Shown here one piece after another: positions 1 to 48,529 of a DNA stretch of 48,529 bases (position 1 is the stretch's first letter; every line of letters starts with the position of its first letter). The position numbers and the translations under genes are program-made. Source of the DNA: Alphaproteobacteria bacterium (GTDB lineage Bacteria; Pseudomonadota; Alphaproteobacteria; UBA8366; GCA-2717185); NCBI GenBank assembly GCA_028822585.1, contig JAPKDL010000013.1, positions 1 to 48,529 of the forward strand, in the 5' to 3' direction. The notes under the pieces were generated by a model. That model ran no database searches, was not told where the DNA came from, and saw nothing but the letters and a program-made list of their open reading frames with translations.

Positions 1-84
1 TCGCCGCGTTAAGCGCTTAAAGTTGGCAGAAGGTGCGGATGCAAGTTCGTGAAGCTACATCTAGGCCAGGTCCCGGTCTCTATC

Positions 85-1167
85 CTACCTGTCGGTTGTA
101 CGCCATTCTGACAGAATGCTTGTGGCGCTATTAAACTCAAGGCGTTTGTAAAAGGTTTTTACGGCGTTAAATTCTGCTGATTTAGGGTGCACGTCATCGT
201 CAAGTTTGGCGCGAAGAATGACGTAAATCCGCAAAAAATTACCGATTTTAACATCGCACGCCTTACAGACGATCGCCAAAGATTCGCCACCGGCATTGTT
301 CAAAATGGCGGGAATGGCGCCTTGTGGCAAGTCGGAAAATTGCGCGAACAGGGCTCGGAAAGATCGCATACTTTCGGTTTCTAACACGCGAAGAAGGTCT
401 GCCGTCTTGATTGATGGCGTTTGCTCTGGTTCTGTCTCCAGAGACCTCGCTTCAGGAGATGTGGCCGTGGCCCGCTCAAGGACATTGTCAATTTCTGAAC
501 CAAATCTCTGATGGGCTTCCGGGAAGGTGTCGACGATAAAATTTTTCAACACTGCGCTGACCCATCCATACATGCGCGAGGCCAAGTCGGGTGGTAAATC
601 CTCGCGCTGCAACAGTGGTTTTTGAATGGGCGTCATGGTGCGCGACATTTCCACCATTTGCGCCATTGTCTCTCTTCCGATTTGTACTGTCGGGTTACGC
701 AACAGTGAATCAATAACATCGATGTTTTGTGTTTCGACCAGCGCATTGGAAACGTTTTCGGAAAGATGGCGGCGCAATGTCACCGCAATTTGATGTGACG
801 CGGTTTTACCGCGCGCAATCATAATCAAATCGACATCTTCCAGCACAATGCCATCCACCAAGACCGGGTAGGCGACTTCGATTTGATCGTTGGCCAGGAA
901 CAATGCGATGTCATGAGGAAGATCGCCGCGCGTTGCCAAACGTTCCGCAATGGTCCGGCGTACCTCCATTTCCGCATCCCCCACCAATTTACGAAGGATA
1001 TCGAAGGTGATTTCGAGTTCCTTGGTGGATAAACTCGAACTTGTCTGCAAGCACACCTGCAAAATGGATTCCGCCAACGCGCCACGGCCATGCGTGGTGC
1101 GGTCAAGCGCCATCGTCAGCAAGTTTTTAATTTTGCTTAATTTGTTGTCTTGAGCAGCGGGCTCCAT
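85..1167 (-). CDS. DUF2336 domain protein
   Basis: A 360-residue protein with no signal peptide or membrane segment, so probably cytoplasmic. It is almost entirely helical with short HEAT-like units (for example around residues 60-110 and 150-175, with the recurring pattern LLRNPTVQIG). This matches the DUF2336 family, which is found mostly in alphaproteobacteria and has no settled biochemical role. The ATG at 1167 is the first in the frame. The gene stands alone: the next minus-strand gene upstream ends at 1309, leaving about 140 bases that could hold its promoter. Family assignment is from overall appearance and composition; function is unknown. Confidence 0.8.
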   Translation of the reverse strand: MEPAAQDNKLSKIKNLLTMALDRTTHGRGALAESILQVCLQTSSSLSTKELEITFDILRKLVGDAEMEVRRTIAERLATRGDLPHDIALFLANDQIEVAYPVLVDGIVLEDVDLIMIARGKTASHQIAVTLRRHLSENVSNALVETQNIDVIDSLLRNPTVQIGRETMAQMVEMSRTMTPIQKPLLQREDLPPDLASRMYGWVSAVLKNFIVDTFPEAHQRFGSEIDNVLERATATSPEARSLETEPEQTPSIKTADLLRVLETESMRSFRALFAQFSDLPQGAIPAILNNAGGESLAIVCKACDVKIGNFLRIYVILRAKLDDDVHPKSAEFNAVKTFYKRLEFNSATSILSEWRTTDR

Positions 1168-1308
1168 ATTCGTAACGCGCCTCGTTTATTTTGACGTTCG
1201 ACTCAGCGTTTCAAATTTCAACGCTTTTTGTACGATTTAATCCCTAATTTATAAAGAATTCGCGGTCAATCGCCCAGACGTAAGAGCCCATCGAGAAGAC
1301 TTAAAATT

Positions 1309-2319
1309 TCACGAGAATTCGGGGTCATAACAGGCAACGCGATGTCCTGCGTGACCTTCCAGCACGGGTGAAGCGTGTGCGCAGATATCCTGCGCCTTCC
1401 AGCACCGGTTGCGAAACGGACACCCGGAGGGAGGATTTGAGGGGCTCGGCGCTTCACCTTTCAAGATAATACGGCTGGATTTTTTCCGTGTGCTGGAAAA
1501 ATCCAGCGATGGTTCGGCGGAGAGCAGCGCCTTGGTATAGGGGTGGCGGGGATGATTATAAATTTCATCTTTCGCGCCAATTTCAACAATGCGACCCAAA
1601 TACATAACCGCAATACGATGTGACATATGGCGCACCACGGATAGATCATGGGCGATGAACACGTAGGCGATATTGAGACGTTCCTGAATTTCCATCAACA
1701 GATTGACGACTTGTGCCTGAACGGACACGTCGAGGGCGGACACGGGTTCATCACAAATCAAGACTTCTGGATTGAGCGCGATGGCCCGCGCGATACCGAT
1801 GCGTTGGCGTTGTCCACCGGAAAACTCATGAGGGTAGCGTTCAGCATGCTCACGCCGCAAGCCAACGTTTTCCAACAAGGTGCGTACTCGGTCTGCGCGT
1901 TCCGCTTTTGGTGCGGCGTCGGGGTGAATGACCCAAGGTTCGCTGATAATGTTCGCCACGGTCATGCGGGGGTTCAGGGAGGCGTAGGGGTCTTGAAAGA
2001 TGACCTGGAGGCGGCGGCGAATATTTTTCAATTCCATCGAGGTTGCGGTAAAAATATCCTGGCCGTGAAACAGGGCGGCGCCTGCGGTTGGTTCTTCCAG
2101 TCGCAGCAAGGTGCGTGCCACCGTGGATTTTCCGCATCCACTTTCGCCGACAAGGCCCAGCGTTTCGCCGGCGCGTAAGATGAAGCTGACGCCGTCCACC
2201 GCGCGAACAACGTCGGTTTTCCGTGTGGTGGCAAAACCGCCTGTGGCGGGAAAATGTTTAACTAGGTCGCGTATTTCCAGAACAGGGGCTTCAACTGTCC
2301 CGGATGCTTCAACTGTCAT
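1309..2319 (-). CDS. Peptide/nickel-type ABC transporter ATPase (DppF/OppF-like)
   Basis: The second ATP-binding subunit of an importer, 336 residues, acting at the inner face of the cytoplasmic membrane. Walker A is GESGCGKST (about residue 59), the ABC signature is SGGQRQR (about 167), and Walker B is VLICDEPVSALD. The C-terminal extension CPFRNRCWKAQDIC is the cysteine-bearing oligopeptide/dipeptide transporter domain that separates this family from other ABC ATPases. The start overlaps the end of the neighbouring ATPase gene by 11 bases, so the two are translationally coupled. It is the last gene of the five-gene operon. Family membership is clear; substrate (peptide, nickel, glutathione or an amide) cannot be read from the sequence. 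Confidence 0.93.
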   Translation of the reverse strand: MTVEASGTVEAPVLEIRDLVKHFPATGGFATTRKTDVVRAVDGVSFILRAGETLGLVGESGCGKSTVARTLLRLEEPTAGAALFHGQDIFTATSMELKNIRRRLQVIFQDPYASLNPRMTVANIISEPWVIHPDAAPKAERADRVRTLLENVGLRREHAERYPHEFSGGQRQRIGIARAIALNPEVLICDEPVSALDVSVQAQVVNLLMEIQERLNIAYVFIAHDLSVVRHMSHRIAVMYLGRIVEIGAKDEIYNHPRHPYTKALLSAEPSLDFSSTRKKSSRIILKGEAPSPSNPPSGCPFRNRCWKAQDICAHASPVLEGHAGHRVACYDPEFS

Positions 2320-3295
2320 TGAATACCGCCTCTACATGGTGACATTCCGCGATCCGTCTCGGCGTTACCGCGACGCTCGGCGGCTCCTCATTTCGACATA
2401 AATCCGTGGCGAACCTGCATCGCGGATGGAACGCGCAGCCTTTGGGAATCCGCGCTAGGTCGGGTGGCGAACCGATGATGGGTTTCAAGTGCTGACCCAA
2501 ACTATTTGCGCGTGGCACGGAATCCAATAGCGCCAATGTATAGGCGTGTCCTGGTCGCGCGAGGACCTCCGAAACTGGCCCGCGTTCGACCACACGCCCC
2601 GCATACATGACCGCAACATTATCTGCGACATCGGCGACGACGCCAAGGTCATGCGTGATCAGGATCATGGCCATATTCGATTCCGCGCGTAGTTCCTCCA
2701 ATAATTCCATGATCTGGGCTTGCACGGTTACGTCCAACGCCGTCGTCGGTTCGTCGGCGATCAACAGGTCGGGTCCCAATGCAATCGCCATGGCGATCAT
2801 GACCCGTTGGCGCATTCCGCCGGAAAATTGGTGTGCGTAATCCTTGGCGCGGAGCGCCGGGTCGGGAATGCCCACACGATTCAACAAATCGACTGCACGC
2901 GCATTTGCGTCCCGTCCGAACGCGACGCCGTGCGCGCGAAACAATTCTGCAATCTGCCAGCCGACGCTGAACACTGGGTTCAACGACGTCAGCGCGTCCT
3001 GAAACACCATGGCGATTTCCCGCCCGCAATAGTCACGCCATTTCGCAATGGGCATGCCCAAGACGTCTTGGCCTTTGAAACGCACCGCGCCGCCAGTAAT
3101 GAAGGCCGGGGGACTTTGTAGCAACCGCATGACCGCGGCGGCGGTGACGCTTTTGCCGGACCCGCTTTCACCCAGGATAGCCGCGGTTTCACCGGGGTTA
3201 ATTTGAAAGGAAACGCCATTCGCCGCATGAACGATCTCCCCGCCACTGCGGAATTCGATCCGCAGGTCGTCGATTTCAAGGATGGGGTCAGGCAT
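2309..3295 (-). CDS. Peptide/nickel-type ABC transporter ATPase (DppD/OppD-like)
   Basis: The first ATP-binding subunit of the importer, 328 residues. Walker A is GESGSGKS (about residue 41), the signature is FSGGMRQR (about 160), and Walker B is LLIADEPTTALD. The C-terminal CAFHPRCRFATDLC segment is the oligopeptide-transporter ATPase C-terminal domain. It begins 8 bases inside the permease gene before it and ends inside the next ATPase gene, so the three are tightly coupled. Paired DppD/DppF ATPases are the normal arrangement for this family and act as a heterodimer under the two permeases. Confidence 0.93.
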   Translation of the reverse strand: MPDPILEIDDLRIEFRSGGEIVHAANGVSFQINPGETAAILGESGSGKSVTAAAVMRLLQSPPAFITGGAVRFKGQDVLGMPIAKWRDYCGREIAMVFQDALTSLNPVFSVGWQIAELFRAHGVAFGRDANARAVDLLNRVGIPDPALRAKDYAHQFSGGMRQRVMIAMAIALGPDLLIADEPTTALDVTVQAQIMELLEELRAESNMAMILITHDLGVVADVADNVAVMYAGRVVERGPVSEVLARPGHAYTLALLDSVPRANSLGQHLKPIIGSPPDLARIPKGCAFHPRCRFATDLCRNEEPPSVAVTPRRIAECHHVEAVFNDS

Positions 3296-4217
3296 CGGTT
3301 TGCCCTGATTTTTTGCCGCTCGAATCCTCTAGCCGCCAACGCTGCTCCGGATCACTCACCACGCGCAGCCAGTTTGAGAGAATGTTTCCCGACAGCGTCG
3401 CCATCATAATCGCCAGACCTGGGAGGAAGGCCAGCCACCAGGCCTGACTCAAATAATTGCGGCCTGCAGCGACCATCAAGCCCCAGGTGATTTCCGGTGG
3501 CTGGATGCCGATGCCGAGAAAGCTGAGGCTGGATTCCGCCAACATCACAATGGAAAAATCAACAGTTAGTATGGTCAACAAAGTGGGTGCGACGACGGGC
3601 GTGATATGACGGCGCAATATATGATACCTGCTGCCGCCCAACGCTCGCGCTGCATCGACGAAGACGCGTTCACGAATTTCAAGAACTTCCGCCCGGGTCA
3701 CTCGCAGATAGATCGGCAGTCGTGTGATCGCCAACACGATCACCAGATTGGTTACGTTGGGTTCTAGGATATACAGGACGACGACCGCTAATAGCAGCGA
3801 GGGGAAGCTTTGGAGGATATCGGCGAAGCGCATGATGACATGGCCAACGCTGCGCCCGACATACCCCGCGATCATGCCGAGGATGCCGCCGACGATCATT
3901 GCGACAAACACGGCGCTTAACGCGATGGCCAATGTGTTCCGCGAGGCGACGATCAAGCGCGCCAGCATGGGCCGACCCAGCGCGTCACCGCCCAGATACA
4001 TAAGCCAGCCATGTTCAAGCGACCCCGGCGGCAGGTTGCGGGCGCGCAAATTCAACTTTGTCGCAGCGTCCTCAAACAATAACGGCCCGAACAGGAAACA
4101 CAGGGTGAGCACAAAAAGCCAAAGGGCGGCGACCAGCGCGAAGCGGTCTCGAAGCAGCATACGCCACCACGGCGAGCCACGCCGAATGATGAGGGATTCT
4201 TGTTCCGCTGTTGTCAT
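3288..4217 (-). CDS. ABC transporter permease (DppC/OppC-like)
   Basis: An integral membrane permease of about 309 residues from the preferred ATG at 4217. A longer frame opens at 4262, but that would overlap the previous gene by 35 bases, and the extra residues do not look like family sequence. A cytoplasmic N-terminus with the DppC-type SPWWRMLLRDRFALVAALWLF first membrane helix is followed by the binding-protein-dependent transport core. The EAA-type cytoplasmic loop is at VDAARALGGSRYHILRRHI, where the ATPases dock. It lies 10 bases after the DppB-like gene and overlaps the DppD-like gene by 8 bases. Confidence 0.92.
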   Translation of the reverse strand: MTTAEQESLIIRRGSPWWRMLLRDRFALVAALWLFVLTLCFLFGPLLFEDAATKLNLRARNLPPGSLEHGWLMYLGGDALGRPMLARLIVASRNTLAIALSAVFVAMIVGGILGMIAGYVGRSVGHVIMRFADILQSFPSLLLAVVVLYILEPNVTNLVIVLAITRLPIYLRVTRAEVLEIRERVFVDAARALGGSRYHILRRHITPVVAPTLLTILTVDFSIVMLAESSLSFLGIGIQPPEITWGLMVAAGRNYLSQAWWLAFLPGLAIMMATLSGNILSNWLRVVSDPEQRWRLEDSSGKKSGQTDA

Positions 4218-4227
4218 GATGTTGAGT

Positions 4228-5145
4228 TCATTGGTGACGTATCCGCGGGTCAAGCGCGACATACAGAAAATCGATTGCGATATTTAGCAGAAAAATAGCC
4301 GTCGCGGTTACCATGATCGTCGCCTGCACGGTGGGGAAATCGCGTTGCATAACGGAATCGATCATAAGCTTGCCGACGCCGGGCCATCCGAACACGGTCT
4401 CTACAATGACTGCGCCGTTAATCATGCCGACGGTCAAATCGCCGGCGACAGTGACAATAGACAGGCAGGCGTTGCGTAATGCGTGCACGAAGATGACCGC
4501 AGTTTCCCCAACACCCTTGGCGCGTGCTGTTTTAACATAGGCTGATGACAGTGCGCCCAACATGGCGGCACGCACAACCTGGACCATCAAACCGAACGGG
4601 CGCAGCATCAGCACGCCGATGGGTAATATCCAGTAGGGCAAATCCCCAACCCCCGATGTGGGTAACCATCGAAGGGTGACGGCGAAGATCAAAATGCCAG
4701 TGATGGCGATCCAAAAATCGGGCGCACTGGCACCGGCGAGCGAGGCCATCGAGCTGATCCGGTCGAAGACACCGCCGGGTTTATAGGCGGCGATGGCACC
4801 AACGATGATAGCAAGCGTGATCGACAAGACCATGGCGACTCCGGCCAACGCCAATGTCGTCGGATAGGCTTCCAGTACCAATTCCATGGCCGGGCGTTGC
4901 TTGCGCAGGGAATAACCAAGGTCGCCGTTGGAAACGTCTTTGAGGAAGACCAGGAATTGTTCCGCCGAAGGTCGGTCAAACCCATGTTTGTGCGCGAATT
5001 CCTTCCGGGTTTCGAGCGACGCGTCGATGGGCAGGTACAAATCGGTCGGGTCGCCTGTCAAGCGGACAAGAAAAAACACAGCTAGAATTAAGCCGATCAA
5101 GGCGATGGCGCTGTGCAGCGCGCGACGTCCGAGGAAACTCGCCAT
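4228..5145 (-). CDS. ABC transporter permease (DppB/OppB-like)
   Basis: The first permease subunit, 305 residues, with about six hydrophobic segments. The N-terminal helix (ALIGLILAVFFLVRL) and the following GDPTDLYLP stretch are typical of DppB/GsiC proteins, which carry a conserved periplasmic segment after the first helix. The cytoplasmic EAA-like loop is at YVKTARAKGVGETAVIFVHALRNA in reduced form, and the C-terminal ERDFP-like motif appears as MQRDFPTVQA. It follows the substrate-binding protein gene by 90 bases, a gap that holds a stem-loop, and precedes the second permease by 10 bases. Confidence 0.92.
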   Translation of the reverse strand: MASFLGRRALHSAIALIGLILAVFFLVRLTGDPTDLYLPIDASLETRKEFAHKHGFDRPSAEQFLVFLKDVSNGDLGYSLRKQRPAMELVLEAYPTTLALAGVAMVLSITLAIIVGAIAAYKPGGVFDRISSMASLAGASAPDFWIAITGILIFAVTLRWLPTSGVGDLPYWILPIGVLMLRPFGLMVQVVRAAMLGALSSAYVKTARAKGVGETAVIFVHALRNACLSIVTVAGDLTVGMINGAVIVETVFGWPGVGKLMIDSVMQRDFPTVQATIMVTATAIFLLNIAIDFLYVALDPRIRHQ

Positions 5146-5185
5146 AAATTAGGGCCTGTCCGTAAAGAGGACGGGAAAAGAAGGG

Positions 5186-5212
5186 GCGGTCCGGGTTTCA
5201 AAACCGGACCGC
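5186..5212 (-). terminator. Intercistronic stem-loop below the binding-protein gene
   Basis: A perfect 9-base inverted repeat (GCGGTCCGG and its complement, 9-base loop) lies 24 bases after the binding-protein stop codon. On the minus strand it is followed by a pyrimidine tract, CCCCTTCTTTTCCC. This position and form fit a partial terminator or a 3' stabilising hairpin, the usual way importer operons make more binding protein than membrane components. The U-run is interrupted, so full termination is unlikely. Confidence 0.55.
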
Positions 5213-5235
5213 TAACTTGTTGTCGAAACGCGGCT

Positions 5236-6777
5236 CTACTTGAACGACATTTCCTCGAGGTGCAGTTCGCTGTTGGTCGAAATGCTCGGCGTGAAGTTGA
5301 TCCGGCCGCCGACCCGCGAATACCCAACCATGTGATACATCCACACATCGGAGGTGATGTCTTCGTAGATGATCCGGTTGACTTCCTGCCACGTCTTACG
5401 ACGTTCGTCGCCCGACATTGTGGACGCTTTAGATATCAATTCGTCCATGGGTTTATTGCAAATCGACGATTGTGCACCGCCACAGGCGAATTTGTTGAAC
5501 ACCGAGAACACGGCGTCACCGTTGTTATTGTCGTGTTGCGCCTGCAACAGAATGGCCCCACGATTTTTGTCATACGGTTTGGTCAGATATTTCAACCAAC
5601 TACCTACTTCCATCATACGCAATTTCACGTTCAACCCGACGTCCTGGAACATGGACATCATGGCTTCCATCGCTTCGGTACCGTTGGGATAAATATTGGT
5701 CCGACCGATGATGACTATTTCCTTGCCCACCGGCACGCCCGCTGCTTTTGCTTCGGCGATGAGTTTCTTCGCCATGGCGGGGTCGTATTTACGCACTTTC
5801 AGGGCCGGATTGTGGCCGTTGATGCTGGGCACAATAATTTGCGTAGCATGCTCAATGTCTTTCGACAGGATACTCCCGATTAAGGCGTCCCGGTCGAACG
5901 CGTAATTCAACGCCAGCCGCACCCGTTTGTCGTTCAGCGGTGCCTGCGTAATGTCGATCCGCAAGCGGGTGGTTTCGGAATTAGGATAGCTGAAATCCAT
6001 TTTGGGATTGGTGGCGTCCTGCACTGCGATATTAGGTGCTATATCGGCTTCGCCGACTTCTACCATGGCCGCGCGAACCGTAGATTCCGAGCGCCAGATA
6101 TAACGCGCGCCTTCTACCACTGGTTTTTTGCCCCAGTATCCGTTGAAGCGTTTCAGGGTAATTTCCTGACCCGGCGTCCATTTATCAAAAACATAAGGGC
6201 CAGTGCCAATCGGGTTCAACACGAGTTTGTCGGTCCGTGTGTTTGGTGAGGACAGCGAAACAACGCCCATCCGGGTCGGCAGAATCGGTACGGGCTTGTT
6301 GGCGCTGATATCGAGCGTGTGGCTGCCAACCGCTTTTGTCGATAGCTTCAGGTCGCCAAAGGATTTCGTGCGTGTTTCGCAATCCAGCTTCGAATCCATC
6401 GTGCGTGAAATGGCCTTTGATGCGTTTGTGGCGTTAAAGTCGGCGCCGTCGTGGAACTTGACGCCCTTGCGAAGTTCAAACCGCCAGGTTGTCGCGTTTA
6501 CCTTAGTCCAGGATGTCGCCAGCCGGGGCCGGATCGTCCCGTCTTTTGGATCGATTTCCGTCAGCGTCTCGACAATATTCTGCTTGGCAACGCGGCCTAC
6601 CGTTGATCGGTTCGCGTTGCAGCCGTCAAGACCTTCGGGTTCTTCCGATAAGACGACTGTAACAATTTTCTGCGCCTGGGCGCTGTGAAGCGCGCCGGTG
6701 ACGCCCAAGACGGCTGTTACAGCAGCCGCAGCCGTCAGCCACCGGCCCGCGCCATGCCTGCTTGTCATTTGTTTCAT
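5236..6777 (-). CDS. Extracellular solute-binding protein, family 5
   Basis: The periplasmic receptor of the importer, 513 residues from the ATG at 6777. That start is chosen because GGGGGAG lies 8 bases upstream and because it leaves a clean signal peptide: a charged N-terminus (MKQMTSRHGAGR), a hydrophobic core, and cleavage after HSAQA at about residue 35. The frame itself opens earlier, at 6840. The mature part has the family-5 signature region (ATTWRFELRKGVKFHDGADF near residues 90-110) and ends without a membrane anchor. It is the first gene of the operon with the two permeases and two ATPases. The ligand is not predictable. Confidence 0.92.
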   Translation of the reverse strand: MKQMTSRHGAGRWLTAAAAVTAVLGVTGALHSAQAQKIVTVVLSEEPEGLDGCNANRSTVGRVAKQNIVETLTEIDPKDGTIRPRLATSWTKVNATTWRFELRKGVKFHDGADFNATNASKAISRTMDSKLDCETRTKSFGDLKLSTKAVGSHTLDISANKPVPILPTRMGVVSLSSPNTRTDKLVLNPIGTGPYVFDKWTPGQEITLKRFNGYWGKKPVVEGARYIWRSESTVRAAMVEVGEADIAPNIAVQDATNPKMDFSYPNSETTRLRIDITQAPLNDKRVRLALNYAFDRDALIGSILSKDIEHATQIIVPSINGHNPALKVRKYDPAMAKKLIAEAKAAGVPVGKEIVIIGRTNIYPNGTEAMEAMMSMFQDVGLNVKLRMMEVGSWLKYLTKPYDKNRGAILLQAQHDNNNGDAVFSVFNKFACGGAQSSICNKPMDELISKASTMSGDERRKTWQEVNRIIYEDITSDVWMYHMVGYSRVGGRINFTPSISTNSELHLEEMSFK

Positions 6778-6868
6778 ATCTATTACTCCCCCATTGATTG
6801 CACTTTTCGCTACAATGAATGTATGCTTGCGTACTCGCAACTACCTGTCAAGCGAACGCAAAACCCGC

Positions 6869-7691
6869 TCATGTTATATGGGGGAAACGAACCGTTACTG
6901 CGGTGTCAATTCCGGGCGTACTGGCCAGCGATAGGGACTCGTGGGGAACTTTCGACAGCGCCTTGGAGAGGGGCAACCCTAACTCCGAACCTTCATGGTT
7001 GCGGGAAAAGCGGCCGTCAACTTGGCCAAATGCAGATAACGCTTCGGAAACGTCACTTGCCTCGATTCTAATGCCGTGATCCTGAACAGTTAGGGCGGCA
7101 TGTCCATTTTCCTGTGTGCACGCGACATTAAAGTCGCTGCCTACATGGAAAAAAAATTAATTCCGGTGCTAATCAGATTAACCAAAAATTATTTGACCAT
7201 ACGTTCATCGACTAATAGTTTCGGCATGTTGTCGCCGATAGAGAAATTCAATTTGATTTTTTTTACGACAGACGGTTCATAAAAAGAATTTTGTCGCCAT
7301 CGATTTTTTACTTCATCACGCCTGTGAATCCGATAATCGAATTCAAGGGCGTCCGTAATTCGTGGCTCATATTGGCGAAATAGGGAGCGTCTTTGGCTTC
7401 CTTCTATTCCTTTGTCCGTACTTTATCAATGAAGCCGACAAACAGGTTGGGCGTTGGGTCGACGATGCCGCAAAATTGCCCGGTGATCGCCCGTAAATTG
7501 ACCTCCGCTTTGGAAATTCAGAACAAGACGCTTTCAGTAATGCGGGACGCTTCCGATTTACCTTGTGCTCGCCATTCTAGATTGGCGGCGTTCTTTAGAC
7601 GTTCGCTCTGCAGGGTTGATGCGCTAACGCCAGCGAAGACGAGCCCAATAACAATCAGGGGCGAAAATACCGACTTAACGTCAAACGTCAT
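6869..7691 (-). pseudogene. Decayed sensor histidine kinase
   Basis: No long ORF exists here, but the minus strand, read across three frames, spells out most of a sensor kinase. From the ATG at 7691: a membrane helix (SVFSPLIVIGLVFAGVSA) and the start of a CHASE-like sensor region, with an in-frame TGA at 7518-7520. The same frame continues to a second stop at 7404-7406 and then the dimerisation/H-box FANMSHELRTPLNSIIGF at about 7330-7380, whose His is intact, followed by a TAA at 7308-7310. A second frame holds the N-box region MPKLLVDERMVK then FLVNL (about 7150-7227), with a stop inside. A third frame, open from 7129 to 6869, holds the G1/G2 ATP-binding part (LTVQDHGIRIEASD, then EGSELGLPLSK). 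Large internal deletions shorten it to about 820 bases. No intact response regulator is nearby. Confidence 0.85.
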
Positions 7692-7918
7692 GACTTCTCT
7701 AACCTCGAGGAATTTATTATTTTAATTCTTAGCGCCAGAAGAGGCGCTGCATGATGTTATTCTACGTAAAAGTAAGATAAACCCCATATAGATTTTAGGC
7801 GAAAGTTACCAACATCTACCTGCAATTGCGACGTGTTGTTTTGGGTGAATTTGCAGAATATATCCATGATATTCGGAATTTAGTTTAGAATTTACGCTGA
7901 CGTGTAAGGGAACAAGAA

Positions 7919-8671
7919 ATGACGAACTGGAAACCACCTTACACTTGGGAAGAACGCCTGAAATATACGCTGGTCCCCCCGTCCCTTTATATCCGTTATC
8001 GAGTTGCAAAGGAGCGGCGGCGCGGCGAGCAGGAAATTCATTTGCTGCCCTATTTGTCCGACCCTGGGCGCATCAGTTTGGATGTTGGCGCGCATAAGGG
8101 CGTTTATTCATGGGCGTTGCGTTATCATTCCCGGCGCGTTTACGCTTTTGAACCCAACCCTAAAATTTTTCCAATTTTAAAACGAATTGCGCGGGGCAAT
8201 ATCGAAGCCTCGCCGGTTGCGCTTTCCAATGAAACAGGAACAGCGACTTTTAGGGTGCCGCGACACCGGCGCGGCGGGTTTTCAAATCAGGGCGGCAGCT
8301 TGAGCACTGTAAAGGTGTCCGGCGAACACGTTGGCGTCGAAGTCGAAACGCGGCGTATCGATGATCTTGGGTTGCGCGATATTGGATTCATCAAGATTGA
8401 CGTTGAGGGTTTTGAACAGGAAGTGTTAGCGGGCGCGGCAGACTCCATTGCCCGAGACCGCCCCACCATGCTGATCGAGTTGGAGGAAGCACATACGGGA
8501 GTTCCAATCGAAGACGCATTGGACGTCGTCTTGCGCCTTGGTTATCGCGGCTTGTTTCTGCGACGAGGCGTCTTGTGTCCGTTGGATGCATTTGACGGAT
8601 CGCGGTTTCACCGCAACGTCGAACGCCCGGAAGATTATGTCTTCAACTTTATTTTTCTGCCACTAGGCTGA
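7919..8671 (+). CDS. FkbM-family methyltransferase
   Basis: A 250-residue SAM-dependent methyltransferase. SAM motif I is SLDVGAHKG (residues 53-61), followed by YAFEPNP (the acidic residue that binds the ribose) near 75. The FkbM hallmark FIKIDVEGFEQEVLAGA lies near 155-170, with PTMLIELEE after it. FkbM enzymes O-methylate sugars, polyketides or other small molecules; the acceptor here is unknown. The ATG at 7919 has AAGGGAAC a few bases upstream. It is flanked by two gene relics and has no functional neighbour, so context gives no substrate clue. The approximately 225 bases before it are AT-rich and hold no gene. Confidence 0.9.
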   Translation: MTNWKPPYTWEERLKYTLVPPSLYIRYRVAKERRRGEQEIHLLPYLSDPGRISLDVGAHKGVYSWALRYHSRRVYAFEPNPKIFPILKRIARGNIEASPVALSNETGTATFRVPRHRRGGFSNQGGSLSTVKVSGEHVGVEVETRRIDDLGLRDIGFIKIDVEGFEQEVLAGAADSIARDRPTMLIELEEAHTGVPIEDALDVVLRLGYRGLFLRRGVLCPLDAFDGSRFHRNVERPEDYVFNFIFLPLG

Positions 8672-8762
8672 TGTTTCGGAAGTACGCCCCATAAAATGGT
8701 ACGGAATTCTGTATCTGAATTACATTAGATTCAATAATTAGTGCGCTGATTCACGCAAATTC

Positions 8763-8964
8763 CTATAAATTGAATTTCACGATTAGGCCACCAATGGGTT
8801 CCTGGGGTGAACAGGTTTTGACGGTTTGCGTCATCATCGACGCGACCGGCATATCTAGCGGGTTGGTGCCGTGTTTCGCCAGATTGGTAACAATGTCCCG
8901 TTCCGAAATTGTGGGCCGAATGGTTTCGACCATCATTGCCTTTAAATTTAATATGAGTTGTCAT
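8763..8964 (-). pseudogene. Decayed CBS-domain protein
   Basis: On the minus strand, an ATG at 8964 with GGAGG about 11 bases upstream opens the frame MTTHIKFKGNDG. The sequence then shifts frame at about 8936 into an ORF (8763-8936) reading VETIRPT, ISERDIVTNLAKHG, then DMPVASMMTQTVKTCSPQEPIGGL. These are the recognisable start of a first CBS domain, the SERDIVR-type end of it, and the LMT-type start of a second. About 45 residues between RPT and ISERD are missing compared with normal paired-CBS proteins, and the end is truncated at a TAG. It lies just after the cytochrome c maturation operon. The rest of the 8672-9046 gap shows nothing further. Confidence 0.75.
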
Positions 8965-9046
8965 TCATGGGTACGCCTCCTCGCCTTTTTTTATTAAGGC
9001 CAAAAGTTCATAACTCCGCCGTATTATAACCTTACTGGCCTACATT

Positions 9047-10744
9047 TCAGCGCGCCGTTCCCAACGCTTTTATCCGTGCTTCGAATTCAGTCCGGTCGGG
9101 CGCATCTTCCGGCAGGTTGTTCAGGGCGCGCCGCCATAGGGTTCGCGCCGCGTCCGTGTCGCCCGCATCAGCCTCCGCGCCGCCGACAAACCACAAGGCC
9201 TCGATAATGTTCGGCGCCAGAACCAGCGCCTTCCGCAGGGCTGCAAGCGATTCCGCCGTGTCTCGCCCGCCATTCACCTGGCGCGCCGCCCGGGCGTACA
9301 ATATCAGGATATCGGTCTTCGCCGGTGCCGCCTTTACCGCCTGCGCCAGGGCGTCGCGCGCTTTTTCCGGTAGTTTTAGGACATTGTAGGATCGCGCCAA
9401 CCGCATCCATCCTTCTGCGTCGTTTGGTTCGGATTCCAGTCGTTCCGCCAACCTCGCCACCATTGATTGGATCATGGCGTTGCGGTCTTTCGTCGACATG
9501 TTCTTGGCGTCGGCGACCTGTTCCTGGGTTGGTCCGGGCCTACCCTCACCACCGTTGAGATTTAAGTCTTTGGCGAGGTCGGTGAGTTTTTGTGTGGGGA
9601 AGGGCGCGTTTTTGAACTGCGCCATCGCCGTGGCCAAGGCTTCCTTCGCCTTGTCCTCCTTGTCGAGCATGGCGTAGGAGCGGATCAATCGCATCCATCC
9701 GTCGAAATTGTTCGGATCGTCGTCCAACCTGGCAGCCAATCGGACGACCATGGCTTGGACCATATCCGGACGTTCTGCTGGCGCCATTTTTTGGGCCACC
9801 TCAACTTGATCTGATGTTGGGACGCTAACCCCTTTTGCAGATAGGGGCCTGGCTGCCGGCTTGGGTTGGGGCGTTACCGCCGCCACATCTTGGCCCAAAA
9901 CGGTCGCGGCTTCGGCGATGCGTTGGCGCACAGCCGGGATCCACGGGGCGTCGGCGGCAGAGCCGCGCATCAGGGCGACCCATTGATCCAACGCCTGTTG
10001 TTTGGCGCCGCTTTGGAAGTCGGCGAGCGCGAGGTAAAACCGTGCGCGGGCGTCGGTCGTGGCGCGGTTGAGGGTTTCTTCGAACACCTTGCGGGCGGCG
10101 GCGGTCACCATGCCATTGGCGGCTAAGGTCATCGTTTCGCCATAGGCCGAGCGTAAGTCAGCGTTGTTCGGGTCCAATTCAATTGCGCGGGCATAGGCGG
10201 AGCTGGCCTCGCCAAAGCGCCGAACATTTGTGTAGGTTCGCGCCAGCAGCATCCAGCCTTCCAGGTTATCCGGGTTTTTCTTCAACCGCGCGGCTAGTGT
10301 CTCGGCGGCGGAGTCCAGGCTGACGTTCTTTTTACGTTGGGTCGCGGCGGCAGCGCGTTCATCCGTGCGTTCTGCGTAGGGTTGTCCCGGTACGTCGGGG
10401 GACCCGCGCATCATATAAAAACCCAACGCCAGTGCGGGCGTCAGAACGACCAGTAGCGCGGCGGCGGCGCCTTGTGACGAGTTATTGGGTTGGGCTCGTT
10501 GCGCGTCGCTGCGGCCATCGGCGTCCAGCAATCGACGAGAAATTTCGGTCTTGGTCGCCGCCGCCTGTTCTACGGTCAATAGACCGGAATCATAATCTGT
10601 GTTGGTCTGGATGAGCTGGTCTTTGTAAACCTCGGCATCATAGGCAGCAGAATCCGGCGCCGCGCCGCGATTGCGAAATAGAGGGATAAGAATAGCCGCC
10701 AGGGTTACAGCGGTCATGGCGATGGCGATGGCCCACACCGTCAT
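9047..10744 (-). CDS. ccmI: Cytochrome c maturation protein CcmI
   Basis: The apocytochrome chaperone of the heme ligation complex, 565 residues, longer than many CcmI proteins. The N-terminal part (residues 1-125) has two membrane helices around a cytoplasmic loop with the CcmI pattern VYKDQLIQTNTDYDSGLL. The periplasmic part is a series of TPR-like units. A module with the core GWM.L.R.Y occurs three times (about residues 165, 360 and 455), each preceded by an ARL segment, so the region has grown by internal duplication. It overlaps ccmH by 4 bases (start ATG within the ccmH stop) and is the last gene of the operon. Confidence 0.9.
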   Translation of the reverse strand: MTVWAIAIAMTAVTLAAILIPLFRNRGAAPDSAAYDAEVYKDQLIQTNTDYDSGLLTVEQAAATKTEISRRLLDADGRSDAQRAQPNNSSQGAAAALLVVLTPALALGFYMMRGSPDVPGQPYAERTDERAAAATQRKKNVSLDSAAETLAARLKKNPDNLEGWMLLARTYTNVRRFGEASSAYARAIELDPNNADLRSAYGETMTLAANGMVTAAARKVFEETLNRATTDARARFYLALADFQSGAKQQALDQWVALMRGSAADAPWIPAVRQRIAEAATVLGQDVAAVTPQPKPAARPLSAKGVSVPTSDQVEVAQKMAPAERPDMVQAMVVRLAARLDDDPNNFDGWMRLIRSYAMLDKEDKAKEALATAMAQFKNAPFPTQKLTDLAKDLNLNGGEGRPGPTQEQVADAKNMSTKDRNAMIQSMVARLAERLESEPNDAEGWMRLARSYNVLKLPEKARDALAQAVKAAPAKTDILILYARAARQVNGGRDTAESLAALRKALVLAPNIIEALWFVGGAEADAGDTDAARTLWRRALNNLPEDAPDRTEFEARIKALGTAR

Positions 10745-11232
10745 GGTCGATCCTTTTCATTGTCATCCAGCAAGGCGGAAAGGCGGGCGCGTTCTTTTGA
10801 TGTCAACGCAACCACATCTGGTTGCGCCGCATTTGCCTGCATGCGGCGGTAGAAAAAAACGAACAATCCTGCGAGTGCAAGTACAAAAACCACTAACGGC
10901 CCGAACCACAACGCATAGGTCGACGCCTTCATTGGCGGTTTCAACAGAACGAAATCGCCGTATCGGGTCACCAGAAAGTCGAAAATCTGTTGGTTGCTGT
11001 CCCCGGCGGTCAATCGTTCACGCACAAGAATTCGGAGGTCGCGGGCAAGCTCGGCGTCGGAATCGTCAATGGACTGATTTTGGCAAACCAGACAGCGAAT
11101 GTTTTTGGACAATTCACGCGCCCGCGCTTCCAAGGTGGGGTCTGATAGTCGTTCATCGGGTTGAACCGCTGGACTGTCGCCCGCCCAAAGGAGACTGAAC
11201 ATTACGATTATTACGGTGAGGCGCGCGTTCAT
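10741..11232 (-). CDS. ccmH: Cytochrome c maturation protein CcmH
   Basis: A membrane-anchored periplasmic thiol oxidoreductase of 163 residues that handles the CXXCH cysteines of apocytochrome c. It has an N-terminal signal peptide (through about residue 22), the family motif RCLVCQNQSI with the redox Cys pair near residues 47 and 50, and a C-terminal anchor helix (LWFGPLVVFVLALAGLFVFF) followed by RRM. This is the short CcmH form; the CcmI part is a separate gene immediately downstream. It overlaps ccmG by 4 bases and ccmI by 4 bases. Confidence 0.94.
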   Translation of the reverse strand: MNARLTVIIVMFSLLWAGDSPAVQPDERLSDPTLEARARELSKNIRCLVCQNQSIDDSDAELARDLRILVRERLTAGDSNQQIFDFLVTRYGDFVLLKPPMKASTYALWFGPLVVFVLALAGLFVFFYRRMQANAAQPDVVALTSKERARLSALLDDNEKDRP

Positions 11233-11759
11233 TTGCGCAAATCCTTGATCAGCGGCAGAAATTTTTCTGCAAAGGTTTCTGGAAACATCGGGCCCACATA
11301 TTTAAATCGAATGCGGCCGTCCCGATCGATAAGATAGGTTTCCGGCACCCCATAGACGCCCCAATCGATGCCGGTGCGCCCGGACGGGTCATGGCCGATC
11401 CGCGCATAGGGGTCGCCCAATTCGTCCAGCCAGGCGATCGCGTCGGTCTTTCGGTCTTTCCAATTCAATCCAATAATTGGCACAATCTTGTCGCGGGCCA
11501 ACTGCATCAACAGTGGATGTTCGGCACGGCACGGCACGCACCATGACGCGAACATGTTCACCAACACCACATCATCTTTCAAATCGGCCGTGGCGAGGCC
11601 CGGCTTGGTGTCTTTCAAGGGGGGTAAATCGAAGGTGGGAACCGGTTTGTCGATCAATGCGGACGGCAGGATACTAGCATTTTTCGTCAACCCGATGGCG
11701 AAATATGCAGCCACAACGGCGAACAGAATTAATGGCGCGATAAAGACAAGGCGGGACAT
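11229..11759 (-). CDS. ccmG: Thiol:disulfide interchange protein CcmG (DsbE)
   Basis: A membrane-tethered periplasmic thioredoxin of 176 residues that reduces apocytochrome or CcmH disulfides. The uncleaved N-terminal helix spans about residues 4-22. The thioredoxin active site is WCVPC at 73-77, and the cis-proline loop is GVYGVPETYLID, the GVxGxPETFLID signature of CcmG. It begins 6 bases after ccmF ends and overlaps ccmH by 4 bases. Confidence 0.95.
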   Translation of the reverse strand: MSRLVFIAPLILFAVVAAYFAIGLTKNASILPSALIDKPVPTFDLPPLKDTKPGLATADLKDDVVLVNMFASWCVPCRAEHPLLMQLARDKIVPIIGLNWKDRKTDAIAWLDELGDPYARIGHDPSGRTGIDWGVYGVPETYLIDRDGRIRFKYVGPMFPETFAEKFLPLIKDLRK

Positions 11760-11765
11760 GAATGT

Positions 11766-13772
11766 TTATTCCGCAGGCTGCGCTGTTGGTGAGACGCGAT
11801 GTGCGGCGCGACGGGCGGTGGGCGCGCCAATGCGCAACCGCCGGTCGCTTAGCGAGACAAACCCACCAAGCACCATCAACAAAGTTCCGGCCCAAAGCCA
11901 GGGCACCAACGGCTTGAAGTATAATCGAACCGTCCAGGACTCCTTGCCGCCGTCTTGTCCGCCGCCTTGTCCGATGACGGCGTATAAATCAGCGTGCCAT
12001 TGTGAATACAGCGCCGCTTCGGTGGTTTCTGTACCCGTGACAATATAACGGCGACGTTCGGGTGCCAATGTGGTGATGACCACGCCATCGCGCCGTACGG
12101 TAAAGACGCCGCGCTGTGCGGTGTAGTTTGGGCCCTGGACCGTGTCGACGTTGCGCAAGGTGAAGTCGTATCCGACAATCGACAGGGTTTCGCCGGCGCG
12201 CAGATTCTCGATAACTTCGTCCTGCCACAGCGACGCGCCGGACGCGCCGGCGACGGTGATGGCGAAGCCCAGATGCGCGATCGTCATGCCCCAGGCACCG
12301 CGCGGCATTCCGGTCATACGCCGCAATACATCGCGGCTTTCCAATCGGAACAACCCGATACGTGCACCGAATTCAGTCAGAACGCACCCCACCAGCCATC
12401 CCGCTAAAGTTAAACCAAGCACTCCAAATATAGACCGGCCCCAACTGACATAGGCGGCGACAATGGTGACGACGAGCGTAAATACAAACGCGAATTTCAA
12501 TCGCGCTATAGCCCCCGCTAAATCGCCTCGCTTCCACCCCAACATCGGCCCCACGCCCAACGCAAGAACCAGCGGGATCATCAGTGGCACGAAGGTGGCG
12601 TTGAAAAACGGCGGGCCCACGGACACTTTGCCGCCATCGAAGGCTTCCAGGAACAGCGGGTACAGCGTGCCGATAAAAACTGTGGCGGCGGCGGTGGTGA
12701 GCAGCAAATTGTTCAACACCAGCGCGCCTTCGCGGCTGATCGGGGCAAATAACCCACCGCCTTTTAATAGTGGGGCGCGCCAGGCGTACAACACCAGAGA
12801 ACCGCCGATGGCGACAACCAGCAGCAGCAGAATAAACACGCCACGTTCAGGGTCAGTGGCGAAGGCGTGCACTGACGTCAACACGCCCGAGCGCACCAGA
12901 AAGGTACCAATCAAACTGAGCGAGAAGGTCAGAATGGCCAGCAGGATCGTCCAGGTTTTCAAGGCGTCGCGCTTTTCCACGATGATCGACGAATGCAGCA
13001 ACGCGGTCCCTACCAGCCATGGCATAAAGGACGCATTTTCGACTGGGTCCCAATACCACCAGCCGCCCCAACCGAGTTCGTAATAGGCCCACCATGCGCC
13101 GAGCCCGATGCCCGCCGTCAGGAACGACCATGCGACCAGCGTCCAGGGTCGCACCCAGCGCGCCCAGGCGGCGTCCACCTTGCCTTCAATCAAGGCGGCG
13201 ATGGCGAAGGAAAACGCCATGGAAAACCCGACATAGCCGACATAGAGCATGGGCGGGTGAAACGCGAGACCGGGGTCCTGCAACAGCGGATTAAGATCTC
13301 GACCGTCCAATGGCGCCGGGATGACGCGTTCAAACGGGTTCGACGTCAACAGGATGAACAACAGGAAGCCGACGCCGGTCATCGATTGAACTGACAACAC
13401 CCGCGCCTTCAAGGAGGGGGGTAAATTCCGGCCAAAGGCGGCGACCATGGCGCCGAACACCGCCAGGATCAGCACCCATAACACCATGGAGCCTTCATGA
13501 TTGCCCCAGGTGGCGCTGACCTTATAGATCATCGGCTGTAAGGAGTTGGAGTTCTGCATGACGTTGGCGACGGTGAAGTCGCTGGTCACGAACGCCGTCA
13601 TCAAGCAGCCAAACGCGGTCGCGATGCAGGCCAGTTGAACCAAGGCTGTAGGCGCAGCGGTCGCCATCCACGCGGCATTGTTCCGCGCGGCACCAACCAT
13701 CGGCAACACCGCTTGCACCAGTGCCACGGCCAGCGCGAGTATCAATGAAAAATGGCCTATTTCGGCGATCAT
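11766..13772 (-). CDS. ccmF: Heme lyase subunit CcmF
   Basis: A large polytopic membrane protein of 668 residues, the core of the cytochrome c heme ligation complex. The tryptophan-rich WWD heme-binding motif is present (WGGWWYWDPVENASFMPW, near residues 235-255). Numerous hydrophobic helices and the conserved NPF/GRDLNPLLQDPGLAFHPP loop are also present. Length matches the family. It overlaps ccmE by 4 bases at its start and is separated from ccmG by 6 bases. Confidence 0.96.
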   Translation of the reverse strand: MIAEIGHFSLILALAVALVQAVLPMVGAARNNAAWMATAAPTALVQLACIATAFGCLMTAFVTSDFTVANVMQNSNSLQPMIYKVSATWGNHEGSMVLWVLILAVFGAMVAAFGRNLPPSLKARVLSVQSMTGVGFLLFILLTSNPFERVIPAPLDGRDLNPLLQDPGLAFHPPMLYVGYVGFSMAFSFAIAALIEGKVDAAWARWVRPWTLVAWSFLTAGIGLGAWWAYYELGWGGWWYWDPVENASFMPWLVGTALLHSSIIVEKRDALKTWTILLAILTFSLSLIGTFLVRSGVLTSVHAFATDPERGVFILLLLVVAIGGSLVLYAWRAPLLKGGGLFAPISREGALVLNNLLLTTAAATVFIGTLYPLFLEAFDGGKVSVGPPFFNATFVPLMIPLVLALGVGPMLGWKRGDLAGAIARLKFAFVFTLVVTIVAAYVSWGRSIFGVLGLTLAGWLVGCVLTEFGARIGLFRLESRDVLRRMTGMPRGAWGMTIAHLGFAITVAGASGASLWQDEVIENLRAGETLSIVGYDFTLRNVDTVQGPNYTAQRGVFTVRRDGVVITTLAPERRRYIVTGTETTEAALYSQWHADLYAVIGQGGGQDGGKESWTVRLYFKPLVPWLWAGTLLMVLGGFVSLSDRRLRIGAPTARRAAHRVSPTAQPAE

Positions 13773-14299
13773 GGGGTTTTACCTTTCTCAGAGGTAGCTT
13801 TATCTTTGTCTGTGGCACCTTTCCAGGCTCCGGCGCGTTTCAAGGCGTCGGCGACTTCGGGTGGCATGTAGGTTTCGTCATGCTTGGCCAGAACTTCAGT
13901 CGCGACGAAAAGTCCATCGGGACGCAAATTGCCCGACGTGACAATCCCTTGGCCTTCGCGGAACAGATCCGGCAGAATACCTTTATAGGCTACGGAAATG
14001 GTTTTTTCCAAATCGGTCACTGTGAACAAATTGGTGACGCCGTCCGGCGCATGTTTCACGCTGCCTTCTTCCACCAAGCCGCCAATGCGCAACAACTGAC
14101 TCGGTTTTACCGGCTCTGAACCCGCTTGTTTTTCCGCCAAATCGGACGGGCTGTAAAAGAACACGATGCTGTCTTCGAATGCGGTCAACACCAACGCCGC
14201 CGCTATGGCCAACATCGCGCCGCCGGACAGCACCGCATATAGCCGCCGCCGTTTCCGCGTCGCCGCGCGGCTGCGCGTTGGTGGGGTCAAATAGTTCAT
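13769..14299 (-). CDS. ccmE: Heme chaperone CcmE
   Basis: A periplasmic heme chaperone of 176 residues, anchored by one N-terminal helix (about residues 20-42, after an RKRRR positive stretch). The covalent heme-binding His is H140 in LAKHDETYMPPEV, with the conserved Tyr at 144. The OB-fold strands (RIGGLVEEGSV, VAYKGILPDLFREGQG) are all present. It overlaps ccmD by 4 bases and ccmF by 4 bases. The C-terminal tail is Lys-rich and variable, as usual. Confidence 0.95.
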   Translation of the reverse strand: MNYLTPPTRSRAATRKRRRLYAVLSGGAMLAIAAALVLTAFEDSIVFFYSPSDLAEKQAGSEPVKPSQLLRIGGLVEEGSVKHAPDGVTNLFTVTDLEKTISVAYKGILPDLFREGQGIVTSGNLRPDGLFVATEVLAKHDETYMPPEVADALKRAGAWKGATDKDKATSEKGKTP

Positions 14300-14493
14300 T
14301 CGTCCAACTCGTTCTGGTGAGAGGCGCCGCCGCGGCGCGCCGCGCGAAGTTGCTGCAACAAGTATTCCTGTCCGCGCATGTGGCGGATTGAGACGACCAG
14401 TACGGCCAGCAGGACGATGGTTGTGATTCCATAAGCAGACCAGATATAGGCGCCATGGCCGCCCATCGCCAGAAATTCAGTGATTTGTTCCAT
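14296..14493 (-). CDS. ccmD: Heme exporter protein CcmD
   Basis: A 65-residue single-helix protein: N-terminal FLAMGGHGAYIWSAYGIT leads into one membrane segment and an RH/RG basic tail. Proteins of this size and pattern between ccmC and ccmE stabilise the CcmABC-CcmE complex that releases holo-CcmE. The start is 1 base after the ccmC stop and the end overlaps ccmE by 4 bases. Confidence 0.92.
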   Translation of the reverse strand: MEQITEFLAMGGHGAYIWSAYGITTIVLLAVLVVSIRHMRGQEYLLQQLRAARRGGASHQNELDE

Positions 14494-14494
14494 C

Positions 14495-15214
14495 CTATTC
14501 GCCTGCCTGGCCTAATCGAATATTGCGGATTTTTGTCGCGGCTAATTCGCTGCGTAGCCGTAAAATCAACACCACGAAATAGAACATGGTGAACCCGATG
14601 CTCATGATCAACAGCGGCCACAACATTGATGGATGCACCGCCGGGCCATCCATGCGGACGACGCTGGCGGGTTGGTGCAGGGTGTTCCACCAATCGACTG
14701 AAAATTTGATGATCGGCAGATTGACCGCTCCAACCAACACCAGAACGCTCGCTGTGCGTTGGCCGCGCGCGCTGTCGTCAAAGGCGTTCACCAGCGCGAT
14801 GTACCCAATATATAAAAAGAACAGGATCAGGACCGAGGTCAGCCGCGCATCCCACACCCACCAGGTTCCCCACATTGGCTTGCCCCAAAGCGAGCCGGTC
14901 AACAGGCAGATCATCGTGAAACTGGCACCGACGGGGGCGCTGGCCTTGGCGATCATGTGGCCCAGTGGATGACGCCAGATCAGCGCGGTCGCGCCCGCCA
15001 TCGCCATCGACCCATACACAAACATCGCCATCCACGCCGACGGCACGTGGATATACATGATCCGAACCGTTTCGCCCTGCTGGTAATCTTTTGGCGAGGC
15101 AAACAGGCCCAGATACAGCCCCATACCCATGCACAGAACCGTCAGTCCCGAAAGCCATGGGAGCAAGGGGTTGGCGATGCGTAAAAATTGGTTGGGATTG
15201 GCGTATTTATGCAT
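14495..15214 (-). CDS. ccmC: Heme exporter membrane protein CcmC
   Basis: A membrane protein of about 239 residues from the ATG at 15214. The frame opens upstream at 15274, but the additional 20 residues are not family-like. It loads heme onto CcmE and carries the second WWD motif of the system (MWGTWWVWDARLTS, near residues 115-130) flanked by conserved His residues. Six hydrophobic segments are visible. It follows ccmB with a gap of about 108 bases, the largest in the operon. Confidence 0.94.
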   Translation of the reverse strand: MHKYANPNQFLRIANPLLPWLSGLTVLCMGMGLYLGLFASPKDYQQGETVRIMYIHVPSAWMAMFVYGSMAMAGATALIWRHPLGHMIAKASAPVGASFTMICLLTGSLWGKPMWGTWWVWDARLTSVLILFFLYIGYIALVNAFDDSARGQRTASVLVLVGAVNLPIIKFSVDWWNTLHQPASVVRMDGPAVHPSMLWPLLIMSIGFTMFYFVVLILRLRSELAATKIRNIRLGQAGE

Positions 15215-15322
15215 GTGATTTGTATAGCGGGTCCAAGGGGGTAGCGCCAAAATATTTTTGTAAAAATTTCGCACACAATAGGGTGAAAACTGGTGGTCGG
15301 GAATGCGTCATGTCAAATTCGT

Positions 15323-15991
15323 TTAATCAAGTGATTGCCGGATCGCCGCCGCCCCCGCCCAGGGTGCCAAAGGCAGGGCGGTGGCCAACACGGCGGCCAG
15401 GATAAGAAGATGCGGTTTGGCGGGCAGTCCGGCGATGGCCGCATCCATCGCGCCGACCGCAAATATCAACACGGGTATATAAAGTGGTAACACCAGCAAG
15501 GCAATCAAGGCGCCGCCACGCCGCGCGCCCAGGGTCAACGCCGCGCCTGCCGCCCCCATCAGACTGAGAATGGGCGTGCCCAGCGCCATGGACATGAACA
15601 AGGTGGCGTATCCGTCCGTAGGCAGATTCAACAATAACGCGAGAACCGGTGCGGCCAAGATCAACGGCAATCCTGTCACCACCCAATGCGCCGCGACTTT
15701 GGCCAGAACCACTAATTCCAACGGCAGGGGTCCCAGCGTCAGAAGATCTAGTGACCCGTCGTCGTAATCGGCCTGAAACAGATGATCGAGTGATAGAACT
15801 GCGGCCAGCAAGGCGCACACCCACAAAACCCCCGATGCCATCCGCGCCAGAATATTCGGTTCCGGGCCAACGCCTAGCGGAAACAATGCCGTGGCGATCA
15901 GGAAGAACATCAAAATCATGATGATATCGGTCCCCTGACGTAAGGTCAGGCGCACGTCGCGCGCGATAATAAGGCCCATGGCACGGATCAT
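15323..15991 (-). CDS. ccmB: Heme exporter membrane protein CcmB
   Basis: An integral membrane protein of 222 residues and six predicted helices, the permease partner of the CcmA ATPase. The beginning (LIIARDVRLTLRQGTDIIMILMFFLIATALFPLGVGP) and the FQADYDDGSLDLLTLGPLPLELVVLAK segment are the family's most conserved regions and are intact. It overlaps ccmA by 4 bases, so the two subunits are translated together. Confidence 0.95.
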   Translation of the reverse strand: MIRAMGLIIARDVRLTLRQGTDIIMILMFFLIATALFPLGVGPEPNILARMASGVLWVCALLAAVLSLDHLFQADYDDGSLDLLTLGPLPLELVVLAKVAAHWVVTGLPLILAAPVLALLLNLPTDGYATLFMSMALGTPILSLMGAAGAALTLGARRGGALIALLVLPLYIPVLIFAVGAMDAAIAGLPAKPHLLILAAVLATALPLAPWAGAAAIRQSLD

Positions 15992-16668
15992 GCGGAACCC
16001 TCGTCATCCAGAACGGATGGGGCAGTGGGTTCGAAGTGGTCTAACGCCAAGGTCTTCACGTCGCCCAACTGCAGCGCTGTGTGCGTTGAAACAACCGTCA
16101 TGCCGCCCGTTTTGCGATGCGCTGCAATCAAGTCTTCAAGAGATTGCGTCGAGGCCGCGTCCAACCCAACGCTAGGTTCGTCCAGCAACCAAAGACCTGC
16201 CGGCGTCGCGGCCAGGCGCGCCAGATTGGCGCGGCGTCGTTGTCCGGACGACAACAGTCGCCCCGGCAGATCAGCGAGGTCGCGCAAATCGAACGCCAAC
16301 AACGCCGCTTGAACTGCTTCATCATTGCGCGTCCCGTGCAGCGCCGCCCAGAACGTGACGTTTTCGGCCACGCTCAAAGCGGGCTTGATGGCGTCCTGAT
16401 GTCCGACATAGTGCAAATCGGCGCGGTGGGCGTCCGGATCGTCGCGTATTTCCGCGCCGTAGTGAAAAATTTGTCCCGCCGCTGGACGCAACAGCCCCGC
16501 CATCACCCGCAAGAGACTAGACTTTCCGCTGCCGTTCGGCCCGGACAACACCAGCACCTCGCCCGCTGGCACGGCGAAGTTCAGACCTTCAAACACCTTA
16601 CGGTCGCCACGAATGCAGTCGAGCGCGGTTCCGCGAAAGGCGCGGGTGTCTGGGAAATTATTCGCCAT
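15988..16668 (-). CDS. ccmA: Heme exporter ATP-binding protein CcmA
   Basis: A short ABC ATPase of 226 residues that, with CcmB and CcmC, drives release of heme-loaded CcmE. Walker A is SGPNGSGKSS (about residue 41), the signature LSSGQRRRANLARL is near 130, and Walker B is WLLDEPSVGLD. The compact length without extra domains is typical. It is the first gene of the ccm operon. The 290 bases upstream hold a terminator and a candidate small RNA, so the operon promoter should lie between 16669 and about 16750. Confidence 0.95.
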   Translation of the reverse strand: MANNFPDTRAFRGTALDCIRGDRKVFEGLNFAVPAGEVLVLSGPNGSGKSSLLRVMAGLLRPAAGQIFHYGAEIRDDPDAHRADLHYVGHQDAIKPALSVAENVTFWAALHGTRNDEAVQAALLAFDLRDLADLPGRLLSSGQRRRANLARLAATPAGLWLLDEPSVGLDAASTQSLEDLIAAHRKTGGMTVVSTHTALQLGDVKTLALDHFEPTAPSVLDDEGSA

Positions 16669-16750
16669 TTGGGTCCGTCATGAAGGTTTAAGGTCGTGAA
16701 ACACCGCAATATATAGCATCTGTTGCTCGGAGAGTTCACTGGTATTGCCG

Positions 16751-16787
16751 AAAAAAGAACGGTCGCTGGGGGTGGGCCAGCGACCGT
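16751..16787 (-). terminator. Intrinsic terminator upstream of ccmA
   Basis: A perfect 11-base inverted repeat (ACGGTCGCTGG at 16759-16769 and its complement at 16777-16787, 7-base loop). On the minus strand it is followed directly by TTCTTTTTT. This is the strongest rho-independent terminator in the window. It stops minus-strand transcription arriving from the right before it can enter ccmA. Confidence 0.8.
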
Positions 16788-16866
16788 CCTGAACAGAAAC
16801 CCTCATCGGGCCCGTTCATCGGGACTGTCGAGGAGACAACCCCGCCTGAGAGGGGAGGTCTCAGTA
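16751..16866 (-). ncRNA. Candidate small RNA of about 115 bases
   Basis: Between the thioesterase gene and ccmA, the minus strand holds in order a promoter-like pair, a structured stretch and the strong terminator. The start is placed near 16866, about 7 bases after the -10-like TATATA. The first hairpin has a perfect 6-base stem (CTGAGA/TCTCAG) presenting the 7-base loop CCUCCCC. An alternative, longer stem (GAGAC...CCCC/GGGG...GUCUC) competes with it. Two CCCGAUGA repeats follow and then the terminator hairpin. A C-rich loop complementary to ribosome-binding sites is known from several alphaproteobacterial regulatory RNAs; whether this belongs to any of them is inference. It does not match 6S, SRP or tmRNA features that I know. 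Confidence 0.4.
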
Positions 16867-16872
16867 GGATCT

Positions 16873-16902
16873 ATATATGGGGCTGCGATCGTGGCGGCCC
16901 AA
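16873..16902 (-). promoter_or_regulatory. Promoter-like sequence for the candidate small RNA
   Basis: On the minus strand, TTGGGC (16902-16897) and TATATA (16878-16873) are separated by 18 bases. The match to the housekeeping consensus is moderate (about 3 and 4 of 6 positions). Its placement just upstream of the structured stretch and terminator is what makes it noteworthy. Confidence 0.35.
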
Positions 16903-16907
16903 TGCCT

Positions 16908-16937
16908 GAAATAAGGTGATTTTATGGCAATATCACC
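16908..16937 (-). terminator. Weak terminator-like hairpin after the thioesterase gene
   Basis: A perfect 6-base inverted repeat (GGTGAT at 16915-16920, ATCACC at 16932-16937, 11-base loop) begins 18 bases after the thioesterase stop. On the minus strand it is followed by TTATTTC. The stem is short and the U-run broken, so termination would be partial. Confidence 0.35.
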
Positions 16938-16955
16938 CCTGAGACACGTTAACCC

Positions 16956-17369
16956 TTAGCCTTTTAGGGCTTTCGCCTTTGCGACCTTGGCCTCGACTTT
17001 TTCTTTCAGCTTATTCACATCGACGACGAAGCGGCTGTGGGTGCCGGTGCAAACCTCGTCGATGCCGTCATGGGCGACGACGTTGAAGGTGATTTTTCGG
17101 CGGTCGATTTCCCTGACCGTGACGGTAATGTCAACGGACATGCCAAGCGGACTGCCCGCGCCATGGATGACTTCGACATAGGTGCCGACGGAATGTTCAT
17201 TGTCGTCGGCGTATTCCTTGATGAAGTCCAGACAGGTATGTTCGATGTCGCGAATCAGATCCGGCGTGGCGTAAACACGCAAATCTTCCCCCAGAAACCC
17301 AATTGTACGGTCCTTGTCGACGAGGATGGTTTCTTTGCGGATCATGCCTTCTTTAAAGGTGTCTTTCAT
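16956..17369 (-). CDS. Thioesterase-like hotdog protein
   Basis: A 137-residue single-domain protein resembling the FlK/fluoroacetyl-CoA thioesterase group of hotdog enzymes. An N-terminal substrate segment (VDKDRTIGFLGEDLRVYATPDLIRDIEHTC) and the central SVGTYVEVIHGAGSPLGMSVDITVTV strand-helix region are followed by a Lys/Ala-rich tail. It has no signal peptide. It lies 15 bases after the end of a decayed P450 gene on the same strand, so it was probably transcribed with it. It is followed by a weak hairpin. Its acyl-CoA substrate is unknown. Confidence 0.75.
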   Translation of the reverse strand: MKDTFKEGMIRKETILVDKDRTIGFLGEDLRVYATPDLIRDIEHTCLDFIKEYADDNEHSVGTYVEVIHGAGSPLGMSVDITVTVREIDRRKITFNVVAHDGIDEVCTGTHSRFVVDVNKLKEKVEAKVAKAKALKG

Positions 17370-17384
17370 TTGATGCGGTCTTTC

Positions 17385-17740
17385 CTAGTTATGATGTTTG
17401 AATCCGATGGGTAAATGCTGCAAGCCGCGCAGCACCATGGAATCGTTCCATGCTTCGCCGTCGGTTTGTTGTAGGTCGCCCAGGTGGCAGAGCAGTGTTG
17501 GAAATCCAATGCGGCCTTCCAATCGGGCCAACGGCGTGCCAATGCAAAATGAATACTGAAGCCAAAGATGATATGCTGGTTCGCCGGGCGAGTTAAATCA
17601 AGCTGGTCCGGTGTTTGAAAGACGTTTGGGTCGCGGTTGGCGACGACATCGGGGTCGCGAAGATTATATAGTACGTTCATAGAGGCGTTTTCCTGGTGGT
17701 GAAACGGACATTGATCCACCGGTTGCCCCAATGGTATCAA
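17385..17740 (-). pseudogene. C-terminal remnant of a cytochrome P450
   Basis: Only the last third of a bacterial P450 is present. The first frame reads ANRDPNVFQTPDQLDLTRPANQHIIFGFSIHF, the region just before the heme-binding loop. There the frame breaks: one T is missing from the T-run at about 17546-17549, exactly where the codon for the axial cysteine should be. Restoring it gives HFCIGTPLARLEGRI, then a normal P450 C-terminus ending at the TAG at 17385-17387. About 270 N-terminal residues, including the I-helix and ExxR region, are absent. The gene cannot make a functional enzyme. Confidence 0.85.
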
Positions 17741-17772
17741 ATTGAAGGCCTTAAATACAGGAGATGGCGTTC

Positions 17773-18584
17773 ATGGTGGATATCGATAAAGAATTATCGG
17801 TTTCCATACCCGAACCTTACAACATCTATTTGACGCCATTGATATTCGAGACATATGCGGTCGACCTTGCCCAAGGTGTTGTGGGGCTCTCACCAGGTCC
17901 TGTTCTGGAAACGGTGGCGGGAACCGGCGTCGTGACGTGGGCCATGGCTGCTCTTTTGCCGCCCAGTGCCGTTACGTCGTAACGGACTTAAATCAACCGA
18001 TGCTTGATTACGCCAAAAACAAGCAAGGTCCTGACGACCGCATTCCCGGGCGGCAAGCTGACGCCCTGAACCTTCCGTTCGATGACGCCTCTTTCGATGC
18101 GGCTGTTTGTAAATTAGGGGTGATATTTTCCCGAATAAAGTCGCCAGTTACGCCGAAGCATTGCGCGTATTGAAACCTGGTGGGAAATTCATCTTCACCG
18201 TTTGGGACCACATTGGCGTCAACGAATTCGCTGATATCGTAACGCAGACAGCGTCCGCTGAGTTTTCTGATGATCTGCCGCGGTTTCTCACCCGGATTCC
18301 GCACGGCTATAATAATGTGAGGTTGATTCAACAGGAATTAAGTGCTGCCGGGTATTCGAATATTCCAATCTCCACCGTGGAAAAGAAACAGTGTGGCGCC
18401 GTCCCCGCATCATGCCGCCATTGCGTATTGCAAAGGCACGTCGCTTCGAAACGAAATTGAAATTCGCGACGCAAACGGTCTGGATTGGATTATGGAATTA
18501 GCGGCGGACGCGATAGTGGAACGCTGCGGTGACGGTCCAGTGGTCGAAAAAATTCAAGCCCATGTCATGACGACGGCGGGCTAA
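17773..18584 (+). pseudogene. SAM-dependent methyltransferase with three frameshifts
   Basis: A class I methyltransferase reading frame of about 270 codons, broken by three single-base changes. The start is taken at the ATG at 17773, with AGGAG 9 bases upstream; another ATG lies at 17764. Motif I is PVLETVAGTGVVT. The frame shifts near 17970 to continue as RYVVTDLNQPMLDYA (motif post-I), then QADALNLPFDDASFDAAVCKLGV. It shifts near 18125-18132 to EALRVLKPGGKFIFTVWDHIG, and again near 18391-18404 to IAYCKGTSLRNEIE and the C-terminus. All segments remain recognisable, so the decay is recent. It diverges from the P450 remnant with only about 30 bases between them. Confidence 0.85.
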
Positions 18585-18607
18585 ATTTTTAACGAAGGTG
18601 CGTCGCC

Positions 18608-19234
18608 TTAATCTCGGGGCCATGTTCCTGCAAACGGCGTTTGTAACCCGCGTTCGACCAGTTCCAGACGATCCTGGCCGTAGAACATGTCGCCATCGAT
18701 GAAATAAGTCGGTGAGCCGAACACGGAACGTTCGATGGCCTCGTCAGTGTTGCGTTGAAAGACAGCTTTTATTTCTGGCGTTCGGGCGGCGTCGAGCAAC
18801 GCTTGCGAGTCTAAATTGGCGGCGGAAATAATTTGTGTCAATGTGTTCACGTTGGACAAATCGGCGTCGTCGCACCAATGCCCCTGCAGAAACCCATGGG
18901 ACAGGCGGTCCACGTCCATGCCCCCTTCGGCGGCGGCGATCAATATACCGCTGGCCAGGTTCATGTTCGCCCAATGATGTGTCGGAAAGCCCTTCATAAC
19001 GGGGACATTGCGCCATTCTGCCCAGCGCTCGATTTCGCGGCCAAAATAATAGGCCCGGTGCGCCGTGCTACGGTTGCGGGTCGACCCGGCGCCCGATGTC
19101 TCGATGACGGGTTGATAGTTGAAGGGCTTATGGACCAGACGCCGTCCCGCCGCTTTCGCTGCCGCCTGAATTTTAGCGGACCCAAGATACGCGAAGATGG
19201 AATGAGCAGCGTAAAAATATTCGATAGTCGCCAT
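18608..19234 (-). CDS. DsbA-fold protein, 2-hydroxychromene-2-carboxylate isomerase-like
   Basis: A 208-residue protein of the kappa-class GST/DsbA-like fold. The N-terminal IEYFYAAHSIFAYLGSAKI has Ser in place of the redox Cys pair, as in the chromene carboxylate isomerases of aromatic ring degradation. The C-terminal half carries VFGSPTYFIDGDMFYGQDRL, the family's cis-Pro region. Such enzymes use glutathione to isomerise ring-cleavage products. The physiological substrate is not determinable, though the FAD monooxygenase divergently transcribed next door is compatible with aromatic catabolism. It converges with the methyltransferase relic. Confidence 0.8.
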   Translation of the reverse strand: MATIEYFYAAHSIFAYLGSAKIQAAAKAAGRRLVHKPFNYQPVIETSGAGSTRNRSTAHRAYYFGREIERWAEWRNVPVMKGFPTHHWANMNLASGILIAAAEGGMDVDRLSHGFLQGHWCDDADLSNVNTLTQIISAANLDSQALLDAARTPEIKAVFQRNTDEAIERSVFGSPTYFIDGDMFYGQDRLELVERGLQTPFAGTWPRD

Positions 19235-19346
19235 AAAGCCCTCGAAATTGTGATTGCAACAGGGAAGTCATTAAACCGGAACTATAGCTGGCGATCAATC
19301 AACACGCTCGATAAATTGAAAAGGTTAAATATAGAGGAGAATACCT

Positions 19347-20567
19347 GTGCGCGTGATTGTTATTGGCTGTGGAATTGGTGGGGCGACGATATCTCTGGGG
19401 CTCAGTCGCGCTGGAATTTCCCATGTGGTTTTGGAGCAAGCAGGCGAACTGGCCGAAGTCGGTGCCGGATTGCAAATGAGCCCGAATGCGACGCGCGTTC
19501 TGCAAAACCTGGGGCTTGGTGATGATCTGGCGCGGTTTTGCGTCGAACCGGCTGCGCATTACTTTACCGAGTCGCGCAACGGCGAGGTGTTGATGAAAAC
19601 GCCGCTGATGCCCAAGGCGCAGGAAATTTTTGGCGCCCCGTATTACCACGCACATCGGGCCGATTTGCTGGCGGCGCTGGTAAAACGCATGGACCCGGGA
19701 TGCGTGCGGTTGAACACCGCGGTCGAGTCGGTGGAACAAACGTCTGAGGCTGTGACAGTCCGGTTAAAGGGTGGCGGTGTGGAAATCGGGGACGTGTTGA
19801 TTGGTGCCGACGGCATACATTCCCTGGTGCGTGAACAGGTGTTCAAGCCCGACCCGCCACGCGAAACCGGATGCGTGGCGTGGCGTGGTCTGGTCCCGGT
19901 CAAGGCGGCGCAGGCTCTGGGCTTTGAGCGAAATTCCTATATTTGGATGGGCCCGGATCGCTCCATGGTGCTGTATTATGTGCGCGGTGGGAAAATGTTC
20001 AATTGGGTCGGCATTGGTCCGTTCAACGCCAAGGCGCGGGAATCCTGGTCGGCGAAAGGCTCCAAGGCGGCGGCGCTGCGGGAATATGCAGGGTGGCATT
20101 CGCAAATCACCGATTTGATCAACGGGACCGACGCTTTGTTCATGACCGCGTTGAATGATCGCGACCCGCTGGAGTCCTGGGTGGCGGGACGCATCGGGTT
20201 GATGGGCGACGCAGCGCACGCGATGATGCCGTTCCACGCCCAAGGTGCCGCGCAAAGCATAGAGGATTCCTGGGTGTTGACCCGGTGTCTGGAAGAAGCG
20301 GCGGAAGGTGAAGTCGCCGCCGCATTGAAACGTTATGAGGCGTTGCGGTTGACGCGCGCTAACCGGGTGCAACAACAATCGCGCGCGGCGGAACATCTGT
20401 TTCACATGACCGACCCCGACGAAATCGCCCGGCGCAACGCCCGCTTCGCCCGGCACGAAGCCAGCAGTCAGGAAGGCTTCCCGCCTGGTCAGCAATGGCT
20501 GTTCGCTTACGACGCGGAAAAAGCCGTGCGTGGTGACGACGCCGAATGGCGCGCAATGAGTTGGTGA
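19347..20567 (+). CDS. FAD-dependent aromatic monooxygenase (salicylate/3-hydroxybenzoate hydroxylase-like)
   Basis: A class A flavoprotein hydroxylase of 406 residues. The start is a GTG with GAGGAG 7 bases upstream. The ADP-binding GCGIGG is at residues 8-13, followed by the ribose-binding Glu of VLEQAGE. The DG motif is LIGADGIHSLVR (about 150-165), and the GD motif is GLMGDAAHAMMPFHAQGA (about 285-300), which contacts the flavin ribityl chain. It uses NAD(P)H and oxygen to hydroxylate a ring. The specific substrate is not assignable. It is transcribed away from the isomerase-like gene, sharing a 112-base promoter region. Confidence 0.87.
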   Translation: MRVIVIGCGIGGATISLGLSRAGISHVVLEQAGELAEVGAGLQMSPNATRVLQNLGLGDDLARFCVEPAAHYFTESRNGEVLMKTPLMPKAQEIFGAPYYHAHRADLLAALVKRMDPGCVRLNTAVESVEQTSEAVTVRLKGGGVEIGDVLIGADGIHSLVREQVFKPDPPRETGCVAWRGLVPVKAAQALGFERNSYIWMGPDRSMVLYYVRGGKMFNWVGIGPFNAKARESWSAKGSKAAALREYAGWHSQITDLINGTDALFMTALNDRDPLESWVAGRIGLMGDAAHAMMPFHAQGAAQSIEDSWVLTRCLEEAAEGEVAAALKRYEALRLTRANRVQQQSRAAEHLFHMTDPDEIARRNARFARHEASSQEGFPPGQQWLFAYDAEKAVRGDDAEWRAMSW

Positions 20568-20578
20568 GCTTTTAGGCT

Positions 20579-21565
20579 CTATGCGAAATCGCGGATAATT
20601 GCGCCAAACTGTTTGATGCTACTTCGGGTGTGGGCGTGGTTGAGCCCTGGCCAGCTCATGCGCAGGATCAATGTGGAGACGCCTAATTCGTCGCGGTAGC
20701 GCGCGATTAGGTCGCGGACATGGGCGGCGTCGCCGATGATGAATTTTTCGTCGCACTCGGCGTCGAAGGAGTCCGATAACCCCCCGCTTAATTTGTTGTC
20801 CCAGGAATCATAGGCGGCGTATTTTCTAATGATTGGCCCTCGCGCATGGCTCCGTGCGGCGGACGCCGTTTCACCGACGAAACATTCGCGGCATAAAGGC
20901 GTTTCTGGAATATCTGTCGCTTCGGCGGGTCTGGCGCCTCGATAGGTCCGGTACATGGCGCTCAAGGCAGGGATATCGGACGTAAAGCTGCCGAGCCACG
21001 CATCAGCGATTTTAGCGGCGCGCTCTATGGAGGGTTCGGCGGCACCGCCGACCCACAGCGAACAGCCTTCCGGGTGGCGTGGGCGCAGGGACAGGCCGCA
21101 ATCCTCGACGGTGAAGTATTTTCCGTGATGGGTCACCCGTTCCTCGCGCCATAACCGGCGGATTAATTCGACTGCTTCGACCAGGCGACCAACCCGTTGT
21201 TTCATGGGTATGCCCATGGCTTGGAATTCAGCGTTCCGGTAGCCCATGCCCGCCGCTAGCACATACCCGCCCTCGGACATCCAATCCAGTGTCACGGCCT
21301 GTTCGGCGACGGCGATCGGATTCAACATCGACAATAAAAGAATACCGGTGCCCAAGCGCATGCCTTCGGCGTTCGCCGACAACCGCGCCAGTAATTCATG
21401 GGGTTGGAACATGCGCATGGGATGAGTGAGAAAATGTTGCGGAACCCAGATCGATTCGAAACCGTTGGCGCGCGCTATGCGCACTTGTTCGGACATATTG
21501 GCGATGGCCTGGCCCATATCCTGGTCAGCGTTGAATTGCGGGGACACGAAAAATCCGAATTTCAT
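20579..21565 (-). CDS. LLM-class flavin-dependent oxidoreductase
   Basis: A luciferase-like monooxygenase family protein of 328 residues. The frame opens at 21712, but the ATG at 21565 is chosen: AGGAG lies 7 bases upstream and MKFGFFVSPQ is the normal start of the first beta strand of this TIM barrel. The regions FESIWVPQHF, RLGTGILLLSMLNPIAVAEQAVTLDWMS and GYVLAAGMGYRNAEFQAMG are family typical. It probably uses FMN or F420. A strong terminator lies only 37 bases upstream, between it and the SDR gene, so it depends on readthrough or on a promoter overlapping that hairpin. Confidence 0.85.
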   Translation of the reverse strand: MKFGFFVSPQFNADQDMGQAIANMSEQVRIARANGFESIWVPQHFLTHPMRMFQPHELLARLSANAEGMRLGTGILLLSMLNPIAVAEQAVTLDWMSEGGYVLAAGMGYRNAEFQAMGIPMKQRVGRLVEAVELIRRLWREERVTHHGKYFTVEDCGLSLRPRHPEGCSLWVGGAAEPSIERAAKIADAWLGSFTSDIPALSAMYRTYRGARPAEATDIPETPLCRECFVGETASAARSHARGPIIRKYAAYDSWDNKLSGGLSDSFDAECDEKFIIGDAAHVRDLIARYRDELGVSTLILRMSWPGLNHAHTRSSIKQFGAIIRDFA

Positions 21566-21601
21566 GACGGTTCTCCTAAAGGGATGTTCCAATTTCGAAA
21601 C

Positions 21602-21636
21602 GAAAAACGGCGGGAAACAATAATGCTTCCCGCCGT
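21602..21636 (-). terminator. Intrinsic terminator between the SDR and LLM genes
   Basis: A perfect 10-base inverted repeat (ACGGCGGGAA at 21607-21616 and its complement at 21627-21636, 10-base loop). On the minus strand it is followed by TTTTCG, so with the stem's last base the U-run is five long. It begins 26 bases after the SDR stop codon. Confidence 0.75.
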
Positions 21637-21662
21637 CTTCAAACCCAAATCGATGGGTTGGA

Positions 21663-22583
21663 TCAATCCATCGGCAGACCCGGGTGGACATTACGCGAAC
21701 TGGCGATGTCAAGGAAACCGGATTTCAAGGCCGGCATGCCGTTTTCAGCGATCAACTCCGGCGTCCAGCCCCCATTGTGGTGAACCATGCGGATCGGCCG
21801 CGGTTGGCTATACAGTGACAATTCGCCGGCGCGTTGGTGGAAAATCTGACCGTTGACGTAATCGGCGCCTTCGGATGCCAGGAACGTGATCAGGGGCGCG
21901 ATGGCGTCGGCGCGGCTGCGGGTCAGGCGTTCTTCGCGAACGCGGGCTTGTTCTGCGTCTTTCGGCGTCGGCACGGAACGGGTCATGCGCGTATCCGCCG
22001 ACGGGCAGATCGTGTTGCAGGTAATGCCCTTGTTGCCGTTCTCCATCGCGATGATGCGTCCCATCGCGGCGATGCCCATCTTGGCGGCACCGTAGTTCGC
22101 CTGACCGATATTGCCTAGCAAACCCGATGTGGAGCTGCACATGATGATGCGGCCATATTCCTGTTCACGGAACAAATTAATGGCAGTCCGCACGACATTG
22201 TAGTGGCCGGTCAGGTGGACGTCGAGAACGTCCTGCCAGTCGTCTGGGGACATTTTGTGGAACATGCGGTCGCGCAAAATACCGGCGGGGTTGAAGATAA
22301 TGTGCAAGCCGCCCAATTCGTCGCGCGCCTGTTGCACCATGCCAAGACAGTCTTCGTAGCTGGTGACTGATCCAAAATTCGCCGAGGCTTCACCACCGGC
22401 GGCTTTGATTTCATTGGCGATAGCAACTGCGGGGCCTTCGTCTCCACCTTCACCGCCACCGCCAACGCCGGGATCGTTCACCAAAACCTTTGCACCGTTT
22501 GCGGCGAACATTTTCGCGACTTCGGCACCAACGCCCCGACCGCCGCCCGTGACCATCGCCACGCGACCATCCAACATACCCAT
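21663..22583 (-). CDS. Short-chain dehydrogenase/reductase, MFE-2-like
   Basis: An NAD(P)-dependent dehydrogenase of 306 residues. The ATG at 22583 is chosen over the in-frame GTG at 22592 because the GTG overlaps the GGAG ribosome-binding site. The cofactor motif TGGGRGVGAEVA is at about residues 15-26. The active site is SSTSGLLGNIGQANYGAAKMG, with Tyr and Lys in YGAAK. A long glycine-rich acidic loop (VGGGGEGGDEGPA) after the second strand is typical of the 3-hydroxyacyl-CoA dehydrogenases related to multifunctional enzyme 2. The structural NNAG motif is NPAG here. The likely role is oxidation of a hydroxyacyl-CoA or alcohol intermediate. Confidence 0.85.
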   Translation of the reverse strand: MGMLDGRVAMVTGGGRGVGAEVAKMFAANGAKVLVNDPGVGGGGEGGDEGPAVAIANEIKAAGGEASANFGSVTSYEDCLGMVQQARDELGGLHIIFNPAGILRDRMFHKMSPDDWQDVLDVHLTGHYNVVRTAINLFREQEYGRIIMCSSTSGLLGNIGQANYGAAKMGIAAMGRIIAMENGNKGITCNTICPSADTRMTRSVPTPKDAEQARVREERLTRSRADAIAPLITFLASEGADYVNGQIFHQRAGELSLYSQPRPIRMVHHNGGWTPELIAENGMPALKSGFLDIASSRNVHPGLPMD

Positions 22584-22783
22584 ATTATTCACTCCTGATG
22601 TTCTTGAATTTATCTAATAATTACTGTGGCGCGCAGCACAATTGAAGTCAACACCGGACCCCTGATGGGGTCGCTGATTTGTATGGACGAATCGAGGTAT
22701 CTAGCCGCCGTCTGGCGACAACCTAACGGCGTAGTCTGGTGACGAGAACCTCCAGGACATGGTGATCATGCGGTCTTCTTCAG

Positions 22784-23239
22784 CTAACCCGACCAGTCGT
22801 TTTTGAAGACCTCTTGTGGCACGACCGACAATAAGGTTTCCTCTGTCGCTGTCGCGATATCTTGCGGCGCGCCCAGAATGTCCCAGACCGACTCCGCCCC
22901 ATCGATGATCTCGGCGCAAGGTTCATAAAGATGGACTCGCGCGGTGGCGTCCAGCTGCTTTTCCAGATGGTCGAGAACAAGGCCAAGTTTCGCAAGTTAA
23001 TCCCCATCTTGCCCGATATTAGGTCGCCAGCGCGCAATGAATGACATAGGGGCGCGTTCCCCGACCAATTGCCGCATCAATTGCTTCAAGGCCGCGGTTA
23101 ACTCTTTTTCATTCATAACGGTGACATAGGCGCGGGTGTTGGCGGCGTCCTGCGTGGCATCGGCAGCCTCGACCGCAAGAGGGTACAACAGATCAATCCT
23201 TGCGAGCACCGCAGAGGCTGAAAAGTATGCGCCAGTCAT
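22784..23239 (-). pseudogene. Unidentified gene interrupted by a stop codon
   Basis: A minus-strand frame of 152 codons opens with an ATG at 23239, preceded by AAGGACG. It reads as coherent protein on both sides of a single in-frame TAA at 22997-22999: AYVTVMNEKELTAALKQLMRQLVGE before it, and LAKLGLVLDHLEKQLDATARVHLYEP then VWDILGAPQDIATATEETLL after it. I do not recognise the family. The composition is helical and soluble. Without the stop it would be a protein of 151 residues. A short protein of 80 residues could still be made. The bases from 22600 to 22783 show nothing. Confidence 0.5.
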
Positions 23240-23246
23240 CGTCCTT

Positions 23247-23519
23247 AAGGTGGAAACCCAAAAACAGCAAATGGCGAAGGCTGATGAGCCTTACGACAAA
23301 GGCGACTAAGAGACTGCGAAGCAGCCGCTGGCCCTACTGGTTGAGGCGGGACACCCCAAGCCATTAAATTTTACTGGGATGATGTATAAAAATGGAACCG
23401 ATTATTGCACAGACTTGTCCATTGCCTGTAAATATTTTGAGAAGGCCGCGCTAAAGAATTATGCCGCCGCGCAAGGCCCCTGAAAGGACGCCATGTTAAA
23501 CGGTGACTACCAGTGTTAA
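23247..23519 (+). pseudogene. Decayed Sel1-repeat protein
   Basis: One plus-strand frame, with in-frame stops at 23307-23309, 23481-23483 and 23517-23519, spells Sel1-like repeat sequence. It reads KADEPYDKGD, then LALLVEAGHPKPLNFTGMMYKNG, then DLSIACKYFEKAALKNYAAAQ. Normal proteins have DYETALKE..PLAEAGHAKA at these places. All stops are in the same frame, so decay is by point mutation rather than indel. It lies between the unidentified broken gene and the sulfatase. Confidence 0.7.
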
Positions 23520-23578
23520 GCATTTGGGAAAAGTCTACGTACGTTAATACCGGTGTGGTGGATATTTAGGAGACCGAA

Positions 23579-25108
23579 ATGGGGCGGAAGATTTTACTGA
23601 TCACCACGGATCAGCAGCGCTATGACGCGTTGGGATGTAATGGCGGGGCTGTGGCGCGGACGCCGGCGATTGATCGTTTGGCGGCGTCGGGGTTGAATTT
23701 TCATCAGGCGCGGAACCAGAACACGGTGTGCATGCCGGAACGCGCCACTATCCTGACGGGGCAATACATCAACACCCACGGCGTCACCTCAAACGGCATT
23801 CCCTTGCCCGTGGACGCTCCCAATCTGGCGGCCTATCTGAACGATAACGGGTATCGCACCGCATTGTTGGGCAAGGCGCATTTCGAACCGGCCTCGCACA
23901 CCGAATATTTTGAAAATTGGGCGGCAACGAAGGGCGAGACCGGGCCGCATCGCGGGTTCGACCGGATGGAGCTGTGCGGTCATACGGGGCGACCAGGGCG
24001 CAGCCTGACCCATTACCCGCGCTGGTTGCGGGATAATTTTCCGGGCGATGTCGATGGCTTTCATGAATACACTGCGAATAACGGGCCCAGCGGGCGTGGT
24101 GGCGGCGATAGTTTGGCTCCGCAGGTCTGGCACAACCCGATCCCGCGCGGCCATTACCATACCGACTGGACGGCGGACCGCACCATCGCGTTTCTGGACT
24201 CCCTGGGTTCGGATGAAGATTGGTTCGTATGGATGAGCTTCCCCGATCCGCACCACCCGTGGGACCCGCCGCAAAGCGAGCTTGATCGCGTGGATTGGCG
24301 TGACCTGGACTTGCCGCCGGGGTATCCGGGGTCGCCCGAGCGCACGGCGGATATCCTGCGCGACAAGCCGCGTCACTGGCTGGAATGGTTTGAAGGGCGC
24401 GGGCAGTTCAATTTTGAAGTGCCCGCAGACCTGGTGCCCGCGCAATTGACGGCGGACCAAATTCGTGAAGTCAACGCTATGGTACATGTGGAAAACGAAT
24501 TGATCGACGAGGCGGTGGACCGGGTCATGGGCCATATCGATGGGCTCGGCTGGGGTGAGGACACGGATGTCTTCTATACTACTGATCACGGTGAACTTCA
24601 GGGCGATTTCGGGATGTTGTTCAAGGGGCCCTACCATGTCGAAGGCCTGATGCATCTGCCGTTTATCTGGCGTCCGGCGCCTTCAGCAGGGGTGACGCCG
24701 GCGGAGATTGACGCGCCGGTAGGGCATGTGGATTTGGCGCCGACGATCTGCGCCGCCGCCGGATTGGTGGTTCCCGAGTGGATGCAGGGCGCACCGCTGC
24801 CGACCAGCGTTGAAGATGGGAAAGGCCGCGAGCGTACCATCACCGAATGGCAGGATGGGTATGCGGGCAATGATATCGTCATGCGCACGCTCTACCGCGA
24901 CGGCTATATCTGTACCGCGTATGAAAAGACGAACTATTACGATGACGGCGTGGGCGAGTTGTACAATCTGGCCGAAGATCCAGCGCAGTGGCGCAATCTG
25001 TGGGACGACCTGGCACAACAATCCCTGAAATCGGATTTAATCGCCGATCTCTACGACAATTTGCCGGAAGGCCGAGACGAACCTTTAGAGAAAGTGGCGC
25101 AAGTTTAA
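23579..25108 (+). CDS. Sulfatase-family hydrolase
   Basis: A cytoplasmic alkaline-phosphatase-superfamily hydrolase of 509 residues with no signal peptide. The formylglycine motif C-x-P-x-R is CMPERATILTG, with Cys at residue 51 and Arg at 55. Metal-binding residues are in LLITTDQQRYD (Asp 11) and in VFYTTDHGELQG (Asp-His). This would cleave a sulfate ester, choline-sulfate or a phosphonate monoester; members of this branch are hard to tell apart. The Cys must be converted to formylglycine by a maturation enzyme not in this window. The start has AGGAG 6 bases upstream. It overlaps the convergent thioesterase gene by 4 bases. Confidence 0.87.
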   Translation: MGRKILLITTDQQRYDALGCNGGAVARTPAIDRLAASGLNFHQARNQNTVCMPERATILTGQYINTHGVTSNGIPLPVDAPNLAAYLNDNGYRTALLGKAHFEPASHTEYFENWAATKGETGPHRGFDRMELCGHTGRPGRSLTHYPRWLRDNFPGDVDGFHEYTANNGPSGRGGGDSLAPQVWHNPIPRGHYHTDWTADRTIAFLDSLGSDEDWFVWMSFPDPHHPWDPPQSELDRVDWRDLDLPPGYPGSPERTADILRDKPRHWLEWFEGRGQFNFEVPADLVPAQLTADQIREVNAMVHVENELIDEAVDRVMGHIDGLGWGEDTDVFYTTDHGELQGDFGMLFKGPYHVEGLMHLPFIWRPAPSAGVTPAEIDAPVGHVDLAPTICAAAGLVVPEWMQGAPLPTSVEDGKGRERTITEWQDGYAGNDIVMRTLYRDGYICTAYEKTNYYDDGVGELYNLAEDPAQWRNLWDDLAQQSLKSDLIADLYDNLPEGRDEPLEKVAQV

Positions 25109-25626
25109 GGGTTCACCTTGATGACCCGGCCCAGATCCTTCGGCAAGGGCAGGGCGGCGTGGGCGTCGCGGACTTGGCGAATCCAGTCCAGCATGTCGTC
25201 GGGCATGGGCGCTACCTTGCGTATGGACATGTCGATATGCAACGAGATGAACTCGGCGGTGGCGGCCAGATACCCGTCGGTTTCGTGGAACATCTCAAGC
25301 CAGAAATGCACCCGTTTGGCGTCGCACTGGATGACCTGGGCGGTGAAGCGCAGCGGGTCGCCCTCCAGGACTTCCTGACGATAGGTAATGTGAATGTCAC
25401 CGACGAAGGTCGCGGAATTGGTCCGGGCCTTGTATTCGGGGGTTAGCCCCAGATAGTCAGTCAACACGTCGGAGGCCTGATCGAAGGCGAGCAGGTAATA
25501 GGCCAAATTCATGTGGCCGTTATGGTCGATCCATTCGGGCTTGACGATGGTTCCCGGCAATGCGGCGGGGACGGGAATGGGCGTGGTGCGGATTTTGGAT
25601 TTGGGAATGTCGAGAAGGGTGGTCAC
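25105..25626 (-). CDS. Acyl-CoA thioesterase, 4-hydroxybenzoyl-CoA thioesterase family
   Basis: A single hotdog-domain protein of 173 residues. The active-site segment is WIDHNGHMNLAYYLLAFDQASD, near residues 33-54, with the Asp and the GHxN of the 4HBT family. The later FVGDIHITYRQEVLEGDPL is the typical second strand pair. It probably hydrolyses an acyl-CoA made by neighbouring enzymes. It is the last gene of a minus-strand operon with a GMC oxidoreductase, a DUF4387 protein and an AtuA-like protein, 67 bases after the GMC gene. Confidence 0.85.
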   Translation of the reverse strand: MTTLLDIPKSKIRTTPIPVPAALPGTIVKPEWIDHNGHMNLAYYLLAFDQASDVLTDYLGLTPEYKARTNSATFVGDIHITYRQEVLEGDPLRFTAQVIQCDAKRVHFWLEMFHETDGYLAATAEFISLHIDMSIRKVAPMPDDMLDWIRQVRDAHAALPLPKDLGRVIKVNP

Positions 25627-25693
25627 AAAACTACCTGTACTTGGGGGAGGAATTGAATTCGGGGCGGGAAGCTACCAAGCCGAGCCGCTTATT

Positions 25694-27280
25694 TCAATTC
25701 GCCAGAATCATATCGGCGGCTTTTTCCGCGATCATGATCGTCGGCGCGTTGGTGTTGCCGCAGATCACATTGGGCATAACCGACGCATCGACCACGCGCA
25801 GGCCTTCCATGCCATGCACCGCCAGGCTGGGATCGACCACCGCCTTCGGGTCAACGCCCATTTTGCAGGTGCCCGCCGGATGCCAGTTGGAGGCGCCGGT
25901 GCGCCGGGCGTATTCCAGGAAAGCATCGTCGTCTTGTGCGTCGGGTCCGGGGCCCATTTCGAAGTCGAAATAGGGCTTCATGGCGGGCGCCTCCATCATA
26001 CGGCGCGCCATCCACATACCGGCGATTGAGGTCTTTCGGTCGCCTTCGGTCGCCAACATGTTGTGCCAGATCGCCGGGTGCGCATGGGGGTCAGTTGATT
26101 TCGCATGGACATGGCCGCGCCCGTCCAGGCGTAACATGGTCACTCCGATGGTGACGCCGGGTTCCCGGTCCAGCTTGCGATCCTCGACGGCCTGGTAGGT
26201 CGCGGGCAGGATTTGGAACTGCACATCGGGAGACGCTAATTCGGGCCGGGTGCGCACAAAGGCGCCGATGGGTAGTGTCGGCAGGGACAGCACTCCCTTG
26301 CGTCCGACGATGTATTTCAAGCCCTCGCCCAAGGCGCGCAATCCGCGCACCCGATCGTTGAAGGTCAGCGCATTCTTGACGCGCCAGCGCATACGAACAA
26401 CGAAATGGTCCTGTAAATTTTCGCCGACGCCGGGCAGCGCGTGGGTGAGTGGAATGCCAAGTTTGGCGAGATGCTCCGGGTCGCCAACGCCGGACAACTC
26501 CAACAATTGCGGAGAGGCGAAGGCACCGCCGGACAGGATGACGGCGCGCGCGGCGCGGGCTTCACGGGCACCGCCGTTTTGTTCAAAGGCCACGCCTGCC
26601 GCGCGTTTGCCGTCAAAGAGGACGCGTGTGGCGATGGCGTTGGCTTCGATGTCGAGATTGGAACGACTACGCGCCGGTTTCAAATAGGCGACGGAGGTGC
26701 TGCTGCGCCGACCGTTGCGGATCGTAGCTTGATGGTACCCGATGCCTTCCTGGACACGACCATTGATATCTTCGTTATAGGGGATGCCGATTTCCTGGCC
26801 TGCGGCGATCATGGCCTCGCAGATGACGCTGCGTTCGCCCACATCCGACACGCTCAACGGGCCGCCGACGCCGTGGATGTCGCTTTCGCCGCGCTGGTTG
26901 TCCTCGGCGCGTTTGAAATAGGGCAGGACTTCGTCATACGACCAGCCCCGGCATCCCATTTGCGCCCACATGTCGAAATCCTCGACCTGGCCGCGCACAT
27001 AGACCATCCCATTGATCGAACTCGATCCGCCGATCACCTTGCCGCGCGGCAGGAAGTATTTCTGGCCATAGAGATATTCTTCGGGCTCGGATTCCAGGCA
27101 CCAGTTGACGTCGGGGTTGGAGACATTCTTGCCATAACCCAGCGGCACGTGAATCCAGGGGTTTCGGTCTTCGGGACCCGCTTCCAACAACAAGACCTTG
27201 TTCGCGGACGATGCGCTCAAACGGTTGGCGAGGACACAGCCCGCCGACCCGGCACCGACAATGATATAATCGTAATCCAT
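25694..27280 (-). CDS. GMC-family FAD oxidoreductase (choline/alcohol dehydrogenase-like)
   Basis: A flavoprotein of 528 residues that oxidises a primary or secondary alcohol. The dinucleotide motif GAGSAGCVLANRL starts at residue 8. GMC signature 1 is GKVIGGSSSINGMVYVRG (near 83-100). The C-terminal active site has WHPAGTCKMG with the catalytic His, then VVDASVMPNVICGNTNAPTIMIAEKAA with the second active-site residue, Asn. The length fits choline dehydrogenase and related soluble enzymes, with no membrane anchor. It follows the DUF4387 gene by 11 bases. Confidence 0.92.
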   Translation of the reverse strand: MDYDYIIVGAGSAGCVLANRLSASSANKVLLLEAGPEDRNPWIHVPLGYGKNVSNPDVNWCLESEPEEYLYGQKYFLPRGKVIGGSSSINGMVYVRGQVEDFDMWAQMGCRGWSYDEVLPYFKRAEDNQRGESDIHGVGGPLSVSDVGERSVICEAMIAAGQEIGIPYNEDINGRVQEGIGYHQATIRNGRRSSTSVAYLKPARSRSNLDIEANAIATRVLFDGKRAAGVAFEQNGGAREARAARAVILSGGAFASPQLLELSGVGDPEHLAKLGIPLTHALPGVGENLQDHFVVRMRWRVKNALTFNDRVRGLRALGEGLKYIVGRKGVLSLPTLPIGAFVRTRPELASPDVQFQILPATYQAVEDRKLDREPGVTIGVTMLRLDGRGHVHAKSTDPHAHPAIWHNMLATEGDRKTSIAGMWMARRMMEAPAMKPYFDFEMGPGPDAQDDDAFLEYARRTGASNWHPAGTCKMGVDPKAVVDPSLAVHGMEGLRVVDASVMPNVICGNTNAPTIMIAEKAADMILAN

Positions 27281-27291
27281 TGGGTAGACCC

Positions 27292-27603
27292 TCAGTCCGG
27301 AATCTCAATATCAAGCAGCGGCGCATGTTGTTGCGCGCCGTAAATATCGGTGTCGCCGGGGTCGCCGGATTTATACAACCGGGGCACGGTGATCTTGATG
27401 GCGTAGGCGACGTCATAAGGAATGATCGACACCTCGTTATCGGACACGCCGTAGAGTTGCGCTATCAATCCTGGCTGCAAGACGCCGCTGTCGCGGACAT
27501 GGATGTAGGTTTCCTCGGTTTCGAACATGAGGTCGAGTGTGCACAGTAACGCGCCCGCGTTTTTGGAGCGCAGGACGCTTGTCAATTCAGCTAAAGTCGC
27601 CAT
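27292..27603 (-). CDS. DUF4387 domain protein
   Basis: A 103-residue protein matching DUF4387: LTSVLRSKNAGALLCTLDLMFETEETY, VRDSGVL, and VSIIPYDVAYAIKITVPR. The family is typically encoded just downstream of AtuA-like (DUF1446) proteins, sometimes fused to them, and that is the arrangement here (12 bases apart). The biochemical role is unknown. It probably forms a complex with the large partner. Confidence 0.85.
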   Translation of the reverse strand: MATLAELTSVLRSKNAGALLCTLDLMFETEETYIHVRDSGVLQPGLIAQLYGVSDNEVSIIPYDVAYAIKITVPRLYKSGDPGDTDIYGAQQHAPLLDIEIPD

Positions 27604-27615
27604 TATTTTAACACC

Positions 27616-28986
27616 TTACACTGACACATATTCGATTGGAAACGGCTCCAATGGATCGTCAATTTCCATGCGGTGCCAAATATTGAACTGGTATGTCATG
27701 CCGACGGGCATATCGGATGGCGAAAACGGGATCGCCAGATTTCCAGAAATGCATTTGCGGCCTGGAAAGTCCGTGTGCAACAATGCATAGCGCGCCTTGG
27801 CCATGATGGCTTTGCTGGTGTCTGCGTCGCTGGCCAGGACATCGACCAGAAGGCCGATTTCATGGCCGTTGAAATCCTGCACGGGTTCGCGCGGGCCCAT
27901 GGTCGCGTTCTTCCCGTAAACGCGGACGTTGAGCCGGTAGGAGTCCTTGGCGACGCCCAGATTCTGGGCTTCCAGCGCGACGCGTTCGTGACAGGATTCG
28001 ATGAAGTCGTCGATCACTGAAATCAGGATCGGGTCACGGACCCCGGCGATGAAGACCGTGCGGTATCCCGATTCCTTCACGCCTTCCAGCTTCACCGTAT
28101 AAGCGGCGGACGGTTCAAACTGGCTGCCGCTGACTTTGACGATTCGCTCGTCGAGTTGTTCGTAAACGGAATCAATCGTGACCAGTGTACCGTCTGGTTC
28201 CTCCAGACGATACGGGCTGGGATTTTCATACAAGGTGTGGGCGGCGATGCGCATACGCGTACAGCGCTTGTCCGGATGGCCCGGTTCGACCAGGAAATGA
28301 TCGTCGCGTAACGTGCCGATCACACAATCTTGCCCCGGTCGCGGCGTCGTTACTTGCCCTGCGCATTCGATGATTTTCGACAGATGCCACGATAAGCCCG
28401 CATGGGCGCCGCGCATCAGGGGAATGGCGGAATAGATCGAGGCGTCGGTCGCACGACCCGCCAGCACCACTTGGGCGCCGCCTTTCAGGGCGGCTTGAAA
28501 AGGCTCGACCCCCATCATGGCAACGACCCGTTCGCTTTGGTCGATTTCATCGTCGGTGAGTTCCGCGATGGGACCCAGGGATTCGATCTTGCCGTCGGCG
28601 AGTTTGGCCTTCAGATATTCGGCGGATTGTTCGGAATGTATTAGCGCCATGTCGAAATGCAAATTTTTCTCAGTGGCGATTTCTTCGACCACTTCGCGCA
28701 CCAGCGCCAATTGCGGTTCGCTGCCGCCCCCGCCCGCCGATCCAATCAACATGGGAATTTTCTTGTCGACGGCGGCTTCGAGCATCAGCGACAAGTCGCG
28801 CTTCAACGCTTGCCGGGACACGAAAGGAACGCCTTCGCCCAGATAATGCGGCCCGGGGTCCATGGAGCCGCTATCGGCGGCGATGAAGTCTAAATTTTGT
28901 TCAAGGCCCCGCTGAAACGCTTTTTCGGTATAGCCATATCCCAGCATTCCCGTCGTCGCCATCATCCGTATTTCTGGCATTTTCAT
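27616..28986 (-). CDS. AtuA-like (DUF1446) acyclic terpene utilisation family protein
   Basis: A cytoplasmic protein of 456 residues. The N-terminal MMATTGMLGYGYTEKAFQRGLE and FIAADSGSMDPGPHYLGEG are the DUF1446 opening. GSAGGGGSEPQLALVREVVEE and VVLAGRATDASIYSAIPLMRGAH continue it. Members are linked genetically to terpene breakdown, but many, including those paired with DUF4387, are in other catabolic clusters and lack a proven reaction. It is the first gene of the minus-strand operon, diverging from the CoA-transferase gene at 29126. Confidence 0.85.
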   Translation of the reverse strand: MKMPEIRMMATTGMLGYGYTEKAFQRGLEQNLDFIAADSGSMDPGPHYLGEGVPFVSRQALKRDLSLMLEAAVDKKIPMLIGSAGGGGSEPQLALVREVVEEIATEKNLHFDMALIHSEQSAEYLKAKLADGKIESLGPIAELTDDEIDQSERVVAMMGVEPFQAALKGGAQVVLAGRATDASIYSAIPLMRGAHAGLSWHLSKIIECAGQVTTPRPGQDCVIGTLRDDHFLVEPGHPDKRCTRMRIAAHTLYENPSPYRLEEPDGTLVTIDSVYEQLDERIVKVSGSQFEPSAAYTVKLEGVKESGYRTVFIAGVRDPILISVIDDFIESCHERVALEAQNLGVAKDSYRLNVRVYGKNATMGPREPVQDFNGHEIGLLVDVLASDADTSKAIMAKARYALLHTDFPGRKCISGNLAIPFSPSDMPVGMTYQFNIWHRMEIDDPLEPFPIEYVSV

Positions 28987-29125
28987 CCCCTGCTGTTATC
29001 CCGAGACACGGTAGCCCAGGAATTTCGGGTTGACCAGTCTAACCAAAGCAAGGCTAACCAAATCTGGGCGAATCGGTTCCGGTCGGATAAGCTGCCGTTC
29101 GGACGAATTCAGGGGGACAAGGGAC

Positions 29126-30538
29126 ATGATGGAATCGGCGTTTAAGGAATTGATGGACATTCGGGGCCTGGGTGCGCCCGACGACGATGAGGTAGAGATC
29201 ACCGGCGCGGACCCGGTGTTTTCCAGTAAGTTCAAGATTGGGGAAACTTGCGCCACGGTGCTGGCGGGGATTGGCGTTGCGGTAACCGACATCGTGGAGG
29301 AACGGTTAGGCAGTCGCCAGAAAGTTTCCGTCGATGTGCGGCGTGCGGCGGCGGCGTTGCGCAGCACGTCGTATCTGTACACCCAGGGCGCGGGCGGGGC
29401 GTTTGCGCCGATGCCGTCCAACCCGGACATGGAACACATGCGCACCATCACCCAGCCCTGGCCCGCCAAGGATGGCCGTTGGTTTCTGCCGCATTTCAAT
29501 CTGGATCATTTGCGCGACCGGGTGCTGGGCGTTTTAAAATGCGACGCGACGTCGGACTCCGTGCGCGACGCGGTTGCGCGATGGGACGCGTTGGAGCTGG
29601 AAGCCGCCATTGCCGAGGCGCGGGCGTGCGGTGCCATGGTGCGGACCAATTCGGAATGGCTCGACCACCCCCATGGCGAGGGATTGGCGTCCAAGCCGTT
29701 GGTTGAAATCACTAAGATCGGCGACAGCGACCCGGAACCTTTTACCAAATACAGCTCGCCCTTGGCGGGTGTCCGGGTGCTAGATTTGACGCGCATCCTC
29801 GCGGGTCCTATCGCCGCGCGAACCTTGGCGGAAAATGGCGCGGATGTATTGATGGTGACCGCCGAAGGCCTGCCGCAGGTTATGGAACATGTGATGGACA
29901 CCAGCCATGGTAAGCGCAGCACTTATCTGAACCTGACGGATGCGGCGGATGCGGAGACGTTGAAAAACCTGGCGCGCGGCGCGGATGTGTTCTCGCAAGG
30001 CTATCGACCGGGCGTCATGGCCGGGCATGGTTTTGGGCCCGAAGAATTGGCCGCACTACGGCCCGGAATCATCTATCTGTCGATCAGTTGTTATGGCGCG
30101 GAAGGCCCCTTTAAAGATCGCGCCGGGTGGGAGCAATTGGGGCAGACCGTCACGGGTATTTGTCATGATGGCGGCGACAATGGGCCCGCCCTGCTGCCCG
30201 CGTCGGCCTGTGATTATACGACCGGATATCTGGGCGCCTACGGTGTGTTGTTGGCGTTGGCGCGGCGTGCGCGCGATGGCGGCAGCTATCATGTGAAAGT
30301 GTCGCTATGCCAATCTGGTATGTACATTTACCGTAACGGCAAGACGAATTTTCGGGAACCGGACATGGATTTGTCGCGCGCTGAAATCGCCGCGATGCAC
30401 ACGCAGTCTGACACGGGGCATGGCGCGATCCGGCATTTGGCGCCGGTGTTGCAGCTGTCCCAAACCCAACCGAAATGGCACCGGCCAACGCCGGTGCTGG
30501 GGTCAGATGCAGCGGCGTGGTTGGAGTTGGATTTATGA
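29126..30538 (+). CDS. Family III CoA-transferase-like protein with rearranged halves
   Basis: A 470-residue member of the CaiB/BaiF superfamily with unusual order. The canonical N-terminal motif of these enzymes (SPLAGVRVLDLTRILAGPIAARTLAENGADV) appears only near residue 210. What comes first (about 1-190) resembles the C-terminal half of the family. The position that normally holds the catalytic Asp (PGYD..Q) reads AGWEQLGQ, with Glu. It would transfer CoA between acids, but the Glu makes catalysis uncertain. The frame opens at 29030; the start is taken at the ATG at 29126, preceded by AGGGGG and AAGGGA. It is the first gene of a six-gene plus-strand operon. Confidence 0.8.
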   Translation: MMESAFKELMDIRGLGAPDDDEVEITGADPVFSSKFKIGETCATVLAGIGVAVTDIVEERLGSRQKVSVDVRRAAAALRSTSYLYTQGAGGAFAPMPSNPDMEHMRTITQPWPAKDGRWFLPHFNLDHLRDRVLGVLKCDATSDSVRDAVARWDALELEAAIAEARACGAMVRTNSEWLDHPHGEGLASKPLVEITKIGDSDPEPFTKYSSPLAGVRVLDLTRILAGPIAARTLAENGADVLMVTAEGLPQVMEHVMDTSHGKRSTYLNLTDAADAETLKNLARGADVFSQGYRPGVMAGHGFGPEELAALRPGIIYLSISCYGAEGPFKDRAGWEQLGQTVTGICHDGGDNGPALLPASACDYTTGYLGAYGVLLALARRARDGGSYHVKVSLCQSGMYIYRNGKTNFREPDMDLSRAEIAAMHTQSDTGHGAIRHLAPVLQLSQTQPKWHRPTPVLGSDAAAWLELDL

Positions 30539-30999
30539 TGGCGACATTATCGTTGGAAGACCGCGAGGCCATTTACACCATGTTGAAGCGTTACCTGTGG
30601 TGCATGGACACGACCCACATCGACGGCGTGGTGGAAACATTTACGCTGGACGGTGAGGTCAAAGATGTGACCGGCAAGCGTTGGGATGCGGCAGCGGGGG
30701 GCGCGCGCGGGTTTGCCACGCATTTCCTGACCTTGCCCGACCGCCCGGACGCGCAGCATTGGGTCCAGCACATGTTTGTGGAAGACGCGGGGGATGGCGG
30801 GGCTGGCGACGCGTGGCGGGTCGTGTCCTACTGGGCGTCGCTGGCCTGGGCGCTCGGCAGCGATGAAAAATTCGTTCGGCTGTTGGGCAGCTATCGCGAC
30901 ACCTGCGTGAAGGTGGACGGCATCTGGCTGATTCGGGAGAAAATTATCGATCCGTGGAGTGGCGCCGGCGTGCCTGCTGGCGGCGCCTTCGCGCTTTGA
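30535..30999 (+). CDS. NTF2/SnoaL-like protein
   Basis: A 154-residue single-domain protein of the NTF2-like cone fold. The helix LEDREAIYTMLKRYLWCMDTTHIDGVVETFTLDGEV and the strands RVVSYWASL and YRDTCVKVDGIWLIREKIIDPW are characteristic. SnoaL-like proteins include small cyclases, dehydratases and accessory subunits; nothing here fixes the activity. Its ATG overlaps the stop of the CoA-transferase gene (ATGA), showing translational coupling. A second NTF2-like protein of another subfamily is encoded at 41796-42194. Confidence 0.8.
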   Translation: MMATLSLEDREAIYTMLKRYLWCMDTTHIDGVVETFTLDGEVKDVTGKRWDAAAGGARGFATHFLTLPDRPDAQHWVQHMFVEDAGDGGAGDAWRVVSYWASLAWALGSDEKFVRLLGSYRDTCVKVDGIWLIREKIIDPWSGAGVPAGGAFAL

Positions 31000-31014
31000 G
31001 GATTGGAAACAAAC

Positions 31015-33297
31015 ATGACGAATTTGAAGATCGGGCAAGCGCCCCGGCGTCGTGAAGACACGCGGTTTCTGACCGGTTCGGGCCGGTATATCGACGACCT
31101 TGCGTTTGATGGCCTGGTCTATGCGGTTGTGGTGCGCTCCACTCACGGCCATGCCCGTATTAACGCCGTCGACATCAGCGACGCGATGAAGGCGCCGGGC
31201 GTCTTGGCAGTGCTGACCGGGGTGGATCAGGCCGCGGCCGGGATTGAACCGATGCCGCCTTATGAACGTGCGAACCCGCATTCCGGTGAAGCGTTCTCCT
31301 ATCCCGACCAATACCCGCTGGCGGTTGACGTGGCGCGGTATGGCGGTCAACCGGTGGCGCTGGTGGTGGCGGAATCCCAGAACCAGGCGCGCGATGCGGC
31401 GGAATTGGTGTCTGTCGATTATGACGCAGCGCCGGCGATCACCACGATCGACGTGGCGCGGGAAGACCCCGCTAACTACTGTCTGCAATGGCGCACAGGC
31501 GATGACACTGCGGTGGCCGCCGGTATGAAGGCCGCGGCGCATGTGACGTCCATGTTGTTTCACAATCACCGTATCGTCACCAACCCGATGGAGCCACGTG
31601 GCGGGGTCGGAGCTTTTGATCCCGACAGCAGGCGCTATACTTTGACCGTCTCAGCCCAAAGTATTCATAACGCGCGGGATCATATCGCGGTGTCGCTGGG
31701 GGTTGCACCAAGCGATGTTCGGGTTGTCGCGGAGGATGTCGGCGGTGGCTTTGGCTCGAAGAATTTCATGTACGCCGAACAGGTTTTGGTGCTGTGGGCC
31801 GCGCGCGTCACGGGGCGCCAGGTGAAGTGGATCAACGAGCGCAGTGACGGCTTCGTGTCCGATCAACAGGCGCGCGATCATACGGCGATGGCGGAACTGG
31901 CACTTGATGGCGAGGGTCGGTTTCTGGCGTTTCGGTTGAATGGGTGCGGCAATCTTGGCGCCTATCTGACCGGCGGCATGGGTCGCCTTCACACCGATCA
32001 GTTCGCAGCCCTGCCAGGAGGGCCTTATATCATTCCCGCCATCCACTTGACCGTCGCCGCCGTGTACACCAACACGGTGCCCATCGGTGTATCGCGGGGG
32101 CCTGGTTATGCCGAATCGTCAAATATCATTGAACGGTTGATTGACCGGGCGGCGGCGGAAATGCAGCTCGACCGGTTTGAGCTGCGCCGCCGAAATCTGG
32201 CCTCCATCGCGCCATATGCGCATCCCATGGGCCTGACCATTGATAGCGGCGCGTACCTGGAAAATTTTGATGCGGCGGTCGCTCGCGCTTGCAACGAATT
32301 TGAAAATCGTCAACGTGACGCCGAATCGCGGGGGCGTCGACGCGGTCTTGGGGTCGTCTATCACATCAAGGCGACCTTTGGCGTGCCGGTGGAAAATGTC
32401 GAGCTGACCTTTGGCCCTGACGATCACCTGACTTTGGTGACGGGCACGCAATCCATTGGCCAGGGCCATGAAACCACGTTTCCGCAAATTTTGTCGGACT
32501 TGTTGGGCGTGCCGTTTGACCAGATTCGATATTGCGATGGCGACACCGACCTTATTCCCAAAGGCGGGGGTCATGGCAGTTCCCGCGCGACATCAATGGC
32601 TGGGACGGCGATGTACCGCGCGGTTCAGGACATCATCGCCAAGGGACGCCGCGTCGCCGCACATGCACTGGAAGCCGCCGAGGCGGATATTGAATTTCAC
32701 GACGGCCGTTTTCAGGTCGCGGGCACGGACCGGGATCTGGACATCATGGCGGTGGCGAAACTGGCCCGTGATGCAGGCGAAGAGGGAGGGCGTGGCCTGG
32801 ACACGTTCCATGAATATATCCGCGAAGCGCATACCTTTCCCAATGGATGCCACATCGCCGAAGTAGAGGTTGATCCGGAAACCGGCACCGTGGCGCTAAA
32901 GCGCTATACCGGCGCCGATGATTACGGAACCATCATCAACCCCATGGTCATTGAAGGACAGGTGCATGGCGCCATCGCCCAGGGCGTGGGCCAAGGCTTG
33001 ATGGAACGCGCGGTGTATGAAGAGGGCAGCGGACAATTGCTGTCGGGGTCGTTTATGGACTACCCCATGCCGCGCGCCGCCGATGTCCCATCCTTCGATT
33101 TGACCTTCAATGAAATTGCCTGCACCACCAACCCGCTGGGCGTGAAGGGCAGCGGCGAGGGCGGCGCAATCGCGGGGCTTCCTGCGATCGCTAATGCGGT
33201 GTTGGACGCGCTGGAACCTTACGGCGTTACCGAAATAGTCGGCCCAGCGACCCCGGAGAATGTGTGGCGGGCGATACAGAACGCCGCAGGGGGATAA
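31015..33297 (+). CDS. Molybdenum hydroxylase large subunit (xanthine dehydrogenase family)
   Basis: A molybdopterin-cytosine-dinucleotide-type catalytic subunit of 760 residues. The ATG at 31015 is chosen because GAGGATTGG lies upstream. The N-terminal hammerhead domain starts at RREDTRFLTGSGRYIDDL. The cofactor-binding VGGGFGSKN lies near residue 245. The conserved loop before the active site is SRGPGYAESSNIIERLID. The catalytic glutamate is in GVKGSGEGGAIAGLPA near the C-terminus. Enzymes of this family hydroxylate heteroaromatic rings or aldehydes using water, and pass electrons to separate FAD and 2Fe-2S subunits. Neither is encoded next to it, which is unusual. Confidence 0.92.
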   Translation: MTNLKIGQAPRRREDTRFLTGSGRYIDDLAFDGLVYAVVVRSTHGHARINAVDISDAMKAPGVLAVLTGVDQAAAGIEPMPPYERANPHSGEAFSYPDQYPLAVDVARYGGQPVALVVAESQNQARDAAELVSVDYDAAPAITTIDVAREDPANYCLQWRTGDDTAVAAGMKAAAHVTSMLFHNHRIVTNPMEPRGGVGAFDPDSRRYTLTVSAQSIHNARDHIAVSLGVAPSDVRVVAEDVGGGFGSKNFMYAEQVLVLWAARVTGRQVKWINERSDGFVSDQQARDHTAMAELALDGEGRFLAFRLNGCGNLGAYLTGGMGRLHTDQFAALPGGPYIIPAIHLTVAAVYTNTVPIGVSRGPGYAESSNIIERLIDRAAAEMQLDRFELRRRNLASIAPYAHPMGLTIDSGAYLENFDAAVARACNEFENRQRDAESRGRRRGLGVVYHIKATFGVPVENVELTFGPDDHLTLVTGTQSIGQGHETTFPQILSDLLGVPFDQIRYCDGDTDLIPKGGGHGSSRATSMAGTAMYRAVQDIIAKGRRVAAHALEAAEADIEFHDGRFQVAGTDRDLDIMAVAKLARDAGEEGGRGLDTFHEYIREAHTFPNGCHIAEVEVDPETGTVALKRYTGADDYGTIINPMVIEGQVHGAIAQGVGQGLMERAVYEEGSGQLLSGSFMDYPMPRAADVPSFDLTFNEIACTTNPLGVKGSGEGGAIAGLPAIANAVLDALEPYGVTEIVGPATPENVWRAIQNAAGG

Positions 33298-33368
33298 AAG
33301 AGGCTGGCCTCGCCCAGCGTGACCGGTCAGGATCAACAAAATTTGAACAGGAATGAAGGTGTAAGTGA

Positions 33369-33716
33369 ATGGCTTGGAAACGCGTGGTGACGGAAATTGG
33401 CATGGGGACGGACATTCGCGGCGGGGGCGGCGACAATACGAAAGCCGCCGTTCGCGCGCTGAAGGACGCGCTGTGGCACAACTCATTATCGGTGGCCGCC
33501 GCGTTAGGATTGGATGTCGATTCGATGCAGGTAGACGTCACCATCGGCGCCCCTAAACCCGACACGGTTGATAGGGCCGCCGTGCTGGCGGTGTTGCCGC
33601 ATGGAACCGGCACGGTGACTGTTGTCGAAGGCGGTTTGGAAATTCCCAACGATGCGGGCACGGATGTGACCATCATGGCCAGTGCCGCCGCCGTCGTGCG
33701 TCTCGACCTGCCGTAA
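33369..33716 (+). CDS. Lin0512-family protein, first copy
   Basis: A 115-residue protein of the Lin0512 family, which has no known function. The motifs are EIGMGTDIRGG, NTKAAVRALKDALWHNSL, VDVTIGAPKP and VVEGGLEIPND, ending VVRLDLP. It is followed 23 bases later by a paralogue with the same motifs, so the pair arose by tandem duplication. It sits between the molybdenum hydroxylase and a cupin gene, on the same strand. Confidence 0.8.
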   Translation: MAWKRVVTEIGMGTDIRGGGGDNTKAAVRALKDALWHNSLSVAAALGLDVDSMQVDVTIGAPKPDTVDRAAVLAVLPHGTGTVTVVEGGLEIPNDAGTDVTIMASAAAVVRLDLP

Positions 33717-33739
33717 CCAGATATAGAGGACAACAAATT

Positions 33740-34081
33740 ATGACAGCAAAACGCGTCATTCTTGAAATGGGAACCGGCAATGATTTGCACGGGGGGGATT
33801 ACACCAAGGCGGCGAAGCGCGCGGTGCAGGACGCGCTTCATCATAGTTCGCTTACTATGATCCGCACGCTCGGCGTGGATAAAAAGGATGTCCAGGTAGA
33901 CGTTACCATTGGTGTGCAAAAACCCGGCGAAGTGGACATTGATGCGGTGAAGGCAACTCTGCCCGTGGGGACAGTCACCGTGCGCGCGGTCAAAGGCGGC
34001 TTGGACGTCGCCCATGATGAAGGCGGCGACACGGCGGTCATCGCCAACGCCGCCGTCGAGGTGCGACTCGATCTGCCGTAG
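33740..34081 (+). CDS. Lin0512-family protein, second copy
   Basis: A 113-residue paralogue of the preceding protein, sharing EMGTGNDLHGG, DYTKAAKRAVQDALHHSSL, VQVDVTIGVQKPG, KGGLDVAHDEGGD and the ending EVRLDLP. Identity over the pair is roughly 45 percent by eye. Conservation of GxGxD, the TKAA segment and VDVTIG in both copies suggests that both are functional and perhaps form a hetero-oligomer. An AGAGGA sequence lies upstream of the ATG. Confidence 0.8.
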   Translation: MTAKRVILEMGTGNDLHGGDYTKAAKRAVQDALHHSSLTMIRTLGVDKKDVQVDVTIGVQKPGEVDIDAVKATLPVGTVTVRAVKGGLDVAHDEGGDTAVIANAAVEVRLDLP

Positions 34082-34151
34082 GACAAGGTGATGCTGGATT
34101 TCGATCTTCGCACAACTCAAATTCACTTGGAATTAAACGGGAGTAAAGAAC

Positions 34152-34718
34152 ATGGATGCAGCGGAACTCGTGGCGCGGTTTTCGGCAGCGGTCGACGGCC
34201 AGGGCGAATATTCACACAAGGCCGCGGTCGCGATTATCAATGAAATCAAGGAAGACCTCGACGAGGTCGCGGGCGCCATGTCTTATTTAACCGGCAGTGG
34301 TGGCAACGCGCTGCAGGCGTTCTACCGCTCGGAAAACCTCAGTCTGCTGAAGGTCCGCTTCCCCAATGGCCGCCGTACGCCGCCGCATGATCATGGCTCC
34401 TGGGCGGCGATCCTGATGTTGTCGGGGTCGGAACGAAATTCGGTTTACAAACGCAATGACGACGGATCGTTGACCTATGAACGCTCGGTCGATTTGGAGC
34501 CGGGGTCGGTCTTCTTCATGCCCGCAGGCGCTGTGCATGTCGCAGAATGCACCAGTGATGATCCCGCCATTGGCCTGCATGTTTACGGCGGCAACGTGTT
34601 GGGCGTGGAACGCAAAATGTGGGATCCGGACACGTTGAAGGAACAGGAACTCGACTGGTCAAAATACGAAGACCTGGCTCGACGCGCCTCGGCGGCAGAC
34701 GGTGCCCCGCTGGCGTAG
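34152..34718 (+). CDS. Cysteine-dioxygenase-type cupin
   Basis: A 188-residue cupin. The iron-binding His residues are visible: H79 and H81 in RTPPHDHGSWA (the HxH of cupin motif 1) and H129 in PAGAVHVAECTSD (motif 2), followed by GLHVYGGN. This fits the cysteine dioxygenase/3-mercaptopropionate dioxygenase group, non-heme iron enzymes that oxidise thiols to sulfinates; other small substrates are possible. GGGAG lies 8 bases before the ATG. It is the last gene of the plus-strand operon and converges with the dipeptidase-like gene. Confidence 0.82.
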   Translation: MDAAELVARFSAAVDGQGEYSHKAAVAIINEIKEDLDEVAGAMSYLTGSGGNALQAFYRSENLSLLKVRFPNGRRTPPHDHGSWAAILMLSGSERNSVYKRNDDGSLTYERSVDLEPGSVFFMPAGAVHVAECTSDDPAIGLHVYGGNVLGVERKMWDPDTLKEQELDWSKYEDLARRASAADGAPLA

Positions 34719-34733
34719 GGTTTGGGGCGTGGG

Positions 34734-35717
34734 CTAGCTTCCCCAGGCTTCCTTCAACACCCGCATCCAGTTTTCGCCCAGGATTTTGACGATGCGGCCC
34801 TCCGACCATCCCCGGCGCACCATCGCGTCGGTGTAGTTGGGGAAGTCGGAGATTATTTTGAGTCCCTTGGCGGTGGTGGGAATGTCGCCGACGCCTTTGG
34901 GGACCAGGCGGCGGGCGTAGCCTTTGTCGTGGCGTAAATATTCGAAGAAATCATCGCCCTGATCTTGCGTGAAATCGGTGCCGATTCCGACATTGTCTTC
35001 GCCCAACAGATTGATCAGGTACTCCATGGCTTCCACGCAGTCATCGACGGTGGTGGCGGCTGCCGTCGGCAGGAAGGGCGGATAGCTGGCGAACCCGACA
35101 AAGCCGCCGCGGTCGACGATCAGGCGCAGCAGGTCGTCGGGTTTGTTGCGGGGAAAGTCCAACAACCCGGTGGGCACGCAATGGGTGAAGGCGACCGGCT
35201 TCTTGGAATACAGGATAGCGTCTTCGCTGGTTTTCAAACCCACATGGGACAAGTCCAACAGGATGCCGACGCGGTTCATCTCGTCGATCACTTCGCGCCC
35301 GAAACCCGACAGGCCAGTATCCACGGTTTCCCAACACCCGGAACCGGACAGGTTTTGTGTGTTGTAAGTCAATTGCATGACGCCGACGCCGAGATCCTTG
35401 AATACTTTTAGGAAGCCGATCTGGTCTTCGATTCCCGAGGTGTTCTGCCACCCCAGAATTATGCCGACCTTGCCTTCGGCCTTGGCGCGGCGGATGTCGT
35501 CGGTGGTGAAGACCTGCAACAACAAATCATCATGTTCGGCGAACCAATGTTTCCACTGGGCGATATTGTTCATGACGCCGCGAAAATCATCCCAGACGCA
35601 ACATGTGCAATTGGCGGCGGTCAATCCGCCGTCGCGCATCGCTTCAAACACCGAACGGCTCCACTTGGAAATAATAAGACCGTCGATGATGATGTTGTCG
35701 TTGTGAAGATTGGACAT
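34734..35717 (-). CDS. M19 dipeptidase homologue lacking canonical metal ligands
   Basis: A cytoplasmic protein of 327 residues in the renal-dipeptidase (M19) amidohydrolase family, without signal peptide. The usual HxD zinc motif after the first strand (DGHND) reads DGLIIS, the bridging Glu in GxEGG is replaced (GWQNTSG), and LTHN is LTYN. Retained are LDLSHVG and PVAFTHC (two His) and GIGTDFTQD (Asp). At most a mononuclear site could form. The fold is clear; activity as a peptidase is doubtful and a different amide hydrolase or lyase role is possible. It diverges from a CoA-transferase gene. Confidence 0.8.
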   Translation of the reverse strand: MSNLHNDNIIIDGLIISKWSRSVFEAMRDGGLTAANCTCCVWDDFRGVMNNIAQWKHWFAEHDDLLLQVFTTDDIRRAKAEGKVGIILGWQNTSGIEDQIGFLKVFKDLGVGVMQLTYNTQNLSGSGCWETVDTGLSGFGREVIDEMNRVGILLDLSHVGLKTSEDAILYSKKPVAFTHCVPTGLLDFPRNKPDDLLRLIVDRGGFVGFASYPPFLPTAAATTVDDCVEAMEYLINLLGEDNVGIGTDFTQDQGDDFFEYLRHDKGYARRLVPKGVGDIPTTAKGLKIISDFPNYTDAMVRRGWSEGRIVKILGENWMRVLKEAWGS

Positions 35718-35892
35718 TTGATCCCCTGGATTTATGTGGCTCCCGATAGCATCGACATTTTAACGATCAGCGCAAGACTAGCTCTCGTCCGGCCGAAAAT
35801 ATCATGGCGTGCCGTGACTTATACTGTTGAATATGCGAAGCCAGGCCTTTGTTGGACCGCTATGCGGTTGTGAATTGTGAAAGGAACTATTG

Positions 35893-37095
35893 ATGGCGGG
35901 TCCGTTGGATGGCGTTCGGGTAATTGATCTTTCAACCGTGATGTATGGGCCGTATTGCACCATGATTCTGGGTGAAATGGGCGCGGATATTATCAAGGTC
36001 GAACCGCCTTCGGGCGACATTACCCGACAGGTTGGCGAATCCCGCACCCCTGGCATGGCGTCGGGGTTTTTGGGCAAGGGGCGCAACAAGCGAAGCCTCG
36101 CGCTGGATCTGAAACAGGAAGCGGCGCGCGAGGCATTGTACAAATTCGTCGCCACCGCCGACGTGTTCATCCACAACATCCGGCCCCGCGCCGCCGCGCG
36201 GTTGGGCATTGATTATGACACCATCAAATCGTACCGGCCCGACATCGTGTATTGCGCCGCCGTCGGATTTTTGCCGGACGGGCCCTATGCGGAACGGCCC
36301 GCCTATGACGATCTGATCCAGGGGATGTCCGGTTTGGCCTGGCTGCAGGGGCAGGTCACGGGCGAACCGCGCTATGCGCCCAGCGTCATCGCCGACAAGA
36401 CGTCGGGTTTGTTTGCGTTGTACGCCGTGATGATGGCGTTGTTTCATCGCGAACGCACCGGGGAGGGGCAGAAGGTGGATGTCGGCATGTTTGAATCATT
36501 TGCGTCCTTTGTGCTGCCCGAACATATGCAAGGCCGGACTTATGATCCGCCCACGCGCCCGGCGGGGTATCAACGGCTGTTGACAAAAAACCGTCGCCCC
36601 TATCCCACCAGGGATGGGCATATCTGCGCACTACCCTATATCGACCGGCATTGGCGTCGTTTGTTTGAATTGACTGACCAGGCGGAACTGGCGGACGATC
36701 CGCGCTTTGTCGATATGGCGAACCGAACCCGCAACATCGATGTGCTCTATGGAATTTTAGGCGAAATTCTTTTGACGAAGACGACGGAAGAGTGGCTGGA
36801 CTTGTTTGCAGAAAACGATATCCCCGGCGCGAAGATGCATTCGCTGGAAGACTTGTTCGACGATCCGCATTTGGAGGCGGTCAATTTTTTCGGCAACGAA
36901 GATCATCCCACCGAAGGCCGTCTGAAGCACATACGCCCGCCAATTCGGATGTCAAAATCTAAGCCCGGTCCGGGTCGCCCCGCCGAACACACAGGCCAAA
37001 GCACCCGCGACCTGTTGCGCCAGGCGGGCATGAGCGACGCTGAAATTGACACGTTGATCGCCAACCGTGCGGCGGGGGAACATGCCGAAGGTTAA
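35893..37095 (+). CDS. Family III CoA-transferase (CaiB/BaiF)
   Basis: A 400-residue enzyme of canonical architecture. The opening is PLDGVRVIDLSTVMYGPYCTMILGEMGADIIKVEPP. The conserved GFLGKGRNKRSLALDL follows, and the catalytic Asp lies in RPAYDDLIQGMSGL (residue 139). The C-terminal part ends RPAEHTGQSTRDLLRQAG. It transfers CoA from an acyl-CoA donor to a carboxylic acid through mixed anhydride intermediates. The ATG at 35893 is chosen (AAGGA 8 bases upstream) over the TTG three bases before. It converges with the LLM gene, 13 bases apart. Confidence 0.93.
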   Translation: MAGPLDGVRVIDLSTVMYGPYCTMILGEMGADIIKVEPPSGDITRQVGESRTPGMASGFLGKGRNKRSLALDLKQEAAREALYKFVATADVFIHNIRPRAAARLGIDYDTIKSYRPDIVYCAAVGFLPDGPYAERPAYDDLIQGMSGLAWLQGQVTGEPRYAPSVIADKTSGLFALYAVMMALFHRERTGEGQKVDVGMFESFASFVLPEHMQGRTYDPPTRPAGYQRLLTKNRRPYPTRDGHICALPYIDRHWRRLFELTDQAELADDPRFVDMANRTRNIDVLYGILGEILLTKTTEEWLDLFAENDIPGAKMHSLEDLFDDPHLEAVNFFGNEDHPTEGRLKHIRPPIRMSKSKPGPGRPAEHTGQSTRDLLRQAGMSDAEIDTLIANRAAGEHAEG

Positions 37096-37108
37096 AACCG
37101 CTTCGCCG

Positions 37109-37933
37109 TTATATCTTTTTGGCCCAAGCGTCCAATTTAGGCAATAAATCGTCCGCCGTTTCGGAATCGGCGCTGATGACAAGTCGCTCCACGCCGGCGT
37201 CTTCATAGGCGGCCCACGCATCGGGGTCGTGTTCTGCGCCAAAGGCGGTGATGGGGATGGAGCGGCCTGCGGCTTTTTCCATCTCGCGGAATTCCGGAAT
37301 TTTTTCCACCAGTGAGTATGCCGGGCGCTGTGCGTGCGGCATCCAGACATCGCCATAGGCCAGGGCGCGCCTGGCGCCGTAGGGGAATTCGCCGCCGACG
37401 ACCACGGGAAGGGGGTCTTGAATCGGTTTGGGCCATGTCATCATGGGGTCGAAATTGACAAAGTCGCCATGGTATTCGGGTTTTGCTTCGGTCCAGATCA
37501 TGCGCATGGCTTCAATTTTTTCGCGCATGACCTTGTGGCGGGTTTTAAAGGCGACGCCATGGTTCGCCATTTCATCGGCGTTCCATCCCGTTCCAATGCC
37601 AAACAGAAAGCGGCCCTTGGAGATCTGATCGATGGTGGCGACCTGCTTGGCGGTTTGAATAACGTCGCGTTGCGGCACGAGACAGATCCCAGATCCAATT
37701 TTCAACGTCGTCGTCACTGCCGCCGCGGCACCCATCACGACGAATGGGTCCATGACATCGTAATACCGTTTCGGCAATTCCCCGCCTTTCGGCCACGCGG
37801 AATCGCGCGACAGGGGAATATGGCTGTGTTCGGGAAACCACATCGATTCAAAGCCCCGGTCCTCCAGTGCGCCCGCCAGATCCGTGGGCGAAATCGCATA
37901 ATCGGTGCAGAACATGGCGACGCCAATCTTCAT
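37109..37933 (-). CDS. LLM-class (F420-type) oxidoreductase
   Basis: A 274-residue luciferase-like flavin/F420 oxidoreductase. It opens MKIGVAMFCTDYAISPTDLAGALEDRGFESMWFPEH, and contains TLKIGSGICLVPQRDVIQTAKQVATIDQIS then GRFLFGIGTGWNADEM, the pattern of the putative F420-dependent subgroup. It is shorter than the LLM protein at 20579 and belongs to a different branch. AGGA lies 8 bases before the ATG. It is the last gene of the minus-strand operon that starts at 44619, 53 bases after the asparaginase homologue. Confidence 0.85.
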   Translation of the reverse strand: MKIGVAMFCTDYAISPTDLAGALEDRGFESMWFPEHSHIPLSRDSAWPKGGELPKRYYDVMDPFVVMGAAAAVTTTLKIGSGICLVPQRDVIQTAKQVATIDQISKGRFLFGIGTGWNADEMANHGVAFKTRHKVMREKIEAMRMIWTEAKPEYHGDFVNFDPMMTWPKPIQDPLPVVVGGEFPYGARRALAYGDVWMPHAQRPAYSLVEKIPEFREMEKAAGRSIPITAFGAEHDPDAWAAYEDAGVERLVISADSETADDLLPKLDAWAKKI

Positions 37934-37986
37934 TGGTCTTATCCTTTTAACGGAGAGAGGATGCCCGGAACATTTCGGGCGACGCT

Positions 37987-38982
37987 TTAATAGGTGTCGA
38001 ACATTCGTTGTATTTCAGTGGGGTCGCTGGTGCGCGTCAACGCCAGCATCAAAAGAATGCGCGCTTTTTGAGGCGTTAAATTATCGCCGATGATAGCGCC
38101 GGGGACGCTTTGCGATTTGCCCTTTAACACGCGGCCGCTGCCCACGCGGTTGCTTTGCACGACGACAACGCCCTGGTCGACGGCGTGGTTTAACGCGACG
38201 ACATCGGCAGGCGTGCCTGACCCTGACCCGAGCCCGGCGGAGACGATCCCGCGCGCGCCAGCGGCGACAAAGGCGTCGACTGCCGCCCCGTCCGACCCGG
38301 CATAGGACAACAAAATATCCACGCGGGGCAATTCTTTCAAATCCATCACATCGAATTCCGCGTCGGGCGCATGGCGGCGTGTGGGGCGGCGATAAATTTC
38401 GATGGTTCCATCGCCATCCGCATGACCCAAAATGCCAAGATCGGGCGAGCGGAAGGTCTGCAGTCGGTAGGTCGAGGTTTTTGTGACGTCCCGCGCCGCT
38501 TGGATTTCATCGTTTAATACGACGAGAACGCCAAGTCCTTGCGCGGCTTCACAGCCAGCCACGCGGATCGCGTTCATCAAATTCATACCACCATCCGCCC
38601 CATAGGCGCTGGACGGGCGCATCGCCCCGACCATCACGACGGGAAGCTTGGTCTTTACGGTGAGGTTCAGATAGTACGCGGTTTCTTCCAACGTCGCGGT
38701 GCCGTGAGTTACGACAATTCCGTTCAAATTCGGGTCGCTTTTGGCTGTCTCTTCGATCAAGGGGACAAGGTCGAGCCATTCCGCCGGGCCCATCGCCGTG
38801 CTGGACACGGCGCGGAAGGGAATGGGCACGACATCGGCGATTTGTTTGACTTCGGAATGCCATTCGACCAACCCGGCCGCATCGTATTTTTTGCCGGTGC
38901 TGACATAATTGACCAAGTCATATCCGTCGCGTCCAATCGAAGAGATCGTGCCCCCGGTTCCGATGACTGCGATCCGACTCAT
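37987..38982 (-). CDS. Asparaginase-family amidohydrolase
   Basis: A 331-residue cytoplasmic member of the L-asparaginase family. The first catalytic Thr is in IGTGGTISS (T12). The second block is VVTHGTATLEETAYYL, where Thr 95 is present but the Asp that binds the substrate alpha-amino group (THGTDT) is Ala 96. The Lys of the second triad is in ARDVTKTSTY. The fold and most active-site residues are intact. The changed residue suggests a substrate without the free amino acid group, such as another amide. It overlaps the hydantoinase gene by 4 bases, so the products are likely made together. Confidence 0.88.
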   Translation of the reverse strand: MSRIAVIGTGGTISSIGRDGYDLVNYVSTGKKYDAAGLVEWHSEVKQIADVVPIPFRAVSSTAMGPAEWLDLVPLIEETAKSDPNLNGIVVTHGTATLEETAYYLNLTVKTKLPVVMVGAMRPSSAYGADGGMNLMNAIRVAGCEAAQGLGVLVVLNDEIQAARDVTKTSTYRLQTFRSPDLGILGHADGDGTIEIYRRPTRRHAPDAEFDVMDLKELPRVDILLSYAGSDGAAVDAFVAAGARGIVSAGLGSGSGTPADVVALNHAVDQGVVVVQSNRVGSGRVLKGKSQSVPGAIIGDNLTPQKARILLMLALTRTSDPTEIQRMFDTY

Positions 38983-40406
38983 AAGGCCGGACCTTGCCGG
39001 ATGGCGTCAGCGATGGATCGTTTCAAATATTGGCCGTCCGATTCCGCGCCGTGGAAGTCGCCGTTCTCCACCATGATCTTGCCGCGCAGCACGGTCAGTG
39101 TCGGCCAGACCGAAACCTCATGTCCTTCCCACGGCGAATAATCAGTTTCGTGCAAATCTTCCTTCCGCACGATGCGTTTTTCGTCCGGATCCAATACCGT
39201 GATGTCAGCGTCGCTGCCGACTGCAATGGCGCCCTTGCGCGGATACATGCCCATGATTCGCGCGGCGTTCGATGAGGTTGTGTCGACGAATTGTTCTAAT
39301 GAAAAGCCGCGTTTGTCGATCATTTCTGTGTACATCACGGCGATTCGAGGCTCGACGCCGGAATTGCCGCCGGTGGTGTCGTCGATCTGATCACCTTGCA
39401 CTTTGACCGACAGATTGCAGCAGACCTCATCCGTTGCCACCACGTTGATCGCGCCATTGCGCGCGCCCTCCCAGAGGGCCGCTTGATCGGATTGCGATTT
39501 GAGCGAGGGATAGGTGTGGTACATCTGCCCGTTGGGACGTTTGTAGTCTTCGCTGTTGTACAACAGGTATTGATGCAGTGTTTCGCCATAGATAGGAAAG
39601 CCGCGCGCGCGGGATTCGGCAATTGCCGACACTCCGGTTGCAGCGCTGACATGCATCATGTAAAGGGCGGCGCCTTCGATGTTTTCCGCCAGCCGGATAA
39701 TGCGGCGGAAGGAAATGTCTTCGGACAAGGTGTTGTGGACTTCCGCCAGGTTTTCGAAACTGCCGCGGCCTTCGCGAAACAGCTTTTCGTACATATGCAT
39801 GACGATGTCGTTGTCTTCGGAATGGATCACGCCCAATCCGCCATGCTTCGCCAATTGTTTGAGAATTTCCCAGATGTCGCCGAAATGCACCATGCGCCCG
39901 CGTCGGCTGGGTGTAATGTCGGTGGTGAACACCTTGACCGTGGGATAACCCGCCTGCACCGCTTCGCCCAATTCACCGATGATTGATGGCGGTACGGCGC
40001 CGCGCAGCATTAGGTGATACGCGTAATCGCAATAACACTTTCCCGCCCAGTCCTCGTCGCGGGTCTCGATCATGTCGGGGATGCTTTGGCCTGTCTCACC
40101 GGCGGCGAAATCGATCAATGTCGTTGTGCCGCCGTAAAGGGCGGCGCGGCTGACCTGGGATGGCGGCGCGCTTTGGGTGGCTTCGCCGCCTTCCTCCAGC
40201 GCTGGAATATGCCAGGCACAGTGGACATGGGGGTCAACGCCGCCAGGCATGACGATCTTGCCGGTCGCATCGATCGTTCGTGTGGCCTCGCCCAGACTTC
40301 CCGGTGCGCCCAGGGCAGCGATGGTCTCGCCTTGTACGGCGATGTCCCATTTTCCCGTCCCGTGCGGGGTGACCACCCGGTCTCCGCGTATAATCAAGTC
40401 GAACAT
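38979..40406 (-). CDS. Hydantoinase/dihydropyrimidinase, first copy
   Basis: A cyclic-amidohydrolase of 475 residues that opens hydantoin- or dihydropyrimidine-like rings. Metal ligands are H60 and H62 in DPHVHC, the carboxylated Lys 158 in PTVKVFTT, His in VIHSED (195) and in MMHVSA (about 250), and Asp in VVATDEVC (the GTDHxP block altered to ATDEVC). The shifted last block and HVHC differ from classic D-hydantoinases, so the substrate may be unusual. It starts 13 bases after the CobW gene and overlaps the asparaginase homologue by 4 bases. Confidence 0.9.
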   Translation of the reverse strand: MFDLIIRGDRVVTPHGTGKWDIAVQGETIAALGAPGSLGEATRTIDATGKIVMPGGVDPHVHCAWHIPALEEGGEATQSAPPSQVSRAALYGGTTTLIDFAAGETGQSIPDMIETRDEDWAGKCYCDYAYHLMLRGAVPPSIIGELGEAVQAGYPTVKVFTTDITPSRRGRMVHFGDIWEILKQLAKHGGLGVIHSEDNDIVMHMYEKLFREGRGSFENLAEVHNTLSEDISFRRIIRLAENIEGAALYMMHVSAATGVSAIAESRARGFPIYGETLHQYLLYNSEDYKRPNGQMYHTYPSLKSQSDQAALWEGARNGAINVVATDEVCCNLSVKVQGDQIDDTTGGNSGVEPRIAVMYTEMIDKRGFSLEQFVDTTSSNAARIMGMYPRKGAIAVGSDADITVLDPDEKRIVRKEDLHETDYSPWEGHEVSVWPTLTVLRGKIMVENGDFHGAESDGQYLKRSIADAIRQGPAL

Positions 40407-40419
40407 CGATTTCCCTTCC

Positions 40420-41460
40420 TCAAGCTAAATTTGACGTATTGTCGCGCCGGGCGATGGTTTCAGCAACCTCGGCGTTCACCGCCTCCAATAATGTTTCGAA
40501 CCAGGAGCCTGGCAAGTCTTTGGTGATGAATACAAATTTGCTGTCATGTGTGTCGTCCGGCCAGGCGTCCAACCACAGGAGCGGATGGATGACATTTTGC
40601 ACCCCGTGAATAATGGCGGGGCTGTCGGGGCTTTCCACCAAATTCACGATTCCCTTCAGGCGCAGCAAATCGGGGCCACAATGTTCGGCCAGAATTTCTA
40701 GGAACAACGTCAGGGCGACCGCGTGAACGGGTTGGGTCCAGGTGAACGCGTGTGCGCGGATGGAATCGTCATGCCGATTGGGGTCGTGGTGATGATGGTC
40801 GTGCGTAAAGTCGACCTTGAGCCAATCTTGCACCGCGTCGGATTTCGCCGAGGGGTCGTACAAGCCCGCATCGAACAGTTGCGCGGGGTCGATCTCGCCC
40901 TGGGTGACGGGCAACACGGGCGCCGCCGGGTTCAAGGCGTGCAGCCGCTCTGGTAAATTTGACGCCTCCGGGTCCGCAAGGTCGGTTTTGGTCAACACGA
41001 CCCGGTCGGCGACGGCGGCCTGGCGAACCGATTCATCGTGTCGGTCCAGGGTCGCCGCTCCGTTCACGGCATCCACCGTCGTTACCACGCCTTCCAATCG
41101 AATGGCACCCGCCAGCGCCTTGTCGGTCATCAGCGCGTGCAGAATCGGCACCGGGTCAGCCAGTCCGGTCGTCTCTATGATGATACGGTCAAAATTCATG
41201 ATATCGCCACGTTGACGGCGCGCCAGTAAATCTTCCAAAGTGACCACAAGGTCGCCCCGGATGGTGCAGCATAAGCAGCCACTGTTAAGCTCGACAATGT
41301 TTTCATCGCTGGATTCCAGCAGAATATGGTCCAAACCCACATCACCGAATTCGTTGATCACCACGGCGGTGCGCGCCATGTCCGGATGACGGATCAACTT
41401 GGACAGCAAGGTCGTCTTGCCACTACCCAAAAACCCGGTGAGGACGGTGACTGGCGTCAT
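40420..41460 (-). CDS. CobW-family (G3E) metallochaperone GTPase
   Basis: A GTPase of 346 residues from the ATG at 41460, chosen because it follows the preceding stop by one base and gives the family-start TPVTVLTGFLGSGKTT (Walker A, residues 9-17). The metal-binding CxCC is GCLCC (62-65), the guanine motif is VLTKTDLADP, and a His-rich loop (HDHHHHDPNRHDD) lies near 245. The C-terminal CobW_C domain is present. Such proteins deliver zinc or another metal to target enzymes. Its place among metal-dependent hydrolases suggests that it metallates one of them; this is inference. Confidence 0.9.
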   Translation of the reverse strand: MTPVTVLTGFLGSGKTTLLSKLIRHPDMARTAVVINEFGDVGLDHILLESSDENIVELNSGCLCCTIRGDLVVTLEDLLARRQRGDIMNFDRIIIETTGLADPVPILHALMTDKALAGAIRLEGVVTTVDAVNGAATLDRHDESVRQAAVADRVVLTKTDLADPEASNLPERLHALNPAAPVLPVTQGEIDPAQLFDAGLYDPSAKSDAVQDWLKVDFTHDHHHHDPNRHDDSIRAHAFTWTQPVHAVALTLFLEILAEHCGPDLLRLKGIVNLVESPDSPAIIHGVQNVIHPLLWLDAWPDDTHDSKFVFITKDLPGSWFETLLEAVNAEVAETIARRDNTSNLA

Positions 41461-41461
41461 C

Positions 41462-41776
41462 TCAGCCGCCAACAACAAGACGCTGCGTATTAGCGGTCGG
41501 GTCGAGCGCATCGCGGACCGCGCGCAACATGCCTTGAACGCCGGCATAGGGCTGCGCCAATAACGCCGCCAACGCCGAATCGGATTCGCTGGAGACCGTC
41601 CAATACGCCGCGTCGCCGTCATGGGTAACGCGGCGTACGAACACCGGAGCGCTGGCACCGGTGGGGCGGAGAACACATGCGGCGCCGTCGCGTGTCAATT
41701 CAGCGTCAATTCGCCAAACCTGAAGCGCGCCGTCCAACAATACATGCAGTCGTGCGTTCCAGAAATCGTCAGTCAT
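41462..41776 (-). CDS. Small conserved-looking protein of unknown function
   Basis: A 104-residue protein that I do not recognise. The ATG at 41776 is chosen, with GGAG 9 bases upstream; the frame opens earlier, at 41824. It has an even soluble composition: FWNARLHVLLDGALQVWRIDAEL near the start, then a strand-rich middle and LLAQPYAGVQGMLRAVRDALDP. No membrane helix or Cys motif. It is sealed between an HpxZ-like protein and the CobW gene, one base from the latter, which argues that it is a real gene with a role in this pathway. Confidence 0.6.
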   Translation of the reverse strand: MTDDFWNARLHVLLDGALQVWRIDAELTRDGAACVLRPTGASAPVFVRRVTHDGDAAYWTVSSESDSALAALLAQPYAGVQGMLRAVRDALDPTANTQRLVVGG

Positions 41777-41795
41777 CGCCATGAACTCCAAATCG

Positions 41796-42194
41796 CTACG
41801 AACTTTCTTCAAATGTAGAGACATGCGCGCTGACGACCTTCCAGCCGTCTTCGGGAAATTTTGTCCAGGTTTGGCTTTGGCGCCCGGTGGCGTCCTGGCC
41901 GCGCACTTTGTAGATCAGGTTCACCACGGCGAAATCTTTTCCTAAGGTGAGGATGTCCAGCCTGATGCGCCGCTCCTTCGTGCCGGGTCCGGGCGTTCGG
42001 GCTACGCGGTGGGCGTGGATTTCGTCGAACCCGTAGCCGTGTTCATCGCGGGACAGGCGGATCGTGTGCGGCGAATTCCAGAAGGTGTCGTCCAGAACAT
42101 CGATGTCCTTGTCGATCAACGCCTGTTCGTAGCGTTCAAACAATACGCGGACTTCTTCGACCGCACTCGGGTCGTTAACGGTCAGATCACTCAT
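41796..42194 (-). CDS. hpxZ: HpxZ/AtzH-like protein (DUF3225)
   Basis: A 132-residue NTF2-fold protein with the pattern of the oxalurate catabolism protein HpxZ: VRVLFERYEQALIDKDIDVLDDTFWNSP, LSRDEHGYGFDEIHAHR, and SQTWTKFPEDGWKVVSAHVS. In purine-degrading bacteria HpxZ is encoded with amidohydrolases of oxalurate or oxamate, and AtzH acts in the biuret/cyanurate route. It is 8 bases after the amidase gene, so the two likely act together on a small ureido or amide compound. Confidence 0.85.
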   Translation of the reverse strand: MSDLTVNDPSAVEEVRVLFERYEQALIDKDIDVLDDTFWNSPHTIRLSRDEHGYGFDEIHAHRVARTPGPGTKERRIRLDILTLGKDFAVVNLIYKVRGQDATGRQSQTWTKFPEDGWKVVSAHVSTFEESS

Positions 42195-42202
42195 GATGGT
42201 TC

Positions 42203-43393
42203 CTATTCTTGTTGCAGTAACACCCGCGCCAACCCGACCAGCATTGCGTCCGTTCCGGGCGCGCCGATGATCGACAGTCCAACCGGCGCGAGGTCCCCGC
42301 TTGAGGTGGTTACTTTAGCGCCGGGGATGGTGATGGTGGCGACGCCGGTCAATCCGCCATAAGCGCAGAGGCACATAATCTGGTCCCGCACCGTGTTGAG
42401 TTCATCAAGCGGCAAGCCCTTTAACGGCGCGGGAAATGGCGTCGTCGGTTGAACCAGAACGGTTCCTGGCCGCAGCAAATAATCTAGCCGCGCACGGGCT
42501 TCCCGCCGCATCAATGCGGCCCAGTTCAAATCGGCGGCCGTCACGCTGGACCCCGCCATCAAGCCGCGCGCCACATTGAACGACACGCGCGGATTGTCTT
42601 CGTTAACCCAGTCCTTGAACGTGTCCCAGGCTTCCGCAGGTTGCAGCGTGCGTTGGGCGCGGCCCCACACGGACAGACCTTGCGGGGCCATGATCTCTTC
42701 GGTCGTCTCGTCGACTTGTTCCTGCAAAAGCGCGACCATCGGCTTCAAAGCTTCACGGACGGATTTATCAGCAAACCCGAAGGCGTCGCTGGCGATAATC
42801 AATTGCGTCGGGATGGCCGCTTCACAGGATTCGCCCAGCATGACTTCGGACACGCGGGCGAAGGTTTCAATGTCGCGCGCGAACCAACCCGTCGTGTCGG
42901 CGCTCGGCGCCTGGGGCAACATCCCGGCGCCATTGATACGGCCATGGGTGGGGCGAATGCCGAATAATCCGCAAAAGCTGGCCGGCACGCGAACTGACCC
43001 GCCGGTGTCGGTGCCGATGGCCGTATCGCACAAACCTGCGGCCACCGCCGCCGCCGAGCCTGACGATGACCCGCCGGGCACGCGGTCCGGCGCGGCGCTG
43101 TTCAACGGTGTGCCATAAAACGCGTTTTCGCCCAGAATGCCCAACGACACTTCGTCGGTGATGGTCTTGCCGATCAGATTCGCGCCGGAATCAAGCAGGG
43201 TTTGAACCGCCCAGGAATGCTTGTCCGGAACTGGGGCGCGTTTTCCCCAATCTGGGTTGCCGCCGCCGGTATGAAACCCCGCAACGTTGAACAAATCTTT
43301 TGCCGCAAAGGTTAACCCGGAGAGCGGGCCATCCGTCGCACCGTCGATCCGGGCGTCGATTCCGGGAACGAACGCGTTAATGGAATCCGTCAT
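42203..43393 (-). CDS. Amidase (amidase signature family)
   Basis: An amidase of 396 residues from the ATG at 43393 (which overlaps the upstream stop as ATGA); the frame opens at 43441. The Ser-cisSer-Lys triad is visible: K32 in FAAKDLF, the cis-Ser in PGGSSSGSAAA near residue 110, and the nucleophile S133 in GTDTGGSVRVPAS. At about 400 residues it is a compact form, like indoleacetamide hydrolase and some AtzE-type proteins, without the extra C-terminal domain of allophanate hydrolase. It hydrolyses a C-N amide bond. Coupling to an M20 hydrolase and HpxZ suggests a ureido or oxamate-like substrate. Confidence 0.9.
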   Translation of the reverse strand: MTDSINAFVPGIDARIDGATDGPLSGLTFAAKDLFNVAGFHTGGGNPDWGKRAPVPDKHSWAVQTLLDSGANLIGKTITDEVSLGILGENAFYGTPLNSAAPDRVPGGSSSGSAAAVAAGLCDTAIGTDTGGSVRVPASFCGLFGIRPTHGRINGAGMLPQAPSADTTGWFARDIETFARVSEVMLGESCEAAIPTQLIIASDAFGFADKSVREALKPMVALLQEQVDETTEEIMAPQGLSVWGRAQRTLQPAEAWDTFKDWVNEDNPRVSFNVARGLMAGSSVTAADLNWAALMRREARARLDYLLRPGTVLVQPTTPFPAPLKGLPLDELNTVRDQIMCLCAYGGLTGVATITIPGAKVTTSSGDLAPVGLSIIGAPGTDAMLVGLARVLLQQE

Positions 43394-44619
43394 TTCACAG
43401 CGAGCAGGATAGACGCTGCGGCGTCCGCCATCACCTGGCATCCAGTGACAATATCTGCATCGTGGCTGTCTTCGGCGAAATCGTGGCTGATGCCGTCAAT
43501 GGACGGAATGAATAACATCGCGCAAGGCAGCTTTTGGTGAATGACCATGGGATCGTGACCCGCGGCGCTGGGCATGCGACGCCATTTGCCGGGCGCTGTC
43601 ACTTCGGCGGCTCGCGCGACGTGCTCCTGTAGCCCCGCATCCATAATGCTAGGAATAATCGGCGGGCGTGATTGCCCCGCTTCAACCCGGATGACGCCGC
43701 GGGCGTTTATTTCCGTGACTAATTTTGCGACGATGCCTTCAAAGGCGTCCAGCAAGCCTGGGTCGGAATCGCGAAATTGCAGCGCCAGTTCGGCGTAGCC
43801 GGGAATAATGGACGACGCGCCCGGTTCGATGGTCGCCTGACCGATGGTCCAGACCGTGCGTTCGTTGGCAAGCTTGGGGAATTCCTGGTTGATGCGGTGC
43901 GCGATTTCGAACATCGCTGCCGCCGCGTCCTTGCGCCGCGCCATGGTGGTCGTGCCCGCGTGGTTTTGGGCACCGTAACATTTAATCCACATACCGCGAA
44001 TGCCGACGATGGCGGTGACGACGCCGATCAACTCGCCCGCGTCTTCCAGATACGCGCCCTGTTCGATATGGGCTTCCAGGTACCCGGTGTAGCGGCCTTC
44101 CTCCATGGATAAACGTGGCGTATCCGTCAAGCCGACCTCACGCAACCGGGTCGCCAGGGGCGTGCCGTCGCGGCCCACGGCGGCGGCTTCATTCGCCGGG
44201 TTCAACGTGCCACACCAGGACCGGCTGCCGATGCATCCTAGATAGGCGCCCTCTTCATCTTGCCAGGACACTGCGTCCACGGCGAGATGCGCCGTCGCCG
44301 GGTCTTCCGCGCAGGCGCGCGCGGTCTCCAATCCATAAATGACGCCCATCGCGCCATCCAGCCACCCGCCGCGCGGCTGAGTGTCGGAATGCGATCCGAT
44401 GATCAACGCCGGGCCGGATTTGCGCGACCGGCCCAACACATTGCCGACGCCGTCCAGGGTCGCATCCAACCCGGCGTTGGTGAAGCGTTCTGCCAACCAA
44501 CGGCGCGATTCCATATCGACATCACTGAACGCGGGGCGCACGACGCCGTTTCCCTCCGCGCCGAACGCGCGTAAATCCCGGAGGTCCTTTAACAGTCGGT
44601 CGGCGTTAATTTTCGGCAT
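43390..44619 (-). CDS. M20 zinc hydrolase (N-carbamoyl-amino-acid/allantoate amidohydrolase family)
   Basis: A metal-dependent amidohydrolase of 409 residues. The metal ligands are in GSHSDTQPRGGWLDGAMGV (His and Asp near 77-88), WQDEEGAYLG (Glu pair) and the AHIEQGAYLE segment. The dimerisation-domain His is in YGAQNHAGTT. SAAGHDPMVIHQ and GISHDFAEDS complete the family. Enzymes of this kind remove the carbamoyl group left after a hydantoinase opens its ring, giving an amino acid, ammonia and carbon dioxide. It is the first gene of the eight-gene minus-strand operon; GAGGAG precedes the ATG. Confidence 0.92.
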   Translation of the reverse strand: MPKINADRLLKDLRDLRAFGAEGNGVVRPAFSDVDMESRRWLAERFTNAGLDATLDGVGNVLGRSRKSGPALIIGSHSDTQPRGGWLDGAMGVIYGLETARACAEDPATAHLAVDAVSWQDEEGAYLGCIGSRSWCGTLNPANEAAAVGRDGTPLATRLREVGLTDTPRLSMEEGRYTGYLEAHIEQGAYLEDAGELIGVVTAIVGIRGMWIKCYGAQNHAGTTTMARRKDAAAAMFEIAHRINQEFPKLANERTVWTIGQATIEPGASSIIPGYAELALQFRDSDPGLLDAFEGIVAKLVTEINARGVIRVEAGQSRPPIIPSIMDAGLQEHVARAAEVTAPGKWRRMPSAAGHDPMVIHQKLPCAMLFIPSIDGISHDFAEDSHDADIVTGCQVMADAAASILLAVK

Positions 44620-44648
44620 AGGGGGCTCCTCGTTAAATTCAGGCGTGG

Positions 44649-44795
44649 CTAATTAAACTCAGCCGTGACGCTGGGAGGTGGGGAAAACCCCAGATCGCGA
44701 CGTTCAATGACAAAGTCTTTTCCGTCGCTTTGTTCCAGCCGGACGACTTCATGAAGTGTAATTCTAGTCTTATGATCACTGCACTGTGACCGCAC
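44649..44795 (-). other. Possible small ORF or gene remnant
   Basis: In the divergent promoter region between the M20 hydrolase and aconitase X genes, the minus strand has a 49-codon frame ending in TAG at 44649. Its C-terminal part reads as plausible protein (RITLHEVVRLEQSDGK, then DFVIERRDLGF). The only start is a GTG at 44795 without a clear ribosome-binding site. It ends 29 bases before the M20 gene. It may be a short peptide, the tail of a lost gene, or chance. Confidence 0.3.
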
Positions 44796-44901
44796 AGGGC
44801 GTTAAGTTCAAGACGGTGTTACGATGCGCACGGATTTGTGTGACGCGGTGTCCGCGATCCTTAAAATATACGCAATTACGTATTTAGAATGGAATGAAAA
44901 C

Positions 44902-46167
44902 ATGAAACTTACGGACCATGAGTCGGCGATGCTGGCCGGGGAAGAAGGCCCGGCGCGAAAATACGCCATGGAGCAGGTCGTCAATGTCGGGCAGTTTTTC
45001 GACGCGGAAGATTGCGTAGAGATAGCTCAAGTTCACCTGATGGCGGACCCGGAATCGCTGGGTGACGAATGCGTGTCCTTCCTGGAAGGTCTGGCCGAAC
45101 TGCCGGAAGAAGAACGTTTGGTGCGCGCGCCGACGATTACTGATCCGCGCGGGGTTGATCTGCAGGCCTATAAACGGCTGAAGCAGACCGAAGAACAGGC
45201 CAATCTGGAACGCCGGTCCATCGCCGCGTTTCGCGCCCTTGGCGTGATGATGACTGACACTTGCATCAATTATCAAACCATCATGCCGCCGGTGTTGGGT
45301 GAACATCTGGCGTTTGGCGATACGGGTTCGTCGATTTACGCCAACAGCGTCATGGGCGCGCGCACGAATTTCGAAGGCGGACCTTCCGCCCTGGCCGCAG
45401 CACTCACCGGGCGCACGCCGCGATATGGCTTTCACCTGGATGAGGTGCGCAAGGGCGGCACACATTTTGAGGTCGACCACCGCCCGGTGGATCTCAGCGA
45501 ATGGGGTGCGTTGGGCGCTGTCGTCGGGCGGCAAATGCAATCTTATTGGGAAGTGCCGGTGATCTCAGGAATTGATTCCCCTCCAACCTCGGACGAACTG
45601 AAACATTTCGGCGCAGCGCTTGCCAGTTTTGGATCGACGCCGTTGTTCCATATGACGGGAATCACCCCGGAAGCGCCCGATCTGCAAACCGTGTTCAACG
45701 GCCCCACGGCCTCTGTCCCTGTCGCGACGCCGTTGACGCGCGCCGAAGTGACGGCGTTGCGCGACTCTTACTGGCCTGCGGATGATCGTCTTGACGTGGT
45801 CGTTTTCGCCGCGCCGCAACTGTCGTTGATGGAAATGCGTATGCTGGCCGGGTTGCTGAAAGGCCGCCGGGTAAACGACGCGGTGACGTTGATCGCCACG
45901 ACGTCGCCGGAAATAAAATCTGCCAGCGACCGCATGGGTCTAACCGAATTGATCGAGGCGTCCGGCGGCATCGTTTTGGAAGGCGTGTGCTTCTATCAAA
46001 TGTACGCCCGCGAAATTGGCGAAGCGAATGGCTGGAAACGGCTGATGAGCAACTCCGCGAAGATCGTGAACATCCTCGGCGGCTATGGCTATGAACCGAT
46101 GCTGGCATCGATGGCGCAATGCGTGGACAGCGCAGTCGCGGGTAAGATTATAGGAGGCGCATCATGA
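44902..46167 (+). CDS. Aconitase X large (catalytic) chain
   Basis: A 421-residue protein of the aconitase X family. It opens KLTDHESAMLAGEEGPARKYAMEQVVN. Other family blocks are GVMMTDTCINYQTIMPPVLGEHLAFGDTGSSIYANSVMGARTNFEGGP, and IEASGGIVLEGVCFYQMYA near the C-terminus. The Cys in TDTCINY and GVCFY are candidate iron-sulfur ligands. Known members dehydrate cis-3-hydroxy-L-proline in bacteria and mevalonate 5-phosphate in archaea. The ATG at 44902 (GGAATG upstream) is preferred over the frame opening at 44824. It overlaps the small chain gene by 4 bases. Confidence 0.92.
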   Translation: MKLTDHESAMLAGEEGPARKYAMEQVVNVGQFFDAEDCVEIAQVHLMADPESLGDECVSFLEGLAELPEEERLVRAPTITDPRGVDLQAYKRLKQTEEQANLERRSIAAFRALGVMMTDTCINYQTIMPPVLGEHLAFGDTGSSIYANSVMGARTNFEGGPSALAAALTGRTPRYGFHLDEVRKGGTHFEVDHRPVDLSEWGALGAVVGRQMQSYWEVPVISGIDSPPTSDELKHFGAALASFGSTPLFHMTGITPEAPDLQTVFNGPTASVPVATPLTRAEVTALRDSYWPADDRLDVVVFAAPQLSLMEMRMLAGLLKGRRVNDAVTLIATTSPEIKSASDRMGLTELIEASGGIVLEGVCFYQMYAREIGEANGWKRLMSNSAKIVNILGGYGYEPMLASMAQCVDSAVAGKIIGGAS

Positions 46168-46571
46168 GCCAACAACTATTCCAAGGCCATGTGGGCATCG
46201 GGCCGCGCGTCACTGCCGAAGCGTTGGTCGCCAGCGATAATTTCAGTGCGCGCTACGACCTTGACCGCATCAAGGGCATCTTTTCCCGCCAGCAGCACAA
46301 ACTATGTGGGCAAAGCTATGTCGGTAAAGTCCTCATCCTCAACGCGGCCAAGGGCGGCGTTGCCTCGGCGTGGATGTTGCGCGAAATGACGGCGCGCAAC
46401 ATGGCACCTGCCGCATTGATCCTGAACTTCGCCAACCCGATCATGGCGCAAGGCGCGTCCTTTGCCAACCTTCCCATGATTGACCGGTTCGACGGCGACA
46501 TCACCGAATTCGTGAAAACCGGCGACAAGGTCACCGTCGACCCGGCGAAAGGGACGGTGGAGATATTATAG
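46164..46571 (+). CDS. Aconitase X small (swivel, DUF126) chain
   Basis: A 135-residue swivel-domain protein. LFQGHVGIGPRVTAEALVASDNFSARYDLD, VLILNAAKGGVASAWMLREM and ANPIMAQGASFANLPMID are the DUF126 blocks. It forms the active site with the large chain. The separate-gene arrangement is one of the two known forms of aconitase X. It starts in an ATGA overlap with the large chain, so equal amounts are expected. Confidence 0.92.
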   Translation: MSQQLFQGHVGIGPRVTAEALVASDNFSARYDLDRIKGIFSRQQHKLCGQSYVGKVLILNAAKGGVASAWMLREMTARNMAPAALILNFANPIMAQGASFANLPMIDRFDGDITEFVKTGDKVTVDPAKGTVEIL

Positions 46572-46670
46572 CCCCAGACGCTTGCGCGACCCTTAACACT
46601 CGACCGCTTGCGCCACCCCCCCGAGCCCGTCATGCTGGTTGCCTGCATCATTTACGCGTGGGAGAGTTTC

Positions 46671-48137
46671 ATGGCGGCGTTCGATCTCATCATCAAGGGC
46701 GGGACGGTGGTCACCGCGACCGACAACACAAGCTGCGACGTCGGCGTGCGCGATGGCAAAGTGGCCGCACTGGGCCGGGACCTTGGCGAAGCGGACCGTG
46801 AGATTGACGCCTCGGGAAAATTGTTGCTGCCCGGCGGCATCGACAGCCATTGCCACATTGAACAAGTGTCCGGCATGGGCGTCATGTGCGCCGATGATTT
46901 CTACACCGGCAGCGTCTCCGCAGCCTTTGGCGGGACCACGACCATCATCCCTTTCGCGTGTCAGCATCGCGGCGACAAATTGCGCGAAGTCGTGCAGGAC
47001 TACCACGACCGCGCCGGACCTAAGGCGGTCATCGACTACGCTTTTCACCTGATCGTCACCGATCCGACCGAACAGGCGCTGGGCCAGGATTTGCCCGCGC
47101 TAATCCGCGACGGCTACACCTCGTTCAAGGTCTATATGACCTATGAGGGCACCAAGCTCGACGATTACCAAATGCTCGACGTGCTCTCGGTCGCAAGGCG
47201 CGAAGGCGCGTTGACCATGATCCATGCGGAAAACTGGGACATGATCCGCTGGGTGACCAAGCGTTTGATGGATGGGGGCAACACCGCGCCGAAATACCAC
47301 GCCGTCAGCCACGCGCAAGTTGCGGAGGGAGAAGCCACCAATCGCGCCATCGCGCTGGGCCGCCTGGTCGACGCGCCGGTATTGATAGTCCATGTGTCGG
47401 CGGAAGAAGCGATGGAGGAAATCCGCATGGCCCAGAGCAAGGGCCTCAAAGTGTTTGGTGAAACCTGCCCGCAATATCTATTCCTGACGATGGATGATCT
47501 GGACAAACCCGGTGCCGAAGGCGCGATGTTCTGCTGCAGCCCACCGCCACGCGACAAAGCGGGCCAGGAAGTCATCTGGCGCGGCATCCAGAACGGAACG
47601 TTCCAAGTGTTCTCCTCCGACCACGCGCCATACCGCTTCGATGAAACCGGCAAGTTGAAAGCGGGTCCGAACCCTAACTTCAAGGAAGTCGCCAACGGCG
47701 TGCCCGGCATCGAATTGCGCCTGCCGCTGCTGTTCTCCGAAGGCGTTGGCAAGGGTCGTATCGACCTGCAACGCTTTGTCGACCTGACGTCGACAGCGGC
47801 GGCAAAACTGTACGGGCTGCATCCGCGCAAAGGAACGATCGCCGTGGGCGCCGACGCGGACATCGCAATCTGGGACCTGGATAAAAAGGTCACGGTGAAC
47901 TGGGACATGCTGCACGATAATGTCGGCTACACCCCGTACGAAGGCATGGAGCTGACCGGCTGGCCTACAACAGTGCTCAGTCGCGGCCGCGTGGTCGTAG
48001 AAGACGAAGCGCTGAAAGTGGATGCGGGCAGCGGTGAATTTTTGCCCTGTGACAAACCAAAAAGCGCGGAACCACTGGGCCGGATCGTGCCGGAACTGGA
48101 CCCGAAACGAAACTTCGGCGCACAAATTTTGTTCTAG
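46671..48137 (+). CDS. Hydantoinase/dihydropyrimidinase, second copy
   Basis: A 488-residue cyclic amidohydrolase. Metal ligands are H60 and H62 in DSHCHIE, the carboxylated Lys 153 in SFKVYMTY, His in MIHAENWD and in IVHVSAEE, and Asp in SSDHAPYRFDE. These are closer to the classic D-hydantoinase/phenylhydantoinase pattern than the copy at 38979, so the two probably differ in substrate. The ATG at 46671 has GGAG 6 bases upstream; an earlier in-frame start at 46608 is less likely. It follows the aconitase X small chain by 99 bases. Confidence 0.93.
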   Translation: MAAFDLIIKGGTVVTATDNTSCDVGVRDGKVAALGRDLGEADREIDASGKLLLPGGIDSHCHIEQVSGMGVMCADDFYTGSVSAAFGGTTTIIPFACQHRGDKLREVVQDYHDRAGPKAVIDYAFHLIVTDPTEQALGQDLPALIRDGYTSFKVYMTYEGTKLDDYQMLDVLSVARREGALTMIHAENWDMIRWVTKRLMDGGNTAPKYHAVSHAQVAEGEATNRAIALGRLVDAPVLIVHVSAEEAMEEIRMAQSKGLKVFGETCPQYLFLTMDDLDKPGAEGAMFCCSPPPRDKAGQEVIWRGIQNGTFQVFSSDHAPYRFDETGKLKAGPNPNFKEVANGVPGIELRLPLLFSEGVGKGRIDLQRFVDLTSTAAAKLYGLHPRKGTIAVGADADIAIWDLDKKVTVNWDMLHDNVGYTPYEGMELTGWPTTVLSRGRVVVEDEALKVDAGSGEFLPCDKPKSAEPLGRIVPELDPKRNFGAQILF

Positions 48138-48254
48138 AGGGGGACGCATCGTGGATATGCGCCCAACACAGCCCTTCCCGCGCGGCGATACCAATTAGGC
48201 TGGCGACTCTGTATCTTCTGGCGGTTGATCCTCGACGGTTCCGTTTCCTTCGCT

Positions 48255-48528
48255 TTAGCCCGCGCCCGTTGGCGTGAATTCAACTTTGATTGCCGGCAGA
48301 AATTCCGCCGTGTCCAAATCCCGCACGATCGCTGAAACGATCTTACCAAGATTGATTTTGGCCGCGTTGGTGGCGGCGGGGGAGTCGAGGAACGCCTTGG
48401 CCAGATGTGCGGGCGATTCCGCCGATTTATCCTTGGACGACTCGTCCCTGAAATCAGGCACTATAGAGGTGGCGGCGTTACCCTTCTTTCCGGCGTTACC
48501 CCGTGGCGGTGTGTTCTCAGGTGAGGTA
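48255..48528 (-). CDS. Partial small protein running off the right edge
   Basis: A minus-strand frame is open from the window edge to a TAA at 48255, about 90 codons, so the start is outside the window or is one of the internal candidates (a GTG at 48461). It begins Pro/Lys-rich (SPENTPPRGNAGKK) and continues SPAHLAKAFLDSPAATNAAKINLGKIVSAIVRDLDTAEFLPAIKVEF. No known family is apparent. The 117 bases between it and the hydantoinase stop show nothing. Confidence 0.45.
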   Translation of the reverse strand, partial: TSPENTPPRGNAGKKGNAATSIVPDFRDESSKDKSAESPAHLAKAFLDSPAATNAAKINLGKIVSAIVRDLDTAEFLPAIKVEFTPTGAG

Positions 48529-48529
48529 T

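Follow-up and report, generated by a model that had tools for sequence, protein, structure and literature searches.

The 48,529-nt stretch of alphaproteobacterial DNA analysed here (the window) carries, on its minus strand and directly upstream of ccmA, a small RNA gene for which sequence comparison strongly supports a real, free-standing existence across many alphaproteobacteria. After its position we call it the ccmA-upstream C-loop RNA. We think it rather probable that the RNA is independently transcribed, acts in trans and uses a C-rich loop to block ribosome-binding sites, with ChvG/ChvI control of its promoter and its targets being predictions.

Results

Anatomy of the small RNA gene

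The gene is located between a gene encoding a FlK-like thioesterase (stop at 16956) and ccmA (start at 16668) and consists of the following parts.

16751..16865, minus strand: small RNA gene of about 115 nt, defined by its fold z-score, a covariance model and homologues, with the predicted 5′ end at 16865/16864
16864..16846, minus strand: stem-loop SL1, CUGAGA-CCUCCCC-UCUCAG, with the loop CCUCCCC at 16858..16852 and a nearly invariant anti-SD-like core
16844..16820, minus strand: SL2, a covarying stem
16817..16791, minus strand: SL3, a covarying stem
16790..16751, minus strand: SL4, an intrinsic terminator with its stem at 16790..16756, the loop CCCACCC and a U-run

A first-pass annotation of this DNA had proposed a hairpin with a 6-base stem and the loop CCUCCCC, followed by a terminator stem, and both were found at the positions given for SL1 and SL4. 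The terminator stem comprises 14 pairs if the flanking G-U and A-U pairs are counted and is followed by TTCTTTTTT up to 16751. No ORF of at least 50 aa was found inside the RNA on the minus strand, in agreement with the earlier statement that none fits. The 119-nt RNA folds with -58.8 kcal/mol (z = -5.05), and none of the shuffled sequences was equally stable.

The same annotation had pointed to a repeated element and to a competing, longer fold of SL1 that could be regulatory. The repeat is present, as CCCGATGA is duplicated in the RNA of the window. According to the alignment of homologues, both the CCCGAUGA repeat and the GGGG that would permit the competing fold are specific to the window's genome. 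Only when a 37-nt fragment is folded by itself is the longer structure the minimum; in the full RNA, within which the SL1 pair probabilities are 0.92-1.00, it is 3.9 kcal/mol worse. We rejected it as less stable in that context and not conserved, and because of this lack of conservation neither the competing fold nor the repeated element is supported.

Conservation and covariation

A blastn-type search matched 16 of 59 relatives. The exact 19-mer of SL1 was detected in 25 contigs in a collection of 84,980 species, and 23 of these contigs belong to alphaproteobacterial or proteobacterial assemblies and possess the full anatomy. The two archaeal 19-mer matches (L021, L029) lack the rest of the anatomy and were taken as chance, as were the low-score model matches L086-L089, L275 and L282 for the same reason. 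In an alignment of 25 distinct sequences, 17 of the 31 base pairs showed compensatory changes and 97.5% of the cells were paired; this value dropped to only 32-50% when the pairing partner was slid by 1-3 columns.

The first-pass annotation had staked its proposal on conservation of the hairpins in related genomes. This was looked for, and a covariance model built from 25 homologues matched 41 of the 43 genomes of the window's order, most of them metagenome assemblies, including all 21 genomes of good quality (21/21); covariance-model E-values are rough. Nearly all genomes of the order that carry the RNA possess one copy. Searching 385 genomes of the class with a broader covariance model built from 43 sequences, we identified the RNA in 36 of them at E <= 1e-3, further families included, a count that reflects strict filters and the divergence of the RNA outside the order and is no measure of absence elsewhere.

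In the broader alignment of these 43 sequences, compensatory changes were observed in 29 of 31 pairs, with 95.8% of cells paired compared to 80.7% in shuffled alignments. The loops of SL2 and SL3 are variable among homologues, and here SL1 itself varies with compensation (CUGAGA/UCUCAG, CGGAGA/UCUCUG and others); nothing but the C-rich core GA(C/U)(C/U)UCCCCUCU is close to invariant. Within this core, UCCCC is predicted to be unpaired with a probability of >= 0.8 in 42 of the 43 sequences. Tandem copies of the RNA were observed in two genomes, at L084 (1501-1609 and 1807-1906, both upstream of ccmA) and L100 (1956-2117 and 2200-2359).

Because its stems covary, because it is present throughout the order and because it has its own conserved promoter and terminator, the small RNA with an exposed, C-rich, anti-SD-like loop that had been proposed upstream of the ccm genes is strongly supported as an independent RNA. 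Its own promoter, conserved structure, own terminator and lack of a conserved ORF are what would be expected of a trans-encoded small RNA.

Position relative to ccmA

Two features lie on the downstream side of the RNA.

15988..16668, minus strand: ccmA (haem exporter ATPase), the conserved downstream neighbour, outside the RNA
16712..16718, minus strand: TGCTATA, the probable extended -10 element of a separate ccmA promoter

Of the 41 genomes of the order with the RNA, 30 have it directly upstream of ccmA and in the same orientation. Outside the order, 15 of the 16 model matches that reached E <= 1e-6 share this position, as do 22 of the 27 loci that were read and 12 of the 14 loci L270-L283, which were absent from model building. 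Such a linkage is what a cis-acting leader or attenuator of ccmA would show, but a leader would always be upstream of and co-transcribed with its gene. The 11 other genomes of the order that carry the RNA lack a ccmA within approximately 1.5-2 kb and have the RNA and its promoter beside other genes. Furthermore, the RNA is closed by a strong terminator, and the motif TGnTATA occurs in 21 of 47 gaps between the terminator and ccmA compared to 0.7% of shuffles; therefore, ccmA often has a promoter of its own past the terminator. Given these eleven genomes and the frequent presence of a separate -10 element for ccmA, we do not regard the RNA as a ccmA leader and consider that reading very unlikely.

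The 5′ neighbour of the RNA is not conserved and varies between species, which also speaks against a leader. In the window it is the gene at 16956-17369 (-), encoding a FlK-type fluoroacetyl-CoA thioesterase-like protein (PF22636, E 6e-30), which stands beside the RNA in the window's own locus and in no relative's. In part of one family (L072, L073, L074 and L091), the RNA adjoins a gene for a LysE-type exporter; on its other side, L072 has hprK-rapZ, genes that follow chvIG in many alphaproteobacteria.

The promoter contains an 11-bp direct-repeat box

The region upstream of the RNA contains the following elements.

16872..16877, minus strand: TATATA, an AT-rich -10 element with conserved position
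16893..16928, minus strand: upstream box of four half-sites with an 11-bp period, a predicted site for ChvI (OmpR family)
16928-16926, 16917-16915, 16906-16904 and 16895-16893, minus strand: the half-sites GCC, ACC, GGC and GCC, respectively

The first-pass annotation had paired TATATA with TTGGGC as the -35 element; in the sequence, a spacer of 18 nt separates TTGGGC from ATATAT and one of 19 nt separates it from TATATA. The -10 element stood up to comparison. At the -35 position, however, there are 11-bp direct repeats and no conserved TTGACA-like box, and no candidate passed in a sigma-70 promoter scan of the RNA promoter. Because the upstream part is a direct-repeat box of the response-regulator type, the proposed promoter pair was half right.

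When 50 promoters were aligned on one anchor, a conserved C appeared at four positions exactly 11 bp apart (0.98, 0.98, 0.95 and 0.85). Across these promoters, the half-sites are of the GCC form (GCC-N8-GCC type) and are followed by an AT-rich -10 element. The box scores 40.9 bits with a matrix of the RNA promoters, the best value in the whole window, the next being 9.9. Tandem repeats of 11 bp are characteristic of response regulators of the OmpR family. Two other readings of the box were rejected: a sigma-54 promoter, since there is no GG at -24 and the spacing is off by one, and a palindrome of the CRP/FNR or LysR type (TTGCC-N8-GGCAA), our first idea, because the period-11 pattern of four half-sites in the 50 promoters fits an OmpR-family repeat better.

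The same box precedes chvI

The consensus for ChvI in S. meliloti is N-GCC-N8-GCC, a direct repeat of the type found in the RNA promoter; in the Caulobacter work, another motif, TTGC-N3-GCAA, is proposed for ChvI (PMC9731502). In Caulobacter, ChvI binds the promoters of chvI, chvR, the unstudied RNA CCNA_R0088 and other genes, and the activity of the chvI promoter drops in a chvI deletion (PMC9731502).

We found chvI in 42 of 43 genomes of the order; in G011, G026 and G033, the match contains one in-frame TGA in an otherwise open frame. A matrix built from the RNA promoters alone was run over the 340 nt upstream of chvI, with 606 other upstream regions as controls. The chvI upstream regions exceeded the 95th control percentile in 27 of 30 genomes, with a median of 5.9 compared to -13.7 bits and p = 1.4e-17, a p-value that overstates independence because the genomes are related; the effect is present in each of the four families. 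In GC-rich genomes, a GCC triplet by itself lacks specificity; it occurs in 120 of the 606 controls. In most of the genomes examined, the autoregulated gene chvI and the RNA share the same box.

Control by another OmpR-family regulator, CenR-like or orphan, would leave the small RNA as described and change only its regulator. It is possible because the repeat used by CenR of Rhodobacter, TGA-N8-TGA, has the same 11-bp period (PMC9275681). CenR activates envelope genes in Rhodobacter and also ccmF and cycH (PMC9275681), and the first half-site of the box is often GTCAC, which contains TCA. The second half-site, however, is nearly always GCC, and the box stands before chvI in most genomes of the order but was absent in the matrix scan upstream of the other two OmpR-type regulators of the window's genome. 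We therefore judge this alternative unlikely and favour ChvI.

The window's own genome also has MarR-type and OmpR-type regulator genes in tandem (L284, 919-2175) in a petP-petR-like arrangement. The same box was observed upstream of genes for IalB-family, OmpA-family, LprI-like secreted and L,D-transpeptidase-like proteins (L101, L103, L132 and L134); these few additional intergenic boxes of the order came from a pattern search, and the genes behind them could possibly form an envelope regulon.

Comparison with known RNA families

Neither the window nor any of 20 homologous loci gave a match at the Rfam gathering threshold. The nearest family is ar14 (RF02344), also known as NfeR1 or 'cuckoo', and the RNA could be a diverged member of it. 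Both are alphaproteobacterial trans-encoded RNAs of the same size (approximately 120 nt) with hairpins that expose C-rich anti-SD-like loops and with a conserved upstream activator site, and ar14 gives the best Rfam match, scoring 26.5 bits for the RNA of the window and 30.5 bits for that of L064. These scores, however, remain far below the gathering threshold of 58.8 at every locus tested, and a search with RF02344 over the whole genome gave no match. Whereas ar14 RNAs present three CCUCCUCCC loops, an LsrB site (TGCA-N6-GCAT) and, in Sinorhizobium, NtrC control, the RNA upstream of ccmA has CCUCCUCCC in no loop; it has one UCCCC core in the SL1 loop CCUCCCC, a C-rich terminator loop (CCCACCC), the 11-bp repeat box as a different upstream motif and the linkage to ccmA, which is not reported for ar14 in the literature examined. 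Membership in ar14 thus appears decidedly unlikely, but the RNA probably works like an ar14 RNA.

In the scheme proposed below, the RNA resembles ChvR of Caulobacter crescentus, a ChvI-controlled small RNA that base pairs through stem-loops. ChvR is Hfq-independent, and its gene, located upstream of recF/gyrB, has been reported to be specific to C. crescentus (PMC6237742), whereas our RNA occurs in many families and beside ccmA. The window's genome contains hfq, and the RNA carries a U-run. The aR8 family (MmgR, SisA-D) is likewise widespread in alphaproteobacteria, conserves a C-rich anti-SD motif and is usually present with one copy beside one conserved gene, but its UUUCCUCCCU is single-stranded and its neighbour is an N-formylglutamate amidohydrolase gene (PMC12559287); identity with aR8 was rejected on account of both the motif and the neighbour. 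PmaR of Agrobacterium also has a C-rich loop for pairing and envelope targets, but it forms just one spoon-like hairpin and is confined to Agrobacterium and its close relatives (PMC6234868), and identity was rejected on these grounds. We found no description of a small RNA linked to ccmA in open-licence full texts.

Predicted mechanism and targets

Under cell-envelope, acid or osmotic stress, ChvG would activate the OmpR-family regulator ChvI, which would bind the direct-repeat box and switch the RNA promoter on. The CCUCCCC loop of SL1 would then pair with GGGGAGG-type ribosome-binding sites of target mRNAs, perhaps assisted by the C-rich terminator loop, and translation of these mRNAs would fall. 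In such a scheme, the RNA would be a widely conserved counterpart of ChvR in its Caulobacter role. The RNA has a switch region that matches that of chvI, so it is likely to silence other messages upon damage to the cell surface.

We searched the 43 genomes for candidate targets with GAGGGGAGG-N3-11-ATG, that is, for nine perfect matches to a ribosome-binding site. This search resulted in 95 matches, of which 91 were fetched and 61 had an open frame. Shared target genes were limited to a handful of pairs between close relatives, two pairs from broad permease families and one pair of small isomerase subunits that are 62% identical (L179/L216); for the perfect 9-mer, no ribosome-binding-site target in the 43 genomes recurred beyond close relatives or broad permease families.

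This lack of a conserved mRNA target is what might be seen if the RNA did not block ribosome-binding sites but bound proteins or paired with other RNAs as a sponge or decoy, and a sponge in Caulobacter does target the C-rich anti-SD motifs of aR8 RNAs (PMC12559287). The near-invariant, exposed UCCCC, however, complements purine-rich ribosome-binding sites, as it does in several proven RNAs of the aSD type. For this reason we regard a sponge, decoy or protein-binding function as unlikely and retain pairing with ribosome-binding sites as the preferred reading.

Discussion

In enteric bacteria, envelope-stress regulators use small RNAs to shut down surface proteins. To our knowledge, the RNA arm of the alphaproteobacterial ChvG/ChvI response has so far been represented only by the Caulobacter-specific ChvR. 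We give about an even chance to the proposal that the RNA described here represents an undescribed family that is linked to the ccm genes, dates back to an ancestor of much of the Alphaproteobacteria and forms the conserved RNA arm of this envelope-stress response. A covariance model is now supplied for this family, which is missing from Rfam 15. With its predicted ChvI promoter, a class-wide RNA would provide a conserved handle on this branch of the envelope-stress response, and its retention beside the genes for cytochrome c maturation suggests a link between envelope stress and respiration.
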